Shown here piece by piece: positions 1 through 64,000 of a DNA stretch of 64,000 nt (its first letter is position 1; every line of letters starts with the position of its first letter). Source of the stretch: Corynebacterium coyleae. GTDB lineage: Bacteria; Actinomycetota; Actinomycetes; Mycobacteriales; Mycobacteriaceae. The notes beneath the pieces are model-generated. The model was not told the DNA's origin and did no database searches. It was given only the letters and a program-made list of their open reading frames with translations. The stretch spans positions 1,302,001 through 1,366,000 of the forward strand of contig NZ_CP047198.1 in NCBI RefSeq assembly GCF_030408635.1, read 5' to 3'. The translations under genes were made by a program, and so were the position numbers.

Positions 1-2050
1 GCCCGAGAATATTGACGCCAGATACCGCAGTGCGGCCCAACGCCTCGACCGCGCCGTATCCCTTCGCGATCCCAGTTGCGACACGCTTCTCTGCAGGTGT
101 TGCCTGAGCTGCGCGCAGTTGCTTCATTACCTTGCCGGTATCAATGCCAACAGGGCAGGGGATAGCGCAGGTTCCGTCGGCAGCGCACATGTCGATCGCG
201 TCGTACTGGTATTGCTCGCGCAGCGCCCCCAAGACCTCCGAGCCTTCCGGCTGACGCGCCATCTCACGGCGCAGCACAATACGTTGACGTGGAGTCACAG
301 TGACGTGGCGTGACGGGCATACCGGCTCGCAGAAGCCGCACTCGACGCACATATTGATCTCCTGCTCGACCTTGGGAAAGGACTTGAAGCGCTGCAGGTG
401 GATGTCCGACTGGCGAGTCAACTTCACGTCCGGCGCGAGGATGATGTCCGGGTCAAGCATCTCCTTGACCTCCCAGAACAGGTTCCAGATTTCGTCGCCC
501 CATTCATGGCGCACGAACGGCGCCATGTTGATACCGGTACCGTGCTCAGCCTTCATCGAGCCGTCGTACTTGTCGACGACCAACTCAACCAGCTCGTCAA
601 GGAAGCGCGAGTACTTCTCGAGCTCCTCAGGGTTGGAGAAGTCCGGGGTGATAAAGAAGTGCAGGTTCCCGTAGGGTGCGTGTCCCATCACGCCTTCGGG
701 GTAGCCGTAGCGCCGGAGCAACTCCATGAGTTCAGCAGCGCCTTCGCCGACCTGCGCAGGTGGGAAGCACACGTCCTCAGTAATCAGCGCGGCGCCTTGC
801 GGGCGGTTTTGCCCGATCAGGCCAAACAGGCCGTTACGCAGCTGCCACATGGCGTTTTGCTTCTTTGGGTCGGTCTCAAAGTGCAGCGGTGCTAGCAGCT
901 CCGCGCCTTCGAGCACGGCCTCGGCGGCGGCAATGGCCTGCTGAAGCTCGTCTTCGGTGGTGCCACCGACCTCGAGGAGCAGGGCAGCGGTGGACTGGTC
1001 AATATCTGCCCATTCAGCAGGAGCAGCACTAAATTGGCCAACTGATCCGCGCATGACATCGGAGACGAGCAGTTCGCAGGCTTCAGCGCCGGCGTCGACA
1101 AGCTGTGCAACATAGTTGGCAGCATCAGTGATGTCGGGTACAACCACCCAGGTCACAGCCTTTTTCTTTGGCAACTCGATGGTGCGAATCTCAGCCTCGG
1201 TAAACACGCCGAGGATGCCTTCGGAGCCGACGAGCAAGCGCATGAGGATACGGACCGGCTCGTCCTCGTCCAAGAATGCATCGATGCGCAAGCCGTTGGT
1301 GTTGCGGATGGAGAACTTTGCGCGTAGGCGAGCGACTAGCGTCTCGTTAGCACGCAATCGATCACGGAAATCAGAGAGTTGTTTGTGCAGTTCAGGGCAC
1401 TGTTTGCGGAAGACGTCGTCGCCTTTGCGCGTATCGACGATCTCGCCAGACGTCAATACAAACTCAGCCTGATCGATGGTGTGGAAGGAATCACGCTCAA
1501 TCTTGCAGCGCATGCCGCCGGCATTGTCAGCGAGGACGCCACCGATACAAGCAGATGCGGTCGAGCCGGGATCAGGTCCGAGCATGTAGCCGTGGCGTCG
1601 CAGGACCGCTTGAGCGTCGCCAAGCACAACGCCCGGCAACGTACGAAGGCGTTTGCCGCCGTCGAGGACCTCCATGCCGGCGAAGTGGGTCTTCACATCG
1701 ACGAGGATGTCGTTCGTCATCGCCTGGCCGTTAAGAGACGTCCCGGCGGCGCGGAACGTCAGCGTCCGACCTGCACGGCGGGCATAGCGCATCAGCGCGG
1801 AAAGGTCTTGCGCGTTGCGTGGCTGAACGACCACGGACGGGATGTCGCGGTACGGAGAAGCGTCTGAGGCGTAACGCACGAGATCTGAGACGCGTGATTG
1901 AACATTGTCCGCGCCGACGATTGCTGCGAGCGCCGCGACGAGTTCCGGGTCGGAGCCGCCAGTGAATTGCTTACTGACAGCGTCCGGGTAGGAATCGTCG
2001 TAAACCGGCTTGGGGATCCTGCGGGGATCGGGAGAGAGGAGCTTTGCCAT
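1..2050 (-). CDS. FAD-binding and (4Fe-4S)-binding oxidoreductase (GlcD/YdiJ-like), 3' end outside window
   Basis: The frame runs open from ATG at 2050 off the left edge, about 683 codons, so the C-terminus is missing. The N-terminal two-thirds read as a GlcD/PCMH-type FAD domain (e.g. GTSLNGQAM and GPDPGSTASACIGG). They are followed near residue 566 by a ferredoxin motif C-x2-C-x2-C-x3-CP (CVECGFCEPVCP) and near residue 620 by C-x5-C-x3-CP. This is the layout of D-lactate or D-2-hydroxyglutarate dehydrogenases of the YdiJ/Dld type, which oxidise a 2-hydroxy acid and pass electrons to the quinone pool. The substrate cannot be told from sequence. No Shine-Dalgarno is visible before the ATG. 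Two palindromes lie just upstream. Confidence 0.88.
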   Translation of the reverse strand, partial: MAKLLSPDPRRIPKPVYDDSYPDAVSKQFTGGSDPELVAALAAIVGADNVQSRVSDLVRYASDASPYRDIPSVVVQPRNAQDLSALMRYARRAGRTLTFRAAGTSLNGQAMTNDILVDVKTHFAGMEVLDGGKRLRTLPGVVLGDAQAVLRRHGYMLGPDPGSTASACIGGVLADNAGGMRCKIERDSFHTIDQAEFVLTSGEIVDTRKGDDVFRKQCPELHKQLSDFRDRLRANETLVARLRAKFSIRNTNGLRIDAFLDEDEPVRILMRLLVGSEGILGVFTEAEIRTIELPKKKAVTWVVVPDITDAANYVAQLVDAGAEACELLVSDVMRGSVGQFSAAPAEWADIDQSTAALLLEVGGTTEDELQQAIAAAEAVLEGAELLAPLHFETDPKKQNAMWQLRNGLFGLIGQNRPQGAALITEDVCFPPAQVGEGAAELMELLRRYGYPEGVMGHAPYGNLHFFITPDFSNPEELEKYSRFLDELVELVVDKYDGSMKAEHGTGINMAPFVRHEWGDEIWNLFWEVKEMLDPDIILAPDVKLTRQSDIHLQRFKSFPKVEQEINMCVECGFCEPVCPSRHVTVTPRQRIVLRREMARQPEGSEVLGALREQYQYDAIDMCAADGTCAIPCPVGIDTGKVMKQLRAAQATPAEKRVATGIAKGYGAVEALGRTAVSGVNILG

Positions 2051-2091
2051 GGGGACAGATTACGCCGTGGTGCCACCAAATGTTACTTGAC

Positions 2092-2105
2092 ATAATGTAC
2101 ATTAT
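2092..2105. promoter_or_regulatory. 14-bp perfect palindrome upstream of the FAD/Fe-S dehydrogenase
   Basis: The palindrome ATAATGTACATTAT ends 42 bp before the dehydrogenase ATG, where its promoter should be. It looks like an operator for a dimeric regulator. The regulator is unknown. Confidence 0.5.
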
Positions 2106-2120
2106 CGGACAAATATCCTT

Positions 2121-2146
2121 TATATAACGTCAGGTGACGTTATATA
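2121..2146. promoter_or_regulatory. 12-bp-arm perfect inverted repeat
   Basis: Arms TATATAACGTCA and TGACGTTATATA are separated by only GG and sit immediately after the yceI stop codon. A 2-nt loop and AT-rich outer stem make a terminator unlikely, so a second operator for the downstream dehydrogenase is the better reading. No such repeat occurs elsewhere that I noticed. Confidence 0.5.
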
Positions 2147-2149
2147 GGG

Positions 2150-2857
2150 CTACTTCCGCATATCCAGACGGACGTTAATTTCGCCGTCCTCGGCGATCTT
2201 TGCGGCCACCAGCTCCGGAGTCTTCACTCCGTAGTCCTCTCGGTTGATCGGAATGTCTGCTGCGACGAGCAGCTGATCGCCCGAGCGCGCGACATTGAAT
2301 GTCTGCGTGATCGTGTTCGTCTCGCCGTGGATGGTCATGTTGCCCGTCAGGTCTACGGTGCCCATCGTCCCGTCCTCTGGCACGCTGCTAAGGTCCACTG
2401 GCTCGGTGACAACGAACTTTGCCTCCGGGAAATCGTCCGTATGGAAAATTTTGCGTCGCACGCTTTCATCGCGGACATCAGAGTCGGTGCGAATGTTTGT
2501 CATATCGACGACAATCTCGCCAGCCTTCAGCGTGCCCGCCTCGATAGTCACGCTACCGCGAACGCCTTGTGTCGAGCCTGACGTAGTCCGGCGATCACCT
2601 GGCAGCACCTCGGCGAATGTGAAGCCTGCAGACGTTTGGTTGGGTCCAGGCTTGTTTGTTACCTCCCAGACGCCGTCAATTTCCGTTGTGGCGGATTTCA
2701 GGCTGGACTCGTCGATACCCTCAGTTTTGACACCGTGACTAAAAAACAGCGTCCTTCCCAACGGGATGAACGCCACTGCAAGCGCCAGAATGGCAAAGGC
2801 TAAAACTGCGATCATAAGCAGCTTCGTATTACGGGAGCTGGTCTTCACGTACCTCAC
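2150..2857 (-). CDS. YceI family protein with N-terminal membrane anchor
   Basis: A 235-aa protein. Residues about 13-34 form one hydrophobic segment (signal anchor). The rest matches the YceI lipocalin-like fold, with ...WEVTNKPGPNQTSAGFTFAEV near the start and the typical TGNMTIHGETN stretch. YceI proteins bind polyisoprenoids in a beta-barrel outside the cytoplasmic membrane, and their role is poorly known. The gene overlaps the upstream zinc-ribbon gene by 4 bp (ATGA), so the two are probably translated together. The same transcript may run into the dehydrogenase. Confidence 0.85.
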   Translation of the reverse strand: MRYVKTSSRNTKLLMIAVLAFAILALAVAFIPLGRTLFFSHGVKTEGIDESSLKSATTEIDGVWEVTNKPGPNQTSAGFTFAEVLPGDRRTTSGSTQGVRGSVTIEAGTLKAGEIVVDMTNIRTDSDVRDESVRRKIFHTDDFPEAKFVVTEPVDLSSVPEDGTMGTVDLTGNMTIHGETNTITQTFNVARSGDQLLVAADIPINREDYGVKTPELVAAKIAEDGEINVRLDMRK

Positions 2858-3201
2858 CTCAGTTTTTCGAGTTTCTGGACCAAGCCTACTAATTCGTCAC
2901 ACAACGAATGCAACTCGTCCGCCGTCGCGCCTTCGGCCGCTGCAGTTTGGATATCCTCAGCGGCACAGCGCAACTCGTAAAGTCGATCGCGGATCTCTGC
3001 GACGCGCTGACGGCTCAGAATCACAGCGTCAGGGTCCACGGTCGTACCTGCAAGGAGTGTGCGCTGTTCGTACGCACGCTGCTTGCACGAAGAGCTGCAA
3101 TATTTCCGCTTGCGGCCACGCCCCTGGTTGATTTCAATCTCTTTACCGCACCACGCGCAAACGTTTGTAGTCTCGTTTACTCTCCGCTTCCTGATCTTCA
3201 C
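2854..3201 (-). CDS. Small zinc-ribbon-like conserved protein
   Basis: A 115-aa protein. Near the N-terminus it carries C-x2-C and C-x4-C pairs (CAWCGKE...KYCSSSCKQR), which together can bind one zinc ion, next to a basic stretch RGRKRK. The remaining ~65 residues are helical and charged, possibly a coiled coil. This pattern is seen in conserved actinobacterial proteins of unknown role and suggests a nucleic-acid or protein contact. It is the first gene of a probable operon with yceI (4-bp overlap). I do not recognise a specific function. Confidence 0.75.
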   Translation of the reverse strand: MKIRKRRVNETTNVCAWCGKEIEINQGRGRKRKYCSSSCKQRAYEQRTLLAGTTVDPDAVILSRQRVAEIRDRLYELRCAAEDIQTAAAEGATADELHSLCDELVGLVQKLEKLR

Positions 3202-3242
3202 GGCGGCAAGTCTATTACAGGTGTCAAGCCCGGGTGAGGTCA

Positions 3243-3269
3243 GGGAACAAAACGAATTAGTGGACCGTT
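3243..3269 (+). promoter_or_regulatory. SigH/SigR-type ECF promoter of rbpA
   Basis: GGGAAC (3243-3248) followed, 18 nt after the final C, by GTT (3267-3269) fits the actinobacterial SigH/SigR consensus GGAAT/C-N18-GTT. A possible housekeeping -10, TATACT, overlaps at 3269-3274. The rbpA ATG lies about 50 nt downstream of the expected start point. Confidence 0.65.
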
Positions 3270-3325
3270 ATACTTGAGCGATTGCTGGGCAACCGGGCAA
3301 TAACGACGACAAGGATGGAGACAAC

Positions 3326-3703
3326 ATGGCTGATCGAGTGCTACGCGGTAGCCGCATGGGTGCCGTGAGCTACGAAACTGACCGCGACCATGATCTCGCG
3401 CCGCGTCGCATGGCGAAGTACCAAACACCCAATGGTGAGGTGTTTGAGGTTCCGTTCGCCGATGAGGCTGAGATCCCCGAAGAGTGGATGTGCAAGAACG
3501 GCCAGACCGGCACGCTCATGGAGGGCGAAGGTGTCGAGTCGAAGCCGACGAAGCCGCCGCGTACCCACTGGGACATGCTGCTGGAACGTCGCAGCATTGA
3601 GGAGCTTGACGTGCTGCTTGAGGAGCGCTTAGAGCAGCTCCGGAAGCGCCGTCGCACCGCGGCCCGCCTCGCTAAGGAGCAGGCCGCGCAGAAGGAAGGC
3701 TAA
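3326..3703 (+). CDS. rbpA: RNA polymerase-binding protein RbpA
   Basis: A 125-aa protein with the RbpA hallmarks: N-terminal VLRGSRMGAVSYE, a central core domain, and the C-terminal basic linker and sigma-interaction helix ending LLEERLEQLRKRRR. RbpA binds the RNA polymerase beta subunit and group 1/2 sigma factors and stabilises the open promoter complex. It is essential or nearly so in actinobacteria. Start ATG has GGAG 6 nt upstream. The SigH-type promoter upstream matches the known thiol-stress control of rbpA in Streptomyces (SigR). The gene converges on ppm1, and its likely terminator lies inside the ppm1 coding region. Confidence 0.97.
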   Translation: MADRVLRGSRMGAVSYETDRDHDLAPRRMAKYQTPNGEVFEVPFADEAEIPEEWMCKNGQTGTLMEGEGVESKPTKPPRTHWDMLLERRSIEELDVLLEERLEQLRKRRRTAARLAKEQAAQKEG

Positions 3704-3707
3704 TTCC

Positions 3708-4694
3708 CTACTTCGAACCGGAATTGAATACGTGAAGGACCTGACGCACGGTTTCCGTCGTCAGGTCTTTTGCCGTCTGTGCACCTTCTGCAACGCGACG
3801 GCCGACCTTATCCAGGTTCTTGCCGGAAAGCTCGTACTTGGTCAAGGAAGCAACCTCGTTAGCCAAGTCAGCTACCTGCGACGGAGCCTTGGTCGCACGA
3901 TTTGGAAGATCTGCAAGCTTTGAGTTGGCGGCAGCGTACTCAATCTGTCGCCAGGTTTCGCTCGCCAGGTTGCCAACGAAGGAAGCCTTTTCCTTCGCTC
4001 CCCACTTGGTTACCTCTGCAAACGATGCGGCAGCGAAGCTTGCGTCCAGCTTCGACTCGCCAAGCTTGCGGTCTTCAAAAGTGATGGGGACTTCAACAAC
4101 CCCGAATCCAGCGTCTGCTACCTTGTGGGCAATCTCCACCTGGAAGATGTAGCCCTTGTTGGACAGCGCATCCAGGTCGAGATCTTCCAAGACTTCGCGG
4201 CGGAACGCGCGGTAGCCAGCGGTCATGTCCTTGACATCGTCGCCAAGCGCGATCGAGATGTACTCATTGCCCAGCTTGGACAGCAGGTAGCGGCTGCGCG
4301 GCCAGTTCTTTACTTCCCCACCGTCGACGTAGCGCGAACCGATTGCCAGATCTGCGCCGTTGGCTACTGCGTCGAGCAAACGCACGAGTTCCTCAGGGGC
4401 ATGCGAGCCGTCTGCATCCATTTGAACGATGACCTCGTACTCGCGCTCAAGGGCCCATTCGAAGCCGGCACGGTACGCAGCCAGCAGGCCGTCTTTTCCG
4501 GTGCGGTGGAGCACGTGAACTTCATCATGAGTAGCTGCGAGCTCGTCAGCCTTTGCTCCGGTGCCGTCAGGCGAGTTGTCATCGACCACAAGGACGTCCA
4601 CATCCTTGTTGGCATCCAGCACGCGTCCAACGATAAGCGGGATGTTTTCCACTTCGTTGTAGGTCGGGATAATCACCAGGGTTGTATTCGCCAC
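3708..4694 (-). CDS. ppm1: Polyprenol monophosphomannose synthase
   Basis: A GT2 glycosyltransferase of 328 aa from the chosen GTG at 4694, which has AGGAG 10 nt upstream. An alternative GTG at 4718 would add 8 residues. The N-terminus IIPTYNEVENI, DDNSPDGTG and QMDADGSH mark the GDP-mannose and metal sites. The enzyme makes polyprenyl-phosphomannose, the mannosyl donor for lipomannan/lipoarabinomannan and protein O-mannosylation. As in C. glutamicum it is a stand-alone catalytic protein beside lnt (Ppm2). In M. tuberculosis the two are fused. The C-terminal ~80 residues beyond the GT2 core are helical and charged. Confidence 0.95.
   Translation of the reverse strand: MANTTLVIIPTYNEVENIPLIVGRVLDANKDVDVLVVDDNSPDGTGAKADELAATHDEVHVLHRTGKDGLLAAYRAGFEWALEREYEVIVQMDADGSHAPEELVRLLDAVANGADLAIGSRYVDGGEVKNWPRSRYLLSKLGNEYISIALGDDVKDMTAGYRAFRREVLEDLDLDALSNKGYIFQVEIAHKVADAGFGVVEVPITFEDRKLGESKLDASFAAASFAEVTKWGAKEKASFVGNLASETWRQIEYAAANSKLADLPNRATKAPSQVADLANEVASLTKYELSGKNLDKVGRRVAEGAQTAKDLTTETVRQVLHVFNSGSK
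3738..3771 (+). terminator. Rho-independent terminator of rbpA inside the ppm1 3' end
   Basis: Stem GACCTGACG (3738-3746) pairs with CGTCAGGTC (3759-3767) around a 12-nt loop, followed by TTTT. It lies 35 bp past the rbpA stop but antisense within the last codons of ppm1. Confidence 0.75.
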
Positions 4695-4720
4695 GGTGCT
4701 ACGTCTCCTCGTTGTCACAC

Positions 4721-6265
4721 TTATTTATTCCTTGGTGCAGCATACCCGTGCGCCCGGGTACGTGCGGAAACGCCTGCCACAGCCATCAGCATGATCCCTG
4801 CCGCGACAAGCAACCACTCCAGAATCTTTCCAAATCGCACAGCCGGGGTGACAGAATCGCGCAGCGGCAGCTTTTCGACGAGATGATCTGCCGTGAAGAT
4901 TTCCGTCTGCTGCGATACTGAGCCGTCGGGATGGACGATGGCGGAGACACCCGAGGTGGCTACAACAACCACTGCGCGATCGGTCTCCAGTGCACGCATG
5001 CGGCTCATCGCCAATTGTTGATACGTCATGCCGGTGAACCCAAACGTGGCGTTGTTCGTCGGTGTGCTGAGCAACTGGGCGCCGTTGCGAATCGCCATCC
5101 GGTAGGCCTCGTCCTCCGCCACCTCGTAGCAAGTCGCCACACCGACTGCGATGTTGCCGAGGTGCACCACGCCGTTGCCGTCACCAGGTTTGAAGTCGCC
5201 AGCCAGGTCAACCATGTCGGAGAACCTCCGGAAAAAGTCACGCATGGGCATGTACTCGCCGAACGGCTGGAGGAACCGCTTGTGGTGGTACTCCCCTGGC
5301 CCATCTTTTGGGTCGAAGACGACCATGGTGTTGCGGGAGCCAACGTCGTCACGTGTGAGTGTGCCAACGAGCAACGGTGCGTCGATGCCGCGCACGGCGA
5401 CGTCGATAAGCGCTCGTGCTTCCGAGTCGGTGAACGGATTGACGTCAGAGGAATTCTCTGGCCAGAAAACGGCGTCGACATCCATGTTTTGCGCGCGGAG
5501 GTCGTCGCGAAGCGCAAGCGTTTCGTTGACGTGGTTGGCCAGCACCGCGCGGCGCTGTGCGTTGAAATCAAGCCCCATGCGAGGGACGTTGCCCTGTACC
5601 GCGGCAACGGTTGCTTCGCCCACTGTCGAGGCAGGGTTATTGACCCCGATCTGCGCCACGGTGCCGAGACCGAGGGGCAGTACTGCGGCTACAAGGCCGG
5701 CCCAGCGTTGCGTCCCACGCTGCAGGATGGCCACGATGAGACCTGCCCCTGCCAGCGCCACCGCAATTGAGATCAGCGCCGGACCACCCCAAGGTGCGAG
5801 AGCAGCTAGTGGACCATTGATTTGCCCCCACGCCAGGCGTACCCAGCTAAACCCGCCGAAAGGAAACGACGAGCGGCAAAACTCAACCGCAAGGTAGATC
5901 AGCGCAAACGCGAGGAAGCCAAAGCGCCAACGCGCGACGATCACACCAAACACACCTATAGCGATGCCGTAGAGCGCGAGGAAGATCGACAAAGCGACAT
6001 ACGGCATTGCGCCGACAAACTCCCCGATCCACGGCAGCAGGTAGAGGTAGCAAAACGCAGCCTGCGTAAAGCCCAGTAGGCCGCCGAAGGCTGCGGAAGG
6101 ACGATCAGTACCCGGCCAGCGTTGCCATGGCATGAGCGCAAGATAAAACACGGATATGCCGACGATGGCGGAGAACCAGTGTCCGTGCGGTTCGTACGAG
6201 AAGAACACCAGCCAGCCAGAGCAGGCCGCGAGTACGAACCGGAGGAAGCGGGTAAGGGCCGTCAC
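4721..6265 (-). CDS. lnt: Apolipoprotein N-acyltransferase
   Basis: A 514-aa protein: about six N-terminal transmembrane helices (residues 5-210), a nitrilase-like domain and a final C-terminal helix. The catalytic Glu-Lys-Cys triad is visible: E270 (FWPENSSD), K329 (HHKRFLQPFGEYMP) and C379 (GVATCYEVAED). Lnt adds the third acyl chain to the N-terminal cysteine of lipoproteins, and in corynebacteria this activity is tied to Ppm1. It lies directly upstream of ppm1 (2-bp gap to the upstream ppm1 GTG), so the two are one operon. It follows fxsA without a gap. Confidence 0.95.
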   Translation of the reverse strand: MTALTRFLRFVLAACSGWLVFFSYEPHGHWFSAIVGISVFYLALMPWQRWPGTDRPSAAFGGLLGFTQAAFCYLYLLPWIGEFVGAMPYVALSIFLALYGIAIGVFGVIVARWRFGFLAFALIYLAVEFCRSSFPFGGFSWVRLAWGQINGPLAALAPWGGPALISIAVALAGAGLIVAILQRGTQRWAGLVAAVLPLGLGTVAQIGVNNPASTVGEATVAAVQGNVPRMGLDFNAQRRAVLANHVNETLALRDDLRAQNMDVDAVFWPENSSDVNPFTDSEARALIDVAVRGIDAPLLVGTLTRDDVGSRNTMVVFDPKDGPGEYHHKRFLQPFGEYMPMRDFFRRFSDMVDLAGDFKPGDGNGVVHLGNIAVGVATCYEVAEDEAYRMAIRNGAQLLSTPTNNATFGFTGMTYQQLAMSRMRALETDRAVVVVATSGVSAIVHPDGSVSQQTEIFTADHLVEKLPLRDSVTPAVRFGKILEWLLVAAGIMLMAVAGVSARTRAHGYAAPRNK

Positions 6266-6790
6266 CTACTTCTCCCCCGGCTCATTGCCGCTGTTGCGGA
6301 ACCATTCCTCCAACTCGTCGGCATCAATAACGACGTCGTCAGCATCCGCTCCTTTCTGCGGATAGGGCTGATTGGGATTGGTAAACGAACCGTAGGAGGT
6401 GGTGAACTGCGACATCGGGGTGGCCTCGTAGAGGCGCGCGCCGAGGTCTTCCATGCCGCGACGGGCGCGTTTGGTCATCGAACGACGCGCGATTGCTCGT
6501 GTCGGACCGAACACTAATAGCAGGCCGATGACCGAGCTCACGAAACCAGGGACGAGACTTAGCGCCCAACCCGCCATCAACAGCGCGGAGTCGCCAGCCA
6601 ACTTGCCAAGGCTGGTTCGCCCACGAGCCATCTGCGTAAGTTCACTGCGAAGCGACATGCTGGCGGCAAAGCCGCCGAAGATCATCAGTGCGAAAATTGC
6701 CAACAGCGCCCATCCGACACCAATCCACTTGGCGACGAGAAAGAACGCGATCGCTTCAACAACGAAGTAGGACAACAGGAGCACAGGCAT
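6266..6790 (-). CDS. fxsA: FxsA family membrane protein
   Basis: A 174-aa protein from ATG 6790. The much longer frame upstream lies inside the lipase gene and is not credible. The start MPVLLLSYFVVEAIAFFLVAK and the pattern of an N-terminal pair of helices, a short loop and a second pair match FxsA, a cytoplasmic-membrane protein first known from suppressing F exclusion of phage T7. The polar tail of about 65 residues is acidic and lies probably in the cytoplasm. The gene starts 10 bp after the lipase stop and its stop abuts the lnt start, so it belongs to the fxsA-lnt-ppm1 unit. Confidence 0.85.
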   Translation of the reverse strand: MPVLLLSYFVVEAIAFFLVAKWIGVGWALLAIFALMIFGGFAASMSLRSELTQMARGRTSLGKLAGDSALLMAGWALSLVPGFVSSVIGLLLVFGPTRAIARRSMTKRARRGMEDLGARLYEATPMSQFTTSYGSFTNPNQPYPQKGADADDVVIDADELEEWFRNSGNEPGEK

Positions 6791-6800
6791 GGGCCAGAGA

Positions 6801-8012
6801 CTACCCGTTGAGCCGATCGAGCAACCAACCCACGTCAGTTGCAGCGTAGAGAAAATACGGGCCGAAGTGGTTCGTGCCAGTCCTGCCACGGATACGCTTG
6901 GCCGTACGTGAGAGGAACTCCACTCCCCAACTCTCTGCCAAGGCTGAGACATCTGAGTGCGGGACAAGGTCGTCGTATGGCGAACTCCACAGACGAATCG
7001 GAATACCTAGCGGGCGTTTGGTGCCTAGGCGTGTTGCATCAAGGTGGCTGCTGGTCAACGGGAGGTCGTCGAGAAGCGATGCCATGCTCACTCCGGTCCT
7101 CGTCCAAGAGCGAGTATGCGACCACGGGCGATGCAGCACCGCCCCTAAAGCACACGTGCGCGCCCCGTTCGCAATGGCCGCAACACCTCTTGGGCTCAAG
7201 TGCGGAGCAATCTCGGCAGCAATTGCGTCGTCGCTGGCCATGAGGCCCGCGACCGCGTAGAGGATCACTACGGAGGCAAGCGCGCCATCGACGTGATGGA
7301 GCATGCTGACCATGTCCACTGGCGGAGCTGCGACCACAGCTGCCAGCAGTTGGAGATCGGGTGCGTACTCAGGTTCCTCGAGCCACGCTGCGGCGGCTCC
7401 CCCGCCCTGGGAGAAACCCCACAGACCGAGTTTGGCTGTTCCTACGCCGAGGTTGGTGCTGGCGCGCACGGCATCGGCGAGGGAGCGTGCTGCCGCAACG
7501 TGGTCGCAATAGAGCTCCACATCGTCCCCGGGGTCGCGTGGGTAGTCGGTGATGACTACGTCGGCGCCGGCTGCAAGGAACAAGTTGATTACGGGTTGTT
7601 CATACGCGGCGATCAAGTCTATGGGCTTGATACGTGGTCCGATGCCCACGGTGCAGGAATATGACGGGTCGCAACGCCGTGCAACGCCCTGCGTCGATGG
7701 CGCAAACGCGATCGTGGGCCGTTCACCTTTCCCCATCCACGGCGTACGAGAGCGAAACACTGCGCCTGTCGCGGACAAGATCCGGCCTTGAGTATCGCTC
7801 GTGGCGTATTCGATTCGCCAGGAGTCTGAGGGGTTCAACAGCCCGCTTGCCCCTACTGGTCGGATCTGTACGGCCTCGAGAAGGGACCCCGGCGTCACGC
7901 CCATAAGCCAGGTAGCTCGGCCGAAGTCTGGCCCGGTTCGTTGAGCAGGACGAACTAAGTCAAGGCCGAGCCCGGCGAGCGAGCGCACACGAGGAAGGAG
8001 CAACGACGCCAT
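6801..8012 (-). CDS. Lipase/esterase of the secretory lipase (LIP) alpha/beta-hydrolase family
   Basis: A 403-aa alpha/beta hydrolase. The nucleophile elbow GFSQGG lies near residue 198. A likely acid is in SPYDDLVPHSD and the catalytic His in GTNHFGPYF close to the C-terminus. The order matches the LIP family (triacylglycerol lipase/esterases common in mycolate-making actinobacteria). The N-terminus MASLLLPRVRSLAGLGLDLV is only weakly hydrophobic, so export is uncertain. The gene follows the DprE2-like gene by 3 bp and precedes fxsA by 10 bp. Natural substrate unknown. An acyl ester of the envelope is a reasonable guess only. Confidence 0.8.
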   Translation of the reverse strand: MASLLLPRVRSLAGLGLDLVRPAQRTGPDFGRATWLMGVTPGSLLEAVQIRPVGASGLLNPSDSWRIEYATSDTQGRILSATGAVFRSRTPWMGKGERPTIAFAPSTQGVARRCDPSYSCTVGIGPRIKPIDLIAAYEQPVINLFLAAGADVVITDYPRDPGDDVELYCDHVAAARSLADAVRASTNLGVGTAKLGLWGFSQGGGAAAAWLEEPEYAPDLQLLAAVVAAPPVDMVSMLHHVDGALASVVILYAVAGLMASDDAIAAEIAPHLSPRGVAAIANGARTCALGAVLHRPWSHTRSWTRTGVSMASLLDDLPLTSSHLDATRLGTKRPLGIPIRLWSSPYDDLVPHSDVSALAESWGVEFLSRTAKRIRGRTGTNHFGPYFLYAATDVGWLLDRLNG

Positions 8013-8015
8013 GAG

Positions 8016-8750
8016 CTACCTCGGCATGTGGCGCCAGATTGGACGTGGAACCAAGCGCATAATCATGGCCAAAACGGCGAGGCGACGCGGAATCCACACT
8101 GTCGTACTCCGTCCCTTGGCCGCAGCGTCAACGACAGCATCAGCGACGACATCCGGCGTCACAGACATAATCGCAGGCTTCATCCCCTCAGTCATCGCGC
8201 CAATGACGAACCCGGGGCGCGCCAGTATCAGGTTCAGGCCTGTCCCATGGAGTTTGTCGGAGAGTCCTTGGCAAAACGCGTCGAGGCCTGCCTTCGTCGA
8301 TCCGTAGACGTAGTTGGCGCGACGTGCCCGCCAGCCCGCGATGGAAGAAAAGGCGAAGATCTCGCCGCGTGCCATTTCGTCGGCAAGGACGGTGAGCATG
8401 TTGACCTGTGCCACGTAGTCCACCGTGGCAATGCGAGCGGCCTCGCGTTCTTCGCGCTCTGCCAGTTCCTGATCGCCCAAAATGCCGAAGGCCACGATGG
8501 CGGACGTGACCTCCCCTGCCTCGCGGACGATGCGGCGATGTGAGTCGAGGTCGGTAGCGTCAAAATTAACGGCTCGGACAACAGTCGCTCCCGCTGCAAG
8601 CAAACGACGTTTCACGTCGTCGAGGCCATCGCTGCTACGCGCTGCGAGTACAACTTCACGACCACTGCAGATGCGCACAGCGATCTCGCCGCCGATGTCG
8701 CTGCGAGCACCGAGCAGGAGCACTGTTCCGGGGTTATCCACGCGCTGCAT
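8016..8750 (-). CDS. Short-chain dehydrogenase, DprE2-like
   Basis: A 244-aa SDR. The N-terminal dinucleotide site reads LLLGARSDIGGEIA, the catalytic Ser is in FAFSSIAG and Y-x3-K in YVYGSTKAG. Whole-length resemblance (GILGD, NYVYGSTKAGLDAF, LARPGFV, C-terminal RLVPRPIWRHMPR) is to DprE2, the reductase that with DprE1 makes decaprenyl-phospho-arabinose for the cell wall. No DprE1-type FAD oxidase is adjacent, so this may be a paralogue with another sugar or lipid substrate. The start overlaps the upstream peptidase gene by 17 bp. Confidence 0.8.
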   Translation of the reverse strand: MQRVDNPGTVLLLGARSDIGGEIAVRICSGREVVLAARSSDGLDDVKRRLLAAGATVVRAVNFDATDLDSHRRIVREAGEVTSAIVAFGILGDQELAEREEREAARIATVDYVAQVNMLTVLADEMARGEIFAFSSIAGWRARRANYVYGSTKAGLDAFCQGLSDKLHGTGLNLILARPGFVIGAMTEGMKPAIMSVTPDVVADAVVDAAAKGRSTTVWIPRRLAVLAMIMRLVPRPIWRHMPR

Positions 8751-9846
8751 CCAGGTCGCGACGAGTGGTGTTGAAGGTCTTCATGCCGGTAGCAGTCAGC
8801 GTCACGATGTCTTCGATGCGCATGCCCCACTCACCTGGCTTATAGATGCCAGGCTCGATGGAAAAGGCCATTCCCTCGCGCAAGATGACGTCGCTACCTG
8901 CGATGATGAACGGCTGCTCATGGCCCGACAATCCGATACCGTGTCCAAGACGGTGGGTAAACCACTCGCCGTAGCCGGCCTCCTCCAGTACGCCTCGTGC
9001 GACGGCGTCGAGTTCACCTGCGGTAATGCCGGGTCGGGCTGCGTCGCAGGCCGCCTGGAACGCGCGCTCCAGCGCGTCGTACGCCTCCAGGAAGTCTGGC
9101 TTCGCCTTGTTCCTGCCACCCACGACGTGAGTACGGGTGCAGTCCGATTGGTAGCCAGATGGCAGCGCACCGCCCAGGTCGACGACCACCGGGTCGCCCT
9201 CCTCGAGCACACGGTCTGAGAAGTCGTGGTGCGGGTTCGAGCCGTTGGGACCAGAACCGACGATGACGAACGCCACCGTTTCGTGCTCTTCGAGGATCAG
9301 CGCGTTCAGTTCTGCAGCGACCTCGCGTTCCGTACGGCCCGGCTGAAGCAGCTCCGCAGCACGTTCGTGCACACGGTCGATTGCCCTGCCTGCGGCCTCG
9401 AGTTGTTCAAGCTCTGCAGCGTCTTTCACCATGAACAATTCCGCGACCTCAGTCTCAGCCAGATCTGTACGTGGCAGCAGGGCCTGCAGTGCGAACACGT
9501 GGTCGGCGGTCAAAGAGGAGCCGAGACCGACCGGGCCATCCGGGAGCGAGTCAGCAACGAGACGGTACGGGTTCTCACCATCGCGCCAGCCAATCACCTC
9601 GACGTCGTCCGCGCCGTCGAGCCCCAACGAAAGCAGGTCTGTCATCGGTGCGACGACACGCGCGCCATCGGCGGAGATGACGAGGGCGGTGAGGCGTTCG
9701 TGGGAGGACGCCCAGGAGCCGGTGAGGTAGGCAAACTCTGCACCAGTCCCGATCACCAATCCGCTCAAGCCACGTTGCTTTACCAAGTCGGCAGCCATTT
9801 GTCGGCGCTTCGCATACACACTTGCATCAAACGTCATGCTGGCCAT
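8734..9846 (-). CDS. M24 family metallopeptidase (Xaa-Pro aminopeptidase-like)
   Basis: A 370-aa protein from ATG 9846. A second ATG at 9837 is possible. An N-terminal creatinase-like domain is followed by the pita-bread catalytic domain with the five metal ligands in order: two Asp (VVDLGG...QSDCTRT), His (HRLGHGIGL), Glu (SIEPGIY) and Glu (MRIEDIV). It removes N-terminal residues before proline in the cytoplasm. Position next to the helY/tat block parallels pepE (Rv2089c) in M. tuberculosis. The start faces the protease gene at 9870 with only 23 bp between, so both are probably leaderless. Confidence 0.9.
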   Translation of the reverse strand: MASMTFDASVYAKRRQMAADLVKQRGLSGLVIGTGAEFAYLTGSWASSHERLTALVISADGARVVAPMTDLLSLGLDGADDVEVIGWRDGENPYRLVADSLPDGPVGLGSSLTADHVFALQALLPRTDLAETEVAELFMVKDAAELEQLEAAGRAIDRVHERAAELLQPGRTEREVAAELNALILEEHETVAFVIVGSGPNGSNPHHDFSDRVLEEGDPVVVDLGGALPSGYQSDCTRTHVVGGRNKAKPDFLEAYDALERAFQAACDAARPGITAGELDAVARGVLEEAGYGEWFTHRLGHGIGLSGHEQPFIIAGSDVILREGMAFSIEPGIYKPGEWGMRIEDIVTLTATGMKTFNTTRRDLDAARG

Positions 9847-9869
9847 GGTAGATCGATACCATCGCTGCT

Positions 9870-10421
9870 GTGTCTGAATCCCTCGCACGATCAATCGCCC
9901 GCATCAGTATGCCTGGACGTAGTTACTGTTCAGGCGCGCTGATCACGCCCGATACGGTGCTCACGTGTGCGCATTTCTTTCGCGGTGTGGATGAATCGAA
10001 GGTGCGTGTGCGTATCGACGACACCACGTACCGCCTCAAATCCGCCGCACCGATTCCCGGTACTGATATTGCATTGGCAAGGCTCACCGAACGCTCATCG
10101 GCTCCGCTGCTTGCGATTGGGGCTCCTCCGAAGATTGGCGCATCGACGCTGACGGTTGGCTTCGGCGGACGTGCGAAAACTCCTCAGGGAAAGCCAGGTC
10201 TCTACCTGGGCAAGTTGCCGTTTTCTGCGTCACGGTCGTTTGCCACGCGTATCCGCCCCGCGGGCTTGGTCTACGCCTCTCCCCCGGCGATCAAAGGAGA
10301 CTCTGGCGGGCCGGTCTTTGCACACGGCAAGGTGTTCGCAGTGCAGTCGCTCATCATGGATCCGATGAACCGAAACCTGCGCATCGCCACCGTGTCGCTA
10401 TTGCCCGCTAGTTACCGATAG
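9870..10421 (+). CDS. Small trypsin-like serine protease without signal peptide
   Basis: A 183-aa S1-type protease. The triad is visible: H35 (LTCAHFF), D66 (GTDIALARL) and S145 (KGDSGGPVF). The N-terminus MSESLARSIARISMPGRS has no signal peptide or membrane helix, so it should stay in the cytoplasm or leave by an unknown route. It starts at a GTG without Shine-Dalgarno, 23 bp from the divergent M24 peptidase, which suggests a leaderless mRNA. Its last 14 bp overlap the 3' end of helY. Only one Cys pair (C20, C33) is near the active His. The substrate is unknown. Confidence 0.85.
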   Translation: MSESLARSIARISMPGRSYCSGALITPDTVLTCAHFFRGVDESKVRVRIDDTTYRLKSAAPIPGTDIALARLTERSSAPLLAIGAPPKIGASTLTVGFGGRAKTPQGKPGLYLGKLPFSASRSFATRIRPAGLVYASPPAIKGDSGGPVFAHGKVFAVQSLIMDPMNRNLRIATVSLLPASYR

Positions 10422-13170
10422 CCACCACACCGCGGCGGATCGCGTCGACTGCACGGTTGGCGTTATCACGAATCTGGTCAGAGTAGCCGGTCTTCTTAAT
10501 CTGCTCGAGCAGGTCGATGACTTGGCGGCACCAGCGCACGAAGTCGCCAGGTGTCAGTTCTGCGCCGGATTCTGCCGCAGCTGCGAGGGCGTAACCCAAG
10601 GGGGCACCCGCGGTCCACTGATGCATGGATAGGCTAAACCCGGCATCCGGAAGGCGTGTTGCGGGAAGATTATGGCGTTGCTCATCAGACACCAGTTCGC
10701 CGTAGATGCGCATGGTGTCGTTCATCGCATCAGCCATCGCGTCGGTTGCCGCCTCCGGCGAACCCTGGGTCGCACGACGGTTTTCGAACACCACCATGGA
10801 TGCGACACCGGCGAGTTCCGCTGGATCTAGCTCGTCCCAGATGCCGCGCTTGAGACACTGTGCGACCAGAAGGTCTGAGACGTTGTGAATACGCGATAGA
10901 CGCTCGCCCTCGTCGGTGACGTTGGGTTCGCCGTCGACTAGTTCGACGTAGTCCATCTCCGTGAGCAGCCCGATGATGCGCTCAAAGGTTCGGCCAAGCG
11001 AGTCGGTCGAGGTATCCACACGACGCTCAAGTGAGGCGAGTTTGCGCTCGTCGCGCACGATGTCTTCGGCTGTTCTGGCAAGAAGTTCGCGGTCGTGCGT
11101 TGGCCAATGATGCACCGGGTGATCACGAATAGCCTTCTGCAGCGCAAGCACCTGCTTGTTCGGACGGGTCCGCGCCTTCTCACGCAAACGTTTGGGTGCA
11201 TTGAAATGGCCGCGGTGCAGCATGTCCGCGACCTTGCGGGCGTGCTTTCGTGGCTGTTGCTGCATATGACGAGGCACCTTGATGCGGCCGACGACCATGG
11301 GCGGGTTGCGGAACGAGGCAGCATCAATACGTGCCGACCATCCGCGCTCCGTTGTCACCCAGGGACGTGGGTCGTGCTGCTTCGCCGCAGGCTGCACGAC
11401 AGCGGCCAGTTCCGGCTTGCGCTTACCCGGCAGTGCGATCACCTCGCCTACTTGGAGGCGAGCGAGAATCTTGACGGTCTCCGTGTGGCGGTTCTCAATC
11501 GCTTCGCGGCGCGCTTTCTTCTCCGCATCGTTGAGGTCTCGACGCAACCTCGAGTACTCCACAAGCTCTGCAGCCGGGTCTTCGGACGGCGGCGCGAACG
11601 CGGAGATGTCGCGCTCCAACTTCTCACGAAGGATCCGGACCTTGGTTTGCAGACGCTCAATGTCGCGGACCTCGCCCACCACGGAGCGGTCGGTCTGGAA
11701 CTGGGCAAAAGACTGCTCGATCAGTCGGATCGAATCATCGAAGCCATTCATGGCCAGCATGTTGATCGCCATGTTGTAGCCAGGCTGAAACTGCGAGATA
11801 AGCGGGTATGTGCGAGTGGAGGCCAACCCGGCAACCGCATGGGGGTCCAGCGCCGGTGCCCACTGCACGACGGCGTTGCCGATGTGGTCGATGCCGCGGC
11901 GCCCCGCACGCCCGGTCAGCTGCGTGTACTGGCCAGGAGTCAAATCGACATGGGCCTCGCCATTGAACTTGACCATCTTCTCCAGCACCACAGTTCGCGC
12001 CGGCATGTTGATACCCAGCGCGAGGGTTTCGGTGGCGAAGACCACCTTGACCAAACCGCGTACAAAGAGCTGCTCAACGATGTGCTTGAACGCTGGCAGC
12101 AGACCTGCGTGGTGGGAGGCAAAGCCACGCATCCAAGCGGTGCGCAACTGTTTGAAGTTGAGCACTTCAAGGTCTTCGCCGGGAATGCCTTCCACGCCGT
12201 CGTCGATAATCTGCTCGATTTCGGAGCGCTCCTCCGGAGTCGTCAGTTCCTTGCGGGAACGCAGGCACTGGAACAGTGCGCCGTCGCAGCCGGCGCGGGA
12301 AAAGATGAACACGATCGCGGGCAGCATGTCCTGGCCCTGCAGGACGGAGACGACCTCCGGGCGCCCTACTGGACGCACTTTGTCCTGGCCGCGGGTACGG
12401 CCGCTGCGAGAGCGCGAACGGAAGCCACGGCCTTCTTCGAAGTCGCGGCGACCCTCATTGGAATGGCCGGACTCGATGCGCTCAATGGCGTGCTCGAGGG
12501 AGCGGTTGACTCGCCCGTCGGTGCCGGGTTCGAACAGCGGGAACATCTTGCGCCCCACCATCATGTACTGGCTCAGCGGGATCGGGCGGTGCTCAGAGAC
12601 GATCACCTCTGTATCGCCACGGACGGTAGACAGCCATTCGCCGAACTCCTCGGAGTTTGACACCGTAGCTGAAAGACCAATGAGGCTGACCGAGTCGCTC
12701 AAGTTGAGGATGATCTCCTCCCACACGGCACCACGGTCCCGATCTGCCAGAAAGTGGATCTCATCCATCACCACATGGGTCAGGCGATCCAACTGTGGTG
12801 ACTCGGCGTAGAGCATGTTACGAAGCACCTCAGTGGTCATGACGACGATCTCAGCCGAGCCGTTGATGCTGGTGTCCCCGGTGAGCAGACCGACAGCCTC
12901 TTCGCCATGCTCGGCAACGAGGTCGTTGTACTTCTGGTTGCTCAGCGCCTTGATCGGCGTGGTGTAGAAACACTTCGTCCCACGGTGCAGGGCGAGGGAC
13001 ACGGCGAACTCGCCAACAATGGTTTTGCCCGAGCCGGTTGGCGCGCAAACCAGCACGCCACGATCTTCCTCGACGGCTTTGCAGGCCTCAATCTGGAAGT
13101 CGTCGAGATCGAAAGGCTTCGCTGCGGCGAATTCCTGCAGAAACGGCGTGGAGTTCTCGGGGGAAAGCAT
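10408..13170 (-). CDS. helY: DEAD/DEAH-box RNA helicase HelY (Ski2/Mtr4-like)
   Basis: A 920-aa superfamily 2 helicase. Motif I CAPTGSGKT (residues 42-50), Ia TTPIKALSNQKY, II DEIH (136-139), III LSATV (166-170) and VI QLTGRAGRRG are all present, followed by a long helical C-terminal region as in the Ski2/Mtr4/Dob1 group. Such enzymes unwind RNA 3'-5', probably in RNA processing or decay. It lies directly downstream of tatC, as in mycobacteria (Rv2092c). Its 3' end overlaps the small protease gene by 14 bp on the other strand. Confidence 0.93.
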   Translation of the reverse strand: MLSPENSTPFLQEFAAAKPFDLDDFQIEACKAVEEDRGVLVCAPTGSGKTIVGEFAVSLALHRGTKCFYTTPIKALSNQKYNDLVAEHGEEAVGLLTGDTSINGSAEIVVMTTEVLRNMLYAESPQLDRLTHVVMDEIHFLADRDRGAVWEEIILNLSDSVSLIGLSATVSNSEEFGEWLSTVRGDTEVIVSEHRPIPLSQYMMVGRKMFPLFEPGTDGRVNRSLEHAIERIESGHSNEGRRDFEEGRGFRSRSRSGRTRGQDKVRPVGRPEVVSVLQGQDMLPAIVFIFSRAGCDGALFQCLRSRKELTTPEERSEIEQIIDDGVEGIPGEDLEVLNFKQLRTAWMRGFASHHAGLLPAFKHIVEQLFVRGLVKVVFATETLALGINMPARTVVLEKMVKFNGEAHVDLTPGQYTQLTGRAGRRGIDHIGNAVVQWAPALDPHAVAGLASTRTYPLISQFQPGYNMAINMLAMNGFDDSIRLIEQSFAQFQTDRSVVGEVRDIERLQTKVRILREKLERDISAFAPPSEDPAAELVEYSRLRRDLNDAEKKARREAIENRHTETVKILARLQVGEVIALPGKRKPELAAVVQPAAKQHDPRPWVTTERGWSARIDAASFRNPPMVVGRIKVPRHMQQQPRKHARKVADMLHRGHFNAPKRLREKARTRPNKQVLALQKAIRDHPVHHWPTHDRELLARTAEDIVRDERKLASLERRVDTSTDSLGRTFERIIGLLTEMDYVELVDGEPNVTDEGERLSRIHNVSDLLVAQCLKRGIWDELDPAELAGVASMVVFENRRATQGSPEAATDAMADAMNDTMRIYGELVSDEQRHNLPATRLPDAGFSLSMHQWTAGAPLGYALAAAAESGAELTPGDFVRWCRQVIDLLEQIKKTGYSDQIRDNANRAVDAIRRGVVAIGN

Positions 13171-13175
13171 GCCCC

Positions 13176-14201
13176 CTACAGTACGTCCCCAAAGTCAATG
13201 TCGTTTTCGAAGCCTCGCTTCTGCGAGGTGCTCGACTTTGTCGCCGGGGCACGGTGTACCGGTTGTGGGCGCTCGATTGGTGCAGCCCTAATGCTTGTCG
13301 ACGAGCCAATCGGGCTCGCAGACCCAACCGGAGTCGGAGCGTCGATCGGGCCGGAACCCTGCTCGTCGTCAAGATCCATCCAGTCTGGACGCTCACGCTT
13401 GCGCTTGCGGTCGTTGAAACGGCAGAACTGGAACGCGAGCTCGACCAAAAACGTTATAGAAAGACCAAGGATCGTCATGGAAAATGGATCCTGTGTCGGA
13501 GTCATGACGGCCGCGAAGATGAAGATCAACACGATGATGAAGCGACGCTTGTCCTTCACATGTTCGTAGCGCAACACTCCGACGAGGTTGAGCATGATGA
13601 TGATCAGCGGCACCTCGAAGCTCACGCCGAAGATCACGATGAGAGACAGCAGGAAGTTGTAGTAGTCTCCACCAGACAGTGCAGCGATCTGAAACTCAGA
13701 TCCAATTGACATCAAGATCAGAAATCCCTGGTCAAGGATGAAATAGGCCAGAGTTGCGCCGCTTACAAAAAGAATCACTGCAATAGTTACGAAGACAAAC
13801 GTATAGCGGCGTTCGTTCTTTAGCAGTCCTGGCGTAATAAACTTCCAAATTTGGGATAGCCACACCGGAGATGCCAGTACCAGACCGGCGAGAGCACCAA
13901 TCTTCAGTCGCAGCATGAACATCTCTAGTGGTCTTGTTGCCAAAAGACGGCACTCACCGTCTCCGGTAAAATCTGCTCGAAGTTCATCAGGCAAACTGCA
14001 ATATGGGCCACGAATGATTTCGCCCAGCGGCATCAAGCGCCAAGGCGCATATTGATACCAAATGAAGCCGACAATCGTCCCGACGAGAATAGCGGCTAGG
14101 GAGACAAGCACCCGCCGACGAAGTTCCTGGAGGTGCTCGACCAGCGACATCTCGCCGGTAGGATTCTTCCTCCGATTAGTCACTTTTGCCTTCATTGCCA
14201 C
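13176..14201 (-). CDS. tatC: Sec-independent protein translocase TatC
   Basis: A 341-aa protein with six transmembrane helices. The conserved N-terminal MSLVEHLQELRRRVL binds the twin-arginine signal. PLEMFMLRLKIG and PVWLSQIWKFITPGLLKNERR are also typical. The last ~90 residues after the sixth helix are a polar tail (acidic DLDDEQGSG, then Ser/Pro-rich), common in actinobacterial TatC. Together with TatA it exports folded proteins with RR signal peptides. It ends 5 bp before helY and starts directly after the tatA stop. Confidence 0.96.
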   Translation of the reverse strand: MAMKAKVTNRRKNPTGEMSLVEHLQELRRRVLVSLAAILVGTIVGFIWYQYAPWRLMPLGEIIRGPYCSLPDELRADFTGDGECRLLATRPLEMFMLRLKIGALAGLVLASPVWLSQIWKFITPGLLKNERRYTFVFVTIAVILFVSGATLAYFILDQGFLILMSIGSEFQIAALSGGDYYNFLLSLIVIFGVSFEVPLIIIMLNLVGVLRYEHVKDKRRFIIVLIFIFAAVMTPTQDPFSMTILGLSITFLVELAFQFCRFNDRKRKRERPDWMDLDDEQGSGPIDAPTPVGSASPIGSSTSIRAAPIERPQPVHRAPATKSSTSQKRGFENDIDFGDVL

Positions 14202-14468
14202 TTAGGAGCGCGGCTGGTTCTCCGGGCGCTCCCAGAAATCGGCGTCCTGCGCGGCGCTGCGGGTCTCTTGGGCAGCCGCGGATTCAATCTCGTGCTGTTG
14301 CTTCGGCTGTTCGCCAGCCTCGTCGTTTTGCATCTCCTTGACTTCAGACTTAAAGATACGGGCGGAGCGACCCATGGAGCGTGCGAGATCCGGCAGCTTG
14401 TTTGCACCAAACAAAAGCAAGATTACGAAAAGAATAAGGAGTAGTTCTGCTCCACTCGGCAAAGTCAT
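14202..14468 (-). CDS. tatA: Twin-arginine translocase pore subunit TatA
   Basis: An 88-aa protein. One N-terminal membrane helix (residues 8-20) is followed by the FGANKLPDLARSMGRSARIFKSEVKEM amphipathic helix, the TatA/TatE signature, and then a polar Glu/Gln-rich tail. It forms the variable-size pore recruited by TatC. It lies between pafC and tatC, as in mycobacteria. Confidence 0.95.
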   Translation of the reverse strand: MTLPSGAELLLILFVILLLFGANKLPDLARSMGRSARIFKSEVKEMQNDEAGEQPKQQHEIESAAAQETRSAAQDADFWERPENQPRS

Positions 14469-14502
14469 TGCGTTCCTTTCAACAACAGACGTGTAAGGGC
14501 TC

Positions 14503-15435
14503 TTAGTCTAACGCCTCGAGCGCAGAATTCACGCGCGCCTCGAGTTCAGCAGCCAGCTTCGCTGGCTCTTGGATGCGTACGCGGTCGGCTTGACCTAGGC
14601 AGAACCTGATCAACCAGTCGCCACTGCCGTAGTGCATGGCGGCCGAAATCCACCCCGTTTCGGAGTCAATTACGTCACTTTCGATATCGATGTCCCAGTA
14701 GTCCGCGAGCCACGTCGCGTCCGGATGGATCAGCAGTTGCGCCTTTGCCTGCTGGGCCATCCCGAAAGGATCGGCGCTGTCGAAGTCGGTGTCCGTGGCG
14801 GTGGACGGCTCGTCGAGAAGTACCGCTTCCCGGATACGGTCAAGCCTGAACGTCTTTATATCCCCGGCATCTGCTGCTCGGAGGTAGGTGTTGCCGTCCT
14901 CGTGGAAGAGGCTCGCAGGCTCAATTGTGCGCTTACTCGTCGTGTCTGAGGTTGCCGAGTAATACGTCACCTCAAGTTGCTGCTTGGCAGAGAGTGCCTC
15001 GGCGACCGTAGACGCAATACTCGACGTCGTGGGGTGCTCCGCATCGCCAATGCCGCTGGCGGTTGTCGCGGTACGGATCTTGTCGGCTGCGGAGCGGACC
15101 GCGCGGGCATCCACAAGCCCAGGCATTGTCTCTAACGAGTCGAGCAGCACCAGCAGCGCACTTGCTTCGACTGGGGTAAGGCGAAGCGGCTTGGTCAAGC
15201 CTTGATCGTCGATGATCCGCACGCCCTTCCAGGAATGCTCCAGCTCGATCATCTCCCCCGGGCCAGTGCCAACGCCCGACATGTACAGCAAGTCCAGATC
15301 ATCGCGCACCTGCTGCGGATCTGCGCCGAGGTCGCGCGCGATCTCCATTACCGTCAGGTCCGCGTGGTTGGATGCGTAAGCAACCAGGTTGAGCAAACGC
15401 ACCACGCGCTCTTGTCGCTGCAGATCAGTACTCAT
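14503..15435 (-). CDS. pafC: WYL-domain transcriptional activator PafC
   Basis: A 310-aa protein from ATG 15435 (MSTDLQRQERVVRLLNLV). It has an N-terminal winged helix-turn-helix and a central WYL-type domain, here with a variant motif (SLFHEDGNTYLRAAD). PafB and PafC form the heterodimeric activator of the LexA-independent DNA-damage response in actinobacteria, so the name paf reflects position next to pafA rather than a role in pupylation. The start overlaps the pafB stop by 4 bp (ATGA), indicating coupled translation. Confidence 0.92.
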   Translation of the reverse strand: MSTDLQRQERVVRLLNLVAYASNHADLTVMEIARDLGADPQQVRDDLDLLYMSGVGTGPGEMIELEHSWKGVRIIDDQGLTKPLRLTPVEASALLVLLDSLETMPGLVDARAVRSAADKIRTATTASGIGDAEHPTTSSIASTVAEALSAKQQLEVTYYSATSDTTSKRTIEPASLFHEDGNTYLRAADAGDIKTFRLDRIREAVLLDEPSTATDTDFDSADPFGMAQQAKAQLLIHPDATWLADYWDIDIESDVIDSETGWISAAMHYGSGDWLIRFCLGQADRVRIQEPAKLAAELEARVNSALEALD

Positions 15436-16361
15436 CGGCGTTCCTCTCCCGCTGCTGTACGCAAAAGCTTGACGACGTCCTCCCGCACCCCAGCTGGCTC
15501 CACCGCGACAACGTTGCCCGCAATGCTGGCAATTGCGCGCACAACCCAATCGCGGTCGACGGAGGTGAGCGTGATGGTGTCGGCAATACGCTTGCCCCGC
15601 AAGGCGAGTTCTTCACCAGCGCCATCGGTAACGGTGACGGTGGCATCAACCAGGTCGCCTCGCAACGATGCCTCCACAATGCTTTGGAGATCGCTTTCCT
15701 GCTCGTGGAACGGCTCTGACGTGTTGACGCGTTTCACCTGGGAAATTTTCTTCACGCGGAAGACACGCTCGGCGCCGCGGTCGATGTCGTAGCCGACGAA
15801 GTAGGCGCGGTTGTTCAGCGACACCACGCCCCACGGGTCCACTACGCGACGCTCAGGATCCTTGCCTGGTGCGCGGACGAAGTCGAAGGACATGCGCTGC
15901 TTGTTGCGCACACACGCAACGATGGCGCGCAACGTCTCTGGGCGGAGTTGGAAGATATCGTTGGACACCGACACCAACGTCGGAGCATCCAGGTTCCGCG
16001 TCGCACCGGACGCGGCGAGCTTCGTCCATCCCGAACGCGCGAAACTGCCAAGCGAGCCTGGCTGGGAAAGATCAACTGCTAGCCCGACGACGGATGCTTC
16101 CTCGGCGGTGAGATCCACCGGCGGAAGTTCGTAGAGGTCTTTATCAACCCACACTTCCCCGTCTACAAAGTGGGCGGGAACCCAGAGTCGGCGCAGTTCT
16201 GCGACGTCACGGCGGATGAGATGACCTGCAGCGTCACGGCTGCGACCCCCGTAACCGTCGACGTGGCGCTGCACCCACGCGACGTCCCGCTTTTCGGGTG
16301 AGTTGAGCAGTGCAAAGGTGAGGCCGACCTGGCGGATGATCATGTCGGAATCGTCGGCCAT
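15432..16361 (-). CDS. pafB: WYL-domain transcriptional activator PafB
   Basis: A 309-aa protein with an N-terminal HTH (QVGLTFALLNSPEKRDVAWVQRHVDGY) and a WYL domain around VDPWGVVSLNNRAYFVGYDIDRGAERVFRVKKI. It is the partner of PafC in the mitomycin-C-type DNA-damage response. It begins 3 bp after the pafA stop, so pafA, pafB, pafC and perhaps tatA-tatC-helY are one long minus-strand unit. Confidence 0.93.
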   Translation of the reverse strand: MADDSDMIIRQVGLTFALLNSPEKRDVAWVQRHVDGYGGRSRDAAGHLIRRDVAELRRLWVPAHFVDGEVWVDKDLYELPPVDLTAEEASVVGLAVDLSQPGSLGSFARSGWTKLAASGATRNLDAPTLVSVSNDIFQLRPETLRAIVACVRNKQRMSFDFVRAPGKDPERRVVDPWGVVSLNNRAYFVGYDIDRGAERVFRVKKISQVKRVNTSEPFHEQESDLQSIVEASLRGDLVDATVTVTDGAGEELALRGKRIADTITLTSVDRDWVVRAIASIAGNVVAVEPAGVREDVVKLLRTAAGEERR

Positions 16362-16364
16362 GCG

Positions 16365-17759
16365 CTACTCCCCTTCCCCCGCGTGAGCGTTGACGTAGTC
16401 GATGAGGTCATCTGCCTCGGCGCTGGTGTTGGCGAATGGGTCGAGCAACTCAATCGTGCGCGGCTCCGGACGGTTGACCTTCAGGTGCACCCAATCGACG
16501 TTGTGTGGCGTATCTGCTTCACGTACTGCCGCGAGGAACCTCCCGCGGATGGCGGCACGTGTGGTCTCAGGCGGGTTCGCCACAGCCTGTGCGATCGCGT
16601 CGTCGGTAATCCAGCGCTTGGCAAGACCTTTGCGCTCCAGCAGGTAGAACAGTCCGCGCTTGCGGTTGATGTCGTGATACGTCAAGTCGATCTGGGCGAG
16701 TTTTGGGTGGTCCCAGCCACAACCGAGCTTGGCGCGGAACTGCTCAAGCAGTTTGCGCTTAATCACCCAGTCGATCTCTGTATCTACCTGGGAGAAATCC
16801 TGTGTCGCAATCGCATTGAGGGTGCGCTCCCACAGGTCCACGACGCGGGCCATCTCCTCGTTCGGCGTACCCTCGTCTGGGCGTTGCGCCAACCAGCGCT
16901 TCGCAGCCTCAAGCGTTGTGCGCTGCACCTCCAGGGCGGTCACGGTTCCACCCGCAGCTAGGTCGAGCGGCGTCGACCCGGTCGGGTCGGCTGCAATATC
17001 GCGGATATGCGCGATGGGGTCTGTGAGCTCCATGTCTGGCAGGTCGAAGCCCGCCTCGAGCATCTCAATGACCAGCAGCATCGAGCCAACCTTCAGCGCA
17101 AAGGTGGGCTCGGACATGTTGGAATCGCCCACGATGACGTGCATGCGACGGAACCGGTGCGAATCCCCGTGGGGTTCGTCGCGGGTGTTGATGATCGGGC
17201 GGGTGCGCGTCGTTGCGGACGAGACGCCTTCCCACACTTGATCTGCGCGCTGCGAGATGACGAATGTGTCGCCTGCGATCTTGCCGGCGCCGCAGATGAG
17301 CTGGCGTGTGATTAGAAACGGCAGCAGTTGCTGACCGAAGGACTTCAGCGCGAGTTCGCGGCTGACCAGGTAGTTCTCGTGTGCGCCATAGGAGTTGCCA
17401 CGGGAGTCCACGTTGTTCTTAAACAAATAGGTCGACCCGCCGAGGCCGTCTGCCGCAAGGGCCTTGTCAGCCGTTTCTGCAAGATCCGCATAGATCCACT
17501 CGCCGGCCTTATCGTGCGCGAGGAGCTGGGACAGTGAGTCGCACTCCGCCGTCGCGTATTCCGGGTGTGATCCGACATCCAGGTAGAGACGCGCAGCGTT
17601 GTCCACATACACGTTGGAACTGCGGTGCTGCGCCACTACCGGGCGGAAGAGGTACCTGGCGATCTCTTCCGGGGTGAGCACTTGGCGGGCACCGTCGTAG
17701 GCAGCCACGCCGAATTCTGTTTCGACGCCCATGATGCGCCGCGGGTACCCAGCCACCAT
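16365..17759 (-). CDS. pafA: Pup-protein ligase PafA
   Basis: A 464-aa carboxylate-amine ligase of the glutamine-synthetase-like PafA/Dop family. It starts at ATG 17759 (the N-terminus ...RRIMGVETEFGVAAYDG holds the metal-binding Glu). It uses ATP to phosphorylate the C-terminal Glu of Pup and joins it to a lysine side chain of target proteins. The pup stop is 5 bp upstream. No prcB/prcA genes separate the two, unlike the mycobacterial arrangement. Confidence 0.97.
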   Translation of the reverse strand: MVAGYPRRIMGVETEFGVAAYDGARQVLTPEEIARYLFRPVVAQHRSSNVYVDNAARLYLDVGSHPEYATAECDSLSQLLAHDKAGEWIYADLAETADKALAADGLGGSTYLFKNNVDSRGNSYGAHENYLVSRELALKSFGQQLLPFLITRQLICGAGKIAGDTFVISQRADQVWEGVSSATTRTRPIINTRDEPHGDSHRFRRMHVIVGDSNMSEPTFALKVGSMLLVIEMLEAGFDLPDMELTDPIAHIRDIAADPTGSTPLDLAAGGTVTALEVQRTTLEAAKRWLAQRPDEGTPNEEMARVVDLWERTLNAIATQDFSQVDTEIDWVIKRKLLEQFRAKLGCGWDHPKLAQIDLTYHDINRKRGLFYLLERKGLAKRWITDDAIAQAVANPPETTRAAIRGRFLAAVREADTPHNVDWVHLKVNRPEPRTIELLDPFANTSAEADDLIDYVNAHAGEGE

Positions 17760-17764
17760 TGCGT

Positions 17765-17959
17765 TTACTGACCACCCTTTTGCACGAAGGATTTCACAAA
17801 CTCCTCCGCGTTGGTGTCCAGCAGCGCGTCGATCTCGTCGAGCAGATCATCCGTACCGGTTGTGTTGATCTGGGCTTGACCGGCGCCTTGCGATGCGTCG
17901 AAGTTGTCACCGTTATCTTCACCGCCGCCACCTGCGGCGTGCATCTGTTGCGTAGCCAT
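17765..17959 (-). CDS. pup: Prokaryotic ubiquitin-like protein Pup
   Basis: A 64-aa protein. The Gly/Asn-rich disordered N-terminus is followed by a helical segment [24 protein letters not shown] that contacts the ATPase ring, and it ends in Gly-Gly-Gln (residues 62-64). The final Gln must be deamidated to Glu by Dop before PafA can use it. The gene lies between dop and pafA in one operon. Confidence 0.98.
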
Positions 17960-17975
17960 GGCTATCAGCCTACCT

Positions 17976-19499
17976 TTACCTATTCGTTTTCAAGCCCAGT
18001 CCGGCCAGCAATTCGGACACCGTGTTGGATTGGGCAATAAGTTCTTCGGTGTCCGCCGCGGTGTGCTCCCCGAGCAGGTCGAGCGGGACCCGGTAGAGCT
18101 GCTCGTCGATAGAAAACAGCATAGATTGCCAGCTGGAGGCGACCAGGTTTTCGCCGAATTTTTGGCCGGCAGTGCCGCGGAAGTACGCACGGGTGTCGCG
18201 CGGTGGTTCTGCGGCGGCGCGTTTGATCGTTTCCGCATCAACCAGCGTGCGCATAGCACCCTTGCGGACAAGCGCGTGGTACAGCGACTGCGACGGGTCA
18301 ATGTCCGAGTACTGCAGGTCAATCGCCTGCAGTTTCGCCATTGTCGCGCCGCGCTGCTCGAAACGCCGGATCAGCGACCATTTTGCGGTCCAGTCCAGCC
18401 GGTCGGCCGTCGAGAGCGGATCGCGCTCCAAGTCATCGAGAATCTCGCCCCACATTTCGAGCACTTGCTTATCGACGACCCCAAGTCCCTCAAGGCCTGC
18501 ACACCGCTCACGGTAGATCCGCAAGATGGAGATTGCGGTGCGCGAGGTGTCGTCGACAAGCGAAAGCTCATGGTTCAGCGTCGGGTCGTGGCTAACCGCA
18601 TGAATCTCCGCAACCGGGTCCTTCAGACGCAGGTCTGAGAAGTCCACGTCCTGCTCAATGGCGTCGAGCACCAACTTCGTCATGCCGAGTTTGAGGAAGT
18701 TGGAGAACTGGCTCATGTTCGCATCGCCCACGATGACGTGGAGGCGACGGAAGTCCTCCTCCGGTGCGTGTGGCTCGTCGCGCGTGTTCACAATGCCGCG
18801 GTTGAGTGTCGTCTCGAGCGAGACTTCCTGCTCGAAGTAGTCTGCGCGCTGCGAGATCTGGAAACCAGGCTTCTCCGACGCTTGGCCGATGCCGACGCGC
18901 CCGGCGCCGATGATCACCTGGCGAGTGACGAAGAACGGAATCAACGCCTGCGTGAGCCGCTCAAAATTGGTGTGGCGCGAGTACAGGTAGTTTTCGTGAC
19001 TGCCGTAGGAGCGACCCTTGCCGTCGACATTGTTCTTGTAGAACTTCAGCGGCGGGCACGGATCGTGATTGGCGAGGACGGAAACCTGCTCTTCCCACAG
19101 GTGACGGATGTCAGCAGCGGCGTCATTGAGGATGTGATCGCCCGCTGCGTCATAAATCATGGTGTCCAAAGCGTTCGAGCATTCTGGGCTTGAGTACTCG
19201 GGGTGGCCGTGGTCAACGTAATAACGCGCACCATTAGCGACGACAACGTTCGCCACCCCGATCGCATTCGCGTCCACCACCGGCACACTGCGGTAGCGCT
19301 GCAGATCGAACCCACGGGCGTCCTTCAGCGGGGCTTCTTCCGCATAGTCCCATCGCGTACGCGCTTTTGTGCGCAACGCCGCGTACGCCACCACCGCGTG
19401 AGTGGAGGTAACGAGCGGGCTGATCAGCGGATTGTCGGGGCAAGTGATGCCGTATTCGGTCTCGGTACCCATGTAGCGCAATTGGTTATTACTCATCAC
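17976..19499 (-). CDS. dop: Pup deamidase/depupylase Dop
   Basis: A 507-aa paralogue of PafA with the same N-terminal fold ([16 protein letters not shown]). It converts the C-terminal Gln of Pup to Glu and also removes Pup from conjugates. Starts at GTG 19499 or ATG 19496 lack a Shine-Dalgarno. A -10-like TAGTCT about 7 nt upstream on the minus strand suggests a leaderless mRNA. It is the first gene of the dop-pup-pafA-pafBC unit. In C. glutamicum the arc gene is the direct upstream neighbour, but here about 6 kb of other genes lie between. Confidence 0.96.
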
Positions 19500-19542
19500 T
19501 TCAACAGACTACAGGCTGGGGGAAGTGTGATGATTGTCGCTA

Positions 19543-19572
19543 TTGTCGCACGGTAGTGATCCATGCTATATT
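19543..19572 (+). promoter_or_regulatory. Extended -10 promoter of the ABC cassette
   Basis: TTGTCG (19543-19548), an 18-nt spacer, then TATATT (19567-19572) preceded by TG at the extended -10 position. The start point is expected near 19579, giving a ~133-nt untranslated leader. Confidence 0.55.
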
Positions 19573-19578
19573 CCGTAC

Positions 19579-19712
19579 ACCTGTAAGTTTCTGATGGAGG
19601 TGCTTCACCTCCGAACTTTTTAGGAGCTACTACGGCCAGGTGGTCAGCAACACAGGGAACACGTTACGTGGAGCTAACTCCGGGGCCTGCCGATAAATAG
19701 GAAGGACGCTCC
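19579..19712 (+). ncRNA. Structured 5' leader of the ABC cassette, possible attenuator
   Basis: The leader has no good open frame but several compact hairpins in a row. GGAGGTG-CTT-CACCTCC (19596-19612) is followed four bases later by TTTTT, which looks like an intrinsic terminator. CACG-TTA-CGTG (19661-19671) and GGAG-CTAA-CTCC (19671-19682) follow, sharing one G. A partial repeat (GGAGCTACTACGGCC at 19623 and GGAGCTAACTCCGGGGCC at 19671) is also present. A 9-codon ORF (ATG 19594) lies over the first hairpin. This suggests transcription attenuation of the transporter genes. No known riboswitch class was recognised. Confidence 0.45.
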
Positions 19713-20462
19713 TTGATCCGCACCAATTCCTTAAGCAAGACTTTCAAGTCACGCACTGGCACTACGGAAGCAGTCAAAGACGTGTCTGTAACGTTCCCGC
19801 CGGGTCTCTCGGTCCTGATAGGCGGCAACGGCAGTGGAAAGTCTACGTTGATACGTCTCCTGTGCACCATAGAAAAGCCGACACGAGGTGGATTTTCGGT
19901 CGATGGAACGGAGATCGCAGGAAGAGCGTTAGTTAACTATCGGCGTCGTATTGGCTATGTACCCCAAGATGTACGTTTCGCCTCGACTATGACATGCCGT
20001 GACGCCCTTGCATACGCAGGCTGGGTTGCAGGGCTTGATAGACGCGCCTATTTGCGACGAATCCCGGAAGTATTGGAGATGATCGAGCTCCCAGAGATTG
20101 AGAATTCCCGAGTCAGCAACCTGTCTGGAGGACAAACTCGGCGCGTTGGAATTGCAGCTTCCCTGATCCATTCGCCCGATATTCTATTTTTGGATGAACC
20201 TACCGCAGGTCTTGACCCGCAGGCGAGGATTGAGGTGCGACATCTCCTAAATCGTCTCAAAGATAGCGCAACAATCATTCTCTCCACGCATCTGCAGGAT
20301 GATCTCGAGCATGTGGCTGACAACGTGGTTGCGCTCCACAACGGTCGCATCGCGTACGAGGGAGAATGGAATCGGTTAAAAGCTGTTTCCGCAGACAATT
20401 TTTCCTCGGTGTCAACCGATCCCCTAGAACGCGCCCTCGCTTACGTGGCATCGAAACATTAA
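19713..20462 (+). CDS. ABC transporter ATP-binding protein
   Basis: A 249-aa protein starting at TTG 19713 with GGAAGGA 6 nt upstream. Walker A GGNGSGKST, Q-loop GYVPQDVRF, signature LSGGQTRRVG, Walker B ILFLDEPTAGLD and the H-loop STHLQDD are all intact. The closest pattern is the CcmA/NatA group that drives export by a separate permease. The two next genes on the same strand encode unknown membrane proteins that are the likely permease partners. Base composition is visibly AT-richer than the flanking pup and pdx genes, suggesting transfer. Substrate unknown; self-immunity or peptide export would fit the arrangement. Confidence 0.9.
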   Translation: MIRTNSLSKTFKSRTGTTEAVKDVSVTFPPGLSVLIGGNGSGKSTLIRLLCTIEKPTRGGFSVDGTEIAGRALVNYRRRIGYVPQDVRFASTMTCRDALAYAGWVAGLDRRAYLRRIPEVLEMIELPEIENSRVSNLSGGQTRRVGIAASLIHSPDILFLDEPTAGLDPQARIEVRHLLNRLKDSATIILSTHLQDDLEHVADNVVALHNGRIAYEGEWNRLKAVSADNFSSVSTDPLERALAYVASKH

Positions 20463-20478
20463 TTCAGGACTTCAGCTT

Positions 20479-21783
20479 ATGATCACTAGAAAATTTGGCT
20501 CACCAGTGCTCATGGTGCTCGGTGTCCTTCAGGTGGTATTCGGTGTTGGGGTTTCCTTTTGGGTGACCTCTAAACAAATGCAATTTGCGTATCCGCGAAC
20601 TGCGGATATCGCTGAGGCATTTCGAGATGCAACTGCTTTATCCTGCTTTGGACTAGCAGTCATCGTCTCCTACAACGTGGCAGCGTTAGCTTCTCCTCGC
20701 GTGGGAACTGCCAACTCACTTGGCCGATACCCGCTAAAACTGCAGGTTCTATTCTTGACCCTCGCCCCAGCATTAATTACAGCCGCGTCAATATCACTTG
20801 GGGCTATTCCTGCTTTTACCGATGCTATCGCTAAAAGTGCAGATGGATCCGTCTGGATTCTGCTGGTAGTCGCTGTCAGCACTGTTTTTCTCTCCACGGT
20901 TGCTGCGCTGTCCGCTTTCGTTGCGCTTGCCTTTCGCAAGTTTCATCCCGCTGTCTCGCCATTGATTGCAGTTATTGTCACCTACTTTGTTGTCGCGTTC
21001 GGTGCTAACAGTGCCAAAACTTGGGCAGTCGCTCCAATTGTTTTGCAGGCGGTTGATCCGACTGATCTCACTGAGCCTCGAAACCTGGTAGTTGCCTTGG
21101 GTGTAAGCGTTTGCCTCGCACTGGTAGCTGGTGGACTTCTTTTGTTGGCTGCTGGTGCTTCGAAAAACATTAGTCTTAGCGGAGTAATTGCTATTACGGC
21201 GATTGTCGGTGTTGCAGGTCTGTTGCAGGCAGCTGCAGGTCCCGTCGCGATCGTCGATCGAGACTCTTGCGCATTCTCGTCGGGCGGGTCAGAGATATGT
21301 GTGGATTCGGCCGATGAGCCCGGGCTTGAGCAAATGACTCGTGATATCTCCGCCCTCGAAGAATATTTACCGGACGGCGTAAGACCGAGGAAACTCGCCA
21401 GCAATTCGGCTTACCGGATCAAGTCCGGGGACCACGGTTACCAAAACTTTACGACCGCCGGCGAGGATCGGCGCCTAGACATCAGTGGGCTTCTTCTCGA
21501 TGAGCTAGGAATCGGGTCATGTACAGATCCGACGTCCGAAGGAGCCTTTGTGATCGACCGAGTTGGGGTCTATATCACTAAGCGCACTGGTGTTTATTCC
21601 AAGAGCGTTGAGAAAAATGGTGCTTTCTACCAAAGCATTTCCGAGAGCGGTGAGACGGATCCAGCACCGGAGGACGTGCTATCTTCCCTTGACCACAGCG
21701 TGGTTGACAAAAACATAGCGGAAAACTGGAGAGCAATTGTGTCTTGTCAAGCTACATGGGAAATGTTGACGGAGGAGTCCTAG
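20479..21783 (+). CDS. Membrane protein with C-terminal extracytoplasmic domain, probable ABC permease partner
   Basis: A 434-aa protein not recognised by family. Residues 1-260 hold about six hydrophobic segments in the spacing of an ABC-2-like permease. Residues ~265-434 are a polar domain, probably outside the cell, with about four Cys (in DSCAFSSGGSEICVD, GSCTDPT and SCQATW) that could form two disulfides. It starts 16 bp after the ATPase stop. Lower GC matches the ATPase gene. A role as sensor-permease or immunity protein is inference only. Confidence 0.7.
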   Translation: MITRKFGSPVLMVLGVLQVVFGVGVSFWVTSKQMQFAYPRTADIAEAFRDATALSCFGLAVIVSYNVAALASPRVGTANSLGRYPLKLQVLFLTLAPALITAASISLGAIPAFTDAIAKSADGSVWILLVVAVSTVFLSTVAALSAFVALAFRKFHPAVSPLIAVIVTYFVVAFGANSAKTWAVAPIVLQAVDPTDLTEPRNLVVALGVSVCLALVAGGLLLLAAGASKNISLSGVIAITAIVGVAGLLQAAAGPVAIVDRDSCAFSSGGSEICVDSADEPGLEQMTRDISALEEYLPDGVRPRKLASNSAYRIKSGDHGYQNFTTAGEDRRLDISGLLLDELGIGSCTDPTSEGAFVIDRVGVYITKRTGVYSKSVEKNGAFYQSISESGETDPAPEDVLSSLDHSVVDKNIAENWRAIVSCQATWEMLTEES

Positions 21784-21824
21784 GTCAATCATTGACCATC
21801 GTTTAGTTACTCAGAGGTAGCCCG

Positions 21825-22481
21825 ATGCCGATCCGTAGTATTCTCTTGTCCACCCCGTGGCACGTCATTTGCCTTTTGGGGGCATTTTGCGGAGTAATGA
21901 TTCGTTTAGTTCGTGGGATAACGTTTGAGATCGGAGGTAGTCCCACTAAGCCCTTTGTCATTACAGCTGCTGAGCTAGTTTCGCTTCTTTTCGCTTTGAC
22001 CACGGTTGTGCTTGTAACACCTTCGATGCCTCACATTGATCTGCGGAGACGGCGGGCTCAGTGGTTATCAGTATTTAGACAAACCTTTGGTGCGATGATC
22101 GTCGTGATTGTCGCCTATTTCGCCTCGATCCAGAGCAATGTTGCTTATCATCTTGAGCCGGGGACCGATTCCGCCGTCAGTCCAGAGAGCGAACTGATTA
22201 TCAACAACAGTGTGTTGATATTTGCGGCAGGTGCAATACTGATCACGCAGTGGGGAAAATCACTGGGGACACTCGCCACCATTATCCTGTGGGCGCTTTG
22301 TAATACGCCTTTGGTTTTCTTTACCAACTTCACCCCATGGCCTTTTGCGGTACTTCTAGATGCTGGACCGTGGTTCTCTACGGAGCACCTATGCACTACA
22401 GGGCTAGTACTGATTGCGAGTTTTCTGGTGCAGTTCCGCACTGCCGGTGCTAGTGCTTTCGCAATTCGAAGAGACACATAG
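21825..22481 (+). CDS. Six-helix membrane protein of the ABC cassette
   Basis: A 218-aa, very hydrophobic protein with about six predicted membrane segments and few charged residues. No family recognised. It lies 41 bp after the 434-aa membrane protein on the same strand and shares its lower GC, so it is probably the third component of the same transporter. A strong GC hairpin follows 42 bp past the stop and closes the cassette. Confidence 0.65.
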   Translation: MPIRSILLSTPWHVICLLGAFCGVMIRLVRGITFEIGGSPTKPFVITAAELVSLLFALTTVVLVTPSMPHIDLRRRRAQWLSVFRQTFGAMIVVIVAYFASIQSNVAYHLEPGTDSAVSPESELIINNSVLIFAAGAILITQWGKSLGTLATIILWALCNTPLVFFTNFTPWPFAVLLDAGPWFSTEHLCTTGLVLIASFLVQFRTAGASAFAIRRDT

Positions 22482-22522
22482 ATTCGACCGCCCAATTCGA
22501 GTGGTTATGAGGAAATAGTCTT

Positions 22523-22554
22523 CGCCCCCAAGTATCACGCACGACCTGGGGGCG
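22523..22554. terminator. Hairpin terminator between the ABC cassette and pdxS
   Basis: CGCCCCCA (22523-22530) pairs with TGGGGGCG (22547-22554) around a 16-nt loop. It stands between converging transcripts and may serve both. No strong T-tract follows on the plus strand. Confidence 0.55.
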
Positions 22555-22643
22555 ATGTGTTTGACAGGTTCGAGTCGCAGAGAACTTAGGGTCGTACAAC
22601 TATGGCCATTCTCAACCGGTTGGTCGATGCACGAATAAATGCG

Positions 22644-23519
22644 TTACCAGCCGCGCTCAGCCAGGCGGTGCGGTGCTGGCAGGTCGGAGACGTTGATGCC
22701 GACCATCGCCTCGCCCAGGCCACGGGACACCTCGGTGACTACCGCGATATCGTTCCAGTTCTGCGTCGCCTTCACCACAGCCTTTGCGCGGGCCTCAGGG
22801 TTGCCGGACTTGAAGATGCCGGATCCGACAAAGACACCGTCTGCGCCGAGTTCCATCATGAAGGCCGCATCAGCCGGGGTAGACACGCCACCAGCGACAA
22901 GCAATGGCACTGGCAGCTTGCCGTTCTCGGCAACCCACGCCACAAGGTCGTACGGAGCCTGCAGTTCCTTGGCGGCCACGTAGAGCTCGTCGCGGTTGTT
23001 CTCCCAAATAGCCTGGAGGCCAGCGATCTCGCTGGTGATCTTGCGGATGTGCTTGGTGGCCTCGGACACGTCACCCGTGCCAGCTTCACCCTTGGATCGG
23101 ATCATGGATGCACCTTCGTTGATGCGACGCAGCGCCTCGCCGAGGTTGGTTGCACCACAGACGAACGGCACGGAAAAGCCACGCTTGTCAATGTGGTTGA
23201 CGTAGTCCGCCGGGCTGAGCACCTCGGACTCGTCGATGTAGTCCACACCCAGGTGCTCGAGGATCTTTGCCTCCACTGCGTGGCCGATACGCGCTTTGGC
23301 CATGACCGGGATGTCGACGGTTTCGATGATGCCCTCGATCAGGTCTGGGTCCGACATGCGGGCCACGCCGCCCTGCGCGCGGATGTCGGCCGGTACGCGC
23401 TCGAGCGCCATGACGGCGGAGGCGCCGGCATCCTCGGCGATCTTGGCCTGCTCGGGCGTGACCACGTCCATGATCACGCCGCCGATGAATTTCTGGTTCA
23501 GCTGTTCTACATGAGACAT
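22644..23519 (-). CDS. pdxS: Pyridoxal 5'-phosphate synthase lyase subunit PdxS
   Basis: A 291-aa (beta/alpha)8 barrel. It starts at ATG 23519 ([19 protein letters not shown]) and carries the typical [10 protein letters not shown]...[12 protein letters not shown] and [13 protein letters not shown] motifs with the two catalytic lysines. PdxS joins ribose 5-phosphate, glyceraldehyde 3-phosphate and ammonia to make PLP. The ammonia normally comes from PdxT, whose gene usually follows directly. Here the gene ends at 22644 and an unrelated cassette follows, with no pdxT in the window. The divergent neighbour is pdxR, its expected activator. Confidence 0.96.
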
Positions 23520-23539
23520 ACCGCTTAGTCTGCCCTGAC

Positions 23540-23588
23540 AACTGGTAGATTCCAAGTGCCAGTTATATTTAGATTCTTTGGACCAGTT
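23540..23588. promoter_or_regulatory. pdxS-pdxR divergent control region with repeated half-sites
   Basis: AACTGG (23540-23545), CCAGTT (23559-23564) and CCAGTT (23583-23588) form an inverted plus a direct repeat in the 58-bp gap between pdxS and pdxR. This is where a MocR-type activator should bind. TATATT (23564-23569) may be the pdxR -10, giving a leaderless mRNA. Confidence 0.5.
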
Positions 23589-24936
23589 GATGCTTCTCGA
23601 CGTCTCACGCGACTATCCCACGCCCATTCCTGCTCAAATCGCGGCAGGGATCCGCGACGCTGTTGCCACCGGCGCGCTTTCGCCTAACGACGCAATCCCG
23701 TCCACCCGTGTTCTCGCCGAGCAACTTGGGGTATCGCGAGGCAGTGTGGTCACTGCATACGACCAGCTCGAGGGTGAGGGCTACCTGCTGACCAGCCAGG
23801 GAGCGCCCACGCGGATCCACCCAGACCTCACTGTCGCAGCGCCCGTACCCGAACCCGCCGGCGGCTCGCCTGCCCGCACAACCCCGAAGGCCCGAATCTC
23901 GCTCAAGCCCTCGCCCGGCAGCGCGGGCACTATCCGCCCCGCCACCTGGCGAAAGGCGTGGCGCGAGGCCGCCGCGGAGCCCGGGAACAGTGTGGACAAG
24001 TCCGGCGAACCGGAGCTGCGCCATGCGGTAGCAGAGCACCTCCGTCTCGCGCGCAGCATGCGCGTGTCACCGGACCAGATCGTGGTTACCGGCGGCTCCC
24101 GCGAGGGACTCATGTGCATTCTCTTTGCGCTTGGGCCGAATTTGCGCGTGGGCGTGGAAGACCCCGGGCACCCGGGACTGCGACGCGTGATTCCGCTCGG
24201 CGGCCACGAGGTCGTGGAATGCGCCACGGACACCGACGGCGTCGTGGTGAGCGCTCTCCCCGACTCCCTCGACGCTCTGCTGGTCACCCCGTCGCACCTC
24301 TACCCCTTCGGCGGCGCCATGCCCGCCACTCGCCGGGTGGAGCTGCTGGAATGGGCTGCGCGCACCGAAACCGTGGTAATCGAAGACGACTTCAACACCG
24401 AACTGCGCTACCGCATCTCCCCGCAGCCGGCGCTGTCCTCGCTGGCCACACGCGCGGACGTGTTTACACTCGGCACGTTTTCCACGCTGCTTTCCCGCGA
24501 ACTCGCGGCCGGCTACGTCGTTGCCTCGCCAGCAACCGTTGAGGTGCTGCGCGAGGTCCGCAGCGTCCTCGGCATGCCGGTTTCTTCAGTCACGCAGCGC
24601 GCCATCGCGTACTTGCTGAACGACGGCGTCGCTCGCCGCTCATCTCGCGCCGTGCATCGTGGGCTGGCACAGCGACGCAAAGTACTCAACGAGCGACTGG
24701 TTCCGTTAATCAACGGTGCCGAACTCGCGCCCGGCGATGGCGCAGACCTCACGGTGCGTTTTGACACACGAAACGAACGGGATGAATTTGAACAACGCCT
24801 GCTCGAGGTAGGTATCGAGTCTGGTCACGAATCTGCACTGTGGACCAACAGCGGCGACGGGCTGGTGTTGAGCTTTGCCCACTTGAGTGCAACTGACTTC
24901 GACCTCGCCGTTGAGATCGTCACACGGATTGTGTGA
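23578..24936 (+). CDS. pdxR: MocR/GntR-type regulator PdxR
   Basis: A 452-aa protein with an N-terminal GntR winged helix ([47 protein letters not shown]) fused to an aminotransferase class I fold. Divergent position to pdxS marks it as PdxR, the PLP-responsive activator of PLP synthesis genes. In the aminotransferase part the motif that usually reads GTFSKTL is GTFSTLL, so the PLP-lysine position is Thr303. The Asp of [10 protein letters not shown] is kept. The start is TTG 23578 or ATG 23590, neither with a clear Shine-Dalgarno. Confidence 0.92.
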
Positions 24937-24941
24937 TCTCA

Positions 24942-24989
24942 TTGACACGCCCGTTCAATAATGAATAGAGTTGTACAGGAAGTTGTACT
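24942..24989 (+). promoter_or_regulatory. yefM-yoeB promoter and operator
   Basis: TTGACA (24942-24947), an 18-bp spacer and TAGAGT (24966-24971) form the promoter. TGTACA (24972-24977) and TGTACT (24984-24989) follow with 12 bp between centres, the same core motif and spacing described for YefM-YoeB autoregulation in E. coli. Confidence 0.7.
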
Positions 24990-25010
24990 TATCGGGGTTA
25001 TTGGAGGCAA

Positions 25011-25274
25011 ATGATGAAAGTCATGTCTTACTCGGAATCTCGTGCAAACTACGCGGAGGTTCTGAACACAGTTGTTGACGATTGCGAGGAGGTCGTCATC
25101 ACCCGTTCCGGCCACGATCCGGTTGTCATTGTCTCGCTGGCGGAATACGAATCGATGAAGGAGACCTCTTATTTGCTTCAATCCCCAGCGAATGCTCGCG
25201 TACTCAAGGAGCGAATCGAACGCTTGGAAAAAGGAACGTCGGTTCAGAATGAGCTCATCGAGGAAGATAGATGA
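25011..25274 (+). CDS. yefM: Antitoxin YefM (Phd/YefM family)
   Basis: An 87-aa protein. MSYSESRANYAEVLNTVVDD and EVVITRSGHDPVVIVSLAEYESMKET are the Phd/YefM DNA-binding fold. The C-terminal charged helix neutralises the toxin. Two tandem ATGs (25011, 25014) follow GGAGG. The stop overlaps the toxin start by 4 bp. It represses its own promoter through the TGTAC repeats upstream. Confidence 0.95.
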   Translation: MMKVMSYSESRANYAEVLNTVVDDCEEVVITRSGHDPVVIVSLAEYESMKETSYLLQSPANARVLKERIERLEKGTSVQNELIEEDR

Positions 25275-25531
25275 TTCTGTCTTGGGACGAAGATGCCTGG
25301 GCCGAGTATGTCGAATGGCAAACCACGGACAAGCGTGTGCTCAAACGCATCAACATGCTCATCCGCGATATTCAACGCAACGGCAATCAAGGCATCGGCA
25401 AGCCTGAACCGCTCAAACATGAGCTCAGTGGCTATTGGTCCCGGAGGATTACCAGCGAGCACCGACTCGTGTACAAAATGACCGAAACCGAGATCCGAAT
25501 TGCGGCTTGTCGCTACCACTACGGGGAATAG
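25271..25531 (+). CDS. yoeB: Toxin YoeB, ribosome-dependent endoribonuclease
   Basis: An 86-aa RelE-superfamily toxin. The catalytic residues known from E. coli YoeB fall at the same numbers: E46 (KPEPLK), R65 (SEHRLVYK), H83 and Y84 (RYHYGE). The toxin therefore looks active, cutting mRNA on the ribosome after the start codon. It is coupled to yefM by a 4-bp overlap and ends 9 bp from the converging arc stop. Confidence 0.96.
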   Translation: MILSWDEDAWAEYVEWQTTDKRVLKRINMLIRDIQRNGNQGIGKPEPLKHELSGYWSRRITSEHRLVYKMTETEIRIAACRYHYGE

Positions 25532-25540
25532 ACTCCTCTA

Positions 25541-27064
25541 CTACCCGATGACCTCTGCGGCGACGACACGTTTGCCGTGGCGGCCAGTAATACGCGCCCA
25601 CTCGTCTGGGTTCGCAGTGTTCGGCATGTCTTCGCTTTCGTCCTGCTCGTTGCGTACTGCTTCGCGCAGGTGATCGGCGGTGATTCCCGCGGTGGACACA
25701 CCTGAGAGGTGGTCCTTGATCGCGAGCTTCTTCGCGCGGTCCACCACATTGGCAATCAAGGCGCCAGAGACGAAGTCGGAGTAGTGCAGTACCTCGGCGG
25801 TGCCGTCGACAAGTTCGAGGCGCACGAAGGGGCGCGGGGCGAACATGGCGGCAGCAGCTGCGTCGATAAGTTCCTCGCGAGGAGCAGCAAGGGGGATCGA
25901 GTCGGTGAGGTACCGGGCGAGGATGTCCTTCGACTCCTCCTTGTTGGGCCGCGACACGCGGACCTTGATGTCGAGGCGGCCCGGGCGCAAGATTGCCGGG
26001 TCGATGAGTTCCTCACGGTTGGTCGCGCCGATGACGATGACGTTCGCGATGTCCTCCACGCCGTCGATCTCAGTAAGCAGCTGCGGTACCACGGTGGTCT
26101 CCATGTCAGAGGAGACACCCGATCCGCGGGTGCGGAAGATGGATTCCATCTCGTCGAAAAAGACGATGACCGGGTTGCCCTCGGAGGCGAGCTCGCGGGC
26201 GCGCTCGAAGATCAGGCGGATGCGGCGTTCGGTCTCCCCGACGAACTTGTTCAGCAGCTCGGGGCCTTTGACGTTGATGAAGTGCGCCTGCCCCCCGTCT
26301 CCAATGCGCTGCGACAACGAGTTCGCCACCGCCTTTGCAATGAGCGTCTTACCGCAACCCGGAGGGCCGTACAGCAACAAGCCCTTCGGCGGGGTGAGGT
26401 CGTACGTGGCGTAGAGCTCGGGGTGGGAAAACGGCAGCTCGACGGAATCCTGGATCGTCTCAATCTGGGAGGACAGCCCGCCGATATCTTCGTAGGTCAC
26501 ATCCGGGATTTCCTCGAGCGAGAGTTGGTTGACCTCGGTTTTCTGGATGCGCTCAAACGCGTAACCGGCGGATGAGTTCACCAGCACCATATCGCCTGCA
26601 CGCGTGGTTTTGAGGAGCGGTTCGGCGAGCATGACCAGCGACTCCGCGCCCTGCTGGTCGGCCACCACGGCGCGATCTGTGCCGATGCGTTCCACCATCG
26701 TGGCAATCTGGCCTGTTGGGGTAAACCCACAGGCTTCCACCACAACGGTTCCCTCGCCGAGGCGCACAAGCGTGCCCGGTACAAGGGCTTGTGGCTCGAC
26801 CAGCGGCGAAATCTTCAGGCGCATCCGCCGACCTGATGTGTGCACCTCCGCTTCCCCATCGCGAGTACCCGGGGCAAGGTAGATGCCGTAGGTGGACGCG
26901 GGCTCGCCGAGTTCCTCGACCTTGACGTAGAGGTCATTGAGCTTGTCGCGGCTGGACTTCAGAAGCTCCGCAAGCCGCTTGTTGCGCGCTCCCAGATCTT
27001 GATTCTCGCGCTTGAGGTTGCGCAATTCGGGCCCGAAAGCATCGTCTTCAATGTGTCCAACCAT
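25541..27064 (-). CDS. arc: AAA+ ATPase forming ring-shaped complexes, ARC (Mpa homologue)
   Basis: A 507-aa protein: an N-terminal coiled coil (residues ~10-55), two OB-like domains, and an AAA domain with Walker A GPPGCGKT (233-240), Walker B IVFFDEME (about 300-306) and a second region of homology. It recognises pupylated proteins through the coiled coil and unfolds them. The C-terminus reads [11 protein letters not shown] and lacks the GQYL-type tail with which mycobacterial Mpa docks onto the 20S proteasome. That fits the absence of proteasome genes nearby. Confidence 0.95.
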
Positions 27065-27102
27065 GGATCCGAGCCTACCTATCGTCGATAGGACGCAAGT
27101 GC

Positions 27103-27936
27103 TTATCGACGAGCCTTACGCTGCGGGCGCGGCGGCGTCACACCATCAGCGAGCCTGCGGGTCCAGACAAGAAACGCGGTGTGTGCGTTCATGCGGTGCT
27201 CCGGGCGGGTAGCCAGGCCATCGACCTTCCACTCACGCAGCAGGGTCTCCCAGGCGCGTGGCTCAGTGAAGCACTTCGCCTCGCGGATAGCCTCCATAAT
27301 GTTCATCAGCTGTGGCACGGTGGCCACGTACGTCATGAACACACCACCTGGGATGAGCACGTTCTTCACGGTGTCGATGAAGTGCCACGGCTCGACCATG
27401 TCCAAGATGACGCGGTCCACCTGACCATCGAGGTCCTCCGGGGTGACCTCGCCAAAGTCGCCCAGGCGAGGCGTCCACCACTCCGGTTCGCCACCGAAGT
27501 ATTCAGCGACGTTGTCTTTGGCGAACGCCAGGTGGTCGTCGCGAATCTCGTAGGAGTACACGTGCCCCTCGGGACCGACCGCGCGCAGCAGCGACATGGT
27601 CAACGCGCCGGAGCCGGCACCCGCCTCCAGCACGCGTGCGCCCATGAAGATGTCACCCTCAACGAGGATCTGGGCCGCATCCTTCGGGTAGATCACCGCG
27701 GCGCCGCGGGGCATGGACAGCACGTGATCCACCAGCAGGTGGCGGAAGCAGAGGTAGTCCGAACCCAGCGTGGACTTGACCACCGTGCCCTCGTCGGCAC
27801 CGATGATGTCATCGTGACTGACGATGCCCTTGTGGGAGTGGAACTGGCCACCCTCCTTGAGCTCGATGGTGAAGTGGCGGCGCTTCGCGTCAGTGAGCTG
27901 CACCTTGTCGCCTGGCTGGAACGGTCCCGAATACAT
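27103..27936 (-). CDS. trmI: tRNA (adenine(58)-N1)-methyltransferase TrmI
   Basis: A 277-aa Rossmann methyltransferase. The SAM-binding loop is [20 protein letters not shown], followed by [15 protein letters not shown] and LDMVEPWHF. It matches the TrmI family that makes m1A58 in the T-loop of tRNA, a homotetramer in actinobacteria. It lies 38 bp upstream of arc, the same order as in mycobacteria and C. glutamicum. Confidence 0.94.
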
Positions 27937-27951
27937 GCCGGTAAGTATGCC

Positions 27952-29163
27952 CTACTGTGCGCCGGTGTAAAAAGCCGACAGTGCGCGCACGAAGTAATCC
28001 ATGTCGTCCACTCCGCACAGCTCGCGCGCGGAGTGCATGGACAAAAGCGACACACCCACATCGACCGTCGGAAGGCCCAGACGCGTCGAGGAAATCGGTC
28101 CAATCGTCGACCCGCACGGCACAGCGTTATTGCCCACAAAGGTTTGGTGTGGCACGCCGGCAGCGCGGCACGCCAGGATCCACTCGGCTTCCGTCGCTGC
28201 ATTGGATGCGTAGCGCTGGTTGGCGTTGATCTTCAGCACCGGACCCTTGTTGATCAGCGGGTGATGCGTCGGATCGTGCTTGCCCGGGTAGTTCGGGTGC
28301 ACCGCGTGCGCCGCGTCGGCGGAAACCTGGATGGAGTTCGCGATAATCTCAGACGGTTCGCCGAATGCCGCCGCAACCTTGGTCAGGACGCGCTCTAGCA
28401 TCGGGCCACCGGCTCCGGCGGTGGATGCAGAGCCCACCTCCTCGTGGTTAAACGCCGCAAGCACCAGGATGTCCTGGGCATCGTCCTTGGCTGCGAGCAT
28501 CGCCTCGAGCGACGCCCACACACTGGTCAGGTTATCCAGGCGACCAGCGGCCAGAAGATCACCGATGACCTCGCCCCGCTGTGCGTCCGCGGTGATAAGT
28601 TCGTGCGCCACGATGTCGTCTGCAGCAAGGCCCGCCGACTCCGCCGCTAGCTCGAGCAGCGGACGGTCCACACCCAGGATCGGCTGGGTGTGGACCTGGC
28701 GGTCGATCTCCGGCATGTCACCCCGGTAGAGGTGGATAGCCAGGTTGGGAACGCGCGCAACCGCACCCGTGTTCACGAGGTGTTCCTTACGGTCGGTGGT
28801 CACCACTCGACCGGCGAAGGTGAGGTCGCGATCGAACCAGCTCGCCAGGATCGGCCCGCCGTAGACCTCGGTGGCAACCTGGCGGAACCCTTCGCGCACG
28901 ACATCCGGATCGGGCTTGGCCATCAGCCCAGGCGAGTCCGTGTGCGAGCCGACAACACGGAACCGCGGGTTGGGGTTTTCCGGGACCCACCACGCAATCA
29001 CGGCGCCATCGCTGATGATGAGGTGGCCGCCGGGGCGTGTGGCGTCGTCGTCAAGCACTGCCCGGCGAGTAAACCCTGCTGCCTCGAGGCTTGTGGCGAC
29101 GTTTTCCGCCGCGTGATAAGCGGATGGACTCTGGCTGATGAAATCGATGAACGGCTGTGTCAT
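27952..29163 (-). CDS. apeB: M18 family aminopeptidase
   Basis: A 403-aa zinc aminopeptidase. Metal-site motifs GSHTDSPGL, AAFNHEEVGSASTAGAGGPM and the C-terminal VDVGVSLLSMHSARE are all present. It removes acidic or other N-terminal residues from peptides in the cytoplasm and could act on peptides left after protein breakdown. It ends 15 bp before trmI and starts within a few bp of the divergent nuclease gene. Confidence 0.93.
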   Translation of the reverse strand: MTQPFIDFISQSPSAYHAAENVATSLEAAGFTRRAVLDDDATRPGGHLIISDGAVIAWWVPENPNPRFRVVGSHTDSPGLMAKPDPDVVREGFRQVATEVYGGPILASWFDRDLTFAGRVVTTDRKEHLVNTGAVARVPNLAIHLYRGDMPEIDRQVHTQPILGVDRPLLELAAESAGLAADDIVAHELITADAQRGEVIGDLLAAGRLDNLTSVWASLEAMLAAKDDAQDILVLAAFNHEEVGSASTAGAGGPMLERVLTKVAAAFGEPSEIIANSIQVSADAAHAVHPNYPGKHDPTHHPLINKGPVLKINANQRYASNAATEAEWILACRAAGVPHQTFVGNNAVPCGSTIGPISSTRLGLPTVDVGVSLLSMHSARELCGVDDMDYFVRALSAFYTGAQ

Positions 29164-29189
29164 ACCCCCACTCTAAGATGTTGGGCACC

Positions 29190-30029
29190 ATGACTCCCAG
29201 CAATACGCCACGACCACTCGCCCTGTCCCCCTCCCGCGCGTCCGATTACAAGCGCTGCCCGCTGCAATACAGGTTCCGCGCGATCGACCTCCTGCCGGAA
29301 CCATCCACGGAAGCGCAGGTGAAAGGCACGCTCGTACACGCCGTGCTGGAAGAGATGTTTTCCTGGCCCCGCGAGGAGCGCACCTACCCCGCCGCCGTGA
29401 AGCGGCTCAAGCCGACGTGGGAGCAAATGCGTATCGACGACCCCACCTGCGCCGAACCCGTCGAAGACGACTACCAGCTGCTCGTGGATGCCCGCACGCT
29501 CCTGCGTGGCTACTTCACCATGGAAAACCCGCTCGGATTCGACGCGCACGCACAAGAAATGCCGGTCGATTTCACGTTGCCTAACGGGGTTCCCGTGCGC
29601 GGGTTCATCGACCGGGTGGACATCGCGCAGACCGGCGAGGTGCGTGTTGTCGACTACAAGACCGGCAAGAAGCCACTGCCCCGCTACTCCCAGGACGCGC
29701 AGTTCCAGATGCGGTTTTATGCGCTGGTGTACTGGCGGCTCTTCGGCGTTGTGCCGACCCAGCTGAAACTGATGTACCTGAAGGTGATGGACTCAATGAT
29801 CCTCACCCCTTCACGCGAGGAGCTGGAGTACTTCGAGCGCGACCTGGCGGAGTTGTGGTGGAAGATCGAAGCCGACGGCAAAGCCGGCTCGTTCCGTCCA
29901 CAGCAGTCAAAGCTTTGCGGGTGGTGCGCCTTCCAATCACTGTGTCCAGCGTTTGGCGGCACACCACCCGAGTATCCCGGTTGGCCCGGCTCCCGCGCAG
30001 AGGAGGAGCCGGGGCCGGAAACGGACTAG
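29190..30029 (+). CDS. RecB/Cas4-like PD-(D/E)XK exonuclease family protein
   Basis: A 279-aa protein from ATG 29190. TAAGAT about 15 nt upstream is a plausible -10 of a leaderless mRNA. An alternative start at 29157 would overlap the aminopeptidase. Motifs: [26 protein letters not shown], then [25 protein letters not shown] (D...DYKTGK, the nuclease core) and a C-terminal cluster C-x2-C-x5-C ([12 protein letters not shown]) that may bind an iron-sulfur cluster with the N-terminal Cys, as in Cas4/AddB. Its stop codon shares CTAG with the fhs stop. Confidence 0.88.
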
Positions 30030-31693
30030 AACAGTCCGCTGACCACGCCGTTCTCGTCGACGTCGATGTTGTTGGCTGCCGGCTTCTTCGGCAGGCCAGG
30101 CATGGTCATCACATCACCGGTCAGCGCGAGGACGAAACCTGCGCCAGTGCGCGGGATGAGATTGCGTACGTGCAGGGTGTGGCCCGCAGGCGCACCGAGC
30201 TCCGTCGGGTCGTCGGAGAAGGAGTACTGCGTCTTGGACACGCAGACCGGCAGGTTGTCAAAGCCGTTGTCCTTCAACGTCTTCAGGTCCTTCAGAGCTG
30301 CAGCGGAGTACTGCACCTCGCCTGCGCGGTAGATCTCCTTGGCGATGGTTTCGATGGACTTCTCCACGCCCTCAGCCGGGTCGTACAGCGGGTGCGATTC
30401 GCCCTCGGTGAGGTTCGCCAGCAGGGTTTCAGCGAGCTCGGTGGCGCCGGCGCCGCCTTCGGCCCACACGTTGGCGTCGGCAAGCGCAATGCCCTTGGAC
30501 TCTGCCCAGTTACGCACGAACTCGAGCTCGGCGTCGGTATCGGTGACAAAGCGGTTGAGCGCAACCACCGGGGTGACGCCGAACTTGCGCACGTTTTCCA
30601 CGTGGCGCTCCAGGTTCACGATGCCCTCTGCCAGCGCATCGACGTTTTCAGCCTTAAGGTCTTCCTTCGCAATGCCAGCGTGGTGCTTGATCGAGCGGAT
30701 CGTAGCGACGATCACCGCACCTGCGACATCCAGATCACCGTAGCGTGCCTTGATGTCGAAGAACTTCTCCGCACCGAGGTCAGAGCCGAAGCCAGCCTCG
30801 GTGAGCACAATGTCGGCGTAGTCCAGTGCCGTGCGAGTTGCGATGAGCGTGTTGCAGCCGTGTGCGATGTTGGCAAACGGACCACCGTGGATAAAGGCGG
30901 GGGTACCGCCGAGCGTCTGCACCAGGTTCGGGTTCACAGCGTCCTTGAGCAGAGCGGCCATCGCGCCCTGTGCGCCGATCTCACCGGCGGTGACCGGCTT
31001 GCCGTCGTACGTCAGACCGATGGTGATCGCAGCGAGGCGACGCTTCAGGTCCTCCAGGTCCGTGGCCAGGCCAAGGATCGCCATAATCTCGGACGCAGCC
31101 GTGATGGTGAAGCCGGTTTCTGCCGGAACACCCGAGGTCGGGCCGCCGAGGCCGGTAATGACGTTGCGCAGCACGCGGTCGTTCACGTCCACGCAACGCT
31201 GCCAGGTCACGCGACGCGGGTCGATGTTGAGCTCATTGCCCTGATGGATGTGGTTGTCGATCAGCGCAGCCAAGGTGTTATTGGCGCTGGTGATCGCGTG
31301 GAAGTCGCCGGTGAAGTGCAGGTTGATCTGCTCCATCGGGACGACCTGAGAGTAACCACCACCGGCTGCACCACCCTTGACGCCCATGACCGGGCCCAGC
31401 GAAGGCTCACGAAGCGCTACCATCGCCTTGTGCCCAAGCTTGGCAAGGGCATCGGTCAGGCCGATCAGCATGGTGGACTTGCCCTCACCTGCAGGGGTTG
31501 GGGAAACACCGGTCACCAAAACGAGCTTGCCCGGCTTGCCCTCCGGAGTCTTGTTGATGTCCACCTTGGCCATGTACTTGCCGTACGGGATGAGCGCATC
31601 CTCATCCACGCCGGCCCGGGCGGCAATGTCAGTGATGGGTTCGAGTTCGTGTGCTTGAGCGATTTCGACGTCAGTCAATGGTTGTGCAGTCAT
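30026..31693 (-). CDS. fhs: Formate-tetrahydrofolate ligase
   Basis: A 555-aa protein from ATG 31693. The P-loop TPAGEGKST and strong full-length resemblance ([11 protein letters not shown]-like [30 protein letters not shown]) identify it. It makes 10-formyl-tetrahydrofolate from formate and ATP in one-carbon metabolism. It starts 5 bp after the Dcu transporter stop, so the two may share a transcript. Convergent with the RecB-like gene, 4-nt overlap. Confidence 0.97.
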
Positions 31694-31698
31694 GCATC

Positions 31699-33009
31699 TC
31701 ACACTACCGCCGCACCGATGAGGTATCCCAGGATTACGCTGACTAAAATGCAGACCACTCCGGGGAGGAGGAATGGGTGGTCAAACACATACTTGCCAAT
31801 GCGGGTCGAGCCCGTGTCGTCCATCTCTACTGCCGCGAGCAGCGTTGGGTACGTGGGCAGGACGAATAGTGCGGAGACCGCCGGGAATGCTGCAAGTGCC
31901 GTGAGTGGGCTGACCCCTATCGCCAATGCGGCGGGGATGAGCGCTTTCGCCGTAGCGGCTTGTGAATACAACAGTGATGCGGCGACAAAGAGCACGACCG
32001 CAAGCAGCCAGGGTTTTGAGGTCAGCACGTTACCGGCGATGTTTTGGATGTCGTCGATGTAGTAGTTGATATACGTCGTACCCAGCCACGCCACGCCGAG
32101 AACGCACACGCATGCGGACATGCCGGATCGAAAGACTTGGGTGTTCAGAATCTCCGCGGCAGCAGTGCGGGTGCTCATAATGATGACGACCGCGGCACCG
32201 AGCATGATGGCCATGATTGCCTCGTTCCGTGGCACTGTTGGCTCCGCAATCAGACCGATCTGATCCGAAATCAACGTTGCGTAGACCATCACGATGATGA
32301 TCGCTGCCAGAAAGATAGCGACTGAGCGCTTCGCTCCTGGTGCGGGAACGTAATCGTCATGAGCTTGGTGCGTTGCGACGAGCCCAGCGGCCTTGCGTTT
32401 GCGGTACACGGGGTCGCCGTCAAGCTCACTGCCCATATGATTGGCAACCCACGCCGTCGGGAAAATTGCCAGGAACGTCGCGGGAAGCATCACCGCAAGA
32501 ATCTGGAGATACCCCACCCCAAGTGGTTCCAGCGCTGACGCCATGAACACAACTGCTGCAGAGATTGGTGAAGCGACGATCGCCATCTGCGAAGCGATCA
32601 CGGCCGCTGACAGCGGGCGCGAAGGACGAACGTTTCCTTCCTTCGCCACCTCTGTGATGACCGTCATCGTGGAAAACGCCGTATGCCCAGTTCCAGCGAA
32701 GACGGTCATCAACCACGTCACCATCGGGGCGTAGACAGTGATGCGTTTAGGGTTCCTGCGTAAGAGTCGCTCCGCAAGATCCACGAGGTATTGCATGCCG
32801 CCCGCGAGCTGCATTGCAGAAATCGCTGCGATAACGCACATGATGATGCCGATGACATCGAACGGAATTGCATCTGCGGTGACCGTCATACCGGTCGCAC
32901 CGAGAAGCAACACCCCCAATCCCCCGGCGAAACCGATCGCGATCGAGCCAATGCGTGCACCCAACACGATTGCCCCGAAAAGAATGAGGGTGTGCAAGGC
33001 AACCAACAT
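31699..33009 (-). CDS. Anaerobic C4-dicarboxylate transporter, DcuA/DcuB family
   Basis: A 436-aa protein with about 10-12 membrane helices. It starts at ATG 33009 with GAAGGAG upstream. [26 protein letters not shown] and [20 protein letters not shown] are Dcu-type motifs. Such carriers exchange fumarate, aspartate, malate and succinate. The neighbour aspA makes fumarate from aspartate, the same pairing as aspA-dcuA in E. coli, which supports an aspartate/succinate antiport role under low oxygen. Confidence 0.9.
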
Positions 33010-33082
33010 GGTATGCGCTCCTTCATTACGGGTGAGCAAGGACTTCCGCCATTATCCCGCAATGATCACACCAAAAGGAAAC

Positions 33083-33115
33083 GGGGCAGGTGTGAGATTG
33101 ACTACCACCTGCCCC
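33083..33115 (-). terminator. Terminator between aspA and the Dcu transporter
   Basis: CACCTGCCCC (33106-33115) and GGGGCAGGTG (33083-33092) form a 10-bp stem with a 13-nt loop. On the minus strand a T-rich run follows (33072-33082). It lies 38 bp past aspA and would reduce read-through into dcu. Confidence 0.8.
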
Positions 33116-33152
33116 GCTCACCGCCTAGGCGGAAATGCATGAGCACATCACG

Positions 33153-34586
33153 CTACTGAGCATCTTCCTCGTCGACATAGAGCTTGCCGCGGAATTCCGG
33201 GTGCATGAGGTTCTCCTTGCTCAGCAACCGCTTCAGGTCCTCCTCCTCAATAAGGCCCTTCTCCAGCACCAGGTCATAGACACTCTTACCGGTGGAAGCA
33301 GCCTCACGGCCAATGATGTCACCGTTATGGTGACCAATCACCGGGTTGAGATAGGTGACGATGCCGATCGAGTTAGTCACGTAAGCCTCGCACACGTCCT
33401 TGTTCGCAGTGATGCCCACAACGCACTTCTCGCGCAGCGTACGTGCCGCATTGGCCAGCAGACGGATCGACTCAAACAAGGACTGAGCAATGACCGGCTC
33501 CATGACGTTGAGCTGGAGCTGACCTGCCTCAGCAGCCATGGAGACCGTCACGTCGTTGCCGAAGACCTTGAAGCACACCTGGTTGACAACCTCTGGGATG
33601 ACCGGGTTGACCTTGGCCGGCATGATCGAGGAACCAGCCTGGCGCTCCGGAAGGTTGATCTCGTTCAGACCAGCGCGAGGACCGGACGACAGCAGACGCA
33701 GGTCGTTACACATCTTGGAGAGCTTCATTGCCGCACGCTTGATAGCGCCGTGCATCATGACGTAGTCGCCGGTATCCGAGGTCGCCTCAATCAGATCCGG
33801 AGAGGCCTGAATGTCGAGGCCAGTGACCTCACGAAGTGCCGTGACAACCTGGTCTTTGTAGCCGTTCGGAGTGTTGATTCCCGTACCGATTGCGGTTGCG
33901 CCAAGGTTGACTTCCAGCAGGGACGTCGCAGCGTTGCTGATGGTGCGCTGCTCTTCATTGAGGTTTGCGCCAAACGCAGTGAATTCCTGACCCAGCGTCA
34001 TCGGAACCGCGTCCTGCAACTGAGTACGACCCATTTTGATGATGTCGGAAAACTCGTCGCCTTTCGCGCGCAGTGCCTTCTGCAGCTCGTCGAGCTCCTC
34101 AAGCAAGCCCTGCACCGCGTAGTACACACCGAGACGCAGACCAGTCGGGTACGCATCGTTGGTGGACTGGGACATATTCACATCATCGTTCGGATTGATG
34201 ATGTCGTAGGAGCCCTTCTCAGCACCAACGTATTCCAGTGCGAGGTTAGCCACCACCTCGTTCGTGTTCATGTTTGCCGAGGTACCCGCGCCACCCTGGA
34301 ACAGGTCGATCGGGAACTGATCCATGCAGCGTCCCTCTTCCAGAATCTGGTCGCAGGCCCACGCAATTGCTTCGGCTTTCTCGCGCGGCAACACATGCAG
34401 GCGACGGTTCGCAATAGCGGTAGCCTTCTTCACTTGGGCCATGCCACGGATGAACTCCGGCAAATCGTTCAGGGTGCTGGCCGACAACTTGAAGTTGTCT
34501 ACTGCTCGCTGCGTATGCACTCCGTAGTACACATCAGCGGGGACTTCAGCCTTGCCAAGCAGGTCTTCTTCAATACGAGTGCTCAT
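33153..34586 (-). CDS. aspA: Aspartate ammonia-lyase
   Basis: A 477-aa member of the fumarase/aspartase superfamily. The signature [15 protein letters not shown] holds the catalytic Ser loop, and [11 protein letters not shown] and TALREVTG also fit aspartase. It deaminates aspartate to fumarate. On the minus strand TATAGT (34600-34595) lies about 8 nt before the ATG at 34586, so the mRNA is probably leaderless or nearly so. A terminator separates it from the Dcu gene downstream. Confidence 0.96.
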
Positions 34587-34641
34587 GGCACACCACTATA
34601 CGTAGCAAAGCGAAGCCTCTCGACGATTGTGTGCGTGACAC

Positions 34642-35316
34642 CTACGCCCCGCAGGCTGCAGCAAACCAGCGGTAAACGTCGTCGGCACTGGCCCCCACAA
34701 ACAGGTGGGGATCAAACCGATACACACCGGCAGGTACATGATCCGCGAGCCCCAACACTGCACATCCCGCTGCAGCCGCAGCTGACATGCCACTGAACGA
34801 GTCCTCGACCACGAGACAGTCTTGCGGAGCGGCGCCGACGCGCCGGGCTGCTTCGAGGTACATGTCGGGGGCAGGTTTCGGGTGGATCACTTCGTCGCCA
34901 GTAATGGTGCCGGTGAAGAACACACGCCCAATCGCATCAATGCACGGATCTGCCAGGACGCGTTCTGTATTCGTCGTCACGAACATAGGCATGTGGTCTT
35001 CCTTCAGCGACTGCAGCACTTCAAGAATCCCTGGGTTGCATTCGATACCTGCAGAAAACAGTTCAGCCATTCGACCGAACATCCAATCTTTATATCGCTG
35101 TTCGTCGCCGTCAGTCAGTGTGTGCCCCGCCCACTGCGCCACAATGCGAAGCGTGTTCGGGAAACTCCCGCCAATGGTGCGCTCGCGAACCTCTGGGGTC
35201 AGTGGCCGACCAAGCAACTCCCCTAACTCGTAGGTCGCCTGTCCCCAGAGCGGCTCTGTGTCTATCAGCGTGCCGTCCATATCCCAGAAGACGGCCGCCG
35301 GACGCTGCCTACTCAA
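34642..35316 (-). CDS. HAD-superfamily phosphatase, beta-phosphoglucomutase-like subfamily
   Basis: A 224-aa HAD hydrolase. Motif I DMDGTLIDTEP, motif II FVTTNTE, motif III Lys in HPKPAPDMY and motif IV VVEDSFSGMSAA are present, with a helical cap between I and II. It removes phosphate from a small sugar- or nucleotide-like molecule. The substrate cannot be read from sequence. The start overlaps the small acidic upstream gene by 8 bp. Confidence 0.9.
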   Translation of the reverse strand: MSRQRPAAVFWDMDGTLIDTEPLWGQATYELGELLGRPLTPEVRERTIGGSFPNTLRIVAQWAGHTLTDGDEQRYKDWMFGRMAELFSAGIECNPGILEVLQSLKEDHMPMFVTTNTERVLADPCIDAIGRVFFTGTITGDEVIHPKPAPDMYLEAARRVGAAPQDCLVVEDSFSGMSAAAAAGCAVLGLADHVPAGVYRFDPHLFVGASADDVYRWFAAACGA

Positions 35317-35704
35317 ATTCCGGCAGCGCTTCTAGCGCCTCATCGGTCGCGCCCGCCGCGGTGCACACCCGAATCACGAGCGTCTCAATATCTGCCTTTT
35401 CTTCTGGCTCAAGCACCGCGTCCGCATGACGGACATTGAATGCCTCCAAGCGCTCGTAGAACGGTCCAACTAGCCCCACCAGTTGCTGGTCCTCTGGCTG
35501 GGAACCGAGTGCGTCGACCTCGTCGAGGTACTGCTCAAGCATTTTCCGCAACTCGGGTAACACGGACGGGTCGAATGGCTCGTCCCACAACTCCTTGTCT
35601 TCCTCAGAAAGGTAGGAGCCTGAGGCGAACATCGTCAGGTCATCGATAAACTCGTCGACTTCAGGCTGGAACTGGGCACGAATCGTGTGTGCTGCTGCGC
35701 TCAT
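35309..35704 (-). CDS. Small acidic conserved protein of unknown function
   Basis: A 131-aa protein from ATG 35704. It is all-helical, acidic (repeated EE/DE pairs) and without Cys, membrane segment or recognisable motif. It lies between mshC (24 bp upstream on the same strand) and the HAD phosphatase, with an 8-bp overlap into the latter, so the two are probably co-translated. I do not recognise a function. Confidence 0.7.
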   Translation of the reverse strand: MSAAAHTIRAQFQPEVDEFIDDLTMFASGSYLSEEDKELWDEPFDPSVLPELRKMLEQYLDEVDALGSQPEDQQLVGLVGPFYERLEAFNVRHADAVLEPEEKADIETLVIRVCTAAGATDEALEALPEFE

Positions 35705-35728
35705 GACCACCATTGTGCTGGATGAGGC

Positions 35729-36943
35729 CTAGAGATGCACACCGAGTAGCCCCTCAAGTGCTGTCGCAATCACACCGTCGTAGTCGCCTCGTGCTTCATC
35801 GACCACACGAAGAGCTGTGGGCGTGTCAAGGTCGTCTGCCAGCGCAGCGCGCAACTTATCGACGACACCGAGCGCCTCGTCTTCAGACACCTCGTTCGCC
35901 AGGGCCTCACGCCACCGGTCGAGTCGCTCCTCAGCGGTGTGAAGAATCGCGTCGGAGAAATCACGGTCTTCCCGGTAGTGCTGGGAAAACACCGCCAGCC
36001 GGATCGCGGAAGCCTCGTGGCCTTGCTCGGTGAGCTTGTGAACAAAGACGAGGTTACCTAGTGACTTCGACATCTTCACACCATCAAGTGCGATCATGCC
36101 CGCGTGCACATAGTGGCCGGCCATCCGGTCCACGTGCAGCGCGGCCTCTGCGTGCGCGGCCGAGAACTCGTGGTGTGGAAACGCAAGGTCCGAACCACCA
36201 CCTTGGATCGCGAAACTTGCTCCTAAGCGGTTCGTCGCAATCGCGGAGCACTCTACGTGCCATCCCGGACGACCTGGGCCGAACGGCGAGTCCCAGGCTG
36301 GCTCGCCCTCACGGTGACCACGCCAGATCAGCGCGTCAAGCTTGTCGCGCTTGCCTTCACGCTCCGGGTCGCCACCGCGTTCAGCGAAGTACTCCTCCAT
36401 CGTTGCTCGGTCGAGGTTCGACTCGTAGCCAAACTGCTCGGTTGCATCGATCGAGGCATACACATCGCCCTGGTCGAGTGTGTAGGCCACGCCTTCGTCG
36501 AGAAGCTTCTGCACCATCTCGATGACCTCATCGACAGACTCCATCGCGCCGATGTAATCGCGCGGCGGGATGACGGAGAGAATCTCCATGTCACTGCGGA
36601 ACAGATCGATCTGGTTTGAGCCGAGTTCGCGCCAATCCACACCGTCACGCTCGGCTCGCTCGAACAGAGGGTCATCAACATCGGTGATGTTCTGTACATA
36701 GTGCACCTTGTGACCGTTAGCGATCAGCTGACGCTGCACAAGGTCGAATGTGAGATAGGTGGCAGCGTGTCCCAGGTGGGTCGAGTCGTATGGAGTGATA
36801 CCGCAGACATACAACCCCACTTCGCCCTTCGCATCCGGCGTGGTATCCACAGGTTTCACCTGCTGATCAGCGGTGTCGTAGAGCTTCAGCGGCACCGAAG
36901 TGCCGGCAACGTTAGGAACAATTGGGTTCGGCCAAGCTTGCAT
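35729..36943 (-). CDS. mshC: Mycothiol ligase MshC (cysteine:glucosaminyl-inositol ligase)
   Basis: A 404-aa protein from ATG 36943. It resembles cysteinyl-tRNA synthetase with HLGHA (HIGH-like; in [11 protein letters not shown]), KMSKS (KMSKSLGN) and a zinc-site Cys (VCGITPYD), but is too short for tRNA binding. It joins cysteine to GlcN-Ins, the penultimate step in mycothiol synthesis. This marks the host as an actinobacterium. It lies just downstream of uppP. Confidence 0.96.
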
Positions 36944-36953
36944 GCGCCCAACC

Positions 36954-37784
36954 CTACACAGGCTGCATGACACCAGTGCCAAGCAGAATCATCACAATGA
37001 CACCGAGTGGGATGCGGTAGGCAGCGAACCAGGCAAACGAGTGGTTAGAAACGAACTTCAGCAACCACGCAATGGAGATGTAACCGACGATAAAGCCAAT
37101 TCCGGAGCCGACAAGCAGCTGCATTCCGGAGGCAGCCTGTCCCGCTTGCGGGTCAAACGCATCGGGCAAGGAGAACAGACCAGACGCGAGTACCGCGGGG
37201 ATAGCCAGAAGGAAGCTAAACCGGGTAGCAACCTCGCGGTCGAGGTTGAGGAACAAACCACCCGAGATCGTTCCGCCGGAGCGCGACACACCAGGAATCA
37301 GCGCTAGGCACTGCCACAGGCCCATGAGAACGGCGTCCTTCATAGTCAGCTCCTCAAACCCACGAGACTTCTTGCCGCGGCGTTCCGCAAGAATGAACAC
37401 CAGAGAGAACAAAATGAGCACGGTCGCGGTGATCCACAAGTTGCGGAAGTTTTCGCGAATCAGGTCCTTCAGCAACACACCTGCCAACCCGACTGGGATC
37501 GTGCCGGCGATGACCATCCAGCCCATGCGGTAATCAAACCCTCGCTTGGCCTTGTCGAACAGTCCAGCGAACCAAGCGGTGAGAATCCGCCAAATGTCCT
37601 TGGCAAAGTACACAAGCACGGCAAGCTCGGTACCGAGCTGGATCACAGCGGTAAAACTTGCGCCAGCGTCCTCCCCCCAAAACAGCTCCGAGACGATACG
37701 GAGGTGACCTGACGAGGACACCGGGAGAAACTCCGTCAAGCCCTGCACGATGGAGAGGACGATCACCTGTAGCCACGACATCAT
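36954..37784 (-). CDS. uppP: Undecaprenyl-diphosphatase UppP (BacA)
   Basis: A 276-aa membrane protein with about eight helices and the two family signatures: [15 protein letters not shown] (residues 14-28) and PGVSRSGGT. It dephosphorylates the C55 lipid carrier on the outer face of the membrane for reuse in peptidoglycan synthesis, and gives bacitracin tolerance. Starts are ATG 37784 or 37781. It ends 10 bp before the mshC start, the same order as Rv2136c/mshC in mycobacteria. Confidence 0.96.
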
Positions 37785-37853
37785 GGCTGCACACCCTACT
37801 CCGCACCGCGCTTGATCACTGAACGCAGCAGGCTGATTGCTAGGCTTACGTGC

Positions 37854-38891
37854 GTGATTGTTCGACGTACTGCTTCCCGTTTTACTGCCGCACTCTGCCT
37901 TAGCGCGGTGTTACCGCTCGCGCTGGCAGCATGCAGCGCCACCCCGAACGCAAAAATCGAGGAGGCGGGTGGCGACGCCGCAGCCAACATGGGCAGCGCC
38001 GAACCTGCCCAGTCCCCTGCGAGCGAGAACCCGGCTGGGCGTGTAGTGCAGTTTGAGGCTGTGCGCGACCTCGACACGACAAACGGTGTTGTCGGGGTGC
38101 GCACAGAAAATGCCCTGCTGATTGGGTCGATCGACGACATTGCCAACGGCAAGGCTGAAGAGCATCCACTCGACGCGTCGTGCGGGGATGTATCTGCCAG
38201 CGATGGGTCGTTCGCAGTGGCGTGTGATGGGGCTGTCAACGTCTTCGGCCAAGCCGCGCAAACTATTAGCACCGACCTTCCGGTGACTTCGGCGACTGTT
38301 GTTTCCAGCGGTGAAGTGCTCGCTGCAAGCGATACAGAGCGCAAAGTGTGGGTGTTTAAGGACGGGGAACTGTCGGACACGATCGATGTTGCCCGCGAGA
38401 CCGACCAGCTGCAGGCGGTCGCCCTCGACGGCCAAGATGACGCGGTAGTTCGCATCAGCAGCTTCGACACCACCATCCAGGACATCGACTGGCAGGGCTC
38501 CCGCCAGGGCGGCACGCTGCGTGTTGGCCTCGGCGTGGGCAAGGTTGCCGCAGGCGAGCACGGGCTTGTGCTCGCCGCCGACTCCACCGGCAACCAGATC
38601 CACGTCTACACCACCGACGACATCATTCGTCTCCAGCAGAGCGCACCTGTGCCGGAAGGCCCGTGGGACGTCGCGTGGGATTCGTCGCAACGCCTTGCAT
38701 GGGTAAGTTCCTTGGCTGAAAACACCGCAACCGGATACGACATCTCCCAGGGTGTGCCGATCGAAAAGAAGAGTTTCGCCACTGTCGCGAACGCTCAGAG
38801 CATCATTTCGCTTGACGACGGCACCGTCGTCCTCGCATCCGCCACCGGCGATGGCATCCAAATCGTCGCACCCGACGAGCAGATTAACTAG
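37854..38891 (+). CDS. Secreted lipoprotein with beta-propeller-like repeats
   Basis: A 345-aa protein from GTG 37854, which has a TAGGCT -10 just upstream and is probably leaderless. The basic N-terminus [10 protein letters not shown], a hydrophobic stretch and the lipobox LALAAC-S give a lipoprotein signal. The body holds repeated blocks of the type '[18 protein letters not shown]', like a WD/YncE-type propeller, and no catalytic motif. It sits 9 bp before pyrD and the pair is conserved in corynebacteria. Function unknown. Confidence 0.82.
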
Positions 38892-38900
38892 GAGACCAAC

Positions 38901-39980
38901 ATGAGTCTTTACGACCGCGCCCTGCAACTGATGTTCCGCATCCCGCCGGAGCGCATCCACGGCATCATCAGCGGTGGCCTGCGTGTGCTGGATGCCGCGA
39001 GTCCCATCAACCGCGCACTCGAGAAGGTTGTACGCGTCCACGACCCCGTGCTGCGCCAGACAGTGTTCGGCGTTGACTTCCCTGCCCCGCTCGGACTTGC
39101 GGCTGGGTTTGATAAAAACGCTGAAGCTATCGACGCCTGGGGCGCCGTTGGCTTCGGCTACGCAGAGATGGGCACGGTGACCCCGAAGCCGCAGCCGGGT
39201 AATCCCGCCCCACGCCTGTTCCGCCTTCCCGCGGACAAGGCAATTTTGAACCGTATGGGGTTCAACAACAAGGGTGCACTCGTTGTCGCAGATAACCTGC
39301 GCAGCAGGAAGTCCGACGACATCGTCGGGATTAACATCGGCAAGAACAAGACCGCCGAAGACGCTGTCGCCGACTACCGCGCAACCGCTACCGCCCTTGG
39401 CCCGCTGGCCGACTATCTCGTGGTCAACGTGTCCTCCCCGAACACGCCGGGTCTTCGCGACCTGCAGGCGGTGGAGGAGCTTCGCCCCATCCTTTCCGTG
39501 GTGAAAGAGTCGACCACCACCCCGGTGCTGGTCAAGATCGCGCCAGATCTTTCGGACGAGGACATCGACGCTGTTGCAGACCTCGCTGTCGAACTCGGAC
39601 TCGACGGCATCGTGGCGACCAACACCACGATCTCCCGCGACGGGCTGCACACCAATGCAGACGAGGTTGCAGCCATGGGTGCGGGTGGCATCTCTGGTGC
39701 ACCCGTTGCGGCACGCTCACTCGAGGTGCTCAAGCGCCTCTACGACCGCATCGGCGGCCAATTGGCGATCATCAGTGTTGGCGGTATCTCCACACCCCAA
39801 CAGGCGTGGGAACGCATCACTTCAGGTGCCAATCTGTTGCAGGGCTACACGCCATTCATCTACGGCGGCCCGGGTTGGATCCGGGATATCCACCGGGGCA
39901 TTGCTGCACAGATTAAGGCCCACGGTCTGAACTCTATTGAGCAGGCCGTGGGCAGTGGGCTTGAGTGGAAAGCGCTCTAG
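38901..39980 (+). CDS. pyrD: Quinone-dependent dihydroorotate dehydrogenase
   Basis: A 359-aa class 2 PyrD. An N-terminal membrane-contact helix pair ([15 protein letters not shown]) precedes the FMN barrel with [17 protein letters not shown], catalytic Ser in [14 protein letters not shown] and the FMN-phosphate site [15 protein letters not shown]. It oxidises dihydroorotate in pyrimidine synthesis and passes electrons to quinone. Start ATG has AGGAG upstream. Its stop shares CTAG with the converging small membrane protein. Confidence 0.97.
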
Positions 39981-40333
39981 GCCTTCGGTTGCACGCTGCG
40001 CCGTAGAATCACGGCGCAGAAGCCCGCGGCGATAGCCCAAGCGACAAGCCACACCGGCGTCGTCATGAATAATGCGGTGTTCGGCAAAATTACCCCAAGG
40101 CCGATCAAGACGATCGCGATGAAAAGGGCGATAACCTGCGTGCGCGAGCCTTGCTGCTCTTTGTTCGTGGTCGCAAACGCACCGACGAGAGCGACAGCCA
40201 CAAGCACCGTGAGCACCTGAGGGGTGATCACAAACCCCTCATCACCACGGGTAAATCCGACGACTGCATAGAGGACGAGTGCGGCGGCAAGACCTAAAAA
40301 GGCACCGCCGACGCGAAGCTGCACAGGTACCAT
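39977..40333 (-). CDS. Small four-helix membrane protein
   Basis: A 118-aa protein with four hydrophobic segments (residues ~9-26, 38-54, 67-84, 92-109). No family recognised, possibly a DUF6542-like or other actinobacterial membrane protein. It lies downstream of the PEBP-family gene on the same strand (10-bp gap) and converges on pyrD with a 4-nt stop overlap. Confidence 0.7.
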
Positions 40334-40343
40334 TCGCCGAATA

Positions 40344-40877
40344 CTACTGGTTCTCGTACCAACCCCAGATGATTGCCCGGCCCAACGAGTGGAAGTTCAG
40401 GTTGAACCCGAGCTGCGTTGGGTTCGCGATCTGATCTGCCGGCAATTCCGTGTCCACCGCGTGGACTACGAACAGGTAGCGGTGCGGCCCGTGGCCTGCC
40501 GGCGGGTTTGCACCGTAGAACCCTTTAACTCCGGAATCACCGGTGAGCACAACCGCGCCGACGCCCAGGTCCTCCTTGGCGCCTGCGCCAGCAGGCAGCT
40601 CGGTGATATCTGCCGGGATGTTGAACGCGGACCAGTGCCAAAAACCCGACGCGGTTGGTGCGTCCGGGTCGAAGCACGTCACTGCGTAAGTCTTCGTCCC
40701 CTCAGGCGCACCTTCCCACGCAAGCTGCGGGCTGGTGGCGTTATCGCCGGCAAGTGTGTCGTTGAGACGCTCGCCCTCAACAATGTCATCCGAGGTCACC
40801 GTGAACGAAGGCACGTCCGCCAGGGGCGCATACGGATCGGGGCCGGGGAAACGGTCTGAAACATAGGAAGCAGTCAT
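40344..40877 (-). CDS. YbhB/YbcL family PEBP-like protein
   Basis: A 177-aa phosphatidylethanolamine-binding protein fold. SPQLAWEGAPEGTKTYAVTCFDPDAPT and GFWHWSAFNIPADITELPAGAG are the ligand-site signatures, and YNGANPPAGHGPHRYLFVVHAVD-like residues complete it. The role in bacteria is unclear (small-molecule or lipid binding). It lies between an ABC exporter and a small membrane protein on the same strand. Confidence 0.92.
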   Translation of the reverse strand: MTASYVSDRFPGPDPYAPLADVPSFTVTSDDIVEGERLNDTLAGDNATSPQLAWEGAPEGTKTYAVTCFDPDAPTASGFWHWSAFNIPADITELPAGAGAKEDLGVGAVVLTGDSGVKGFYGANPPAGHGPHRYLFVVHAVDTELPADQIANPTQLGFNLNFHSLGRAIIWGWYENQ

Positions 40878-40898
40878 AGACCCATTCCTACCTGAAAA

Positions 40899-42704
40899 TC
40901 AGTGACCCTCGCCACTCCACGCCTCAAAGAGTTGTGCATATCTCCCACCGGCAGCAAGCAGCTCGGCATGGGTGCCGTCTTCGATAATGCGTCCTGCTTC
41001 CATCACCAGGATGCGATCAGCGGTTGCAGCTTGATCGAGGCGATGCGCGACAACCAACGCCGTCGTGCCTTCAGTAATCCTTGCAGCAGCATCTTCGAGC
41101 GTGTTTGTGGCATCACTGCCCGCCTCTGCTGTCGCTTCGTCCAGGATGAGGATCTTCGGACCTGCCAACGCCACACGCGCGAGCGCGACCTGTTGCTTCA
41201 CCTCGGGTGGGAGGTCATCTGCGCCTGCCCCCACAGCGGTGTCGAGCCCATTGGGGAAGAGTCGGGCAAACTGCGTGCTGTTCGGATCCAACCCGACACT
41301 GGCGAGCGCCTTGAGCAAAACAGTGTCGTCACTTCCCGGAGCAGCCATAGACAGGTCTTCGCGCAGCGTGCCCGCGAAGATATGCACGTCCTGGGTGAGC
41401 AGGGTGACGTTCTTCGCAGTCCAGACGTCGCTGACATGGGAGGTATCTACCCCACCAACTCGGATGCTCCCCGAAGTCGGCTCCACCAAGCCTGCGATAA
41501 GCGCTGCCAGCGTGGATTTGCCCGCGCCAGACGTGCCGACGAGCGCCGTCATCGTGCCCGCTGCGAGCGTCACCGAGAGGTCCTCAAGAACGTTAGCTCC
41601 GCCGGGGTAGGCAAAGGACACGTGGTTGATCTCAACGTCTTCAGGGGCATCGAGGTCATCAGGTACCACGGTGGCCGCTCGGCCGTCCGCCAGTTTGGCC
41701 AAACTCACCGCGCGCCCAACAGACGTGGCGGCGCTTTGGAGCTCTCCGATGAAAAACAGCGCATTAAACACGACGACCTCAGCACGGATCACCATGAACA
41801 CAGCAGCGCTGGCCTCCCCAGGTGTCACAGCGCCTGTAGACACCAACCAGGCACCCACACCAAGAGTGAGCAGCACCCATGCTGCGAAGGCGAACTGTCC
41901 GATGCCCATGAGACGAATGAACCAGGGCACACGATCCATCGTCGCCTCCACCGCACCCCAGGAGGTGCGACGCATGCGCCCAAGCGCCCAACGTTCTAGT
42001 CCGAACGCGCGAAGCGTCGGCAGGCCACGCACCGTATCAAGCAGCACTGCGTTTCTACGAGCCTCCGCCACACTCACTGCGTTCGACGCAGCAGGGATTG
42101 CACGCACAACGGCTCGCGCGAACGGGTACGTGCAGATACCGACTATGACGAGGATGAGGGCAAAGCGGACGTCGATAAGCAAAAGCCCGAGAAAGGTAAT
42201 CGGAAACACGAAGGCTGTGGTGAGGACCCTGGATCCGATCGCGGTGATCGTTTGCACCACATCATCGATGTCCTTCGTCATGCGCGTAATCACGTTGCCG
42301 GTGCCCAACTCCATCACCCGCGGCACAGGCGCGCGCAAGATAGCGTCGAGGCAACGACGGCGCAGATCGATCGACGCACGGGCGACCTTCTGGCCCACCA
42401 CATAGTTGCCCAGACCACGGAGGGACAGCTCGATCAGCATGCACAACATTGCCAATGCGATGGCCCAAATAAAAGCACTGCTGCCAGAGCCGAGCCCGGG
42501 TATCGAGCCACCGATCAACGGGTCAACGCTGCGCCCAAACAGGTTCGACTGTGTCGTGTTCACAGCAACGATCACAGCCTGGATACTCAACAGCATTACC
42601 CACCACCGACGATCCAGTGCGTTCGGCAGTTCCGCAAGGTACGCGAAGGTCTCCTTCACCCCAGCGGGGGCAACGGCATCGACGCGCTCGTATTCACGCT
42701 TCAT
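40899..42704 (-). CDS. ABC exporter subunit with intact Walker sites but degenerate signature
   Basis: A 601-aa fused permease-ATPase: six membrane helices (residues ~35-310) and one nucleotide-binding domain. Walker A GTSGAGKS (390-397), Q-loop TQDVHIF, Walker B ILILDE with catalytic E523 and the switch His H554 (VVAHRLD) are intact. The signature is LPPEV (498-502) instead of LSGGQ. It must therefore work with a partner that supplies LSGGQ. The directly upstream gene encodes exactly that. No substrate can be assigned. Confidence 0.92.
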   Translation of the reverse strand: MKREYERVDAVAPAGVKETFAYLAELPNALDRRWWVMLLSIQAVIVAVNTTQSNLFGRSVDPLIGGSIPGLGSGSSAFIWAIALAMLCMLIELSLRGLGNYVVGQKVARASIDLRRRCLDAILRAPVPRVMELGTGNVITRMTKDIDDVVQTITAIGSRVLTTAFVFPITFLGLLLIDVRFALILVIVGICTYPFARAVVRAIPAASNAVSVAEARRNAVLLDTVRGLPTLRAFGLERWALGRMRRTSWGAVEATMDRVPWFIRLMGIGQFAFAAWVLLTLGVGAWLVSTGAVTPGEASAAVFMVIRAEVVVFNALFFIGELQSAATSVGRAVSLAKLADGRAATVVPDDLDAPEDVEINHVSFAYPGGANVLEDLSVTLAAGTMTALVGTSGAGKSTLAALIAGLVEPTSGSIRVGGVDTSHVSDVWTAKNVTLLTQDVHIFAGTLREDLSMAAPGSDDTVLLKALASVGLDPNSTQFARLFPNGLDTAVGAGADDLPPEVKQQVALARVALAGPKILILDEATAEAGSDATNTLEDAAARITEGTTALVVAHRLDQAATADRILVMEAGRIIEDGTHAELLAAGGRYAQLFEAWSGEGH

Positions 42705-44267
42705 TTACTGTACCTCCAATGCGTTACCTGCAGAGCGCCACGCGGCATTTCCAGTGATCACTATGGTTGTTTTGTCCGCACGTAGCGTCTTAACCGCCGC
42801 AACGACGTCAGCTTGGGTGACAGAGTCCAGCCCTGTTGTTGGGTCGTCCAAAATGAGCACGTTCGGATCCGCTGCGAGTGCGCGTGCAAGTGCCACACGT
42901 TGCCGCTGCCCGCCCGACAAATTCAGCCCCGCCTCCCCCAGCGGCGCATCAGGCAATTCACCGTTCTCTCGGACACCTCCGAGGCGACGCAGAATGTCCT
43001 GACAATGCGCCGCAGCGAGCGCCTGCTTGACGACGACTGCCGGCAAATCACCGCGCGGATTCACGTTATCCGCGATCGTGCCCTCAAATACGTTGACGGT
43101 GTGCGGTGGGAACAGCACCCCCTCACGCTCCGCCCATGCCTCAACGACCGCAAACGATCGCTCATCCGGAGCGAGGATCCACAGCCCTGGACCGGGGATC
43201 GCGTTGGAGGTTGGCTGCGGCTCAGACACCTTTTCGGCTGCATGGTGCAACTCCACGATGCGCTTGCCACTGGCAACCGCCCTGCCCCACCCACTAGCTA
43301 GGTCACCGAAGGCAAATCCCGCCATATTCAGCGCAGGCGGCACTAGCAGCGCAACCGATGTCATCTGCCCAGGCGTGATCTCTCCGCGAAGCGTCAACCA
43401 GGCAGCAAGTGCCACGATCGCCAGATTGCACAGCCAAGCCACCACAAGACGAACAAAGCCCAGCCCGACTTCAACCTTCAGGTGCTTCAAGATCAATGCC
43501 CTGGCGTTGGCCGTCTCAACTGCAAAACGTTGTGCAACAGATGCACCCGCGCCAAGGCCCTTCACAGCACGAATGCCTTGAGAGACATCCGTGGCCAAGC
43601 CCGCGACATCCGCTTCCGCAGCGCGACGCTTCAACGAGATCCGCGTCACTGGTCCTGCGGTCCACGCCGCAAAAAGCCCAATGATCATCGCGCTAACCGG
43701 AATGGCAAGTGCCACCCACGGGGACACAGACCACATCGCCACCACTGCACCCGCGGCATAACCGATCGCCATAAGCGGAAACGACAGCAGTTCGCGGTAC
43801 CGTCCGACCGTGCTTGCGTCTGCATCGATCGTGTTGAGCACCGTACCCGGGCTCATCGCGCCTGCACCATCGCGCAGCACTCCGGAGGATAAGTGTAACC
43901 GGGCGTTGTGGGTAACCCGGCCCACCGACGCTGCCGCAAGGCCGTCGCCGGTTGCCTCACCGATGAACGACAAAACAAAAATGCCCACCAGTACCGCAAA
44001 CAGCCACCACGCGTTAAACGTTTCTTCGCCAAGGAGACCGTCCACGATCATGCCGACCACCACCGGCACGAACGCTGCGATACCGGAGCCAAAAAGGTAG
44101 CTCAGAATATGCAGCGCGAGCACACCCGGATACGCGGAAACCATGTCCCGAACGACCCGGTTACCTTCCTCCCATCGCGCCGGGTGGAGCCGGGCGGGGT
44201 CATGAGCAGGCGGAACTTGTGGGACGAACCAGCGGTACGTCAGCATTCTGCGCGGTGGAGCTATCAC
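42705..44267 (-). CDS. ABC exporter subunit lacking Walker A and switch His but with LSGGQ
   Basis: A 520-aa protein with six membrane helices (to residue ~325), but only ~27 residues (360-387) lie where the Walker A half of the domain should be, and no GxxGxGKS is there. A Q-loop-like [16 protein letters not shown] follows, then intact [10 protein letters not shown] (449-457). Walker B is LILDD with Asp475 in place of the catalytic Glu, and the H-loop reads TGN. The protein ends early. The frame is open throughout, so this is a stable form rather than a fresh frameshift. GTG 44267 has TAAATT 7 nt upstream (leaderless); ATG 44246 is an alternative. It abuts the 601-aa partner. Confidence 0.88.
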
Positions 44268-44307
44268 CCCGCAAAATTTAGCAGAATCTGCGCGTTATGC
44301 TGGCGAT

Positions 44308-44336
44308 TTGGTACCTGCAAGAACCGACCCTATAGT
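44308..44336 (+). promoter_or_regulatory. Promoter of tRNA-Leu
   Basis: TTGGTA (44308-44313), a 17-bp spacer and TATAGT (44331-44336), about 40 bp before the tRNA. Confidence 0.65.
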
Positions 44337-44375
44337 AGTGCAGGTGCCCAGCCGAGAGGCTGAACAAACACCCTA

Positions 44376-44461
44376 GCCCGGGTGGCGGAATGGCAGACGC
44401 GCTAGCTTGAGGTGCTAGTGTCCTATTAACGGACGTGGGGGTTCAAGTCCCCCTCCGGGCA
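44376..44461 (+). tRNA. tRNA-Leu (anticodon GAG)
   Basis: Acceptor 5' GCCCGGG pairs with TCCGGGC at the 3' end. The anticodon stem CTAGC/GCTAG encloses TTGAGGT, giving anticodon GAG. A long variable arm (GTGTCCTATTAACGGAC region) is typical of class II tRNA-Leu, and the T-loop is GGTTCAAGTCC. CCA is not encoded. The GAG anticodon reads CUC and CUU. Confidence 0.95.
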
Positions 44462-44468
44462 CAGATAA

Positions 44469-44515
44469 GTCCCGCTCAGCAGTCAATAGAACTGCGGAGC
44501 GGGACATTTATATTT
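44469..44515 (+). terminator. Terminator after tRNA-Leu
   Basis: GTCCCGCTC (44469-44477) pairs with GAGCGGGAC (44497-44505), with CAGT/ACTG pairing inside, followed by ATTTATATTT. Confidence 0.85.
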
Positions 44516-44538
44516 ACAGACATGGTCGAGGAGTGCGT

Positions 44539-45186
44539 ATGCCCAAGATATCGGGTTCCGCCCGCAACAAGCTCGTACTCGCAGTGCTTATCGTCGTGTT
44601 CATAGCGGGCTGGGTGTTTCTCGACGTCCCACCACTCTCCACACTTCGCACCTGGGCTGACACACTCGGCCCCTGGTTCCCAGTAGCGTTCTGGCTGCTC
44701 TATATCTTGATTACCCAATTCCCTATCCCGCGCACCGTGATGACCGTCTCTGCCGGCATTCTTTTCGGTTCGGTACAAGGGATCCTGATCGCGATTACCG
44801 CGACGACAGTCAGCGCAGTTATCTCACTGTTGATCGTGCGCACTCTGCTGCGGGATTGGGTAGAAGCGCGACTGACACATCCTGCTGTTGAGCAGATCAA
44901 CCGGCGCCTCGAAGAACGCGGCTGGCTCGCGATTTTCAGCCTGCGCCTCATTGCAGCCGTTCCATTTTCCGTCCTCAACTACGCAGCAGCGCTCACGCGC
45001 GTTCCGGTGTTGCCGTTTGCCATCGCAACGTTTGCGGGTTCACTTCCAGGAACCGTGTTGGTCACTATCTTTGGCGACACCCTCACGGGTGAGGCAAACC
45101 CTGTGGTCATCGCAGTGATGGCTGTATTGGCAGTGATTGGCCTTAGCGGGTTGATTCTCGACGCACGACTTCCGGCGCGTAAGTAA
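44539..45186 (+). CDS. TVP38/TMEM64 (SNARE-associated/DedA-like) membrane protein
   Basis: A 215-aa protein from ATG 44539 with GAGGAG 5 nt upstream (GTG 44533 is an alternative inside the Shine-Dalgarno). Five or six membrane helices. FPIPRTVMTVSAGILFGSVQGI and the re-entrant pattern FSLRLIAAVPFSVLNYAAALTRV ... GSLPGTVLVTIFGD are the VTT-domain signature. Such proteins are flippase- or transporter-like. A C55-phosphate or phospholipid role is known for related DedA families, but is not shown for this one. Confidence 0.88.
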   Translation: MPKISGSARNKLVLAVLIVVFIAGWVFLDVPPLSTLRTWADTLGPWFPVAFWLLYILITQFPIPRTVMTVSAGILFGSVQGILIAITATTVSAVISLLIVRTLLRDWVEARLTHPAVEQINRRLEERGWLAIFSLRLIAAVPFSVLNYAAALTRVPVLPFAIATFAGSLPGTVLVTIFGDTLTGEANPVVIAVMAVLAVIGLSGLILDARLPARK

Positions 45187-45221
45187 AGGCTCACGGGTAG
45201 ACCCGCGTAGTATTGGCAGCC

Positions 45222-45782
45222 ATGATTGCCGTGCATGCGAAATACAGGGGCCGCGAAAAAGGGCGTGCTGCCGTCGTCGAGCGTTCCGCGGAGGCGCTTG
45301 GCACTCTCCCAGGCATCAGCCCGTTTGAAGTGCTCGGTGTTGAAGATATCCGCACCCTGGTGGATGACGCTGAGGCTTCGTTAAACCTGATCATGGCGCT
45401 GCTCTCCGACGGCAACTGGGCCATCGGCCTAGGGGTCGCTGCAAGCAACAGCGATGCCTTGAAAGCTGCCTCAAAGGCGGTTGGGGTGAAAGCGGGCCAG
45501 GTGCGTGTGGTCGTCGACAAGCAAGGCGCAACTACTGAGGCTGCGGATATCGCTGCCGCATTCGCCCTGCTAGCCCACGTGCTGCACAAGCGGACATTCG
45601 AGGGACGAGAAGCGACCTCGCTCGTGCGCCGCGGGCTGAATCAGAATGAAGCAGCAGCCGAGCTCGGCATATCCAAGCAGGCAATCAGCCAGAGGCTCCA
45701 GGCAGCGGGATGGCCAGCCGAACAAGCCGGCTGGCAACTGGCCCTCAACCTGATTACTCGGGCTGCTGATCTGGCTGATTAA
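45222..45782 (+). CDS. Conserved actinobacterial protein with C-terminal helix-turn-helix
   Basis: A 186-aa protein from ATG 45222. TAGTAT lies just upstream, so the mRNA is probably leaderless. The C-terminal part GLNQNEAAAELGISKQAISQRLQAAGW is a clear HTH. The N-terminal ~120 residues (DDAEASLNLIMALLSDGNWAIGLG...) form a mixed fold of unknown role, likely a ligand or partner domain. It is probably a DNA-binding regulator. Its 3' end overlaps the SPFH gene by 29 bp on the other strand. Confidence 0.78.
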   Translation: MIAVHAKYRGREKGRAAVVERSAEALGTLPGISPFEVLGVEDIRTLVDDAEASLNLIMALLSDGNWAIGLGVAASNSDALKAASKAVGVKAGQVRVVVDKQGATTEAADIAAAFALLAHVLHKRTFEGREATSLVRRGLNQNEAAAELGISKQAISQRLQAAGWPAEQAGWQLALNLITRAADLAD

Positions 45783-46995
45783 GCGGGTTCGACACCTGGT
45801 CATTGAACCCGAAATCGGTCGGCTTGTTCGCAGGGGCACTGATCTCTCGCAACCCCGAGTCGCTGGAAGCCGTGCCAGCGGTAGGTTGGGTCGGATCTGG
45901 ATCGTCTACGTGTTTGTTCGCCACCGCGCGGGCCTCTGCAAGCGCCTTGGCTAGCTCCGGGTCGGTCGAGGTGTCGAACCAACGCTCCGGATTGCCCTCA
46001 TCGGCCATCTCAAGATCGCGCTCGTCAACCTGCGCCGCCTCGTAGCGGAACACTCCGTCGTCGTCCTTGTTGGCAAACGCCTTGGCAAACTGCTGCAACG
46101 AATCGCCGAACTGGGACGGAATCATCCACATCGTGGCCGCCTCGTTGTTGGCAATCTTCGGCAACTGGTCCAGGTACTGGTATGCCAGGAGTTCCGGCGT
46201 CACTCCAGAGGACTTAATCGCGGCGTTCACCTTTTGGATCGCACGCGCCTCACCCTGCGCAGCGAGGTACTTCGCGGCACGCTCACCTTCGGCGCGCAGC
46301 ATCATTGCTTGACGCTCAGCCTCAGCGGCGAGAATCGCTGCGTGCTTCTCACCCTCGGCAGAAAGAATGCGAGCCTGCTTTTCACCCTCAGCGGTTTTGA
46401 TGTCGGACTCGCGCTTACCTTCAGCGGTGAGGATCATCGCGCGCTTTTCGCGGTCCGCCTTCATCTGCATCTCCATGGACTGCTGAATCGACGGTGGCGG
46501 ATCAATCGCCTTGAGCTCCACGCGGCTAATGCGCAGGCCCCACTTTGCGGTCGCAGCATCTAGCTCACCGCGCAGGCGGCGGTTAATGGTTTCGCGAGAG
46601 GTCAGCGTCTCCTCAAGCGTCATGCCACCAACGACGTCACGCAGCGTTGCCGTCGAAATCTGCTCCACACCGACGAGGTAGTTGTCCACGCCGTAGATGG
46701 CCTTCGCAGGCTCGTTGATCTGGAACGTCACCACCGTGTCAATCGCCACGGTCAGGTTGTCCTGGGTAATTACTGCCTGGGGCGGGAACGACACCACGCG
46801 CTCACGCGTGTCTACGCGCGCACGGATGCGGTCGATATACGGCACCAGGAACGTCAACCCACCGGACGCAGTGCGCGTGTAGCGTCCCAGACGCTCAATA
46901 ACCGCAGCTTCTCCCTGCGGAATCAGTTTGATCGACGCTGTAAGCAGCGCGATAAACAGAATAAGTATGACGGCGAAGGTAACTAACCCACCCAT
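45754..46995 (-). CDS. SPFH/band 7 (stomatin/QmcA-like) membrane protein
   Basis: A 413-aa protein. An N-terminal helix (residues 4-24) is followed by the SPFH domain (PQGEAAVIERLGRYTRTASGGLTFLVPYID, then DAATAKWGLRISRVELKAI) and a long Ala/Glu-rich coiled coil with near-repeats of GEK-x-AxILxAEGE. The last ~90 residues are an acidic disordered tail rich in Pro. SPFH proteins form ring-like oligomers that organise membrane microdomains and FtsH-type proteases. NfeD lies directly upstream, the usual partner. Confidence 0.93.
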   Translation of the reverse strand: MGGLVTFAVILILFIALLTASIKLIPQGEAAVIERLGRYTRTASGGLTFLVPYIDRIRARVDTRERVVSFPPQAVITQDNLTVAIDTVVTFQINEPAKAIYGVDNYLVGVEQISTATLRDVVGGMTLEETLTSRETINRRLRGELDAATAKWGLRISRVELKAIDPPPSIQQSMEMQMKADREKRAMILTAEGKRESDIKTAEGEKQARILSAEGEKHAAILAAEAERQAMMLRAEGERAAKYLAAQGEARAIQKVNAAIKSSGVTPELLAYQYLDQLPKIANNEAATMWMIPSQFGDSLQQFAKAFANKDDDGVFRYEAAQVDERDLEMADEGNPERWFDTSTDPELAKALAEARAVANKHVDDPDPTQPTAGTASSDSGLREISAPANKPTDFGFNDQVSNPLNQPDQQPE

Positions 46996-47424
46996 TTAGG
47001 ACTCCTTCCAAACGACGGCTACGGGTCCGTCGATATCGTAAACGGTCACGTGGGAACCTGCAGGAATAGTTTTTGCCGGATCCAGGGCGCGTGCCGACCA
47101 CAGGCTGCCGTCGAAACGCACTTGCCCACCCCCGGGGCCGATGTCCTCGACAACCTCTGCACGACTTCCGACGAGCGCGCGTGGCGTCTCATCGAGCACC
47201 AGCGGCTTATCCATCCGCTTGCGCAGACGTGGCCTTAGGAAGAACCAGAACAGCAACGAGGAAGCGATAAACACCGCGACTTCAGCTGCAAGTGGAACGT
47301 CGAATAAGGCGACCCCCGATGTTGTCAACGCACCCGCAGCGAGCATGAGCAGCGTCAATTCGCCCACGCCAAGCTCGAGTAGCGCGAAACCTGCCGCGAC
47401 AATAAACCAAATCAATGCTCCCAC
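46996..47424 (-). CDS. NfeD family membrane protein
   Basis: A 142-aa protein from GTG 47424 (VGALIWFIVAAGFALLELGVGE). The longer frame overlaps DUF3097. Four hydrophobic stretches are followed by the soluble OB-fold domain LVGSRAEVVEDIGPGGGQVRFDGSLWSARAL, the NfeDb hallmark. Its stop abuts the SPFH start, so they form an operon. NfeD and SPFH proteins act together in membrane quality control. Confidence 0.9.
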   Translation of the reverse strand: MGALIWFIVAAGFALLELGVGELTLLMLAAGALTTSGVALFDVPLAAEVAVFIASSLLFWFFLRPRLRKRMDKPLVLDETPRALVGSRAEVVEDIGPGGGQVRFDGSLWSARALDPAKTIPAGSHVTVYDIDGPVAVVWKES

Positions 47425-47434
47425 GGCGCAAATC

Positions 47435-48286
47435 TTACATGTGTGTGAGATCTTCCTTCGTGAGCTCGGGATTAGTGACGAAGTCCACCAGTCTCTCAAC
47501 TGCACCGATAAGTGTTGAATCCAAGTCGCGGAAAGTGCGCACGGACGATGAAACGCGGCGCCAGCCTTCCTTTGGATCAGACCAACCCAAGCGACGGCAC
47601 ACGCCCGTCTTCCAGTCTTCGCCGTACGGAACCTCCGGCCAGGCGGCGATGCCGACGCTCTTCGGTTTCACCGCAGCCCAGATATCGATGTAGGGGTGCC
47701 CCGTCACCAACACATGAGGTCCTACATTTTCGACGAGCCGAGCCTCCTTAGTCCCCCTAATGAGGTGATCGGCGAGCACACCGACGCGACGGTCCGGTCC
47801 AGGCTGGAACTCGTCGAGACGCATCTGCAGGTTGTCTAGCCCTTCCAGATACTCGACGACAACCCCCTCAACACGCAGGTCGTGCCCCCACACCTGCTCA
47901 ACGATCGCAGCATCGTGGATGCCCTCCACCCAGATGCGTGACGGCATTGCAACCTTCGCCTGCACGTTAGCAACCTTGCGTGAGCCCGAGTTGGAGCGCT
48001 TTGGTTCGTCGTTACGCGGTGCAACATATCGGGTGAGGGTGACACGCTGCCCTTCGACCATGAATGCCCCCGGCAGCATTTTGAACAGCCGCTGGGTTCC
48101 ATAGCGGTCCTCCAGGCGGACGAAGTCGCCGTCGTAGGTTCGCTCGAATCCAACCACTGCGCCGACAAAGTCGTTGCCGACGATCTCCACGATGATGCCT
48201 GGCTCTGCAGGCATCTCTGGATACGTTGGCCTCCTCTTGCGCGCGTGGCCTTGAAAAATATCTCCGCTATACCGGCTATCTCCCAT
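47435..48286 (-). CDS. DUF3097 family protein
   Basis: A 283-aa protein from ATG 48286 (MGDSRYSGDIFQGHARKRRPTYPEM). It matches the actinobacteria-specific DUF3097 family of ~270-290 aa. The C-terminal half (SRIWVEGIHDAAIVEQVWGHDLRVEGVVVEYLEGLDN ... VLVTGHPYIDIWAAVKPK) has the Glu...DxD-like pattern of a TOPRIM-type fold, as has been proposed for the family. Function not known. It is 10 bp upstream of nfeD. Confidence 0.85.
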   Translation of the reverse strand: MGDSRYSGDIFQGHARKRRPTYPEMPAEPGIIVEIVGNDFVGAVVGFERTYDGDFVRLEDRYGTQRLFKMLPGAFMVEGQRVTLTRYVAPRNDEPKRSNSGSRKVANVQAKVAMPSRIWVEGIHDAAIVEQVWGHDLRVEGVVVEYLEGLDNLQMRLDEFQPGPDRRVGVLADHLIRGTKEARLVENVGPHVLVTGHPYIDIWAAVKPKSVGIAAWPEVPYGEDWKTGVCRRLGWSDPKEGWRRVSSSVRTFRDLDSTLIGAVERLVDFVTNPELTKEDLTHM

Positions 48287-48326
48287 AGTGGCTCCGTATT
48301 CTATCCCCCTAGCTAGACTCAACTGG

Positions 48327-49082
48327 ATGCACACGCGCGCTCAGGTCTACTCGCCTCTCCAAAACACTGCAGTCTGGCTTGCCGCCTGGCTGTACAACGT
48401 CGAATCCACGGACGACACCCTCGACGCGTTAACAGACCTCGGCGGCACCCACACCTATTGCGACGCGCCCATGGTGCAATTGCTTAGCGACGTCCGCGCC
48501 GTCGCCGACCTTGAGTCTCCGGATCCAGTTATCCGCTTGATTCTGTGGGGGCCAGGACAGGCACCGCACCTCCGAGCTGGATCCCCCGCAATGGACGCCC
48601 TCTCCCAGGCTGGTGCGTTGGTTGTCCGGGGAGATGGGATCAGCCACATCCTTGTCCCCGACTACTCGGGGGCGGAAGTGCGCTGGCGTTGGTTTGAAGA
48701 AACTGAGCGGCTGCCGGAACCGGATTGGCTAGCTCCAGGTGAGGCAGATCAACTGCTGTCGCGCGCAACCGATGAAGCCGCCGTTTTGATTGAGGCGGCT
48801 GGTGGCACCTCGAAGGAATTGCCGAATCCACGGCTTACCGTCGGCACGCTCGCGGACTTCTACGACACACCCGGGCTGCCGGCCGGGGTGACTGCGCGAG
48901 CGGCAAAGCTTTTTGCCAGGGCTGACCGTGTTGCCGCGACGATCGAGACGGTAACGGAGCGCCTCGACGACCACTCCTTCGACCCTCACCTGTTTGCACT
49001 GTGGCGGCACGTCCGCACTGCCCGCATGGCGGGGGTCGCAGACGCAGTGATCGATTACCGGCGCGAATATCTAGCGAATTAG
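48327..49082 (+). CDS. Conserved actinobacterial protein of unknown function
   Basis: A 251-aa protein from ATG 48327 (MHTRAQVYSPLQNTAVWLAAWLYNVESTDDTLDAL). TAGACT 11 nt upstream suggests a leaderless mRNA. It has no membrane segment and few Cys, is Ala/Leu/Asp-rich, and carries a repeated 'WRWFEETERLPEPDWLAPGEADQLL'-like region. No motif I can name. It shares the divergent region with DUF3097 and ends in a 4-nt stop overlap with hemH. Confidence 0.75.
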   Translation: MHTRAQVYSPLQNTAVWLAAWLYNVESTDDTLDALTDLGGTHTYCDAPMVQLLSDVRAVADLESPDPVIRLILWGPGQAPHLRAGSPAMDALSQAGALVVRGDGISHILVPDYSGAEVRWRWFEETERLPEPDWLAPGEADQLLSRATDEAAVLIEAAGGTSKELPNPRLTVGTLADFYDTPGLPAGVTARAAKLFARADRVAATIETVTERLDDHSFDPHLFALWRHVRTARMAGVADAVIDYRREYLAN

Positions 49083-50137
49083 TTTGCGCTACCCGGTCGG
49101 CCCGGGTGCTTCAACGGTTCGCAGCAATGCGGCTTGCACGGCGCGCCGTTGACGGTACAACCCTGAACTGTAACGTTAGACAAGGTTTCAGGCTTGTCAC
49201 CATCAGCGATAGCTTGCGCGATATCGACGAGCATGCCAGCGAAATCGGGCTCGAGCCCCACCGTCGCAACGCGATCTAGCGTGATGTTGCGTGCCTCGCA
49301 GGCCTGTCGCAGCTCGGTGTCGAGGTCCCAGATCACCTCCATGTGGTCGGTGATGAAGCCGAGTGGCACACAGATCAAGTGCGTAAAGGTGCTGTCTTGA
49401 TCATGGAGTTCCTCGGTGCGATCGACGATGTCCGGCTCCAACCACGGCGTTGCCGGATTGCCGGAGCGAGACTGCCAGACAACCTCGTACTCTTCGACGC
49501 CGGCCTCTGCAGCGACCAGCCGGGCCGCCTCATGCACCTGCCGTGAGTACAGGTTGGCATCCTCCGGGCCACCTGAGACATCATCCGCAGCATTCGGAAC
49601 ACTGTGAGCAGTGAACAGTACTTTTGCACCAGCCGGCGCTGCATCGACGGCGCTACGCAACACGTTCGCCATAAGCCGCACGAACGTCGGGTGGGCGTAG
49701 AACTGCCAAAGCTTGGTGTACTCAAGCTGCGGCGTCACTTCGCGGATCCTCTGGATGTCTTCGTCGTACTGTCGGCAGGCCGAGTACCCACCCCATGCCG
49801 AGGTCGCGAAAACCAGCACGCGCTTATGCCCGTCAGCCTCCAGCTGCTTCGCAGCATCTTCCGCAAAGGGGTGCCAGTTCCGGTTGCCGAAGTACACCGG
49901 AAGTTCAATCCCCCGAGCCTCCAACTGTTTTTCGATGTTGCCAATCAGCACTCGGTTCTGTTCATTGATCGGGCTAACACCACCGAAGTGGAAGTAGTGT
50001 TCCCCTACCTTGGCGAGCCGCTCACGCGGAATCCCGCGGCCACGGGTGACATTCTCTAGAAAAGGAATAACCTCCTCCTTTCCTTCGGGTCCACCGAAGG
50101 AAAGGAGGAGGAGTGCGTCGTAGTCGTTGAGAGCCAT
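49079..50137 (-). CDS. hemH: Ferrochelatase (coproporphyrin ferrochelatase type)
   Basis: A 352-aa protein. It starts MALNDYDALLLLSFGGPE and contains HFGGVSPIN, the catalytic His in LFTAHSVP and the distal Glu in PLGFITDHMEVIWDLD. The C-terminal Cys-rich tail (TVQGCTVNGAPCKPHCCE) likely binds a [2Fe-2S] cluster, as in other actinobacterial ferrochelatases. In this phylum the enzyme inserts iron into coproporphyrin III. Codons 9-22 form a perfect 18-bp inverted repeat in the mRNA. The gene lies downstream of the NlpC/P60 gene and converges on the 251-aa protein. Confidence 0.95.
   Translation of the reverse strand: MALNDYDALLLLSFGGPEGKEEVIPFLENVTRGRGIPRERLAKVGEHYFHFGGVSPINEQNRVLIGNIEKQLEARGIELPVYFGNRNWHPFAEDAAKQLEADGHKRVLVFATSAWGGYSACRQYDEDIQRIREVTPQLEYTKLWQFYAHPTFVRLMANVLRSAVDAAPAGAKVLFTAHSVPNAADDVSGGPEDANLYSRQVHEAARLVAAEAGVEEYEVVWQSRSGNPATPWLEPDIVDRTEELHDQDSTFTHLICVPLGFITDHMEVIWDLDTELRQACEARNITLDRVATVGLEPDFAGMLVDIAQAIADGDKPETLSNVTVQGCTVNGAPCKPHCCEPLKHPGRPGSAN
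50071..50111 (-). promoter_or_regulatory. Perfect 18-bp inverted repeat at the 5' end of the hemH coding region
   Basis: CCTCCTCCTTTCCTTCGG (50071-50088) and its exact complement (50094-50111) are separated by 5 nt. In the mRNA the hairpin begins 26 nt after the start codon and covers codons 9-22 (LLLLSFGGPEGKEE). Confidence 0.85.
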
Positions 50138-50168
50138 AGCCTTGAGCCTAGACTGTGGCCCCGAAAAA

Positions 50169-51827
50169 TTAGAGCAGGCGGACCGCGTTAGGCGCCATGC
50201 CGGACCAACGGACCGGAGAAATCTGCACGTTCATGCCGGACTGCGGTGCCTCGATCATGGTGCCGTCGCCGAGGTAGATGGCAACGTGCTGGTTGCCGCC
50301 CGGACCCCAGAACAGCAAGTCGCCGCGCTGCGCTTCGCTCGCCGGCACATGCGTGCCACGCTGGTACTGGTAGCCCGTGTAGTGGGGCAATGCAATGCCA
50401 GCGCCGGCGAATGCGTAAAGCACGAGGCCAGAGCAGTCGAAACCAGCTTGACCGCCACCTTCCAAGCCCGTGGTTGGACCGTTTGCATCGCCACCGCCCC
50501 AGACATACGGCGTGCCGATCATCGACTGAGCGCGTGCGATAACCGTCTCAACCTGAGAGGCGTCGGATACGGCCGCAGAGGCAGCACGAGCCTTCTCAGT
50601 AAGATCTGTCGCAGTCTGCACCTGCGGCAATACGTCAGCCACAGTGCCTGAGGTGCTATCGACATTGCCCAAGGCACCAGTGAGCCCTTCTGCGAACGCA
50701 GTCACAAGTTGGCCTGCGTCACCGCTATTCACCGCATCAGAGAAGGAGCCGTGGTTCGCAGCAACGCCGCCAACCAGGGCCACGCCGACGGCGATGGCGC
50801 CAGCCTTCGCGATAGCGTCGTCGTCAAGCTGTGGCAAGCCTGCTGCCGAAGAAAGCGCAGCAACCTGGGACACGTCGTCGGACGTCGTATCTGAAGAAGA
50901 GGTCTGGGCGACAACACGCACGGCATCCACGATGGCCTCACGGCTCGGCTCACCGGCTTCAGGGGAGGTACCAGAGATGCGCTCCCGAACACGGTCCACG
51001 ACCTCTTCTGGGACCTCATAGGTGGCATCGCCGCGCGAAATGGTCAGGGTTGAAGCGTACGGGCTGGCCACAGGGCCCTCCGTTGACTCATCGGATGCTT
51101 CCTGCTGCTCAGGCGCACGCTGCTCCTGGAGATCAGATTGTGCTGCTTCGAGCTCGCGTTGCGCGGCGTCGCGCTCAGCCGTGCTTGCCTCGAGCGCTGC
51201 GCGGTTGTCGTCGAGAAGCTGACGCGCTTGCGCCTCCGCAGCCTCGGCTTCTTGAGCAGCCGAGTCGGCAAGCTCACGCGTCTGACGCAGCGTCGACTCT
51301 TCGTTCGCCGCCTCTGCACGGGCCTGCTCCGCTTCCTGCAGCTTCGCACGCTTTTCTTCAGAACGCTGGCGCAGGAACAGCGAGCGATCCAGCACGTCGC
51401 GCTGCGTGTCCTTACCGCTAATCGACGTGAGCACATCGCTTGTCGACGCCCCGCGATACTGGGAACGGCTTAACTCATCAAGCTCGGCGCGCAGCTTTTC
51501 GACGCGAGCCTGAGCCTCGTCCAGGCGACGCTTAGCTTCCTCTTCGCCGAGGCGGGCCTGCTGGGCCTTTGCATGAGCGTCGTGCAAATCGACGAGCGAC
51601 TGGTTAACCGCCTCTTGCAGTTCGCCGAGGTTCAAGTTTCGGGCGTCCACGTCCGCTTGAGCGCGGGTGACTGCGGAAACGAGTTCGCTGACGGTAGACG
51701 TCGAGCTCTGACCAGAGGCAGCCGGGCTGACGAGGCCCACCGCCAACGACACGGTAACGACACACGCGGCAGTACCGAACACATTACGTGCACGTCCAAA
51801 CCGGGTGCCCCTTAGTGGATTTGCCAC
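50169..51827 (-). CDS. Secreted NlpC/P60 peptidoglycan endopeptidase (RipA/RipC-like)
   Basis: A 552-aa protein from GTG 51827 with AAGGAG 7 nt upstream. An N-terminal signal peptide (FGTAACVVTVSLAVGLVSPAASG) is followed by a long coiled coil (residues ~45-240, Ala/Glu/Arg-rich), a Pro/Ser-rich middle and a C-terminal NlpC/P60 domain with catalytic C465 (FDCSGLVLY), His in QHVAIYLGDG and a third polar residue. It cuts D-Glu-mDAP bonds at the septum. The coiled coil normally keeps the enzyme inactive until an activator binds. The block acn / Rv1476-like / this gene matches Rv1475c-Rv1476-ripA. A 568-bp gene-free leader precedes it. Confidence 0.93.
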   Translation of the reverse strand: MANPLRGTRFGRARNVFGTAACVVTVSLAVGLVSPAASGQSSTSTVSELVSAVTRAQADVDARNLNLGELQEAVNQSLVDLHDAHAKAQQARLGEEEAKRRLDEAQARVEKLRAELDELSRSQYRGASTSDVLTSISGKDTQRDVLDRSLFLRQRSEEKRAKLQEAEQARAEAANEESTLRQTRELADSAAQEAEAAEAQARQLLDDNRAALEASTAERDAAQRELEAAQSDLQEQRAPEQQEASDESTEGPVASPYASTLTISRGDATYEVPEEVVDRVRERISGTSPEAGEPSREAIVDAVRVVAQTSSSDTTSDDVSQVAALSSAAGLPQLDDDAIAKAGAIAVGVALVGGVAANHGSFSDAVNSGDAGQLVTAFAEGLTGALGNVDSTSGTVADVLPQVQTATDLTEKARAASAAVSDASQVETVIARAQSMIGTPYVWGGGDANGPTTGLEGGGQAGFDCSGLVLYAFAGAGIALPHYTGYQYQRGTHVPASEAQRGDLLFWGPGGNQHVAIYLGDGTMIEAPQSGMNVQISPVRWSGMAPNAVRLL

Positions 51828-52395
51828 GAAGGTGCTCCTTCACGCCACACGCGCATACCGTGGCAGGCCCGCAGGTGATCAAGAAACCTGCAGGCGCGCC
51901 AAGGCACACATAAACCCTGACTAGGGGTAAGAACGTGCGGCCTCGATGTTGACTACTAACGCGGCAGCGCGAAGAAGTAGCCATCACAAGGCTCCGTGGC
52001 GCTTCAACAATGTTTCAGGATCTCGGCGTGCTTCCCCACAAGCCCGATCCATCAGTCGAACGCTTGACTAGAGCGCTCAATGAAACTTCACGCGAAACGT
52101 GTGACAACTATCGACCCGCGAGCCGATAGGAGCACCATACGTCAAGCCAACCGACTTGTATCCCTTTCGTTACATAAAGTTGATCAAGTCAAGTCTTGTC
52201 ACATGATTCACACGCGCCTCACCTGCATGTATTGACACGCTTATTTGATGTGTGAGTTTGCTCACATCCAAGGTTACCGAACCGTTACTTATATGTTTTG
52301 ACGTGGGCAAATGGCGAAATAAGGGCCGCGGAGCAGGCACCCTTCAGTAACCCGAGATGCTCCTGACATTAATTCCGTCAAGTCTTGCAACTTGT
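51828..52395 (-). promoter_or_regulatory. Long gene-free upstream region of the NlpC/P60 gene
   Basis: 568 bp without a credible gene. It holds AAGGAG just before the start codon, a perfect GlxR-type site at 52251-52266 and several AT-rich stretches. A long structured mRNA leader is likely, but I could not match it to a known riboswitch class (the c-di-AMP ydaO type, common before cell-wall hydrolases in actinobacteria, was considered; its core motifs are not clearly visible). Confidence 0.5.
52251..52266. promoter_or_regulatory. Perfect GlxR/CRP-type binding site
   Basis: TGTGA-GTTTGC-TCACA matches the corynebacterial GlxR consensus TGTGA-N6-TCACA in all ten positions. It lies 424 bp upstream of the NlpC/P60 start and points to cAMP-dependent control of that gene. 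Confidence 0.7.
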
Positions 52396-52869
52396 CTAGC
52401 GCGACGGCTTTGGGCGCCGCGCAGCGATCGCGAGGAGGGCAAACGCGACCAGCACCACCCCAACAACTACCGGCCACATTGGAGAGAAGGAACTCGCCTC
52501 CCCTGTAAACGCTTTCAGTCCTTCGACATAATCCGCATGCGACATCATCGCGAGCTCCCCTGTCTCTATCTGCGCACGACTCAACTCTTCGCTTACCCCC
52601 ACTGCGGTGTGGGGCGTTCGGATCAGCACCGTTGAATAATCCGTAGCGTTTGCAATGTCCTGGGCAAGATCTCGGAGCTGGGCAATCTTTTCTGGAGTGC
52701 GCTCTAAAACGACTACTGCGGCAGGGTCAATCGAATCCGAATGCGGCGAGCTCAGCACGCCTTCAATGCCATTTCGCAGGTCATCGTTTACCGGATTCTC
52801 CGTACCAAAAGCCACGCCAGAGGTTTCAAGCTGGCCGATTAGCTCGTCCAATGTTGTCTCCGGCTCCAC
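52396..52869 (-). CDS. Rv1476-like membrane protein (DUF6676)
   Basis: A 157-aa protein from GTG 52869 with AAGGAG 5 nt upstream. The longer frame to 52971 would run through the acn operator. A soluble N-terminal domain (~residues 1-125, VVVLERTPEKIAQLRDLAQDIANATDYSTVLIRTP...) is followed by one C-terminal membrane helix (PMWPVVVGVVLVAFALLAIA) and a short basic end. The position between acn and an NlpC/P60 gene matches Rv1476 of M. tuberculosis. Function unknown; a link to the neighbouring cell-wall enzyme is plausible. Confidence 0.82.
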   Translation of the reverse strand: MEPETTLDELIGQLETSGVAFGTENPVNDDLRNGIEGVLSSPHSDSIDPAAVVVLERTPEKIAQLRDLAQDIANATDYSTVLIRTPHTAVGVSEELSRAQIETGELAMMSHADYVEGLKAFTGEASSFSPMWPVVVGVVLVAFALLAIAARRPKPSR

Positions 52870-52948
52870 GATTACTCCTTCATGCCAAACTGCTGGGCCG
52901 ATTCTAATCTGAGTGATTTTGCTGTAGTCGATAAGCAAAATATGAAAA

Positions 52949-52978
52949 CATAACGAACGTACTGTTATCATCAGTACG
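52949..52978. promoter_or_regulatory. AcnR operator in the acn promoter
   Basis: CATAACGAACGTACTG (52949-52964) differs by one base from the C. glutamicum AcnR motif CAGNACnnncGTACTG. A further half-site CAGTACG at 52972-52978 makes an inverted repeat with CGTACTG (52958-52964). The acn start codon is 87 bp past the first box. Confidence 0.75.
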
Positions 52979-53050
52979 GATCTATGGCGGGTCGCTTAGT
53001 ATGGGACTTGACCATAGGGTCATCATCCCTGTTTTTGATTACGACGAGGA

Positions 53051-55840
53051 ATGGAGCTCACCGTGGCAGAAAGCAAGAATTCCTTCGGTGCCAAGAAGAC
53101 GCTCGAGGTTGGCGGTAAGTCTTACGACTACTTCGCTCTCGATGCTGTTGAAGGCATGGAGAAACTCCCCTACTCCCTTAAGGTGTTGGGCGAGAACCTC
53201 CTGCGCACCGAGGACGGCAAGAACGTCACCGAAGACCACATCAAGGCCATTGCAAACTGGGACCCGTCGGCAGAGCCGAGCGTTGAGATCCAGTTCACCC
53301 CAGCACGTGTGCTGATGCAGGACTTCACGGGCGTGCCGTGTGTCGTCGACCTTGCCACCATGCGTGAGGCCGTATCGTCGCTCGGCGGCAACCCGGATCA
53401 GGTCAACCCCCTGAACCCGGCAGAGATGGTTATTGACCACTCTGTGATCATCGAGGCCTTTGGTTCCACCGATGCCATCGAGAAGAACGTAGAGATTGAG
53501 TACCAGCGCAACGAGGAGCGCTACCAGTTCCTGCGCTGGGGTGCAGAGAACTTCTCTAACTTCCGCGTTGTCCCGCCGGGAACCGGCATCGTCCACCAGG
53601 TCAACATCGAGTACCTCTCCCGCGTTGTCTTTGACAACGACGGCGTTGCATACCCGGACACCTGCATTGGTACCGACTCCCACACCACCATGGAAAACGG
53701 CCTGGGCATCCTTGGCTGGGGCGTCGGCGGTATCGAGGCTGAGGCAGCGATGCTTGGCCAGCCGGTCTCCATGCTCATCCCGCGCGTTGTCGGCTTCAAG
53801 CTCACCGGCGAGATTCCGACCGGCGTGACCGCAACCGACGTGGTGCTGACCATCACCGAGATGCTGCGTGAGCACGGCGTGGTCCAGAAGTTCGTCGAGT
53901 TCTACGGCAACGGTGTCAAGCAGATCCCGCTGGCAAACCGCGCCACCATCGGCAACATGTCCCCAGAGTTCGGCTCCACCTGCGCGATCTTCCCGATCGA
54001 CGAGGAGACCATCAACTACCTGCACCTGACCGGTCGTAACCAGGAGGACATCGACCGCGTCGAGGCATACGCCAAGGCACAGGGCATGTGGCTTGAGCAG
54101 GACGCTGCGGAAGCTGAGTACTCCGAGTACCTCGAGCTCGACCTCTCCACCGTCAAGCCGTCTATCGCTGGCCCGAAGCGCCCGCAGGACCGGATCCTGC
54201 TCGCGGAGTCCAAGGAGACCTTCCGCAAGCAGCTGCCGGACTACAACACCGCTGGCGAGGGCACGTCCGAGCCGGTTCGTGCAGCAAAGGTCGACAGCGT
54301 CTCCTACAACGAGTCTTGGCCGGCAAACGGCGAGTCCGCTGCTGTGGGTGCTGAGGGCCGCGCTTCCAAGCCGGTCATCGTCGAGTCCCCGCAGGGTGGC
54401 GAGTACACCCTCGACCACGGCTTCGTCGCAATTGCTGCAGTCACCTCCTGCACCAACACCTCCAACCCGTCCGTCATGGTTGGCGCTGCCCTGCTCGCAC
54501 GCAAGGCTGCTGAGAAGGGCCTGAAGGCTAAGCCATGGGTCAAGACCATCATGGCTCCGGGCTCCCAGGTTGTCGACGGCTACTACGAGCGCGCAGACCT
54601 CTGGAAGGACCTCGAGGCTGTTGGCTTCTACCTGTCCGGCTTCGGCTGCGCATCCTGCATCGGCAACTCTGGCCCGCTGCCGGCTGAGGTCTCCGAGGCT
54701 GTCAACGAGTTTGACCTCACCGCAACCGCAGTGCTTTCCGGCAACCGCAACTTCGAGGGTCGTATCTCCCCGGACGTGAAGATGAACTACCTCGCGTCCC
54801 CGCTCTTGGTCATTGCATACGCAATCGCCGGCACCATGGACTTCGACTTCGAAACCCAGCCGCTCGGCCAGGACGCAGACGGCAACGACGTCTTCCTCAA
54901 GGACGTCTGGCCGTCCACCGAGGAGATCGAAGAGACCATCGCTGGCACCATCTCCCGTGAGATGTACGAGGCTGACTACGCCGACGTCTTCAAGGGCGAC
55001 GCACAGTGGCAGGGTCTCGACATCCCGACCGGCAAGACCTTCGAGTGGAACGAAGACTCCACCTACATCCGCAAGGCACCGTACTTTGACGGCATGCCGG
55101 AGGAGCCGGAGGATGTCAAGGACATCGAGGGTGCTCGCGTTCTGGCGAAGCTGGGCGACTCGGTCACCACGGACCACATCTCCCCTGCTTCCTCCATTAA
55201 GCCGGGCACCCCGGCTGCGAACTACCTCGATTCCCACGGTGTTGAGCGCCAGGACTACAACTCCTTCGGCTCCCGTCGTGGCAACCACGAGGTCATGGTT
55301 CGCGGTACCTTCGCAAACATCCGTCTGCGCAACCAGCTGGTTGATGAGCAGGGTGGATTCACCCGCGACTTCACCCAGGAGGGTGCACCGCAGGCATACA
55401 TCTACGATGCTGCGATGAACTACGCCGAGAAGAACATTCCGCTCGTCGTCCTTGCTGGTAAGGAATACGGCACCGGTTCTTCCCGTGACTGGGCTGCTAA
55501 GGGCACCAACCTGCTTGGTGTGAAGGCAGTTATCGCCGAGTCCTTTGAGCGCATCCACCGTTCCAACCTGATCGGTATGGGTGTTCTGCCGCTGCAGTTC
55601 CCGGAGGGCCAGTCCCACGAGTCCCTCGGCCTCGACGGCACCGAGACCTTCACCCTGTCCGGTATCACCGACTTCAACAAGGGTGACATCCCGGCAACGG
55701 TTCACGTCAAGGCTGAGAAGGACGGCGCTGACGCTGTCGAGTTCGACGCTGTTGTCCGCGTGGACACCCCAGGTGAGGCTGAGTACTACCGCCACGGCGG
55801 CATTCTGCAGTACGTGCTTCGCCAGATGGTCAAGAGCTAG
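53051..55840 (+). CDS. acn: Aconitate hydratase
   Basis: A 929-aa AcnA-type aconitase. The start [21 protein letters not shown] matches the C. glutamicum enzyme. The [4Fe-4S] ligands are C467 (TSCTNTSNP), C533 and C536 ([12 protein letters not shown]). C-terminal domain motifs [16 protein letters not shown] and [13 protein letters not shown] are present. It interconverts citrate and isocitrate in the TCA cycle. Strong codon bias (few rare codons) indicates high expression. An AcnR-type operator lies upstream, acnR follows downstream, and a strong terminator stands between. Confidence 0.98.
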
Positions 55841-55863
55841 TCAGCTCTCCTGACGCCATCGCC

Positions 55864-55906
55864 GCGAAGGGGCCACCGCACTACGCGGGGCCCCTTCCGC
55901 ATTTTT
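55864..55906 (+). terminator. Terminator after acn
   Basis: AAGGGGCC (55867-55874) pairs with GGCCCCTT (55889-55896), with flanking GCG/CGC pairs, followed by ATTTTT. Confidence 0.85.
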
Positions 55907-55983
55907 ACCCCCTAATCCTTTGTTTCCGCACTCCGCTAGTCTTCGACCACTTTTGACCTAGAACTACGCCAAGGAGCACTGAC

Positions 55984-56550
55984 ATGCCTATCGTGAGCGA
56001 GGCCGAGCTCGCACGCCGCCGTAGCGAGATTATCGATACCGCACGCAAATGCTTCGCCCATTACGGCTACGAGGGCGCCACTGTTGCAAGGCTCGAGGAA
56101 GCCACCGGTAAAACCCGAGGCGCGATCTTCCATCACTTCGGAGACAAGGAATCACTGTTCCTTGCTATTGCGAAAGCGGACGCGGAGCGCCAGGCACAAG
56201 TGGTCAGTGAGCAGGGTTTGGTTGAGGTCATGCGTGGGATGCTCCACGACACTGAAGCAAACGATTGGTTCACCACCCGTGCGGAAATCCTGCGGAGACT
56301 GCGAACTGACCCGAAGTTCGAAGCACGCTGGCGGGAACATCAAGAGGTGCTCGACCAGGCGGTGCGCACGCGCTTGGAATCGAACAAGCATATGCGCGAC
56401 GACGTCCCCGTGGAGGTAGTGCAGACCTACTTGGAGACTGTTCTCGAAGGGTTTATCACCAAACTCGCTGCCGGTGAGCCTGTGGAACGCCTCGAATCGA
56501 TGCTTGACATCGTGGAGCAAGCCGTTCGGCACCCAATGAATCAGGAATAG
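55984..56550 (+). CDS. acnR: TetR-family repressor AcnR
   Basis: A 188-aa protein with the TetR N-terminal HTH (SEIIDTARKCFAHYGYEGATVARLEEATGKTRGAIFHHFGDKESLF) and a helical ligand domain. Position directly after acn, as in C. glutamicum and M. tuberculosis (Rv1474c), identifies it as the acn repressor, which loses DNA binding when it binds citrate and magnesium. Start ATG has AAGGAG upstream. The matching operator is present before acn. Confidence 0.94.
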   Translation: MPIVSEAELARRRSEIIDTARKCFAHYGYEGATVARLEEATGKTRGAIFHHFGDKESLFLAIAKADAERQAQVVSEQGLVEVMRGMLHDTEANDWFTTRAEILRRLRTDPKFEARWREHQEVLDQAVRTRLESNKHMRDDVPVEVVQTYLETVLEGFITKLAAGEPVERLESMLDIVEQAVRHPMNQE

Positions 56551-56574
56551 ACCGAGCGGTATAGAGTAGCCGGC

Positions 56575-57315
56575 ATGGCTAAGCTCCTTTTCCTTTCACT
56601 TCGCAACGGCGAGATCGGCCCAGATGTCGCGCACGCCGAGTATCACGACACGCTGCGCGCAACTGGCCTGAGCGAATTGGATATGGAGCTTCGCATCATC
56701 AATTCGCCTGACGCTGAATTAGGCCCGCTCGACACGGTCAGCGGGATTATCGTCGGCGGATGCTCGCTGAACGTCACCAATGAAGAACGTGGTGCCTGGC
56801 ACCTGCATATCGACGACGTGTTATCCACCGTGGTTACGTCTGGCAAGCCCGTCTTTTTCGTCTGCTTCGGCATCTCCTGGCTCGTCGACCACCTCGGCGG
56901 CACCGTTGGGTGCACCTCGCCTGAGCCTTCTGGACCTACCATCGTTGACGTGACAGCCGAAGGGGAGCTTGACCCCGTAGTCAGTGGCTCCGGCACGTTT
57001 ACCGCGCTGACGGGACATACAGAGAACCCCGTAGAGTTGCCCAATTCGTTGACCGTGCTCGCTACAGGTCCCTCCTGCCCAGTGCAGATGGTGCGTTACG
57101 ACGACCACGTGTGGGCCACACAGTTTCACGCCGAAATGGACGCCGACGCCATGCGTACACGCATGGATTTCTTCCACGACTACGGCTACTTCCCTGCCGA
57201 GGAGTACGCCCGCATCGTCGCAGATCTGCCCAACCATGACGTCAGCCGGGCGAACATGCTTCTACGCAACTTCGCCCGGCTGTGCCGCGAGGACTACTTT
57301 TCCCTCGACAATTAG
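56575..57315 (+). CDS. Class I glutamine amidotransferase-like protein
   Basis: A 246-aa protein. Nucleophile C97 (FFVCFGISWL), His185 (TQFHAEMD) and the following Glu form the amidotransferase triad. GGCSLNVTNEERGAWHL matches the oxyanion region of stand-alone GATase1 proteins. It probably takes the amide from glutamine or a related small molecule, but the acceptor is not known. It lies 24 bp after acnR on the same strand and may be co-transcribed. The stop overlaps the next converging gene by 4 nt (TTAG). Confidence 0.88.
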   Translation: MAKLLFLSLRNGEIGPDVAHAEYHDTLRATGLSELDMELRIINSPDAELGPLDTVSGIIVGGCSLNVTNEERGAWHLHIDDVLSTVVTSGKPVFFVCFGISWLVDHLGGTVGCTSPEPSGPTIVDVTAEGELDPVVSGSGTFTALTGHTENPVELPNSLTVLATGPSCPVQMVRYDDHVWATQFHAEMDADAMRTRMDFFHDYGYFPAEEYARIVADLPNHDVSRANMLLRNFARLCREDYFSLDN

Positions 57316-57968
57316 AGGCCTGCGACTGACCCGCTGCCACCCTCAAAGTCCAGCGGGTTACGTGCAAACGGCTCGCCACGGCCAACCGATTCGACGATCA
57401 CATCTGCTACGAGCTCTCGAGGGGTTTCGGATTCGGTGCCACGTGGTTCGTCGAGAAGCGCGATGCCCTCTGCTGGGTCATCGGTCAGCAGCGTTGGGCC
57501 GACGATCTGGTGTGGCAGGCTCGAATCAAGCAGGCGCCGATCAACGGCCTTTTTTGACTCAACGTAGGCGTACCACGAACCGCCATCATCCTCAGTGGAG
57601 GCCTCGGTGGCACCTGCATAGGACACCATGACGAGAAATGGGGCGAACTCGTCTAGCTCTTCGAGCGCGTCGATCATCGTCATCGCAGCGTCGCGATCCA
57701 CCGCCCAGGTCCGCTCCGCAGATCCCCCGCCTGCGCCCGCGGACCAGACAACCACATCGAATGGTGTAAGGAGGCGTGCCCATCCCTCCTGGTCGAGAGT
57801 GGTGAGATCGCGAACGATGACGGTGGCGCCATCGTCGACAAGCTGCTTGGCGTGGTCAGGATTCCGGACAAGAGCACTAACGTTATGGCCATTGCCCACT
57901 AGTTTGGGCACAGTGAAGCGCGAGACGTTTCCACCCGCACCGAGAACAAGTACATGCTGAGTTTTCAT
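57312..57968 (-). CDS. NAD(P)-binding (NmrA/SDR-like) protein
   Basis: A 218-aa protein from ATG 57968 (MKTQHVLVLGAGGNVSRF). The Gly-rich loop VLGAGGNVS, DDGATVIVRDL and YAYVESKKAVDRRL (with the SDR-like Lys) fit the atypical SDR group of NAD(P)H-binding proteins. Function unknown. Divergent from the ACT-domain gene with 41 bp between. Confidence 0.85.
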   Translation of the reverse strand: MKTQHVLVLGAGGNVSRFTVPKLVGNGHNVSALVRNPDHAKQLVDDGATVIVRDLTTLDQEGWARLLTPFDVVVWSAGAGGGSAERTWAVDRDAAMTMIDALEELDEFAPFLVMVSYAGATEASTEDDGGSWYAYVESKKAVDRRLLDSSLPHQIVGPTLLTDDPAEGIALLDEPRGTESETPRELVADVIVESVGRGEPFARNPLDFEGGSGSVAGL

Positions 57969-58009
57969 AAATGCGACCTTAACGCACATTTCCCGCCTAT
58001 ACTTTTCGC

Positions 58010-58279
58010 ATGCATGCAATTATTACAACCACAGGTAAGGATCGCCCGGGCGTGATTGCAGCGGTATCGAAAACCGCAGCCGACCAGGGCCTTAACATCG
58101 TAGATGTATCGCAAACCATCATGGATGACTTCTTCACCATGATCATGCGCGTCGAGCTCCCCGAAGGAAACGTTGACATGGGTGTCCTCCAGGACGCCTT
58201 CGACGCCTGCGGCAAGCCGCTCGGCATGGTAGTCCGGATCCAATCTGAAGCACTGTTCAGCGCCATCAACGACATCTAA
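58010..58279 (+). CDS. ACT domain protein (UPF0237)
   Basis: An 89-aa single ACT domain (MHAIITTTGKDRPGVIAAVSKTAADQGLNIVDVSQTIM). ACT domains bind amino acids as regulators. It is always found next to a UPF0210 protein, as here (9-bp gap), so the two should act together, probably as ligand sensor and enzyme. Confidence 0.9.
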   Translation: MHAIITTTGKDRPGVIAAVSKTAADQGLNIVDVSQTIMDDFFTMIMRVELPEGNVDMGVLQDAFDACGKPLGMVVRIQSEALFSAINDI

Positions 58280-58288
58280 GGGACGACC

Positions 58289-59653
58289 GTGAAACTCGAG
58301 TTTTCTGACGCACGATTCCTCGACGTCATCCGGATGATCGAGGACTATCGTCTGGACATCCGCACCGTAACCATGGGTATCTCGCTCATCGGCTGCACCC
58401 GCGCCACGATGGAAGCGACCGCACAGGCCGTGTACGACCGCGTCACCGAGCGCGCACGCAACCTTGTCCCCGTCTGCGAGGGCATCGAACGCGAGCTTGG
58501 CATCCCCATTGTGAACAAGCGCATCTCAGTCTCCCCGGTCGCACTCGTCGCTGCAGGTGTCGAGGGCAACCCTGTTGAGATCGCTCGTGCACTTGATCGC
58601 GCAGCGGCCGAACTTGGTGTGAACTTTGTCGGTGGCTACTCGGCGCTCGTAGAAAAGGGCGGCACGCGTGCCGACAAGAACCTGATCTACTCCATCCCGG
58701 AAGCTCTGGCGGAGACCAACAACGTCTGCAGCTCCGTCAACATCGCATCCTCGCGCGCCGGCATCAACATGAACGCCGTGGCCAAGATGGGCGAGATTGT
58801 GAAGGAAGCGGCGGAACTGACCAAGGACCGCTCCTCCATCGCCTGTGCGAAGCTCGTCGTCTTCGCCAACGCGGTCGGCGACAACCCGTTCATGGCCGGC
58901 GCATTCCACGGCATCGAAGAGCCAGACACCGTCATCTCTGTCGGCGTGTCGGGCCCAGGTGTCGTTGACAATGCGATCGCTCCGCTCAAGGGCGCGACGC
59001 TCAACGAAGTCGCCGAGGAGATCAAGAAGGCCGCGTTCAAGATCACCCGTGCGGGCCAGCTCGTCGGCACTCTTGCTGCTGAGCGCCTCGGCGTCCCGTT
59101 TGGCATCGTCGACCTCTCGCTTGCACCGACCGCCGAAATGGGCGACTCCGTCGCACACGTCCTCGAACGCATGGGGCTCGACCAGGTCGGCACCCACGGC
59201 ACAACCGCAGCGCTAGCCTTGCTTAACGACGCCGTGAAGAAGGGCGGCATGATGGCATGCTCCCGCGTCGGTGGCCTGTCAGGCTCGTTCATCCCGGTCT
59301 CCGAGGACAAAGGCATGATCGACGCCGTAAACTCCGGTGCGATCTCCATGGACAAACTCGAGGCAATGACCTCCATCTGCTCCGTCGGCTTCGACATGAT
59401 CGCGATCCCAGGCGACACCTCCGCCGAGCTCATCGCCGGCATGATCGCCGACGAAGCAGCAATCGGTGTCATGAACCATAAGACCACCGCAGCACGCCTC
59501 ATCCCAGTCCCGGGCACCAAGCCTGGCGACGAGGTCAACTTCGGTGGTCTACTCGGCTACGCACCGGTCATCCCCGTAAACAAGGTAGGCAACGACGAAT
59601 TCATTCACCGTGGCGGCTTCATCCCCGCACCGGTACACGGGTTTAGGAACTAA
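58289..59653 (+). CDS. PFL-like UPF0210 family protein
   Basis: A 454-aa protein with the UPF0210/DUF711 barrel fold distantly related to pyruvate formate-lyase. Conserved stretches: [55 protein letters not shown]. It has no radical Gly loop, so the reaction is unknown. The paired ACT protein just upstream suggests amino-acid control. Confidence 0.92.
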
Positions 59654-59670
59654 TTAGTTTCACGGGCATC

Positions 59671-59701
59671 TTGACCCTGACACAGTGTCAGGGTTGAGAA
59701 T
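59671..59701 (+). promoter_or_regulatory. MerR-type promoter with operator in a 19-bp spacer
   Basis: TTGACC (59671-59676) and GAGAAT (59696-59701) are 19 bp apart. The spacer is filled by a 21-bp perfect palindrome (59674-59694; half-site ACCCTGACAC). Both features are typical of promoters twisted open by MerR-family activators. The start point falls at or next to the GTG 59708, so the mRNA is leaderless. Confidence 0.8.
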
Positions 59702-60115
59702 GGTCGTGTGAAGATTTCAGAAGTCGCTGCAGTTGCAGGCTGCTCTGTGCGGGCCGTGCGTCACCTGCATACGAGTGGCGCAGTTCCCGAACCGGCTCGG
59801 ACCAGTGGTAACTACCGCAACTATTCCGTATCCGATCTCGCGGCGGTCCTTCGCGCCAGAGCACTTATCGACGCCGGCGTTCCGGTATCTGAAGTCCAGA
59901 GCCCGAATGCTGTTGAGAAATCGCTCGTCCTTCTCGACGAACGCATCACACAGCTCCAACTGTCGATTCGGGGTAGTTGGTACCGCGAGTCCGCGTAGTT
60001 GGTACCGGTGTTCCACGTACCCGGTACTGCAAGGGGTTTTCTTTCATAGTTGATGTTGGCGACACCACAATCCGGTGGTGTCGCGTCAACATCTACTTGG
60101 AAGGAGCCGGTCCTT

Positions 60116-61723
60116 GTGGCTAACTTCAAACAGATCATCGCGATGTGCCTTGACGGTGCAAGCTACGCGCAGATCACACACGCATTGGGATGTTCACGAC
60201 GAGAAGTATCCCGCGCAAAGAAAGTCATCGCTGATGAGGCACTAACGCCAGAGCGTTTCCGCCAACTCCCACCGGGATGGTTCGATGATCGATTCAGCGA
60301 CGGCCGGAGTAAGCGGACGATGTCCTACGACCAGCCTGATTTTCAAGCCCTTGCACGCAAGCTCCAAAGCAAAAAGCACGTGACCAGGCACAAGCTGTGG
60401 ATGGACTACTTGTCGCAGCCGTGTCCGACGGACAAGACAAAGTACCAGTACTCCCAGTTTTGCAGTGGGCTCAATGAATTTCTCCGTGCTCATGATCTTG
60501 TCGAAGTCGTCACCCATGAGCCGGGGCAAGAGCTTTACGTCGACTGGGCTGGCGACAAAGTGCCGGTGGTGGATCAGGCCAGTGGTGATACCGCATTCAA
60601 GGCGTCGCTGTTTGTCGCGGTATGCCCGTACTCAGGGCTGATGTACGTCACTGCTGCTGCGAATGAGAAGATGCCGGCTTGGATTGCATGCCACGTCAAA
60701 GCGTTGAACTATCTTGGCAAATTACCGGCGGTCATCGTGCCGGATAATGCCTCTACGGCGACCTACCGGCCGAGGAAGCATTCAGGCTACCGGATGGTCA
60801 CTGACCGCTACGCAGCGTTTGCCGACTACTACGGGGTCACGATTGTGCCGACAAGACCTGGCAGGCCACGCGACAAAGCGGCAGTAGAACGTGCTGTGAA
60901 AATCGCCTACACCAAAATACTCGGGTATTTCAGCGACGAGGTCTTCTACAATCTCGATGAACTCAATGAGGCAATCGCTGACCGGCTTGCCGATATCAAC
61001 AGCGCAATGACACGGGCTGATGGCACAACACGGCGCATGCGCTTTGAGCAAGAAGAAGCACCAGTGATGCGCGATCTGCCGCCGACACCGTTTACGGAAG
61101 TGTCATACAAGCGGCTCAAAGTCGACCGTAATTGGCACATCACCTGTGACTACCAGTACTATTCTGTGCCATTTCAGCTGGTAGGAGAGGCAGTGACGGT
61201 CAGGCTCACCCCGCAACTGGTGAGCATCTTCAACGGTGATCAACTAGTTGCTGAACACACACGCCTTCACGGATTCAAATACCGGTACTCCACTGATCCC
61301 AACCATGGGCCAAGCAGCGATGACGAAGGCCACAAGGCGCTCACCCGCGACGAACTCTTGGCTTGGGCCTCGTCGTTCGGTTCTGCAACGCACACAGTCA
61401 TAGCGATGATCCTCGATCGTAATAGTGCCGCCGTACCCCGCGGACTTCTTCAAGCTCGCAACGTGCTGGCCAACCTGGGCAAAAAGCACAGCAAAGCCAC
61501 CCTCGAGCCGGCGTGCCAGCAGGTCTTAGAAAAGAAGCTGGCTCCAACTATGGCTGTGATCAAGCGCATCCAGACTGACATTGCGCACGCTCAGCAGCAC
61601 CCTGCTGCACCAGGGCGAAAGACACAGCCCGCGACGAAGAACCAACAACGCCCAAGCGCCCCGCTTACCAGCGACGCAGCTGACGCCGTCTTCATCCGGC
61701 CTGCTGACCACTACGAAAACTAG
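60116..61723 (+). CDS. istA: IS21-family transposase IstA
   Basis: A 535-aa protein from GTG 60116 with AAGGAG 9 nt upstream (ATG 60053 lies before an inverted repeat and has no Shine-Dalgarno). N-terminal HTH (MCLDGASYAQITHALGCSRREVSRAKK) and RNase H-like core with Asp (LYVDWAGDKV), Asp (VIVPDNAST) and a following Glu (KAAVERAVK) as the DDE triad. It cuts and joins the element ends. All motifs are intact, so the enzyme is probably active. Confidence 0.95.
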   Translation: MANFKQIIAMCLDGASYAQITHALGCSRREVSRAKKVIADEALTPERFRQLPPGWFDDRFSDGRSKRTMSYDQPDFQALARKLQSKKHVTRHKLWMDYLSQPCPTDKTKYQYSQFCSGLNEFLRAHDLVEVVTHEPGQELYVDWAGDKVPVVDQASGDTAFKASLFVAVCPYSGLMYVTAAANEKMPAWIACHVKALNYLGKLPAVIVPDNASTATYRPRKHSGYRMVTDRYAAFADYYGVTIVPTRPGRPRDKAAVERAVKIAYTKILGYFSDEVFYNLDELNEAIADRLADINSAMTRADGTTRRMRFEQEEAPVMRDLPPTPFTEVSYKRLKVDRNWHITCDYQYYSVPFQLVGEAVTVRLTPQLVSIFNGDQLVAEHTRLHGFKYRYSTDPNHGPSSDDEGHKALTRDELLAWASSFGSATHTVIAMILDRNSAAVPRGLLQARNVLANLGKKHSKATLEPACQQVLEKKLAPTMAVIKRIQTDIAHAQQHPAAPGRKTQPATKNQQRPSAPLTSDAADAVFIRPADHYEN

Positions 61724-61737
61724 AAGGAGCGTGAACC

Positions 61738-62496
61738 ATGAGCAACATCAATGACGAAACAGTACGGGCAAAAATGCGAAAGCTTCGCGTATCGACCTTC
61801 GCTGATGTCTTCTACGAGATTGTCAACGACGAGGCCTACGCGGATGCGCTACCAGAGGACATCTTCCTCGCAGCAGTCGAAGAGGCCTACACACAACGGC
61901 AACAACGCAACATCGCCAAAGCCATCACCCAGGCACAATTCCGATACCCGGACGCGAGCCTTGCTGAAGTCACCCGAGCAGAACAACGCGGCATCAACAT
62001 GCGCCAACTGAAACGAATCGCGGCGACCAACTGGCGGGAAAACCCGACCAACATTCACATCCTCGCACCGACCGGAACAGGGAAAACATACATAGTCTGC
62101 GCCATCGGCGTCGCCGCATGCCAAGCCGGATACTCCGTGGCCTACTACCGGCTAGACCAACTCGTAGACATGTTGGCGGTCTTCTCACCGACTGACCAAA
62201 ACTACCTCGATAAGATGCGGAAACTGATCAATGTCGATGTCCTTATCATCGACGATTTTATGACCATGAGCATCAACCAGCGCGGGCAAGAAGACCTGAG
62301 CAAGATCATATTCGACCGCGACGGTCGACTCCCAACACTGATCTCCTCCCAATCGGCCGCCGCCTATTGGGTCGAAGCCCTCCCCGACAGAGTCGGAGCC
62401 GATTCACTCGTTAGCCGCCTCAACAACGGCCACCGAATCCGCATCGGAGACTTCGACATGCGCAAGGCCACCGCCCCAATAGAACCGGACGAATAA
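61738..62496 (+). CDS. istB: IS21 helper ATPase IstB
   Basis: A 252-aa DnaC-like AAA+ ATPase. Walker [10 protein letters not shown], Walker B VLIIDDF. It starts 14 bp after istA with AAGGAG upstream. IstB picks target DNA and stimulates IstA. The frame is complete. Confidence 0.95.
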
Positions 62497-62504
62497 GACA
62501 AACA

Positions 62505-62529
62505 GCCGGGCCGACTCCGTCGGCCCGGC
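62505..62529 (+). terminator. Strong GC hairpin after istB
   Basis: GCCGGGCCGAC (62505-62515) and GTCGGCCCGGC (62519-62529) form an 11-bp perfect stem with a 3-nt loop, 9 nt after the istB stop. No T-run follows. It may end istAB transcription or shield the element from outside reading. Confidence 0.6.
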
Positions 62530-63027
62530 CCCGGTACCAACTACCCGGAACACAGCAGTACCGGGTCTCCGGAACACCGGTACCAAAAACCCGCATCTGA
62601 CACCAACGGCAAAAACAGCGCCTTCTCGCCCTGGCATCCTCGCCACATGGAGCACCGGAGGACATCCGTAACTCCCTCAAATCTGCAATCAACGACCCGT
62701 CACTTTTTCAGATTGAACTAGATTCATGGGATCTCATGGGTTTCACCGGCGTTGCTACGCCGGACACTTGGGAGCAGCTTCGGAAGAATCTTCACGATCC
62801 GACTTGTCTCGCTGCTACCCAAAAGGCGGAGACTCTCTGGCAAGAACTCGGCGAGATGAAGCCAACAGACCCTGCCGTTGCCATGCTGGTGCGCCGGCTA
62901 CAAGCGCTGGCGCAAGCCGGCCTGATGCGAGGTATCTTCCCAACCCTTAACCCCGGAGACGTACCACTTGCACTGTCCGATGTTCCTACGAAGGGCGCAC
63001 AAGGATTAGCGCTTCGAATGCTGGCAG

Positions 63028-63645
63028 GTGATTTTCCTGCGTAGCTTCCTCCGCTTACTTCGAAAACACCCCGGCTTCCGACTAGCCAAGTATGAACTCG
63101 GGCTATACCGAGATCTCATTCGCTGGATCCGCCGAGAGACACTCATCCCTGAAGGGGCAGTTGCGATTCCTCACCAACCGGGTCGATTACAAATGCTTGG
63201 AATAGTCACGGCGGTGCTCGCAATTGAGGCCGGGGTTGTTCACCTCGTATTGCCTGAAGGGATCATTCGAGTCGTTGCGCTACTACTGTCGCTGTGGGCC
63301 CTCGTGTTCGTGTGGGGTCTAATCGCCGCGGAGCGAATTCGTCCCAGCTATTTCGACGACAAGACCGTCGTGCTTCGTCGCGGACGAACGCTTTTTACGG
63401 AAATACCAACGACCTCCGTGCACAGTGTGACGGACTCCCCTTCATATACTTCTGCGGTCGAGGTCGCCGATGGCGTACTCACATTCGGCGGTCCTGCCGG
63501 AACAGACACACTCATCTGCCTACATGAGGACGTGCTGGCCTATCCCGATCGCTACCCGTGGCAGCGACCAGTTCCCGTACGCGTTAGGAAGATACGTTAC
63601 TACCGCGGTAACGGAACCAAGGTGCCTAGCGCTTCTTCCCGATAA
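63028..63645 (+). CDS. Membrane protein coupled to the interrupted merR gene
   Basis: A 205-aa protein from GTG 63028, overlapping the last 17 bp of merR, so translation was probably coupled. Two adjacent hydrophobic segments (residues ~56-77, 80-101) are followed by a C-terminal domain of ~90 residues rich in beta strands (KTVVLRRGRTLFTEIPTTSVHSVTD), like a PH-type membrane-associated domain. Function unknown; a MerR-controlled stress or drug response partner is likely. The IS upstream should cut it off from the MerR promoter. Confidence 0.75.
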   Translation: MIFLRSFLRLLRKHPGFRLAKYELGLYRDLIRWIRRETLIPEGAVAIPHQPGRLQMLGIVTAVLAIEAGVVHLVLPEGIIRVVALLLSLWALVFVWGLIAAERIRPSYFDDKTVVLRRGRTLFTEIPTTSVHSVTDSPSYTSAVEVADGVLTFGGPAGTDTLICLHEDVLAYPDRYPWQRPVPVRVRKIRYYRGNGTKVPSASSR

Positions 63646-63871
63646 TGAAGTAGCCAACCCAGCCAAACGTGTTAACTGCGCCGATAATCGGAGTCCACAG
63701 CCACTTCGGGCCACGAATCCTCTTGGAATTGGTCCGAGCGAGGTCGCGAAGCGCAAAGGCCTTGCCTGCCGTATCGATCGTGGCCAGGACGCCAGCAATT
63801 GTCTTCTGATCCGAAGACAAGCTGTTCCATGCGTCCTTGATGGTGTCGATGAACTCATTGTTTTTAGCCAT
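63626..63871 (-). CDS. Small membrane protein, PLDc N-terminal-like
   Basis: An 81-aa protein from ATG 63871 (MAKNNEFIDTIKDAWNSLSSDQKTIAGV). The C-terminal part RIRGPKWLWTPIIGAVNTFGWVGYFIIGKKR resembles the PLDc_N domain: one membrane helix flanked by basic residues. The role is unknown in bacteria. The 3' end overlaps the converging 205-aa gene by 20 bp. The last 129 bp of the window upstream of it hold no further gene that I can see. Confidence 0.7.
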   Translation of the reverse strand: MAKNNEFIDTIKDAWNSLSSDQKTIAGVLATIDTAGKAFALRDLARTNSKRIRGPKWLWTPIIGAVNTFGWVGYFIIGKKR

Positions 63872-64000
63872 GGTTTGAAGTTTAGCCGGTCGGGTTGATC
63901 GTCGATAAGCGTGTTGCCCCTCTCGCAAAATTTCGGATATTTCTTTTATCTAGGGTCCAATGCACAATATAGTGATCAAACACTTGTGCGAGCAATGTTT

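Follow-up and report, generated by a model that had tools for sequence, protein, structure and literature searches.

A codon-encoded hairpin and U-rich tail within Corynebacterium hemH as a candidate intrinsic terminator for the upstream ripA-type gene

The terminator of the Escherichia coli frdABCD operon doubles as the attenuator of ampC, and is the nearest precedent for the arrangement described below. In Corynebacterium glutamicum, the amino-acid operons ilvB, leuA, and trpE are described as carrying leader-peptide attenuators (PMC4046766; this and the other papers cited are drawn on in excerpt). The available portions of two further studies report the mapping of RNA 3′ ends internal to open reading frames in E. 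coli and Borrelia (PMC7815308, PMC10319736). Leaderless mRNAs are reported to be common in Corynebacterium (PMC3890552, PMC5784534), and the excerpted text puts their share at 33% of C. glutamicum mRNAs (PMC3890552). C. glutamicum Cg1735, DIP1281, and Mycobacterium tuberculosis RipA were assigned to one clade of cell-separation hydrolases, according to the portion available (PMC9897464). The hemH gene of C. glutamicum was reported to be repressed by HrrA, and to be heme/iron-responsive through this regulator; HrrA binding near hemH appears there as a table row (PMC7337898).

The locus compared here with these systems lies in a 64-kb window (the whole stretch of C. coyleae DNA that was analyzed), in which a ferrochelatase gene, hemH, follows a co-directional NlpC/P60 gene, called ripA below (Table 1). 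The assignment of hemH is based on matches above cutoff to NF000689 and TIGR00109, and on Pfam PF00762; the upstream gene matches NF046048 above cutoff (DIP1281-family NlpC/P60). An initial annotation of this DNA had described a hairpin within the first codons of hemH, with two 18-nt arms lacking any mismatch, a 5-nt loop, and a start 26 nt after the AUG. This geometry was reproduced in full: the arms, at 50071-50088 and 50094-50111, are 100% complementary and separated by 5 nt, and the 5′ arm starts 26 nt past the A of the hemH ATG at 50137. The stem comprises hemH codons 9 to 23, so that the translated region overlaps the putative terminator stem, and the hairpin stretch encodes the peptide LLLLSFGGPEGKEEV.

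Table 1. Features of the ripA-hemH region, in window coordinates.
Feature	Position	Strand	Remarks
hemH, ferrochelatase, 352 aa	49079..50137	-	ATG at 50137; profile matches
U-rich tail right after stem	50057..50070	-	codons V-I-P-F-L; synonymous U enrichment in hairpin genomes
Perfect hairpin, 18 bp, 5-nt loop, within hemH frame	50071..50111	-	codons L-L-L-L-S-F-G-G-P-E-G-K-E-E
ripA stop to hemH ATG gap, 31 nt	50138..50168	-	between the two genes
-10-like hexamer TAGGCT, predicted leaderless promoter	50145..50150	-	ends 7 nt before hemH ATG
ripA, DIP1281-family NlpC/P60 gene (RipA-type cell-separation hydrolase)	50169..51827	-	upstream of hemH, co-directional

Among the perfect inverted repeats of the window with spacings of at most 15 nt, the hairpin is the longest. 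The second longest perfect spaced repeat, a 13-nt inverted repeat with 6-nt spacing, lies at 28665-28696. The GC-rich, 18-bp stem has a stability of -34.9 kcal/mol, and the minus strand of 50061-50168 folds at -51 kcal/mol, compared to a mean of -31.92 kcal/mol for 200 dinucleotide shuffles, none of which (0/200) folded as well. When 200 synonymous variants of the hairpin stretch were sampled from the codon usage of hemH itself, none (0/200) reached the native energy (-35.6 versus a mean of -16.1, sd 3.9). Rfam covariance models, applied to the whole window at the gathering score, returned a tRNA as the sole match, placing the hairpin in no known RNA family. Elsewhere in the window, a 918-aa open frame (53039-55795, minus strand) runs antisense to an aconitase-like gene of 929 aa (53051-55840, plus strand) and covers nearly all of it; this frame is probably an artefact of codon composition.

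A match to hemH was found in all of the 201 Corynebacterium genomes searched (201/201), of which 130 were analyzed and 71 left out; the 130 come mostly from the top of the match list, and are not a random sample. For each gene, the 48-nt hairpin stretch was compared with 200 synonymous recodings, with codons drawn from the rest of the gene. Across the 130 genes, the stretch had a mean energy of -24.6, versus -17.0 after recoding (mean z -1.92), while 38 other 48-nt stretches of hemH, used as controls in the same test, gave mean z values between -0.68 and +0.29. As the initial annotation had noted, the pairing extends through third positions; it was stronger than codon usage predicts, at p≤0.05, in 81 of the 130 genes. 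In 28 of the 130, the pairing is absent (p>0.2). The genomes were grouped accordingly into 81 hairpin genomes (p≤0.05), 21 intermediate genomes (p 0.05-0.2), which were excluded from two-group comparisons, and the 28 without hairpin.

The codon choices behind the pairing are specific to the hairpin genomes. At the two Leu codons of the stem, CTC was used in 76/80 and 74/81 of these genomes (26 expected at each position), and the Glu codons were GAG in 44/44 and 78/79; in genomes without the hairpin, CTC occurred in 5/23 and 10/25. The FGGPE codons are self-complementary, and the inner stem is therefore favored by the protein, while the rest of the stem depends on codon choice. The recoding null, with its 38 control stretches, excludes chance or codon bias as the origin of the hairpin, as does the absence of the same codon bias from the 28 hairpin-less genomes. 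The hairpin is thus not a product of chance or codon usage, and the structure is under selection in many Corynebacterium.

Changes on both sides of the stem were seen at four pairs. In close relatives, which carry LLVLSFGGPEGEDEV, GTC pairs with GAC where CTC pairs with GAG in the window. The register of the window (at least 15 of 18 pairs formed) was present in 68/130 genomes, and the outer helix was paired one codon shifted in 14 more; 48 match neither register at those cut-offs. Against the maximum of 1000 column shuffles, the fraction of paired cells showed a narrow excess in the main register (0.927 versus 0.925), and a clearer one in the shifted register (0.930 versus 0.923). At one site, the third base of the Val codon at -3 and the first base of the codon at +6 were, among V...xEE genomes, A-T in 23/30, G-C in 5/7, and C-G in 5/13, a synonymous covariation that lends partial support to the pairing.

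Two features of the locus do not appear in the initial annotation: the promoter-like hexamer TAGGCT, and a U-rich stretch that follows the stem. Past the stem, from 50070 down to 50057, the window reads TTATTCCTTTTCTA, or, by codon, TT ATT CCT TTT CTA. The Phe codon after the stem was TTT in 76/81 hairpin genomes, where 24 were expected from the usage of each genome, and in 7/28 genomes without the hairpin, where 9 were expected. The T content of the five codons (15 nt) past the stem was 7.91 versus 5.88 expected (z 2.63) among the 81 hairpin genomes; past the same position, it was 7.05 versus 5.70 in the 21 intermediate genomes (z 1.99), and 5.93 versus 5.44 in genomes without the hairpin (z 0.64); z values at 13 other places in hemH ranged from -0.26 to 0.21. 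Since the enrichment is present in hairpin genomes and slight at most in hairpin-less ones, stem and tail appear and vanish together.

By a d'Aubenton-Carafa-type terminator score, the hairpin and tail reach 37.9, the second-highest value on either strand of the window. Scores were above zero in 50/81 hairpin genomes, the number being limited by the shifted register, in which the U run starts several nucleotides off the stem. The hairpin and U tail carry the features that define an intrinsic terminator and can be read from sequence; their position is inside hemH, 68 to 98 nt downstream of where the ripA frame stops. The top score of the window (44.3) belongs to 62505-62529 on the minus strand, where an 11-bp perfect GC stem is followed by TGTTTGTCTTATT, in a region that is intergenic by crude gene calls. 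Just past a tRNA at 44376-44461, a hairpin at 44469-44505 scores as terminator-like on both strands, and is possibly a bidirectional terminator.

Within the gap between ripA and hemH (50138-50168), a scan for Shine-Dalgarno-like 5-mers gave none, and no terminator was scored. Such 5-mers were found before hemH in 2/129 genomes. A TANNNT hexamer ending 6-8 nt upstream of the closest in-frame ATG that could serve as a start was present in 126/129 genomes, and in 109/109 of those having a single possible ATG, against a background of 1.9% elsewhere; an earlier choice of start codons had favored a -10-like box, and both counts are based on a naive choice made without that preference. These patterns suggest that hemH looks leaderless. 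In the 6/78 hairpin genomes with gaps of 14 nt or less, the hexamer touches the ripA stop. A candidate internal Shine-Dalgarno sequence within the 3′ arm (AGGAGGAGG) was abandoned, as no start codon is suitably spaced from it.

The ripA stop codon was placed in 125/130 genomes, with approximately 2.5 kb of upstream sequence fetched for 40 genomes, and shorter upstream sequence used for L172, L176, and L116. The median gap between the genes was 32 nt in hairpin genomes and 95 nt in genomes without the hairpin. Scored intergenic terminators were found in 0/78 stop-placed hairpin genomes, a lack that is partly due to their short gaps, versus 14/27 stop-placed genomes in which both the hairpin pairing and the U tail are missing (Fisher 2e-10, uncorrected for relatedness). 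Among intermediate genomes with a placed stop, 6/20 had an intergenic terminator. No scored intergenic terminator was present in 13/27 of the hairpin-less genomes either, and in 6/27 the gap was no longer than 60 nt. An intergenic terminator before hemH and a scoring hemH stem occur together in at least three genomes (L149, L185, and L187), which possibly represent intermediate layouts. In a small clade (L117, L118, and L119), the gap is 19 nt, the stem inside hemH is degraded, and terminator scores do not exceed zero, which might indicate a ripA-hemH operon. On a quick LG+G4 tree of hemH (built without the first codons, and not a species tree), at least nine changes of hairpin state are required, with 3 to 4 well-supported independent pairs; phylogenetic pairing across these supported pairs gave no significant association, and was underpowered.

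The in-frame hairpin and the U-rich codons of hemH probably form an intrinsic terminator that ends ripA-type transcripts, and which the leaderless hemH mRNA would escape by being translated; we favor this reading with modest confidence. Selection on the structure, the U tail, the gene order, the gap and terminator pattern, and the promoter-like box are shown by computation; in vivo termination, its action on ripA transcripts, and the passage of hemH transcription owing to translation are inferred. The hemH promoter would occupy the usual place of the ripA terminator: because the 31-nt gap, which holds that promoter, is too short for a terminator, the latter would have been displaced downstream into hemH, and written into approximately the first 27 codons through the selection of codons and, at a few positions, of amino acids. 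On read-through RNA from ripA, the hemH AUG lacks a Shine-Dalgarno sequence, and so no ribosome would enter, the hairpin would form, and RNA polymerase would stop. The hemH promoter would instead yield a leaderless mRNA, with the AUG as its 5′ end, which a ribosome could enter directly. Once approximately 7 to 9 codons in, this ribosome would cover the 5′ arm and melt the stem, and transcription would therefore go on. When the first 34 to 40 nt were masked in a fold calculation, the long stem disappeared and weak stems were left. By this model, the ribosome may load before the hairpin stops the polymerase. The wider idea, that a synonymously written hairpin sorts transcripts, by stopping read-through RNA and sparing the gene's own leaderless mRNA as it is translated from the first nucleotide, is held tentatively, and we consider it possible but rather doubtful.

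The main rival is an attenuator that acts mainly on hemH: the hairpin would stop hemH transcripts unless translation is quick, so that output tracks the state of the ribosome, heme, or iron, and the ending of ripA transcripts would be incidental. The anatomy, with a hairpin and U tail soon after a leaderless start, fits such a device, and hemH is already heme/iron-responsive via HrrA in C. glutamicum, as the excerpted report has it (PMC7337898). We nevertheless regard it as unlikely, for it leaves unexplained why intergenic terminators occur in about half of the stop-placed hairpin-less genomes and in none of the hairpin genomes, and a conserved alternative structure that could serve as a switch was not seen. 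Fold predictions aimed at an antiterminator, as a ribosome-mediated attenuator would employ, yielded small, non-conserved alternatives only. In the window, the start codon is predicted by fold calculation to lie inside a stem on the read-through RNA; this stem is not general, the AUG being unpaired at 0.45, versus 0.40 for the surrounding RNA, across the 81 hairpin genomes.

Somewhat less likely still is an element that acts post-transcriptionally as double-stranded RNA, whether through processing, by RNase III or otherwise, by shielding the 3′ end of ripA, or by making ribosomes slow down. An 18-bp perfect duplex is present, and many C. glutamicum 3′ ends were reported to lie inside terminator stems, for which dsRNA cleavage was suggested in the text available (PMC3890552). 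The synonymously selected U tail, however, is needed for none of these roles. The same difficulty confronts the roles put forward by the initial annotation, namely slowed translation, RNase III attack, or a thermometer, which are not supported as the main function: none of them requires a co-occurring U-rich tail, and they do not account for the missing intergenic terminators of hairpin genomes.

That the hairpin is a by-product of coding, free of selection, appears very improbable. The F-G-G-P-E segment (TTC GGN GGN CCN GAA) is self-complementary, Leu codons with a final C and Glu codons with a final G are frequent, and the inner TTCGG/CCGAA is largely set by the protein; non-Corynebacterium relatives among 80 named loci also fold at approximately -12 to -24 kcal/mol here. 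A null that keeps both protein and codon usage is still beaten in most of the analyzed genes, though, the U tail is enriched as well, and hairpin-less genomes do not share the codon bias. That the palindrome is a DNA binding site of a regulator (HrrA or DtxR, for example) is scarcely credible, even with the HrrA binding listed near hemH in the C. glutamicum excerpt (PMC7337898), since the two arms change in concert, and can move to another register without loss of pairing, unlike a fixed protein site, and the signal is one-sided, with the U tail on one flank.

If the transcript-sorting idea is true, termination would sense the origin of a transcript through its mode of translation start, and compact genomes could end one transcript after the start of the next gene, at the expense of free codon choice in the gene for an essential enzyme. 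Since leaderless genes are common in Corynebacterium, the same arrangement could recur, and could have been overlooked because terminator surveys favor intergenic sites. When hemH is recoded to produce heme in Corynebacterium, the stop signal of a cell-wall hydrolase gene may be lost.

A limited search of the open literature, seen in part, found no description of a terminator that belongs to one gene and is preserved through synonymous codons within the leaderless gene that follows, and the C. glutamicum excerpts mention no 3′ end for the ripA-hemH pair. The hemH element resembles intrinsic (Rho-independent) terminators in its GC-rich stem, short loop, U-rich tail, and positive d'Aubenton-Carafa-type score; such terminators are usually intergenic, whereas the hemH candidate sits within the following reading frame, where synonymous codons preserve it. 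The ORF-internal ends of E. coli and Borrelia are similar to the hemH proposal, in that transcripts end within reading frames, but the available portions of those studies stress Rho, processing, or regulation (PMC7815308, PMC10319736). With the ilvB, leuA, and trpE attenuators, the proposal shares a translating ribosome that decides whether the terminator forms; unlike these operons, hemH is without a leader peptide, no rival antiterminator stem was found, and the translated frame is that of the enzyme gene itself. The frdABCD/ampC pair is like the arrangement proposed for ripA/hemH in its overlapping neighbors: the downstream promoter precedes the terminator that serves the upstream unit, and ribosomes are proposed to allow the downstream transcript through. 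The frdABCD/ampC terminator, however, is situated in an untranslated leader, and the putative one of hemH in the coding part of a predicted leaderless mRNA.
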